Below, in pieces: positions 1 to 21,997 of a DNA stretch of 21,997 bases (position 1 is the stretch's first letter; each line of letters begins with the position of its first letter). The position numbers and the translations under genes are program-made. The notes under the pieces are model-generated. The model saw nothing but the letters and a program-made list of their open reading frames with translations. It did no database searches and had not been told where the DNA came from. The stretch comes from a virus, in IMG/VR virus record IMGVR_UViG_3300042456_000081, positions 1-21,997 of that record; one strand, 5' to 3'.

Positions 1-1184
1 ATAGTGAAGCACAGTTAAGATCAGTCACTTGGGCTGAGATAACTAAATGGTTGAGTATGGCCATGAATAGTCATTGGTTTGAAGTCAGTGCGACAAGGGT
101 GCTACCGGCGAAATGGCTCACTGAATTAGTGGAACGTGATTTAAAGATGGGTACAAGATATTGGGGTGTAGAAGGTAGACTATGGTCAGCTGAGAATCCA
201 GACAGTTATGCAGGGGTTCACAACTTTGAAGGTGTCATGCTCGTATTTGATGAAGCATCAGGTATTGACGATTCGATATGGAGTGTAGCGGCTGGGTTCT
301 TTACGGAAAATACACCGAATAGATTTTGGTTAGCGTTTAGTAATCCGCGACGTAACTCTGGTTATTTTTATGAAGCGTTTAATAATAAGCGTGAGTTTTG
401 GCGGAATATGATCGTCGATGCTAGAACAGTCGAAGGTACTGATAAAGCAATATATCAACAAATCATAGATGAGTATGGCCAGGATTCAAGTCAAGCACAC
501 GTTGAAGTTTATGGTCAATTTCCTAATGCAAGCGACGATCAATTTATACCAAGTCATATTGTGGATGAAGCCATGGATCGTCCAAGATATAAAGATAATA
601 CTGCACCGATAGTCATTGGTGTTGACCCTGCACGATTTGGCGCCGATGCAACTGTCATCGCTGTACGTCAAGGTCGCGATATTGTGGAAATTAAAAGACA
701 TCGCGGGGACGACACGATGGAAACAGTGGGTCGGGTCATTGAAGCGATTGAACAATATAAACCAGCACTTGTTGTGATTGATGAAGGCGGTTTAGGTGCT
801 GGGGTGTTAGATAGGCTAAAAGAACAAAAGTATAAGGTACGTGGTATAAACTTTGCAAATAAATCAAAAAACCCTATGATGTATGGTAACATGAGAGCGC
901 AAATGTGGGGTACCATGAAAGACTGGTTAAAATCAGCAAGTATTCCAAATGATCGCTATTTGAAAACAGATCTAATTTCACCATTGATGAAACCTGATTC
1001 TAAAGGTACAATATATTTAGAAGGTAAAAAAGAAATGAAAGCGCGTGGGTTAGCGTCACCTGATGCTGCCGATGCTATTTGTGTCACGTTTGCGTTTCCT
1101 GTGGCACACCGTGAGTATGTAGAAAAAAGCATACGAAGGCCATATCAAGGAAACGGCGTATTGACATCATGGATGGGATCGTAA
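1..1184 (+). CDS. Terminase large subunit, C-terminal part (5' truncated by the window edge)
   Basis: This is the ATP-driven DNA packaging motor and headful nuclease, acting at the portal vertex of the procapsid. The frame is open to the window start, so the TTG at 51 is not the real start; 393 codons are visible and the Walker A region lies upstream. A Walker B motif (VMLVFDEAS) puts its Asp-Glu pair at 249-254, followed by a coupling-type motif (FSNPRR). The RNase H-like nuclease domain follows, with acidic residues at 624 (IGVDPARFG), 780 (VVIDEGG) and 1062/1071 (SPDAADA). The stop codon is directly followed by the ATG of the next gene. The assignment is strong from motifs and from the portal gene downstream; the small terminase subunit is not in the window. 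Confidence 0.96.
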   Translation, partial: SEAQLRSVTWAEITKWLSMAMNSHWFEVSATRVLPAKWLTELVERDLKMGTRYWGVEGRLWSAENPDSYAGVHNFEGVMLVFDEASGIDDSIWSVAAGFFTENTPNRFWLAFSNPRRNSGYFYEAFNNKREFWRNMIVDARTVEGTDKAIYQQIIDEYGQDSSQAHVEVYGQFPNASDDQFIPSHIVDEAMDRPRYKDNTAPIVIGVDPARFGADATVIAVRQGRDIVEIKRHRGDDTMETVGRVIEAIEQYKPALVVIDEGGLGAGVLDRLKEQKYKVRGINFANKSKNPMMYGNMRAQMWGTMKDWLKSASIPNDRYLKTDLISPLMKPDSKGTIYLEGKKEMKARGLASPDAADAICVTFAFPVAHREYVEKSIRRPYQGNGVLTSWMGS

Positions 1185-1463
1185 ATGGCAACTAAGAAAC
1201 ATGACAAACCAATTCCTCGAACCACACAAGGTAAAGGCGCTAATTATAAGCCTACCGAAAAAGGCGCAGGTATGACAGCTAAAGGTCGCGCCGCATATAA
1301 TGCAAAAAATAATGCAAATTTAAAAGCACCAGCACCAAACCCAAAAACAAAATCTGATGCAGGACGTAAGAAATCTTTTTGTGCTAGAATGTCAGGCGTA
1401 GTTAAGCACGCAAAAGGCGATGCACCACGTGCAAAAGCCGCTCTTAAAAGTTGGAACTGTTAA
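1185..1463 (+). CDS. Small basic phage protein, DUF6321-like
   Basis: The product has 92 aa and is rich in Lys, Ala and Gly. It carries the pattern I associate with the DUF6321 family of phage proteins: a TAKGRAAYNAK segment near residue 31, a GRKKSFCARMSG segment near residue 61, and a C-terminal Trp-Asn-Cys. The function of that family is not known to me. The charge suggests nucleic acid binding, but this is inference. It starts on the base after the terminase stop, so it is probably translationally coupled, and it is the first of three consecutive tiny basic genes between terminase and GroES. Confidence 0.85.
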   Translation: MATKKHDKPIPRTTQGKGANYKPTEKGAGMTAKGRAAYNAKNNANLKAPAPNPKTKSDAGRKKSFCARMSGVVKHAKGDAPRAKAALKSWNC

Positions 1464-1477
1464 TAAAGGAAAATAAA

Positions 1478-1630
1478 ATGGCTAAACCCGGATTGTATTC
1501 AAATATTCACGCAAAAAAGGCACGTATAGCTGCGGGATCAGGCGAAAAAATGCGCCCTGTCGGATCTAAAGGCGCACCAACAGCTAAACAATTTAAACAA
1601 GCAGCAAAAACAGCTAAAAAAGGAAAATAA
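1478..1630 (+). CDS. 50-aa basic phage protein (MAKPGLYSNIHAKK type)
   Basis: This short gene encodes 50 aa beginning MAKPGLYSNIHAKKARI and ending in a Lys/Ala-rich tail. Its N-terminal pattern (KPGLY-NIHAK, AGSGEKMR, GSKGAPTAK) resembles a very common small phage protein of unknown function that often sits near the terminase and portal genes. An AAAGGA ribosome binding site lies just upstream at about 1466-1471. The predicted product is strongly cationic with no membrane segment, so a DNA- or capsid-associated role is possible but unproven. It lies 14 nt after the DUF6321-like gene and just before another 48-aa basic gene. Confidence 0.85.
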   Translation: MAKPGLYSNIHAKKARIAAGSGEKMRPVGSKGAPTAKQFKQAAKTAKKGK

Positions 1631-1631
1631 A

Positions 1632-1778
1632 ATGCCACTAAAAAAATCTACAAGTGCTAAAGCTTTTAGAGAAAATGTAAAAGCTGAAGTTAAAGCAGGC
1701 AAACCAGCTAAACAAGCCGTTGCTATTGCATACAGTGTTAAACGATCCGCAGCTAAAAAAGGTAAAAAATGCAGTTAA
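1632..1778 (+). CDS. 48-aa basic phage protein with a KQAVAIA motif
   Basis: The 48-aa product begins MPLKKSTSAKAFRENVKAEV and contains KAGKPAKQAVAIAYSVKR, a pattern recurrent in small phage proteins of unknown function. It is preceded by the same AAGGAAAATAAA leader as the 50-aa gene before it, starts one base after that gene's stop codon, and overlaps the GroES start by 10 nt in another frame. The tail is Lys-rich and ends KKCS. The function is unknown; cationic character and position suggest a packaging-associated or virion role, which is inference. Confidence 0.83.
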   Translation: MPLKKSTSAKAFRENVKAEVKAGKPAKQAVAIAYSVKRSAAKKGKKCS

Positions 1779-2047
1779 AACCTTTAAGTGATTGTGTTTT
1801 AGTAAAACAAGATGTAGAAAAATTATCTAGTATTATTATTGTAGAAACTAACAAAAAGCTATCAACAGGTGTTATAGTAGCCGTTGGTCAAGGTAAGAAG
1901 TTACCTAATGGTAATATAGATGAAATGTATTTAAAAGTAAACGATCATATTATGTTCGGTGAATATTCAGGACAGCCTGTAACCGTAGATGGTGAATCTT
2001 ATTTAATAATGCGTCAACCAGACGTCATAGGGATATTAGATGAATGA
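1769..2047 (+). CDS. Phage GroES-like co-chaperonin (Cpn10)
   Basis: The 92-aa product matches the Cpn10 fold along its whole length (bacterial GroES is about 97 aa). It has an N-terminal LKPLSDCVLVKQD strand, a mobile-loop region at residues 17-34 with a hydrophobic III-V patch, the STGVIVAVGQGKKLPNG core, a KVNDHIMFGEYSG roof region and a C-terminal IMRQPDVIGILDE strand. GroES caps the GroEL folding chamber; phage versions such as T4 gp31 adapt the host GroEL to fold coat protein. No GroEL is present here, so the host's would be used. The usual Gly-Gly before the hydrophobic tripeptide appears replaced by Ser-Ile. The gene overlaps the portal start by 8 nt. Confidence 0.92.
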   Translation: MQLKPLSDCVLVKQDVEKLSSIIIVETNKKLSTGVIVAVGQGKKLPNGNIDEMYLKVNDHIMFGEYSGQPVTVDGESYLIMRQPDVIGILDE

Positions 2048-4235
2048 TGAAATGAAAACAGTAGGTAGAGTTGCTGATAGTGATGATCGTGATTTAATAT
2101 CAACAATGAAAAGCCGCTTTACTATGGCGGTTTCTGCATATTCTGAATCGCGCGAAGATGAATTAGATGATTTAAGATTTCAAGCGGGATCACCAGATAA
2201 TCAATGGCAATGGCCAGCCGATGTTTTAGCAACACGCGGATCGGTTCAAGGTCAAACCATTAATGCACGTCCATGTTTAACCATTAATAAATTACCCCAG
2301 CACGTAAGACAAGTCACTAACGATCAACGTCAAAATAGACCTTCAGGAAAAGTTATTCCTGCTGATGATAAAGGTGATATTGAAGTAGCTGAAATATTTG
2401 AAGGCGTTGTACGTCATATTGAATATATTTCAGATGCTGACGTTGCTTACGATACTGCTTGTGAAAATCAAGTTACCTATGGGGAAGGCTATTTCCGTAT
2501 TCTCACTGAATATTGCGACGACAATTCATTCGATCAAGACTTACGCATTGGCCGCATCCGCAATTCCTTCAGTGTTTATATGGATCCTACTATTCAAGAT
2601 CCATGCGGCGCTGATGCCGAATGGTGTTTTATTACAGAAGATTTAACTAAAGATGAATATGAGCGCCAGTTTCCTGATGCGATGCCTTTATCCGTAATGA
2701 TGCAACAAGGTGTTGGCGATCAATCAACATCACAATGGCTATCAGAAAATACAGTACGTATTGCAGAATATTTTTATTATGAGCATACGCCAACAAAATT
2801 AAATTTATACGCAAACAATGTTAATGCACTTGAAGGTACGCCTGAAGATAAGCAAATGAAAGCTTTAGGTATGAAACCTATTAAAACACGTACTGCAGAT
2901 GTTAAAACAGTTAAGTGGTGTAAAACAAACGGATTTGAAATGTTAGAATCACGCGATTGGGCGGGTAAATTTATTCCGGTTATTCGTGTTGTAGGTAATG
3001 AATTTGAAGTTGATGGACGTTTATATGTATCAGGTTTAGTACGTAATGCTAAAGATGCACAACGTATGTATAACTATTGGGTATCTCAAGAAGCTGAAAT
3101 GTTAGCACTTGCACCTAAAGCACCGTTTATTGGATATGGCGGTCAATTTGAAGGTTATGAAAACCAATGGAAAACAGCTAATACAACTAATTGGCCATAT
3201 TTAGAAGTTAACCCCGATGTAACAGATGGAAATGGTGCAGTATTGCCATTACCTCAACGTGCTTTGCCGCCTATGGCACAAACTGGATTAATACAGGCAA
3301 AAATGGGTGCGTCTGATGATATTAAATCTACAACAGGTCAATATGATTCAAGTTTAGGCGCTACAAGTAATGAACGATCAGGCCGTGCAATTTTAGCGCG
3401 CGAAAAACAAGGCGATACAGGTACATACCATTTTGTTGATAATTTATCTCGTGCTATTAGATATGGTACGCGTCAATTAGTAGACTTAATACCAAAAATA
3501 TACGATACACAACGTATTGCTCGTATTATAGGTATTGATGGTGAAACAGGTATAGCTAAAATAGACCCTAATCAAGCCGAACCAGTCAGAAAAGTTGTTG
3601 ATGAAACAGGTGTTGTTATTGAAAAAATATACAATCCTAGCGTTGGTAAATATGATGTTTGTGTAACAACAGGCCCAAGCTACATGACTAAACGTCAAGA
3701 ATCATTAGATGCTATGAGCCAATTATTACAAGGTAATCCTCAATTATGGGCTGTTGCTGGCGATTTGTTTGTTAAAAACATGGATTGGCCTGGCGCGCAA
3801 GAAATGGCTAAACGATTTGCTAAAACTATTGACCCTAAACTATTAAGTGACGATGATAAAACACCTGAGCTACAAGCTGCTGAACAACAAATTCAAGTTA
3901 TGGCTCAAGAATTAGATCAATTACATGGCATGATGGAAAATGTTAGCAAGTCTATTGAAGTACAAGACATGGAACGTAAAGATTTTGAAGCTCAAATTAA
4001 AGCTTTTGATGCTGAAACTAAACGATTAGCTCAAGTTCAAGCTAATATGTCACCTGAACAAATACAAGATATAGTAATGGGTACGGTTCATGGTATGATT
4101 ACAAGCGGCGATTTAGTAAACCAAATGCCAGGGCAAAATCGTGAAATGTTACAACAAATGCCTGAACAAATGCCTGAACAAATGCCTGAACAAATGCCTG
4201 AACAAATGCCAATAGATCAAGGAGTGCCTTTATGA
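2040..4235 (+). CDS. Portal protein, P22 gp1-like
   Basis: The product has 731 aa, almost the length of the P22 portal (725 aa), and shows P22-type portal features: an N-terminal helical stretch (SRFTMAVSAYSESREDELDD), a QVTNDQRQNRPSGKVIPADDKGD segment that recurs in this family, and a long C-terminal helical, Gln/Met-rich barrel region. The portal forms the dodecameric ring through which terminase pumps DNA and onto which the tail assembles. ATG at 2040 overlaps the GroES stop; an in-frame ATG at 2052 is an alternative start. The C-terminal end contains four perfect Gln-Met-Pro-Glu repeats. The gene ends with an AAGGAG site for the next gene, which it overlaps by 4 nt (ATGA). Confidence 0.95.
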   Translation: MNDEMKTVGRVADSDDRDLISTMKSRFTMAVSAYSESREDELDDLRFQAGSPDNQWQWPADVLATRGSVQGQTINARPCLTINKLPQHVRQVTNDQRQNRPSGKVIPADDKGDIEVAEIFEGVVRHIEYISDADVAYDTACENQVTYGEGYFRILTEYCDDNSFDQDLRIGRIRNSFSVYMDPTIQDPCGADAEWCFITEDLTKDEYERQFPDAMPLSVMMQQGVGDQSTSQWLSENTVRIAEYFYYEHTPTKLNLYANNVNALEGTPEDKQMKALGMKPIKTRTADVKTVKWCKTNGFEMLESRDWAGKFIPVIRVVGNEFEVDGRLYVSGLVRNAKDAQRMYNYWVSQEAEMLALAPKAPFIGYGGQFEGYENQWKTANTTNWPYLEVNPDVTDGNGAVLPLPQRALPPMAQTGLIQAKMGASDDIKSTTGQYDSSLGATSNERSGRAILAREKQGDTGTYHFVDNLSRAIRYGTRQLVDLIPKIYDTQRIARIIGIDGETGIAKIDPNQAEPVRKVVDETGVVIEKIYNPSVGKYDVCVTTGPSYMTKRQESLDAMSQLLQGNPQLWAVAGDLFVKNMDWPGAQEMAKRFAKTIDPKLLSDDDKTPELQAAEQQIQVMAQELDQLHGMMENVSKSIEVQDMERKDFEAQIKAFDAETKRLAQVQANMSPEQIQDIVMGTVHGMITSGDLVNQMPGQNREMLQQMPEQMPEQMPEQMPEQMPIDQGVPL
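4155..4210 (+). repeat. Four 12-bp tandem repeats in the portal C-terminus
   Basis: The unit CAAATGCCTGAA is present four times without mismatch, followed by a partial fifth copy. It is in frame and encodes Gln-Met-Pro-Glu repeated, at portal residues about 706-723. The perfect identity at DNA level suggests recent slippage expansion and a likely length-variable site. Confidence 0.95.
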
Positions 4236-4594
4236 GTTGCGAAAATTTTATAGGAACACTATTTTTAGCTAGAGACGTTACGCACTCTGTTCACTTAAAT
4301 ACTAGAAGTTATGCTAAACATAAGGCATTACAAAAATTTTACGAAAGTATTATTGATCATGCAGACGCGTTTGCCGAAGCGTATCAAGGTCGATATGGCT
4401 TAATTGGCCCTATTTCATTACAATCAGCTAAAAAAACTACTAATATTATTGAATTTTTAGAAGATCAGCTAAAACAAATTGAAGCTGATAGATATAAAGT
4501 TTGTGATAAAGAAGATACCCCTTTACAACAACTCATAGATAATGTGGTAGAGTTATATTTATCCACTCTTTATAAACTTCGCTTTTTAGCATAA
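4232..4594 (+). CDS. Dps/ferritin-like small phage protein (DUF5856-like)
   Basis: The 120-aa product looks all-helical. From His21 to Glu49 it aligns by eye to E. coli Dps: His21 and His30 fall where Dps has His51 and His63, and Asp45 and Glu49 fall at Asp78 and Glu82, inside a matching IIDHADAFAE segment (ALIDHLDTMAE in Dps). Dps Asp67 is replaced by Gln34, and the loop between the two histidines is three residues shorter. Dps proteins oxidise iron at a two-subunit ferroxidase site and can bind DNA. The protein is shorter than Dps (167 aa), so full iron storage is not shown. I recall similar phage proteins under the name DUF5856. It starts inside the portal stop with a strong AAGGAG site. 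Confidence 0.72.
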   Translation: MSCENFIGTLFLARDVTHSVHLNTRSYAKHKALQKFYESIIDHADAFAEAYQGRYGLIGPISLQSAKKTTNIIEFLEDQLKQIEADRYKVCDKEDTPLQQLIDNVVELYLSTLYKLRFLA

Positions 4595-4604
4595 GGAATT
4601 AATT

Positions 4605-6524
4605 ATGGCAGTTACATTATCACTTTTTGCTGGCGCAGGCGCACAATTCTTAGACAATAATGGCGAAATGTTGTCCGGTGGATTAATCTACACGTACGCT
4701 GCGGGTACAACTACACCTTTAGCAGCCTATACAAGTATTACAGGCAATATTGCACTAGCTAACCCTATTGTGCTTGATGCGTCAGGCAGAGTGCCTACAG
4801 GTCAAATTTGGTTAACTTACGGTCAAGGCTATAAGTTTATAGTTAAAACTTCAACTGGTACGCTTATTGGCACTTACGATAACATTCCTTCAGCAAACTT
4901 ACCACCATTAGCTAACAATGCCGCATCCATTTTGTATGAACAAGGCGCAACAGTAACAGCCGGTAATTTTATTATTGGTGAGACTTATTTAATTAATTTT
5001 ATCGGTACAACAAACTTTCAATCAATTGGTGCCGTAAGTAATACAGTAGGTATTTATTTTACCGCTACTGGTGTAGGCTCAGGCACGGGTACAGCACAAG
5101 TATCTCGTACTGTTCAAGCTAAATTGCAAGAATCCGTGTCTGTTAAAGACTTTGGTGCAGTTGGAGATGGCATAACCGACGACACAGAAGCTATTCAGGC
5201 TGCTATTGACTCTGGGAAAAGCATCTTTTTTCCCGAAGCAAGTTACATGGCCTCAGGACTTACTGTTTCTACGCCAGGCCAAGTGCTTTTTGCCACTGGC
5301 AACACACAAATTTTTAAAAACGCAGCCGGAACCCTTATTACTGTTTCCGCGTCTTATGTTGAATTTCAAGGTCTTATCTTTGATGGAAGCAATTACGCTG
5401 GCCACAATATTGTAGCCACTGGAGATAGCTTTAGTCTTATAAACTGTGCTTCTCGTTTTGCTGCTAACCGCGCAGTTCTTGCAACTGGAAGCCGCACGCA
5501 AATTGTTGGCACCAAAAATATATATCAAACAAGAGACACTACAGCGACAGGGTATGACATTGAATTGGGATTGAGCGGAACCGCCACCCTATATCATGTC
5601 ATAACTGGTATTTATACCAGCCAAGCTACTGGTGGAATACTTATGGTTTCCACAGGTACGGCTGCTATTACAAGTTCTCAGTTTGGCAAATTGACACTTG
5701 AGGCAGGTGGGTCGCCAACGGGCAGTGGCGCTCCTGCTGTTATCGGTAATCGTATTATTGGCGATGTCACTATCAACCAAAGTGGCGGTAAATATAGCTC
5801 CAACTCTTTTGGGGCTAATATTACAGTAACTTCTGGTGGTGCATTTGGTTTCTTCGGCGTTGACAACGCAATGGCTGTCGGCGCAACGGTAACTGGAACT
5901 ATTTCGAATGCAACTCTTAATCCTACTCAAAGACTTACAAGCCAAAGATCTGGGCTTGCTGCATCTGTAAACGTATTCAATCAGGCAAGTGATAATGTTA
6001 CAAAGTTTGGCGACGACAATTCAACGTTTTCCATTATAGCGGCGGGGGGTAGTGGCTTTTTTTTCAACGTAACCGGATCAACCTTAGCTCAACTTTACTC
6101 TGGCGGATTTCGTCCACAGGCAGATGGAACTCTAAATTTGGGGTCAGCAGCGCAACGGTGGGATACCGTATTTGCAACCACCGGAACAATTAACACATCA
6201 GATGCTAGGCTAAAAGAAGATGTTTGTGACTTAAAACTAGCAGAGCGTAACGTAGCCTTAAAATGCAAAAGCCTTATCAAATCGTATCGTTTTAAAGACG
6301 GAAAACGTGTTCATATTGGAATTTTGGCCCAAGAACTTGAGGCTGCATTCGCAAGCGAAGGCCTTGATGCGCATGATTATGGCTTGTTTTGCTATGACGA
6401 ATGGAAAACACAACCAGCACAGCTTGACGACGAAGGCAACGTATTGGTGCCAGGTATAGATGCTGGGAATCGATACGGCGTTCGATATGAAGAACTCTCT
6501 ATGTTCATTCTTGGGGCAATGTAA
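4605..6524 (+). CDS. Tailspike with pectate-lyase-type beta-helix and S74 autochaperone
   Basis: The product has 639 aa. Residues 1-100 resemble the P22 tailspike head-binding domain (AGAGAQFLDNNGEMLSGG, TYAAGTTTPLAAYT, YGQGYKFIV). About residues 110-165 form a small beta module seen in other phage fibres (IGETYLINFIGTTNFQSIGA). From about 180 (VKDFGAVGDGITDDTEAIQ) comes a pectate-lyase-superfamily parallel beta-helix, probably the receptor-binding or polysaccharide-cleaving part. Residues 531-639 are a peptidase S74 intramolecular chaperone, with the SDARLKED motif and Ser532 as likely self-cleavage nucleophile. The start has an AAGGA site. Leucine codons change from TTA-rich to CTT-rich inside the gene. 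Substrate specificity cannot be read. Confidence 0.9.
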   Translation: MAVTLSLFAGAGAQFLDNNGEMLSGGLIYTYAAGTTTPLAAYTSITGNIALANPIVLDASGRVPTGQIWLTYGQGYKFIVKTSTGTLIGTYDNIPSANLPPLANNAASILYEQGATVTAGNFIIGETYLINFIGTTNFQSIGAVSNTVGIYFTATGVGSGTGTAQVSRTVQAKLQESVSVKDFGAVGDGITDDTEAIQAAIDSGKSIFFPEASYMASGLTVSTPGQVLFATGNTQIFKNAAGTLITVSASYVEFQGLIFDGSNYAGHNIVATGDSFSLINCASRFAANRAVLATGSRTQIVGTKNIYQTRDTTATGYDIELGLSGTATLYHVITGIYTSQATGGILMVSTGTAAITSSQFGKLTLEAGGSPTGSGAPAVIGNRIIGDVTINQSGGKYSSNSFGANITVTSGGAFGFFGVDNAMAVGATVTGTISNATLNPTQRLTSQRSGLAASVNVFNQASDNVTKFGDDNSTFSIIAAGGSGFFFNVTGSTLAQLYSGGFRPQADGTLNLGSAAQRWDTVFATTGTINTSDARLKEDVCDLKLAERNVALKCKSLIKSYRFKDGKRVHIGILAQELEAAFASEGLDAHDYGLFCYDEWKTQPAQLDDEGNVLVPGIDAGNRYGVRYEELSMFILGAM

Positions 6525-7987
6525 TGGCAAATAGATTTTGGGTAGGTGGAACAGGAACGTGGGATAATGCAAGTTCTGCATTTTGGTCTACTACATCTGG
6601 CGGCGCTGGCGGCGCATCAGTTCCAACCTTAAGTGACACTGCAATTTTTGATTCAAACTCAGGTAGTGGAACTGTAACCACGTCAAATGAATCTGTGTCA
6701 ACAGCCATTACTGTTGATAGCGCAACATTGCTTCTTGCGCTAGGGGCAAACTTGACGACAACTAACACCTTTACCCTTACTAGGGGAACGATATCACTAA
6801 GCACTTATAAATTAACGTGCGCAATTTTTGCGTCAAATAACACAAATACTAGATCAATAGATTTTGGAACTGGGAATATTGAATTGACCGCTAGCGCAGT
6901 TAATATATGGCAAGTTAATAACGCCACAAATTTTTCTTTTACCGGGGATCCGAAAGTTTATGCTGTTGCAAATGCAATATCAGGAAACAGAAACTTTAAT
7001 CATGGAACATCGTCAGGCTCTACGGAGTTAAATTCGCCTTCAATATATGTGACGGCAGGATCTGACACGTTTTACTTTTTTTCGGCAAGAACGGTAGATT
7101 TTACCGGATTTTCAGGGACGTTGAATACTGGAGGAAAATATGTTTATGGTGATTATACGCTGTCGCCAACAATGAGTTTAACCGCAGATGCCGTAAACGT
7201 GCTGCAATTTGGGTCTACAAATGCTACGGTGCGGGATATTACTTGCAACGGAAAAACTACACCTCAAGCGGTATTGTTTTTTGGAACAAACGGCTCGTGG
7301 CGTTTTATAGATGCTTTTAACGTTGTATCAACGGTGTCGACCACTTTGCGTGCTGGAACGCTAAACGCAAACGGACAAAATGTTAATATAGGAAGTTTTG
7401 CGCTTGGGTCAGGAACCAAAACACTTACGCTAGGCAGCGGAACATGGACTGTCGCCGGAAGTGGAACTGCTTGGAACGCCAACACCAATGTTGCTAATCT
7501 GACTGTTAGCGCATCTACTGGCACGATCAATATGTCTAGCGCTAGCGCTAAGACCTTTGCGGGCGGCGCAAAAGTATGGCCAACACTTAACCAAGGTGGT
7601 GCTGGCGCCTTAACTATTCAGCAGAGCAACACATTTGCCAATATTACTAACACAGTGCAGCCAGCTACGATTACGCTGACGGCAAGCACCACACAGACCG
7701 TAAGTGCGTTTGGCATATCTGGCACGGCAAATAATCTTATTACACTAAATAGTAGTGTTCCTGGATCGCAGGCAACCTTAAGTGATAGCAGCGGCACCAT
7801 TAACGTAACTTGTGTTTCAATCAAAGACAACAACGCAACTGGCGGTGCAACATGGAACGCATATGTAGACGAAAACAATATTGATGCAGGTAATGTAGAT
7901 GGATGGAATTTTGGACTTTCACCAGTTGTCGGCGGCGCAGAATACACGTATACTATAAGATCATTTACCCAACCTAGGAGATTTTAA
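6524..7987 (+). CDS. Beta-rich fibre or adhesin-like structural protein
   Basis: The product has 487 aa and is very rich in Thr, Ser, Asn and Gly, with repeating short beta-strand patterns typical of beta-helical fibres or adhesins. The N-terminus (NRFWVGGTGTWDNASSAFWS) is a motif I have seen at the start of phage and bacterial surface proteins. No enzyme motif or S74 domain is visible. It starts in a TAATG overlap with the spike stop and has no clear ribosome site, so coupled translation is likely. It shares the CTT/TTG-rich leucine codon use of the spike and probably works with it in host recognition; that role is inferred from position and composition only. Confidence 0.7.
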   Translation: MANRFWVGGTGTWDNASSAFWSTTSGGAGGASVPTLSDTAIFDSNSGSGTVTTSNESVSTAITVDSATLLLALGANLTTTNTFTLTRGTISLSTYKLTCAIFASNNTNTRSIDFGTGNIELTASAVNIWQVNNATNFSFTGDPKVYAVANAISGNRNFNHGTSSGSTELNSPSIYVTAGSDTFYFFSARTVDFTGFSGTLNTGGKYVYGDYTLSPTMSLTADAVNVLQFGSTNATVRDITCNGKTTPQAVLFFGTNGSWRFIDAFNVVSTVSTTLRAGTLNANGQNVNIGSFALGSGTKTLTLGSGTWTVAGSGTAWNANTNVANLTVSASTGTINMSSASAKTFAGGAKVWPTLNQGGAGALTIQQSNTFANITNTVQPATITLTASTTQTVSAFGISGTANNLITLNSSVPGSQATLSDSSGTINVTCVSIKDNNATGGATWNAYVDENNIDAGNVDGWNFGLSPVVGGAEYTYTIRSFTQPRRF

Positions 7988-8293
7988 ATGACAATGAACA
8001 TTAAAGCTGTAACTACCTGTTTTGGGTATCAGCAAATTACAAGTCTAAGCAGCGCATCAGGATTAACTATTCCTGCTAGAACGCCAGACGGATTAAATGG
8101 TAAGCCTGTATTTGCACTTATAGTTGCTGAAGGCGCTCCTGTACGTTGGCGCGATGATAACACCGCACCTACAGCATCTGTAGGAATGCCACTTGCAATT
8201 GGTGTCCCTTTACAATATGATGGTGACTTAAATAAAATTAAATTTATTGAACAATCAGCTAGTGCTAAAATAAACATTAGCTATTACTATTAA
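7988..8293 (+). CDS. Small phage structural protein, function unknown
   Basis: The 101-aa product begins MTMNIKAVTTCFGYQQIT and has a pattern recurrent in small phage proteins coded just before scaffold and coat: VRWRDDNTAPTASVGMPL followed by IKFIEQSASAKINISYYY. It is predicted beta-rich, so a decoration or fibre-associated role is plausible but unproven. The start is well supported by AGGAG at 7976-7980 with a 7-nt spacer. A second ATG two codons later is a possible alternative start. Confidence 0.75.
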   Translation: MTMNIKAVTTCFGYQQITSLSSASGLTIPARTPDGLNGKPVFALIVAEGAPVRWRDDNTAPTASVGMPLAIGVPLQYDGDLNKIKFIEQSASAKINISYYY

Positions 8294-8307
8294 AAATTAA
8301 AACTGTA

Positions 8308-8324
8308 CTGGTGCAGACCACCAG
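8308..8324 (+). promoter_or_regulatory. Perfect 6-bp hairpin in the leader of the scaffold gene
   Basis: CTGGTG and CACCAG are exact inverted repeats around a 5-nt loop (CAGAC), in the 50-nt gap before the scaffold gene. There is no T-run after it, so it does not look like an intrinsic terminator. It could be an RNA processing or translation-control element, or chance. It ends 8 nt before the scaffold ribosome site. Confidence 0.4.
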
Positions 8325-8343
8325 GGTTTCTAAGGAAACAAAA

Positions 8344-9120
8344 ATGGATGATATCCAAGAAGTATTAGCGGAAGTACCCGCGCCAGAGCAGGAAGTTACG
8401 ACAGCTTCCGAACCTGATGCAGTAGCTGTAGAAGTGTCGGAAGAACCCAAAACAGAATCTAAAGTATTCACACAAGAAGAACTAGATGCTGCCATTGGTA
8501 AAAGACTTGCGAGAGAACAGCGTAAATGGGAAAGAGAACGTGCTATTCAGGCTATTAAACCTGAAGCGCCTAAAGAAACTCCATTGCCTGATCAATATGA
8601 TTCTATAGAAGCCTATGCAGAAGCTTTAGCGACTACAAAAGCTGAACAATTGATTGAGCAACGTGAGCATCAAAAGGAACAGTACGAACTTTTAGAAGCC
8701 TATCAAGATAAAGAAGAAGAAGCCCGTGCTAAGTATGATGACTTTGAACAAGTCGCATATAATCCTAAGCTTCCTATTACTACCGTGATGGCTGAATCGA
8801 TCCAAGCTTCCGATATTGGCCCTGATGTAGCATATTACTTAGGTGTCAATCCAAAAGAAGCCGAACGTATTTCCAAATTATCGCCTATCTTACAAGCAAA
8901 AGAAATTGGTCGACTTGAAGCAAAAATAGCTTCAGAACCAATGACGAAAAAAACAACGAGCGCTCCTGCACCTATTTCGCCTGTCACGGCTAAAGGTAGC
9001 AATTCACCAGCGTATGACACAACCGATCCTAGATCGACAAAAACAATGTCTACGTCAGAATGGATTGCTGCAGATAGAGCTAGACAAGCAAAAGCGTGGG
9101 AAGCAAAAAGAAACCGCTAA
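8344..9120 (+). CDS. Capsid scaffolding protein
   Basis: The product has 258 aa. It has an acidic Pro/Glu-rich N-terminus, a FTQEELDAAIGKRLARE segment (residues 42-58) typical of phage scaffolds, a long highly charged coiled-coil region to about residue 145, and a basic C-terminus ending KAWEAKRNR, as expected for coat binding in P22 gp8-like proteins. Scaffold directs coat assembly into a procapsid and then leaves. I chose the ATG at 8344 because AAGGA lies at 8332-8336 with a 7-nt spacer. A GTG at 8311 would extend the frame by 11 residues but would consume the leader hairpin and lacks a clear site. The coat gene follows 16 nt later. Confidence 0.92.
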   Translation: MDDIQEVLAEVPAPEQEVTTASEPDAVAVEVSEEPKTESKVFTQEELDAAIGKRLAREQRKWERERAIQAIKPEAPKETPLPDQYDSIEAYAEALATTKAEQLIEQREHQKEQYELLEAYQDKEEEARAKYDDFEQVAYNPKLPITTVMAESIQASDIGPDVAYYLGVNPKEAERISKLSPILQAKEIGRLEAKIASEPMTKKTTSAPAPISPVTAKGSNSPAYDTTDPRSTKTMSTSEWIAADRARQAKAWEAKRNR

Positions 9121-9136
9121 TTTTTAAGGAAAAATC

Positions 9137-10351
9137 ATGTCAAACTCAATTTTAACCATTGATATGATCACACGTAAAGCTCTAGAAATTTTAGAAAATA
9201 ACCTTGTGATCACACGTAACGTGAATCGTCAATACGATGATTCTTTTGCCGTAGAAGGCGCTAAGATCGGTTCTACATTGCGTATCCGTTTACCAGATCG
9301 CGCATTAGTAACTGACGGTGCTGCATTACAAGTACAAGATGACAACGAACAATTTACAACATTGTCTGTTGCATCACAAAAACATATTGGTGTTAACTTC
9401 ACTTCAGCTGAATTAACAATGCAATTAGATGATTTTGCAGAACGTGTACTAAAACCACGTATCTCACAATTAGCTTCTAGCGTTGATGCTGACGTTGCTA
9501 ACGCATACAAAGCAATCTATAACTCAGTAGGCACTCCTGGAACTACACCTTCAACTTCATTAGTTTTATTACAAGCACAACAAAAACTAAATGAAGGCGC
9601 TGCTGTAATGGCTCCAAGATATGCAACTGTTAACCCAGCTGCTAACGCTGGCTTAGTAGAAGGCATGAAAGGTCTTTTCAATCCAACCGACACTATCTCT
9701 AAACAGTTTAAAAACGGTTTAATGGGTACTGGCGTATTAGGTTTTGATGAAGTTAATATGTCACAATCTATTAAACAACACACAACTGGTACTCGTTCTA
9801 CTAGCGATACTATTTTAGTAAATGGCACTATCTCTACAGAAGGCCAATCTACTATTAGTATTGACGGTGGTACAGGTTCAGCTACAGTAACTGTAGGTGA
9901 TGTATTTACCGTTGCTAACGTATTTGCTGTTAACCCACAAACACGTGAATCAACAGGTTCATTACAACAATTCACAGTAACTGAAGCTAATACTGCTGCT
10001 GGCGGTGCTTGGACTAGTATTAAAGTTTCACCAGCTATGTATACGCCTAATAATGCTTTAGCAACTATTAATGCGTTCCCACAAGATGGTGCAGCAATTA
10101 CATTCCTCGGTGCAGCTTCTACGCAATACGCTCAAAACTTGGTTTATCACAAAGATGCTATCACTTTTGCGACAGCTGACTTGTTATTACCACAAGGTGT
10201 AGATATGGCCTCACGTCAAGTACACAACGGTATTTCTCTACGTGTTGTTCGTCAATATGACATCAACAACGACAGATTACCTTGCCGTATTGACGTTCTA
10301 TATGGCTTTAGCACTGTTCGTCCACAAATGGCTGCTCGTATCTGGGGCTAG
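9137..10351 (+). CDS. Major capsid protein, P22 coat (gp5)-like
   Basis: The product has 404 aa (P22 coat is 430). It opens with MSNSILTIDMITRKALEILE and includes GSTLRIRLPDRALVTDG, a HIGVNFTSAELTMQLDDFAER segment and ASSVDADVANAYKAIYN, the P22 coat-family N-arm and HK97-fold elements; a Thr/Gly-rich stretch at residues 215-300 may be an inserted beta domain. Hundreds of copies build the icosahedral head. An AAGGA site precedes the ATG. Leucine is mostly TTA (20 of 32). The gene follows scaffold directly and ends in a strong terminator, which fits its need for high expression. Confidence 0.95.
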   Translation: MSNSILTIDMITRKALEILENNLVITRNVNRQYDDSFAVEGAKIGSTLRIRLPDRALVTDGAALQVQDDNEQFTTLSVASQKHIGVNFTSAELTMQLDDFAERVLKPRISQLASSVDADVANAYKAIYNSVGTPGTTPSTSLVLLQAQQKLNEGAAVMAPRYATVNPAANAGLVEGMKGLFNPTDTISKQFKNGLMGTGVLGFDEVNMSQSIKQHTTGTRSTSDTILVNGTISTEGQSTISIDGGTGSATVTVGDVFTVANVFAVNPQTRESTGSLQQFTVTEANTAAGGAWTSIKVSPAMYTPNNALATINAFPQDGAAITFLGAASTQYAQNLVYHKDAITFATADLLLPQGVDMASRQVHNGISLRVVRQYDINNDRLPCRIDVLYGFSTVRPQMAARIWG

Positions 10352-10358
10352 TCTAAGT

Positions 10359-10384
10359 AACCCCCATTTCGGTGGGGGTTTTTT
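10359..10384 (+). terminator. Rho-independent terminator after the coat gene
   Basis: AACCCCCA pairs exactly with TGGGGGTT around a 6-nt loop (TTTCGG) and is followed by further T residues. It lies 8 nt after the coat stop codon and only 26 nt before the next start codon. Confidence 0.92.
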
Positions 10385-10410
10385 AAATTAATATTGAAAA
10401 GGAAATTATC

Positions 10411-10809
10411 ATGGCTCTCCCAAATGGCTCTGGCGGTTATCAAATTAACGACGGTAACGTCGGTGAAGCGGTATTGTTTGTACAAGGCGCTCCAACGCTT
10501 TTATCGGCAGATGTAACAGTAACTGCTGCTCAGTTATCTAATGGTTTATTTACAGTAGATTCTGCGGCTGACATTACAGCAACTTTGCCAACCGTAGCTT
10601 TGCTTGAAGCTGACGTTAGCAGTGCAGAAAAGATTAACGCTGCGTTTGATTTTGCAGTAACTAATCTTGACCTATCTTTCCAAGTAACAATTGCAACTGG
10701 TACAGGTTGGACTATTGCAGGTAATGCTGTTGTTCTTGAAAATACTTCGGCTCAATTCCGCGCTCGTAAAACAGGCGCAGGTACTTGGACTTTGTATCGT
10801 ATAGCTTAA
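10411..10809 (+). CDS. Small beta-rich virion protein, candidate capsid decoration protein
   Basis: The product has 132 aa, mostly Ala, Thr and Val, with the strand-turn-strand pattern of a compact beta protein (IATGTGWTIAGNAVVLENTS, ARKTGAGTWTLYRIA). No motif identifies it. Placement directly after the coat gene, a clear AAAGGAAA ribosome site, and its own downstream terminator suggest an abundant capsid-associated protein, such as a decoration or head-fibre component. That role is inference. There is no signal peptide or membrane segment. Confidence 0.75.
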   Translation: MALPNGSGGYQINDGNVGEAVLFVQGAPTLLSADVTVTAAQLSNGLFTVDSAADITATLPTVALLEADVSSAEKINAAFDFAVTNLDLSFQVTIATGTGWTIAGNAVVLENTSAQFRARKTGAGTWTLYRIA

Positions 10810-10817
10810 TGTAATAC

Positions 10818-10844
10818 ATCCCCCTTTTTTTAGGGGGATTTTTT
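10818..10844 (+). terminator. Rho-independent terminator after the 132-aa gene
   Basis: ATCCCCCT pairs exactly with AGGGGGAT around a six-T loop, then a T run follows. It begins 9 nt after the stop codon and ends 14 nt before the next start. Confidence 0.92.
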
Positions 10845-10858
10845 AAAAGGAAAATATC

Positions 10859-11140
10859 ATGCCAAACAATACCAAACCTATTGGCGTTGCTTATGCAGAT
10901 CCATTATTAGATGGAGCGACGTTTGTACCTCAAGTTGCAGCTAACACTGCGGCTTTGACTACAATTACGTCAACTGCACCAGGCACTGCTGACTTTGCAA
11001 TTCAAGACTTAATTAATGCTTCAGCTTTTGGTTTTGTTACAAAAGATGAAGGTAATTCAGTTTTAGCTGTTATTGCAAATTTACAAACACGCGTAACTCA
11101 ACTTGAAACTAAGTTAAAAGTTTACGGTTTACTGCCTTAA
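10859..11140 (+). CDS. 93-aa virion-associated protein with a short C-terminal coiled coil
   Basis: The product begins MPNNTKPIGVAYADPLLDGA, a start motif that recurs in small phage head-region proteins. The middle is Ala/Thr-rich, and residues 66-87 (LAVIANLQTRVTQLETKL) form a short heptad-like helix that could trimerise. This fits a head-fibre or minor decoration protein, but no fold is certain. An AAAGGAAA site precedes the ATG. The gene is bounded on both sides by terminators. Confidence 0.72.
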   Translation: MPNNTKPIGVAYADPLLDGATFVPQVAANTAALTTITSTAPGTADFAIQDLINASAFGFVTKDEGNSVLAVIANLQTRVTQLETKLKVYGLLP

Positions 11141-11149
11141 CAATTAAAA

Positions 11150-11172
11150 AGGGGCTTCGGCCCCTCTTTATT
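11150..11172 (+). terminator. Rho-independent terminator with a UUCG tetraloop
   Basis: AGGGGC and GCCCCT flank a TTCG loop closed by C-G, the extra-stable tetraloop form, followed by a T-rich tail (CTTTATT). It starts 9 nt after the 93-aa gene and is the third terminator in about 800 bp. Confidence 0.9.
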
Positions 11173-11177
11173 AAACT

Positions 11178-11354
11178 ATGCCTAATATATATTTAAGACA
11201 TCCTATCCATGGCACTAAAGTTGCTACTATGGATATTGAAGCTGAAGAAGATGAAAAAAATGGCTGGATAGTATATAATCCAGATACGCCAAAAGAAACA
11301 CAAAAAGCGGCGCCTATTAATGGGCTAGAATCTAAACGTATAAGAAATAATTAA
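11178..11354 (+). CDS. 58-aa phage protein of unknown function
   Basis: This short gene encodes 58 aa beginning MPNIYLRHPIHGTKVATMDI with a central acidic stretch and NGWIVYNPDTP. The HPxHGTKVA and DEKNGW pattern recurs in small phage proteins coded before head-completion genes; the function is unknown to me. No strong ribosome site precedes the ATG, which lies within the tail of the UUCG terminator, so its expression may be limited. The stop is 12 nt before the gp4-like gene, and AAAGGA for that gene overlaps the end of this one. Confidence 0.75.
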   Translation: MPNIYLRHPIHGTKVATMDIEAEEDEKNGWIVYNPDTPKETQKAAPINGLESKRIRNN

Positions 11355-11366
11355 AGGAATAAGCTC

Positions 11367-12080
11367 ATGGCAACTACAGCTGCAGATCAAATTAATGGCG
11401 CTCTACGCTTAATAGGTATGCTTGCTGAAGGCGAAGTACCTTCTGCTGCCACTTCACAAGATGCGCTTACTGCATTAAATCAATTAATTGATTCATGGAA
11501 TACTGAACGTCTATCAGTGTTCTCTACACAAGACCAAGTGTTTAATTGGCCACCAAATGAATTAACTAGAACATTAGGCCCTACCGGTGATTTTGTAGGT
11601 AATCGTCCTGTACTATTAGAAGATTCATCTTATTTTAGAGATCCGTCAAGCGGGATTTCTTTTGGTATTAAATTTATTAATCAACAACAATATAATGGTA
11701 TTGCTGTTAAAACAGTTACAAGTACATATCCTCAAGTTATTTGGGTCAATATGACATACCCTGACGTGGAAATGTATATTTATCCAAAACCTACAAAAGT
11801 GCTAGAATGGCATTTTGTATCTGTAGAAGAATTAACTAAACCTGCAACCTTAGCAACTAATTTAGCTTTTCCACCAGGATATTTACGTGCGTTTAAATAT
11901 AATTTAGCTTGTGAAATTGCTGCTGAATTTGGTGTTGAACCTTCACCTACAGTACAACGTATCGCTATGACTTCTAAGCGTAACTTAAAACGAATCAATA
12001 ATCCTGATGATATTATGTCATTACCGTACAGTATTGTTGGTACTCGTCAACGATTTAACATTTTTGCAGGCAACTATTAA
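11367..12080 (+). CDS. Head-completion / tail accessory protein, P22 gp4-like
   Basis: The product has 237 aa. The helical N-terminus (ADQINGALRLIGMLAEGE, then ALNQLIDSWNTERLSVF) and the later PPGYLRAFKYNLACEIAAEFG helix are characteristic of the P22 gp4-type packaged-DNA stabilisation family. P22 gp4 binds beneath the portal after packaging and begins tail assembly. P22 gp4 is shorter (166 aa); the extra length here lies mainly in the middle beta segment. Whether it shares the peptidoglycan hydrolase activity reported for P22 gp4 cannot be told. The gp10-like gene two places downstream fits the expected tail-assembly order. The start has an AAAGGA site. Confidence 0.88.
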   Translation: MATTAADQINGALRLIGMLAEGEVPSAATSQDALTALNQLIDSWNTERLSVFSTQDQVFNWPPNELTRTLGPTGDFVGNRPVLLEDSSYFRDPSSGISFGIKFINQQQYNGIAVKTVTSTYPQVIWVNMTYPDVEMYIYPKPTKVLEWHFVSVEELTKPATLATNLAFPPGYLRAFKYNLACEIAAEFGVEPSPTVQRIAMTSKRNLKRINNPDDIMSLPYSIVGTRQRFNIFAGNY

Positions 12081-12093
12081 AAGGAAATAAAAT

Positions 12094-12906
12094 ATGTCAA
12101 ACATAGCCATTTCAGCATTACCCGTCGCAACCTCGCAAGCCGGTGCAGACGTATTACCTATAGTACAAAATACAACAAGTACAACTAAACAACTATCTAT
12201 TGATAATTTATTTACTAGCTCTACATTAGTCACGCCTATTTTAGGTACACCACAATCAGGTACTTTAACTAATTGTACAGGCTTACCTGTTTCAACAGGC
12301 GTATCAGGTTTAGGTGCTAACGTAGCTACGTTTTTAACAACACCTTCATCTGCTAATTTACGTTCTGCTTTAACGGATGAAACAGGCACAGGCGCTGCTG
12401 TTTTTGCAACTAGCCCAACTTTAGTAACTCCAATATTAGGTACGCCAACATCAGGTACATTAACTACTTGTACTGGCCTTCCTTTAACGACTGGCGTTAC
12501 AGGTACTCTACCTGTTCTTAACGGTGGCACAGGTGTTACAACTTCAACAGGCACCGGAAACGTTGTATTATCTGCATCGCCTACTTTTACTGGCACTACA
12601 GTTTCAGCTAATATTACGCATTCAGGTTTAATTGCTACAACGGCTGCGGCGCCTACAATTGCTTCAGCAGCAACTATTGCACCTACTACATCTATTGTAT
12701 TTATTAGTGGCACTGCAGCTGTTGTAACTATTACAGCACCAACACCAATTGCATCTGGTGGCGGTAGAATTACCTTAATTCCTACAGGTGCGTTTACTTG
12801 GACTACAGCAGGTAATATTGCAGTAGCAGGCACTGCGGTTGTAAGTAGAGCATTAGATATGATTTATGATGTAACGACTACCAAATGGTATCCTTCATAC
12901 GTTTAA
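12094..12906 (+). CDS. Repeat-containing tail fibre-like protein
   Basis: The product has 270 aa, extremely rich in Thr, Ala and Gly. It contains two copies of a 29-residue repeat (LVTPILGTPxSGTLTxCTGL type) at residues 44-72 and 109-137, a repeat style common in phage tail fibres, and an NGGTGVTTSTGTG turn typical of trimeric beta fibres. The C-terminus (ALDMIYDVTTTKWYPSYV) resembles a compact closing domain. No enzymatic motif is seen. It lies between the gp4-like and gp10-like genes, so a tail-associated role is likely. The start has a clear AAAAGGAAA site. A 270-codon antisense frame overlaps it and is a composition artefact. Confidence 0.78.
   Translation: MSNIAISALPVATSQAGADVLPIVQNTTSTTKQLSIDNLFTSSTLVTPILGTPQSGTLTNCTGLPVSTGVSGLGANVATFLTTPSSANLRSALTDETGTGAAVFATSPTLVTPILGTPTSGTLTTCTGLPLTTGVTGTLPVLNGGTGVTTSTGTGNVVLSASPTFTGTTVSANITHSGLIATTAAAPTIASAATIAPTTSIVFISGTAAVVTITAPTPIASGGGRITLIPTGAFTWTTAGNIAVAGTAVVSRALDMIYDVTTTKWYPSYV
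12223..12504 (+). repeat. Two diverged 87-bp repeats in the fibre-like gene
   Basis: Copies at 12223-12309 and 12418-12504 encode near-identical 29-residue units (TLVTPILGTPQSG versus TLVTPILGTPTSG, each followed by a CTGLP-TTGV type tail). DNA differs mostly at third positions, so this is an old duplication kept at protein level. Confidence 0.85.
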
Positions 12907-12909
12907 TTT

Positions 12910-14550
12910 ATGAAAACGCCCATTTTTGGTCAAACCTATGTAGCTAGAAGTGTTAATGCTGCAGATAACCGCATGGTTAATCTGTTTCCTGAAGTTTTAA
13001 TTGACGGAAAAGAAGCTGGCTATTTGAATAGAGCGCCTGGATTAGAATTTTTACAATCCGTAGGTACTGGCCCTATTCGTGGGTTATGGGCGCATCAAAC
13101 TAATAGATCTGATTTTTATGTAGTATCAGGTCAAAGGGTTTATAAGTTAACAGGACTTTATGCTACTCCTATTTTATTAGGCACTATATCAGGTACAGGG
13201 CCTGTATCTATTGCTGATAATGGTAATCAAATATTTTTTGCTTGTAACCCTAGAAGCTATATCTATACCGAAAGTACTAATATATTCCAAGAAATTACCG
13301 ACCCTGATTTTCCAGGCGCAGTTACTGTTAGTTACTTAGATACCTATTTTGTTTTTAATCAACCTAATAGTCAAAGAATATGGGTCACAAGTCTTTTAGA
13401 TGGAACACAAATTGATCCTTTAGACTTTGCAAGCGCTGAAGGTTCACCTGATGGCGTTGTAGGTGTTATATCTGATCATAGAGAGCTATGGGTCTTTGGG
13501 TCAGATTCTGTTGAAGTCTGGTATAACGCTGGGTTAGCTGATTTTCCTTTAACTCGAATACAAGGCGCATTTAATGAAATTGGCTGCGTCGCACCTTTTT
13601 CTATTGCTAAATTAGATAACGGATTATTTTGGTTAGGTACGGATGCACGTGGTCAAGGCATTGTGTATCGTGCTAATGGCTATACAGGCCAACGTATTTC
13701 AACGCACGCCATTGAATGGCAAATTCAACAATATGGCAATATATCCGATGCTGTAGCTTATACCTATCAACAAGACGGACACGCCTTTTATGTTTTAACT
13801 TTTCCTACAGGTAACGCTACTTGGGTTTTTGATGTAGCTACGCAAGCATGGCATCAACGTGCTGGATGGGAAAATGAAGAATTTGCACGTCATCGTTCTA
13901 ATTGTCAATGTAATTTTGGCGGCAATATTATAGTAGGTGATTATGAAAATGGAAACATATATAAATTTAATTTAGATGTTTACGCTGACTATAACACAGA
14001 ACAAAAATGGTTAAGATCGTGGCGCGCATTACCTACAGGTCAAAACAATCTTAAACGTACCGCACAACACTCATTACAATTAGATGCAGAAACAGGCGTA
14101 GGATTAAATTTATATCCAGCGTATGATTCAGAAGATTTAACTACCGAAGATGGTGATATTATAGTAGCTGAATTTGTACAAGGCTATTTAATTACAGAAT
14201 CAGGTGATCAAATTACAACAGAAGCTAATGATCAATTTCAATCATTAGTTACTATAAATTGGCCTGAACCTTATCCCAACGGATATGCTTTAATTACTAA
14301 CGCATACCCTGCAGCGCCAGGATATGACCCACAAGTGATGCTACGTTGGTCTGATGATGGCGGTCATACTTGGTCTAATGAACATTGGAAATCAATGGGC
14401 AAAATAGGTAATTATGGAACTAGAACAATATGGCGTCGTCTTGGTATGACGACTAAGCTTCGTGATCGCGTGTATGAAGTATCAGGTACCGACCCTGTAA
14501 AAATAGCGATTATTGGCGCAGAACTTGAGTTAAGCCCAACCAATGGCTAA
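12910..14550 (+). CDS. Tail hub / packaged DNA stabilisation protein, P22 gp10-like
   Basis: The product has 546 aa (P22 gp10 is 472). The opening (GQTYVARSVNAADNRMVNLF) and the repeated blade-like strands (RGLWAHQTNRSDFYVVSG, GVVGVISDHRELWVFGSD, NGLFWLGTDARGQGIVYR) fit the beta-propeller of gp10-like proteins. In P22, gp10 forms the tail hub under gp4 and holds the tailspikes and needle. No Shine-Dalgarno site is visible upstream, and the ATG is 3 nt after the previous stop, so translation is probably coupled. The next gene overlaps its end by 8 nt. Confidence 0.88.
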   Translation: MKTPIFGQTYVARSVNAADNRMVNLFPEVLIDGKEAGYLNRAPGLEFLQSVGTGPIRGLWAHQTNRSDFYVVSGQRVYKLTGLYATPILLGTISGTGPVSIADNGNQIFFACNPRSYIYTESTNIFQEITDPDFPGAVTVSYLDTYFVFNQPNSQRIWVTSLLDGTQIDPLDFASAEGSPDGVVGVISDHRELWVFGSDSVEVWYNAGLADFPLTRIQGAFNEIGCVAPFSIAKLDNGLFWLGTDARGQGIVYRANGYTGQRISTHAIEWQIQQYGNISDAVAYTYQQDGHAFYVLTFPTGNATWVFDVATQAWHQRAGWENEEFARHRSNCQCNFGGNIIVGDYENGNIYKFNLDVYADYNTEQKWLRSWRALPTGQNNLKRTAQHSLQLDAETGVGLNLYPAYDSEDLTTEDGDIIVAEFVQGYLITESGDQITTEANDQFQSLVTINWPEPYPNGYALITNAYPAAPGYDPQVMLRWSDDGGHTWSNEHWKSMGKIGNYGTRTIWRRLGMTTKLRDRVYEVSGTDPVKIAIIGAELELSPTNG

Positions 14551-15310
14551 TACGATAAACATAACTAACATACCAGCACCCCGCGTTGATGTTATTGATC
14601 CGCGTACAGGTTTAATGTCTGCCGTATGGTATCGGTTTTTTTATAATATTTTTGTTTTAGTAGGCGACGGATCTAATCAAATAAGTTTAGAAGATTTGCA
14701 AGTAGGGCCACCTAATATCGATCAGTTTATTATTGATGTAGAAGGCCCAAATGTTAATACACAAGCGTTAGTATCTAGCTTAGATTCACAAATAGCTGAA
14801 TTAGCTAAACAAGTACAAGCGTTAGCGGTTGCACCGCCTGTAATACCAAGCTTAAAAAGAGCGAGATATGGTTCTTTTTATGATACAACAACGCAAACAG
14901 CTACTGTTATTAATACAGCTAAAGCTATTACGTTTAATTCAACTAGTTTAAGTAAAGGTGTTTATATAGGTTCGCCAACATCACGTGTATACGTAGATAC
15001 AGAAGGCGTATATAATTATCAAATATCAATTCAACTAGATAAAACGTCAGGTGGTATAGCTGAATTTTATATTTGGTTTAGGCTTAACGGTGTAGATGTA
15101 ACTGACAGCGCTAGTCAAATTAGAGTACAAGGTAATAACGGGGAAATTTTTTCTGCGTTAAATTATCTTTTTGATTTAAAAGCAGGGGATTATGTAGAAA
15201 TAATGTTTTCGGTAACAGATTTAAGTGTAGAACTTTTAGCTGTTGCTGCGACGGCACCGGTTCCAGGGATACCGTCTATTATTCTTACAGTTTCAAATAA
15301 TATTAATTAA
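14543..15310 (+). CDS. Candidate tail needle: coiled coil plus C1q/TNF-like knob
   Basis: The product has 255 aa. An N-terminal segment with SAVWYRFFYNIFVL is a motif seen in short phage tail proteins. Residues 74-95 form a heptad-like coiled coil (LDSQIAELAKQVQAL), and residues 108-255 look like a C1q/TNF-type jelly roll (beta-rich, with YVDTEGVYNYQISIQLDK and AGDYVEIMFSVTD). P22 places the trimeric needle gp26 (233 aa) directly after gp10, and the Sf6 needle ends in a TNF-like knob. Order, size and architecture therefore suggest a needle analogue. The coiled coil is short for a needle, so a small fibre is an alternative. ATG lies inside the gp10-like coding end. Confidence 0.7.
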   Translation: MANTINITNIPAPRVDVIDPRTGLMSAVWYRFFYNIFVLVGDGSNQISLEDLQVGPPNIDQFIIDVEGPNVNTQALVSSLDSQIAELAKQVQALAVAPPVIPSLKRARYGSFYDTTTQTATVINTAKAITFNSTSLSKGVYIGSPTSRVYVDTEGVYNYQISIQLDKTSGGIAEFYIWFRLNGVDVTDSASQIRVQGNNGEIFSALNYLFDLKAGDYVEIMFSVTDLSVELLAVAATAPVPGIPSIILTVSNNIN

Positions 15311-15321
15311 GGAGCAATACT

Positions 15322-15657
15322 ATGACAGTTACTGTAAAAGTTTTAATTCCAGCTAAAACAGCTGAGAATTCTCAATCGACGCAATATACAGCAACGGGTG
15401 TGACTACGATTATAGATAAGTTTACGGCAACTAATTACAGCGCTACAGCTGCAACGATTAGCGTTAACTTAGTAACGGCAGCAACGTCAGCGGGCAACGA
15501 TAACTTGATTGTTAAAACTAAGACTTTACAGCCTGCGGAAACATACACTTTTCCTGAAATTGTAGGCGCTGCTTTAGCACCAAGTGGGTTTATTTCAACG
15601 ATTGCAAGTGCTGCAACTGCCATTAATATTAGATCTAATGGACGTGAAATAACATAA
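15322..15657 (+). CDS. Small beta-rich phage protein, function unknown
   Basis: The product has 111 aa, Thr/Ala/Val-rich, with alternating strands (ATNYSATAATISVNLV, LIVKTKTLQPAETYTFPEIV) that suggest a beta-sandwich. This resembles small phage proteins without assigned function that often sit near fibre genes. The start is clear, with AAGGAG upstream. The stop overlaps the next start by one base (TAATG), so the two proteins are coupled and may act together. Confidence 0.7.
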   Translation: MTVTVKVLIPAKTAENSQSTQYTATGVTTIIDKFTATNYSATAATISVNLVTAATSAGNDNLIVKTKTLQPAETYTFPEIVGAALAPSGFISTIASAATAINIRSNGREIT

Positions 15658-16109
15658 TGGATGATATAACTAATGTTTCAATGCAAGATAAAGTAAAAAA
15701 TCTTGAAGAAACATTAAAACATATACCCCAAGTGGAATGCCCTGTTAAGCATTATTTTGCACCAGGCATTTATGCTAGAGAAATAACAATTAAAAAAGGC
15801 ACTGTTTTAACAGGTGCTATACATAAAACTGAAAATTTAGCAATACTTTCATGCGGAAGGTTGCAATTAGTGACAGAATCAGGGACAATAGAAATATCTG
15901 CACCGCATATATTAACTGTTAAACCTGGTACTAAGAATGCGGCATACGCATTAGAAGATTCTGTATGGACTAATTTTTTTCCTACAGATGAAACAGATGT
16001 AGATAAACTTGTTGAACTATTGACAGAATCTAAAGCGTCTGAATTATTAGGTGGTATAGATAATAAACAACTTGTTGCAAATCAAGCAGCAGAAAGATTA
16101 GAGGAATAA
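15657..16109 (+). CDS. Cupin-like phage protein
   Basis: The product has 150 aa. Residues 27-110 read as a single cupin-type beta barrel: YAREITIKKGTVLTGAIHK leads to His56 and Glu59 at the place of the first metal-binding motif, then SCGRLQLVTESGTIEISAP and a KPGTKNAAYALEDSVWTNF second motif. The second motif lacks its usual histidine, so metal binding may be lost. Similar proteins occur among phage structural genes without known function. It starts in a TAATG overlap and lies one base before the gp7-like gene. In P22 this slot holds gp14, but no similarity to it is visible. Confidence 0.75.
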   Translation: MDDITNVSMQDKVKNLEETLKHIPQVECPVKHYFAPGIYAREITIKKGTVLTGAIHKTENLAILSCGRLQLVTESGTIEISAPHILTVKPGTKNAAYALEDSVWTNFFPTDETDVDKLVELLTESKASELLGGIDNKQLVANQAAERLEE

Positions 16110-16110
16110 T

Positions 16111-16875
16111 ATGGCTTTTGGAATATCAGCAGGTGCAGCAGCACTTATTGGCGGTGGAATAGCTGCCGCAGGGTCTATTATAGGCGGTGTATCAGGCGCT
16201 AAAGCTTCAAAACAAGCTGCAGGTACGCAAGCCGCAGCCGCTGATCGCGCCGCCGAGCTACAATATCAACAATTTCAAGAACAAAAAGAATTACAAGCGC
16301 CATTTCGCGAAGCTGGCTTAACATCACAAAATAGGCTGTTAGATTATCTTGGCTTATCGCCTGGTGCTAGTGGTAAATACGCTCGTGATTTTAGTATGGC
16401 TGATTTTCAACAAGATCCTGGATATGGTTTTAGATTATCTGAAGGTATGAAAGCATTAGATCGTACAGCAGCTGCACGTGGTGGGCTTTTATCTGGCTCT
16501 ACCTTAAAAGGTGCGCAACGCTTTGGTCAAGATTTAGCGTCACAAGAATATCAAAACGCATTTAATCGTTATCAAGTTAATCGATCAAATCAAATTAACC
16601 CATTACAAAGTCTTATGGGGTCTGGTCAATCTGCTACAAACGTATTAGGTACGGCAGGGCAAAACTATGCTAACCAAGCTGGTGAAGCCTACATGGGTGC
16701 GGGTAATGCACGTGCGTCTGGCTACATTGGATCAGCTAATGCACTCTCTAATGCTTTTGGTGGCGTAACTAATGCCTTTACTAATTACAATCTTATGAAT
16801 GCGCTTAACAGACCCGCTTATTCACCTTCTACAGGTGGCTATAGTACTGGCGGTGGTGTTAATGCTTTTCTATAA
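16111..16875 (+). CDS. Ejection (DNA transfer) protein, P22 gp7 position
   Basis: The product has 254 aa. A Gly/Ala-rich hydrophobic N-terminus (residues 4-30) is followed by an Ala/Gln-rich helix and the segment FQQDPGYGFRLSEGMKALDR then AAARGGLLSGSTLKG, very frequent in phage DNA transfer and internal virion proteins. The C-terminus is Asn/Gly/Ala-rich. In P22 gp7 (229 aa) is ejected with the DNA into the host envelope, and gp20 and gp16 follow it; here the next two genes have matching sizes. The site GAGGA precedes the ATG. N-terminal proteolytic processing as in P22 gp7 is possible but not visible. Confidence 0.82.
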   Translation: MAFGISAGAAALIGGGIAAAGSIIGGVSGAKASKQAAGTQAAAADRAAELQYQQFQEQKELQAPFREAGLTSQNRLLDYLGLSPGASGKYARDFSMADFQQDPGYGFRLSEGMKALDRTAAARGGLLSGSTLKGAQRFGQDLASQEYQNAFNRYQVNRSNQINPLQSLMGSGQSATNVLGTAGQNYANQAGEAYMGAGNARASGYIGSANALSNAFGGVTNAFTNYNLMNALNRPAYSPSTGGYSTGGGVNAFL

Positions 16876-16889
16876 TAAGGACTTAAATT

Positions 16890-18173
16890 ATGCCTATTGA
16901 TCCAACCATAGCCCTTCAGATAAAAAATCCACCGCTTGAATCGCCCGTAAATCAAATGGCTAAGATTTATGAGATTAAGCAAGCGCAACAAGCTAATGAA
17001 CTTAATCAATTAAAGTTGCAAGAAGCACAACGCGAAATGACTGAACGTGAAGCATTTAAGAATGCGCTTAGAGGTGCAGGCACCGATGATGAAGCTATTA
17101 GAAATGCTTTTTTTTCTAAAGGCGATGTTGAAGGTTATTCAAAATACCTTAAATCTAAGGGTGAAATTACTAAAACAGGCGTAGAAACCGCAGATAAAAA
17201 ACAAAGCATAATGCAAAGTGCGATGCGTGATTTAAGTACGCGCCCGTCTGACGCTAATATTATGGCGTATGCAGAGGATATTGAGGCATCAGGTTTGTTT
17301 TCGCCACAAGAAATAGCCGCAGTTAAGCGTAGAACGCAAGAATTACTTTCTTTACCTATGGATCAACGCGTACCTAAGTTAGCAAGTCAAGGCGCATCTG
17401 TATCTGAACTTAAACCTACTATACAAACACAAGATATTGGTGGTTCAACACGTATGTTAAGTATCGAACCTTTTGCTAATACATCTAGACTTGTAACAGG
17501 TAGTGAAGCTACTAAGACTGCAACGCCTGGTGATGTTATGTCTGCTACTACAACACGCCGTGGTCAAGACTTAACTAACGCTAGAGAACTACAACGTATT
17601 GAAATTGAAAAAGGTAAGAACTCACCTGAAGCGATTGCAATGCGGGCTAAGATGACTGAGCTAGGTAAGGCTGAAGCTAAGTTTGAAGCAGCTGCGCCTG
17701 AAGCCATGAGTAAAGCTAATGAAGCTATTCGTAAGATCGATGAGCTTGTCGGTACTGAGCCAACTAAAACTAAAGAAGGTAAAATTATTGCGGGTACTAG
17801 ACCGCATCCTGGCTTCACTTCAGCGGTTGGTGCTACTTTAATGCCTGGCGCTAGATTTGTAGACGGTACACCTGCAGCTGACTTTGATGCACGACTTAAA
17901 GAAATTCAAGGCGGGGCATTCTTAGAAGCATACAATACACTTAAAGGTGGTGGTTCTATTACTGAAGTTGAAGGTCAAAAAGCTACACAAGCCATTACAC
18001 GTATGTCTTTAGCGCAAAGTGAAAAAGAATTTAAAGCTGCAGCGCGTGAATTTCAAACCATTTTACGTAAAGGTATTGAACGCTCTAAAGCTAAACTTGG
18101 TAATGTTGGCGCTCCGGCAGCTGCAAATGCTTCACCTGATGTAGATGCAACTAACCCACTCTTAGCAGATTAG
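16890..18173 (+). CDS. Ejection protein, P22 gp20 position
   Basis: The product has 427 aa (P22 gp20 is 471). It is almost wholly helical and charged, with a coiled-coil-like start (IYEIKQAQQANELNQLKLQE, residues 27-46) and further long helices around residues 225-285. No catalytic motif is seen. The assignment to the ejection set rests on position between gp7-like and gp16-like genes, helical composition and length, not on a recognised domain. The site AAGGA lies 8 nt before the ATG. Confidence 0.65.
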   Translation: MPIDPTIALQIKNPPLESPVNQMAKIYEIKQAQQANELNQLKLQEAQREMTEREAFKNALRGAGTDDEAIRNAFFSKGDVEGYSKYLKSKGEITKTGVETADKKQSIMQSAMRDLSTRPSDANIMAYAEDIEASGLFSPQEIAAVKRRTQELLSLPMDQRVPKLASQGASVSELKPTIQTQDIGGSTRMLSIEPFANTSRLVTGSEATKTATPGDVMSATTTRRGQDLTNARELQRIEIEKGKNSPEAIAMRAKMTELGKAEAKFEAAAPEAMSKANEAIRKIDELVGTEPTKTKEGKIIAGTRPHPGFTSAVGATLMPGARFVDGTPAADFDARLKEIQGGAFLEAYNTLKGGGSITEVEGQKATQAITRMSLAQSEKEFKAAAREFQTILRKGIERSKAKLGNVGAPAAANASPDVDATNPLLAD

Positions 18174-18182
18174 GATTTAATA

Positions 18183-19997
18183 ATGGCAACATTAGCTGAA
18201 GTTTTAAAAGATCCTAACTATGTCAATGCTAACGCTGCGACTAAAGCGGCTATCTTTAATAAATATGCACCGCTTGACCCTAACTTTGCAAACGCTAATG
18301 AAGCTACGCAATCAGCTATTAAGTCTAAGTACGGTGTTGAAATGCCTACCTTGGAAACACCTAAAGCACCTGCACCCGCAGCTGTCAGTGATTCTATGTC
18401 TGAAATTCCAAAACGTACGTTAGCTCAAAAAATTGTCTATCCTATATTAGAAACAGCTTTACCTGTAGGCGGCGCACTTGTAGGCGGTACAGGCGGAACT
18501 GTATTTGGCCCAGGCGGTACGATAGCTGGTGGCGCTGCTGGCGCTGGTTTAGGCTATGGTGCAGCTAAAGAATTAGAACGTATGTATGAAGAAAAAATAG
18601 GCCAACGTGCGCCACAAACCTTACCACAAAATTTACTAGAAGCAGGTAAGAATGTATTAGAAGGTGCTACGTTTGAAGTGGGTGGCCGTGTGATCTTACC
18701 CCCTATTGCTAAAGCGGCAGGATGGGTATGGGACAAAACAACAGGTAAATTGGTTCAAATTAAAGCAGGTAAAATTGTACAAGAACTTGCCGGTGATCAA
18801 ATAGAACAGTTAAAAGCAGCAACTAAAGCAGCACCTGAAGGCGCTACAGGCGCGCAAGTTGCAGCTGATATTTATGCACCGCCTATTCAATCATTAGGTC
18901 AACGCGTTGTAGAAAAAGCACCTTACAAATATGGGCCATTACTTAAAGGTCAAGATGCAGCAACGATTGCAGAATTAGAAGGTTTAACGGGTGCTGCTAC
19001 AGCTACTGAAGCTAAACTTGGTCAAAAGGCAGCTAAAGAAACACTAAATAAAATAACAACGCCTATGCGTGAAGCTGAACTTGAAGCAGCAGGTACCATT
19101 GATACTAAGTCTATGATTAAAGATTTAGGTGAAAAACTTAAAGATCCTACGGTTGGCGTAAGCGATATTAATAGACGCGTTATAAATAAAGTTATTAATA
19201 AGATTGATACTTGGACTAAAGCCAACAAAGGTGAAATAGATCCTAAAGCTTTATATGAGATTCGTAAGAATACAATCAATGAAGAAGTATCTCGTTTAAT
19301 TGATAAAACGGATCCAACAGCGCAAGCAAAATATGCAGCTAAACTTTTAGCTGAAATACGCCCAGTCATAGATGATGCAATTACTAATGCAGGTGGTACA
19401 GGTTTTGCTAACTACCTTGAAACTTTTGCAGCAGGCGCTAATAAGATTGCGCAATCTAAACTTAATGCTAAAGCATTAGAACTATATAAAACTTCACCAG
19501 ATAAGTTTGTTCAACTGATTGAAGGTAATTTACCTAAAGAAGTAGAAAAGATTTTTGGTTCAGGTAATTTTAATATTGGTACGCAGATGGATGAAGCTTC
19601 TTTAAGCGTATTAAAGAAAGCTGCCGATAAAGTTAAACAATCTAAAACAATGGCAGAACAAGCTAAAATGGGCGAAACAATGTACAAAGATGTGATTGAA
19701 GCCAATACATCTAAGCTTAGATTCCCTAACTTTTTAAGTGCTAAAGCAACAGTAGCAAATGAAACATTAAGAATGTTAGAAGATAAAATTAACAAAAAAG
19801 TTATGAATGCGTTAGTAGAAGGTATGCAATCAGGTAAAAGTTTAAATCAGTTACTTAATATCGTACCTGCTAAAGATAGACTAGCTGTATTTAATGCGTT
19901 TCAGAGAGATCCAAATGTACAACGTGGATTAACTTTTAATTTTAATGCGTTAGCGGGACAAGATTACGAAGGTAATCAAAACGCACTTGCTCAGTAA
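18183..19997 (+). CDS. Ejection protein, P22 gp16 position
   Basis: The product has 604 aa (P22 gp16 is 609). It starts with two tandem 22-residue units (DPNYVNANAATKAAIFNKY, then DPNFANANEATQSAIKSKY) at residues 10-53. Residues 88-130 form a Gly-rich hydrophobic region (ALPVGGALVGGTGG, then GGTIAGGAAGAGLGYGAA) that could insert into membrane, and the rest is Lys/Ala-rich helix. No lytic transglycosylase motif is visible. It is probably the largest protein injected to form the DNA conduit across the envelope; this rests on order, size and the membrane-prone segment. A GGA-type ribosome site lies in the preceding stop region. Confidence 0.68.
   Translation: MATLAEVLKDPNYVNANAATKAAIFNKYAPLDPNFANANEATQSAIKSKYGVEMPTLETPKAPAPAAVSDSMSEIPKRTLAQKIVYPILETALPVGGALVGGTGGTVFGPGGTIAGGAAGAGLGYGAAKELERMYEEKIGQRAPQTLPQNLLEAGKNVLEGATFEVGGRVILPPIAKAAGWVWDKTTGKLVQIKAGKIVQELAGDQIEQLKAATKAAPEGATGAQVAADIYAPPIQSLGQRVVEKAPYKYGPLLKGQDAATIAELEGLTGAATATEAKLGQKAAKETLNKITTPMREAELEAAGTIDTKSMIKDLGEKLKDPTVGVSDINRRVINKVINKIDTWTKANKGEIDPKALYEIRKNTINEEVSRLIDKTDPTAQAKYAAKLLAEIRPVIDDAITNAGGTGFANYLETFAAGANKIAQSKLNAKALELYKTSPDKFVQLIEGNLPKEVEKIFGSGNFNIGTQMDEASLSVLKKAADKVKQSKTMAEQAKMGETMYKDVIEANTSKLRFPNFLSAKATVANETLRMLEDKINKKVMNALVEGMQSGKSLNQLLNIVPAKDRLAVFNAFQRDPNVQRGLTFNFNALAGQDYEGNQNALAQ
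18210..18341 (+). repeat. Tandem 22-residue DPN-(Y/F) repeat in the large ejection protein
   Basis: Two adjacent units (18210-18275 and 18276-18341) share the pattern Asp-Pro-Asn-aromatic, Asn-Ala-Asn, Ala-Thr, Ala-Ile, Lys-Tyr. The pattern recurs at the start of some phage internal proteins; its role is unknown. Confidence 0.85.
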
Positions 19998-20008
19998 AGG
20001 AACTAGCT

Positions 20009-20188
20009 ATGACCCCTGAAGAACAAAAAGAATTACAAAAACAAGCCATTAAAGAAGCTATTTCGGAATGGTTAGATAAACAATTTATTGTCGTAGGTAA
20101 ATGGACTTTAAAAGGTATCTTATCTGTAGGATTAGCTGTTTTATTTTATCTTTACGCAGCGGCGCATGGATGGGTAATCAAGTTATAA
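20009..20188 (+). CDS. 59-aa one-TM protein at the head of the lysis cassette
   Basis: This gene encodes 59 aa. Residues 1-25 form a charged helix (MTPEEQKELQKQAIKEAISE), and residues 32-52 form one hydrophobic membrane segment (LKGILSVGLAVLFYLYAAA). Similar short proteins occur near phage lysis genes. It could be a holin, an antiholin or another membrane factor; one TM with a charged N-terminus does not decide. AAAGGA lies 9-12 nt before the ATG. The stop overlaps the next ATG by one base (TAATG). Confidence 0.75.
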   Translation: MTPEEQKELQKQAIKEAISEWLDKQFIVVGKWTLKGILSVGLAVLFYLYAAAHGWVIKL

Positions 20189-20367
20189 TGAGTATTGAAG
20201 CCTTTGCAGGTTACTGTGAACATATGGTCGGTAAAACGATTGTTGAATGCGGAACCTTTGAGGATGATTTCTTTTTAACGTTTGATGATAAGACTACAAT
20301 GTTTATGATGGCAGATCAAGATTATTTAAGTTTAAGCCTTCATGTACCTAATGAGATTAAACAATGA
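20188..20367 (+). CDS. 59-aa hypothetical protein
   Basis: I place the start at ATG 20188, which shares one base with the stop of the one-TM gene, giving a 59-aa product beginning MSIEAFAGYCEHMVG. A longer frame from ATG 20101 exists, but its extra 29 residues only re-read the membrane-segment codons of the upstream gene and are probably not translated. The product has VECGTFEDDFFLTFDDKTTM, a predicted beta-hairpin pattern, and is acidic. The function is unknown. It ends in an ATGA overlap with the endolysin gene. Confidence 0.7.
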   Translation: MSIEAFAGYCEHMVGKTIVECGTFEDDFFLTFDDKTTMFMMADQDYLSLSLHVPNEIKQ

Positions 20368-20780
20368 TCAGTAGTCGTAGTTTAGATGACTTAAACCCTA
20401 AAGTAAAAAAGTTAGCCGAACAGTTTATCAAAGCTTGCCGTGATGCAGGTATAGATATTTTAATTTATAGTACTTATAGAGATGCAGAATCCCAAAATGA
20501 ACTTTATGCGCAAGGCCGTACAAAACCTGGACGTATTGTTACCAATGCTAAGGCTGGATTTTCTTACCATAATTGGCGTTGTGCTTTTGACTTTGTGCCT
20601 ATTGTAAATGGTAAAGCACGTTGGGATGATTCAGCAGCGTATTCTTTATGCGGTAACATAGGTGAAGATTTAGGATTTGAATGGGCTGGTCGTTGGTCTG
20701 GCAAACTTAAAGAAACAGCGCATATGCAGTTTACAGGTGGGCTATCTATATTTGATTTTCAAAAAGGAAAAACATTATGA
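20364..20780 (+). CDS. Endolysin: M15 family D-Ala / L-Ala-D-Glu-type peptidase
   Basis: The product has 138 aa and reads as a single M15 peptidase domain that cuts peptidoglycan stem peptides at the end of infection. Zinc ligands are His69 and Asp76 in SYHNWRCAFDF and His120 in KETAHMQF, with Glu117 three residues before His120 as in the VanX-type ExxH arrangement. The N-terminal IYSTYRDAESQNELYAQGR segment is typical of the family. In the usual S-x-H-x-x-G-x-A-x-D motif the Gly is Arg here. There is no signal peptide, so a holin is needed for release. It overlaps its neighbours by 4 nt on each side. Confidence 0.92.
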   Translation: MISSRSLDDLNPKVKKLAEQFIKACRDAGIDILIYSTYRDAESQNELYAQGRTKPGRIVTNAKAGFSYHNWRCAFDFVPIVNGKARWDDSAAYSLCGNIGEDLGFEWAGRWSGKLKETAHMQFTGGLSIFDFQKGKTL

Positions 20781-20965
20781 AAAAATGGTATCAAAGCAAA
20801 ACAGTTTGGTTTAATGTACTTGTTGCCATGGGCGCTGCAGTTGAAATTTACATGAATACATTACAAAGTTATTTTGACCCAAAAGTATATTTTGGTTTAG
20901 CTGTTCTTATTGCTGGCGTTAATGTTGTACTTCGTTGCATTTCTGCATCAGCTATTACTAAATGA
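20777..20965 (+). CDS. Two-TM holin candidate
   Basis: The product has 62 aa and starts MKKWYQSKTVWFNVLVAMGA. Two hydrophobic segments, at about residues 10-28 and 37-55, are separated by a short hydrophilic turn, with a basic N-terminus. This is the class II holin layout, and the gene lies between endolysin and Rz, where holins commonly sit. No sequence motif proves it. Overlaps of 4 nt with both neighbours (ATGA) make coupled translation likely. Confidence 0.72.
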   Translation: MKKWYQSKTVWFNVLVAMGAAVEIYMNTLQSYFDPKVYFGLAVLIAGVNVVLRCISASAITK

Positions 20966-21423
20966 CATTTTTTTTAGCTTATTGGAAACAACTTGCTATT
21001 GCAGGTAGCCTTGTCATACTTTTTTCTATTGGCTACTACAAAGGCTATTCATCAGAAAAAGCTAAGTTTGATGCTTTTAAATCTGAGTTAGCGCTTCGTG
21101 CTAAAGTACAAGAAGAAAAGAATAGTGCTACACTTAAAAAACAAAAGCAAATTACCGCTAACATTAAAAAGGATTACGCAGATGCCATTAAAAAACTCAG
21201 TATTTATTACGACGTTGCTTCTTCTACTCAATGGTTGCGCGACCATGGATCTGTATCCGGTAAATTGCCCGACGTTTCCAGCACCGCCAGCGGAACTAAT
21301 GGCGACACCCAAAGCAATCAATCTGGTTCCACAGGAGTTGATGCCTTAGATTGTGCATCGGATGTATTGCAATTGTTAAATCTACAAAAATGGATAAAAG
21401 ATCAAACAATAGTCAATAATTAA
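20962..21423 (+). CDS. Inner-membrane spanin, Rz-like
   Basis: The product has 153 aa. One N-terminal membrane segment (residues 10-27, LAIAGSLVILFSIGYYKG) is followed by a long charged periplasmic helix with coiled-coil character (about 33-82), then a Ser/Thr/Gly-rich region and a short helix at the C-terminus. This is the plan of lambda Rz, which spans the periplasm and pairs with the Rz1 lipoprotein to fuse inner and outer membranes in the last lysis step. Sequence identity in this family is low, so the call rests on topology, position after holin and endolysin, and the nested Rz1 frame. Confidence 0.88.
   Translation: MTFFLAYWKQLAIAGSLVILFSIGYYKGYSSEKAKFDAFKSELALRAKVQEEKNSATLKKQKQITANIKKDYADAIKKLSIYYDVASSTQWLRDHGSVSGKLPDVSSTASGTNGDTQSNQSGSTGVDALDCASDVLQLLNLQKWIKDQTIVNN
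21182..21349 (+). CDS. Outer-membrane spanin lipoprotein, Rz1-like, nested inside Rz
   Basis: A 55-aa frame lies wholly inside Rz in the +1 register. It starts MPLKNSVFITTLLLLLNGCA: a lipoprotein signal with a lipobox at residues 16-19 and Cys19 as the lipidated residue. The mature part is short and Pro-rich (CPTFPAPPAELMATP), as in known Rz1 proteins. AAGGA at 21169-21173 lies 8 nt before the ATG, inside Rz, and supports this start over an upstream in-frame ATG at 21098. Full nesting is the lambda arrangement. Confidence 0.9.
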   Translation: MPLKNSVFITTLLLLLNGCATMDLYPVNCPTFPAPPAELMATPKAINLVPQELMP

Positions 21424-21554
21424 TACCTTCTTTTAAATTTTGACCTCTGTAATCGACGTATACGCTCAAAATAAGACCTAAGTAATACCAATACCCCAAT
21501 AGCAGTACAAAACCCTGTAATGAACGATAGCGCGTAGCATAGGATGTAATCCAT
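21420..21554 (-). CDS. 44-aa membrane protein with a highly basic C-terminus
   Basis: This short minus-strand gene encodes 44 aa. Residues 3-25 are a hydrophobic membrane segment (YILCYALSFITGFCTAIG and on), and the last 19 residues carry nine Arg or Lys, so the tail should face the cytoplasm. AAGG lies 8 nt before the start. It starts just downstream of the 64-aa gene's stop, as the last gene of the minus-strand run, and its stop codon overlaps the Rz stop in opposite orientation by 4 nt. The function is unknown. Confidence 0.65.
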   Translation of the reverse strand: MDYILCYALSFITGFCTAIGVLVLLRSYFERIRRLQRSKFKRRY

Positions 21555-21556
21555 AA

Positions 21557-21751
21557 TTATGGCCTTATAGCTTCTTGTAAAATCTCAATTCTCTCACGTG
21601 AAGCTCTTAATGATGTATATCTTTGATGTAAACGCTGCAACATTGATACTCTTTTAGATATTTCACGCTCTTGGTTAAGAAGTGCTAATACTTCTTCTTC
21701 TGTTAGACTGTTAATCGTATCATTTAACGTTCGCCAATTTAATCTTTTCAT
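21557..21751 (-). CDS. 64-aa helical phage protein, function unknown
   Basis: The product begins MKRLNWRTLNDTINSLTEEE and is a charged helical protein with LALLNQEREISKR and LHQRYTSLRASRERIEILQE, a pattern I recognise from small phage proteins in early regions, without a known function. An AAAGGT-type site lies just upstream. The start overlaps the 56-aa gene's coding end by 32 nt in another frame, so the two are tightly coupled. Confidence 0.78.
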   Translation of the reverse strand: MKRLNWRTLNDTINSLTEEEVLALLNQEREISKRVSMLQRLHQRYTSLRASRERIEILQEAIRP

Positions 21752-21890
21752 GCTCTACCTTTCGTTGTAAGTTAACTACTAATGCTTCTATTCTATTAAA
21801 TCCTTTTATAGCGCTATTCATATTACGGTGGCGTATCTTTAACTCAGCTTCAGCTGTTTTAAGTTGTGCCTTTAATTTATCTAAATTCAT
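21720..21890 (-). CDS. 56-aa coiled-coil-like phage protein, function unknown
   Basis: The product begins MNLDKLKAQLKTAEAELKIR and is helical throughout with many Lys and Glu, so it is probably a small coiled coil. An excellent AGGAG site lies 5 nt before the ATG, within the end of the upstream helicase-like gene, which it overlaps by 4 nt (ATGA). The role is unknown; the operon context suggests early expression. Confidence 0.75.
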   Translation of the reverse strand: MNLDKLKAQLKTAEAELKIRHRNMNSAIKGFNRIEALVVNLQRKVEHEKIKLANVK

Positions 21891-21997
21891 TTTAACTCCT
21901 GCATAGCTATATCAGATATAGCGCGTTTATCGTGTAAAGCTGCCCAAATACGTTCATCTATTGTTTTGTTGGTTAATAGAACATAACACCATACATC
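21887..21997 (-). CDS. Probable SNF2/SF2-type helicase, last 36 residues (5' part outside the window)
   Basis: The frame is open from the window edge to a TGA at 21889-21887. The visible residues include LLTNKTIDERIWAALHDKRA, then ISDIAMQELK. The pattern Thr-hydrophobic-Asp-Glu-Arg-Ile followed by a Lys-Arg and a short helix is the common ending of SNF2-like helicases, including phage ones. The match is a short tail, so it could be another protein. A replication or recombination role is inferred. Confidence 0.55.
   Translation of the reverse strand, partial: DVWCYVLLTNKTIDERIWAALHDKRAISDIAMQELK

Follow-up and report, generated by a model that had tools for sequence, protein, structure and literature searches.

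A portal-coupled DUF5856 protein of a freshwater phage with a Dps-like predicted fold and ferroxidase-type residues

Locus and gene product

The window, meaning the whole stretch of DNA analysed here, is a 21,997-base virus record from a freshwater phage, for which a megablast search of the complete sequence returned no near phage record. Open reading frame calls and profile searches identified genes for a terminase, a tail spike, a scaffold-like protein, a major head protein, and an endolysin in addition to the features listed in Table 1. The gene under study encodes a protein of 120 aa. Near the gene, the portion of the portal gene coding for the C-terminus carries a perfect 12-bp tandem repeat (4.8 copies, window 4153-4210) that codes for (MPEQ)n.

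Table 1. Coordinates of the gene, its upstream neighbours, and selected codons within the window
Feature	Coordinates	Strand	Evidence
GroES-like co-chaperonin, upstream of portal	1769..2047	+	PF00166, 3.6e-20
P22-type portal gene, upstream partner	2040..4235	+	PF16510, 3.4e-172
Ribosome-binding site AAGGAG, inside the portal gene, 7 nt before the ORF start	4219..4224	+	Sequence reading
ATGA, 4-nt overlap of portal stop and ORF start ATG	4232..4235	+	Sequence reading and locus comparison
Putative Dps-like mini-ferritin, DUF5856 / PHROG 858	4232..4594	+	ORF call, profile and structure evidence, hhalign
His21, Dps His51, near the end of helix A, invariant in 59	4292..4294	+	Conservation, structure model, hhalign
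His30, Dps His63, helix B, invariant in 59	4319..4321	+	Conservation, structure model, hhalign
Gln34, Dps Asp67 position; Q/G in family, Asp in T4 rI.-1	4331..4333	+	hhalign, conservation
Asp45, Dps Asp78, invariant in 59	4364..4366	+	Conservation, hhalign
Glu49, Dps Glu82, invariant in 59	4376..4378	+	Conservation, hhalign
Asp103, helix D, 56/59	4538..4540	+	Conservation
Tyr114, helix D, invariant; aligned to E. coli Dps Trp160	4571..4573	+	hhalign, conservation

At the level of sequence, membership of the protein in Pfam DUF5856 (PF19174; 3.6e-22, 79.7 bits against a curated cut-off of 34.6) and in PHROG 858 (1.2e-24) is clear, and all residues that are invariant across the family are present in it. 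A search against NCBIfam returned nothing, and a Pfam match to the periplasmic domain of CpxA (18.3 bits), which fell under its cut-off, was treated as noise. PHROG 858 bears the name 'starvation-inducible transcriptional regulator'. That the protein regulates transcription, as suggested by this name alone, is considered highly improbable, since the predicted ferritin-type bundle lacks a DNA-binding domain and the name most likely derives from 'DNA protection during starvation'.

Relationship to Dps proteins

A monomer model was generated with AlphaFold2 using 52 aligned sequences. It contained four helices (residues 3-23, 27-55, 72-90, and 96-119; mean pLDDT 94.7, pTM 0.88), and thus the four-helix bundle on which the sequence-only reading of a Dps-like protein had depended is present in the prediction. 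Residues 56-71, which form the B-C loop, were modelled as coil with no BC helix. When the model was compared against the PDB using Foldseek, the top matches were mostly Dps (best probability 0.96-1.00, TM 0.5-0.73), and although the E-values were poor (best 0.09), probability and ranking favoured Dps. Similar predicted folds were also found in BFVD among giant viruses (A0A481ZC29 and A0A7D3V608, from Pithovirus LCPAC404 and Fadolivirus; Foldseek E 2.4e-4 and 6e-3).

Searches with the single sequence reached Dps at an E-value of about 0.2 at best, and the Pfam Ferritin model (PF00210) was absent among the matches of the protein at E up to 10. A family profile searched against the PDB retrieved H. 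pylori Dps (HP-NAP) first (E = 3.2e-5), followed by many other Dps, and this result was reproduced with a second family alignment. Direct comparison of the family with a Dps alignment using hhalign gave P = 1.8e-6 to 6.7e-6, the P = 1.8e-6 run spanning 104 columns, and paired H21, H30, Q34, D45, and E49 with H51, H63, D67, D78, and E82, respectively, in E. coli Dps numbering. In the E. coli Dps sequence taken as the seed, the site residues occupy positions 51, 63, 67, 78, and 82; this sequence agrees with the 1dps alignment, and an 81%-identical genome match to it was found.

Profile-profile scores to Dps were 37.8-41 bits, compared with at most 18.5 bits in 100 column shuffles, and a reversed-profile control gave P = 0.13. 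These controls, a bacterioferritin control (P = 0.2), and the residue invariance described below rule out a chance four-helix resemblance; membership in the bacterioferritins is likewise ruled out by that P value as against the Dps-specific match. At the profile level the family is thus matched by Dps and not by bacterioferritin.

Conservation was assessed in 59 divergent relatives, filtered at less than 90% identity. Only six columns were invariant (H21, H30, A32, D45, E49, and Y114), and six more were nearly so (H18, S26, L33, Y37, G53, and D103). Four of the five residues of the Dps ferroxidase site are thus found in the protein, with H21 near the end of helix A and the others in helix B, as in Dps, and the correspondence initially proposed from the letters alone, including the matching helix segment and the Asp67 position as the single differing ligand, was upheld. 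If four of the 19 H, D, or E residues from position 6 onward were drawn at random, they would be the Dps-site four with p of about 2.6e-4, and since the same four are invariant in relatives in which only six columns are, the match is not attributed to chance. When three cellular members were added, H, H, D, and E were still invariant. Position 34 was Q in 38 of the relatives, G in 17, N in two, R in one, and D in one, the last being T4. Because the D67 ligand is absent, the second iron site may be weak. Asp103, one of the nearly invariant residues, may be an extra ligand.

T4 rI.-1 (L082:2459-2845) was found to carry Asp at the D67 position, so that all five Dps ligands are present (H33, H42, D46, D57, and E61). 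Its model was also a four-helix bundle (pLDDT 89.4), and its fold matches included ferritin-like proteins, Dps, and also CopM.

Taken together, the Dps-specific profile matches, the confidently predicted four-helix bundle, and the four invariant residues make the reading of the window protein as a mini-ferritin with a metal site well supported, and its identification as Dps-like holds both in predicted fold and in metal-site residues. It is not a standard Dps. The earlier suggestion that it might condense DNA is unlikely for the mode used by E. coli Dps, because the Dps-type lysine-rich N-terminal tail is absent, with two residues preceding helix A, and the predicted pI is 6.05. Such a tail is not common to all Dps.

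Family distribution and gene neighbourhoods

Relatives were detected by tblastn in 1,441-1,450 phage records, mostly T4-like phages and Ackermannviridae, with T4 rI.-1 included. The window's own lineage comprised 80 IMG/VR loci (76-100% identity), and three more IMG/VR queries yielded 113 further loci that were divergent or T4-type. Against 14 control genomes, the DUF5856 model gave a weak match in Bacillus subtilis that was below its cut-off. The protein is thus a typical representative of a family that is very common among phages and formally of uncharacterised function, and for which a literature search under the name DUF5856 found no paper. The Dps-like protein at this locus, which had been described as unexpected, is no isolated case, since about 1,440 phage records contain members of its family.

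Chromosomal DUF5856 genes were located among housekeeping genes in Candidatus Actinomarina (L203-L213 (3920-4324); L205, L211). Of 42 genomes from the Actinomarina family, 14 carried such a gene, and PF00210 ferritin was found in none. DUF5856 may be the sole Dps-like protein of the carriers. A fixed lysA neighbour could not be confirmed, as lysA was directly adjacent in L205 only.

Gene order was compared across lineages. Within the window's lineage, 79 of 81 loci had the portal gene immediately before the DUF5856 gene, and 64 showed exactly the 4-nt overlap seen in the window. In other lineages, the DUF5856 gene was located downstream of a different portal type (L102), between genes for a terminase and a head-tail connector, or near tail genes, and in T4 it follows rI. 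The earlier claim that the protein is coded and translated with the portal therefore stands as translational coupling within the window's lineage; since neighbours differ among lineages, adjacency to the portal is a lineage trait and was rejected as a definer of function. A late or morphogenesis setting of family genes is common, though not universal. In two distant loci (L114:4432-4977 and L116:4427-4999), the gene immediately preceding DUF5856 is GroES-like, which is echoed in the window by the GroES-like gene just upstream of the portal-DUF5856 pair.

Several neighbourhoods bear on a role in the timing or inhibition of lysis, as has been proposed for T4 rI.-1. The T4 gene overlaps the antiholin gene rI, and homologues overlap an endolysin gene in Caulobacter phage GB2A and a holin gene in P19250A. 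In the account of Golec et al. 2010 given in a review passage (PMC6832632), over-expression of rI.-1 slightly prolongs lysis inhibition, although such an effect could be indirect. RaK2, however, carries a family gene (ORF015) without having the T holin or the RI antiholin (PMC3622015), and the copy in the window lies a long way from the endolysin gene (position 20364), being coupled to the portal instead. Regulation of lysis is regarded as a distinctly unlikely function.

Proposed function and comparison with known systems

Homologues have been detected in virions of other phages. ORF78 of LIMEstone1 was identified by virion mass spectrometry (3 unique peptides, 28.2% coverage; PMC3296691), and gp217 of Sajous1 was represented by 10 spectra in CsCl-purified virions and was modelled as a ferritin by its authors with a confidence of 96.7 (PMC10892097). 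In our comparison, gp217 belonged to DUF5856, with 91% identity to LIMEstone1 ORF78; its identity to the window protein was 34%. In the Klebsiella phages ValerieMcCarty03/04, 26/27 spectra were assigned to a protein named 'starvation-inducible transcriptional regulator' (PMC13119998), which was placed in the family by its name and by the same name on matching Klebsiella phage proteins. By analogy with these homologues, presence of the window protein in the virion is plausible, and the protein is probably virion-associated.

From gp217, a 'Ferrojan horse' mode of entry was suggested for Vi01-like phages, in which iron or another metal carried by the virion would exploit metal-uptake receptors of the host (PMC10892097). 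The occurrence of a ferritin in virions fits this proposal, but mutation of tonB or feoB in Salmonella left infection by Vi01-like phages normal (PMC10892097), which argues against an entry role through iron receptors and leaves this reading quite improbable.

A rival reading, also in keeping with detection in purified virions, is that the Dps fold has been reused in a head, neck, or tail component with a purely structural or assembly function, the metal site being retained solely for folding stability. Portal, GroES, terminase, or tail genes as neighbours in several lineages point the same way, as do the missing D67 and BC helix of the window protein. This alternative is nonetheless judged unlikely, given that no variation is seen at the four ligand positions, in contrast to nearly all other columns, and that such variable neighbours would be unusual for an essential structural part.

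The explanation we favour, by a modest margin over even chance, is that the window protein is a compact mini-ferritin adapted to phage use, which functions in the manner of Dps, is made late, and is associated with the virion. Binding and oxidation of iron are predicted from the Dps precedent as the best reading of its activity. Two or more subunits would pair such that Fe(II), or a metal like it, is bound by H21 and H30 from one subunit together with D45 and E49 from its partner. Oxidation of the bound iron, with H2O2 as the preferred oxidant as for Dps, would remove the DNA-damaging combination of iron and peroxide. Produced late together with the portal, the protein would end in or on the virion, and would thereby protect the encapsidated genome, or the host cell while particles assemble and lysis proceeds. 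Of all parts of this scheme, the specific role in the virion is the least secure. Against the mini-ferritin proposal stand the absence of D67, of a BC helix, and of a PF00210 match, the poor Foldseek E-values, the varying neighbourhood, and the effect reported for T4 rI.-1 in the review passage cited above (PMC6832632), which is a mild lysis inhibition and not an iron phenotype.

A broader and rather doubtful extension is that DUF5856 constitutes a phage-wide, metal-oxidising mini-ferritin of virions, in T4-like, Ackermannviridae, and P22/T7-like phages, that guards the genome from iron and peroxide, and that some streamlined marine Actinomarina bacteria also use, without another recognisable ferritin. 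If this were true, T4 rI.-1 would be given a biochemical function. A link to ferritin has already been published for one distant homologue (2024), and database names hint at the same; the present analysis adds that the site is strictly invariant, that T4 rI.-1 has all five ligands, and that Actinomarina carries chromosomal copies. The conserved Dps-type site and the detection in virions turn a vague annotation into a testable question, namely whether an iron-oxidising mini-ferritin is carried in phage particles.

Among known systems, Dps proteins (E. coli Dps, H. pylori HP-NAP, and B. subtilis MrgA) resemble the window protein in the four-helix bundle and in having a His that closes helix A, with His, Asp, and Glu following in helix B at the same spacing within that helix as in the window protein. 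Dps is a dodecamer with ferroxidase sites between subunits. The window protein differs from Dps in being about 25-45 residues shorter, with an A-B loop three residues shorter, in having neither the BC helix nor the N-terminal tail, in the replacement of D67, and in being missed by the Pfam ferritin model. Genes for Dps and Mn-catalase have been reported in gut and Lactobacillus phages and were recognised as DPS by the authors, who stated that DPS was previously known from seven Lactobacillus phages only (PMC8008677); by that statement, DUF5856 was apparently not counted as DPS. These are likewise phage-borne ferritin-like proteins, tied to oxidative stress. The nearest counterparts are other members of DUF5856 / PHROG 858 (T4 rI.-1, LIMEstone1 ORF78, and Sajous1 gp217), which match the window protein over nearly its full length and share with it the invariant H, H, D, E, and Y positions and a similar length. 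T4 rI.-1 differs in its fifth ligand, which is Asp where the window protein has Gln34, and the window copy is set apart from other members by its coupling to a P22-type portal gene.
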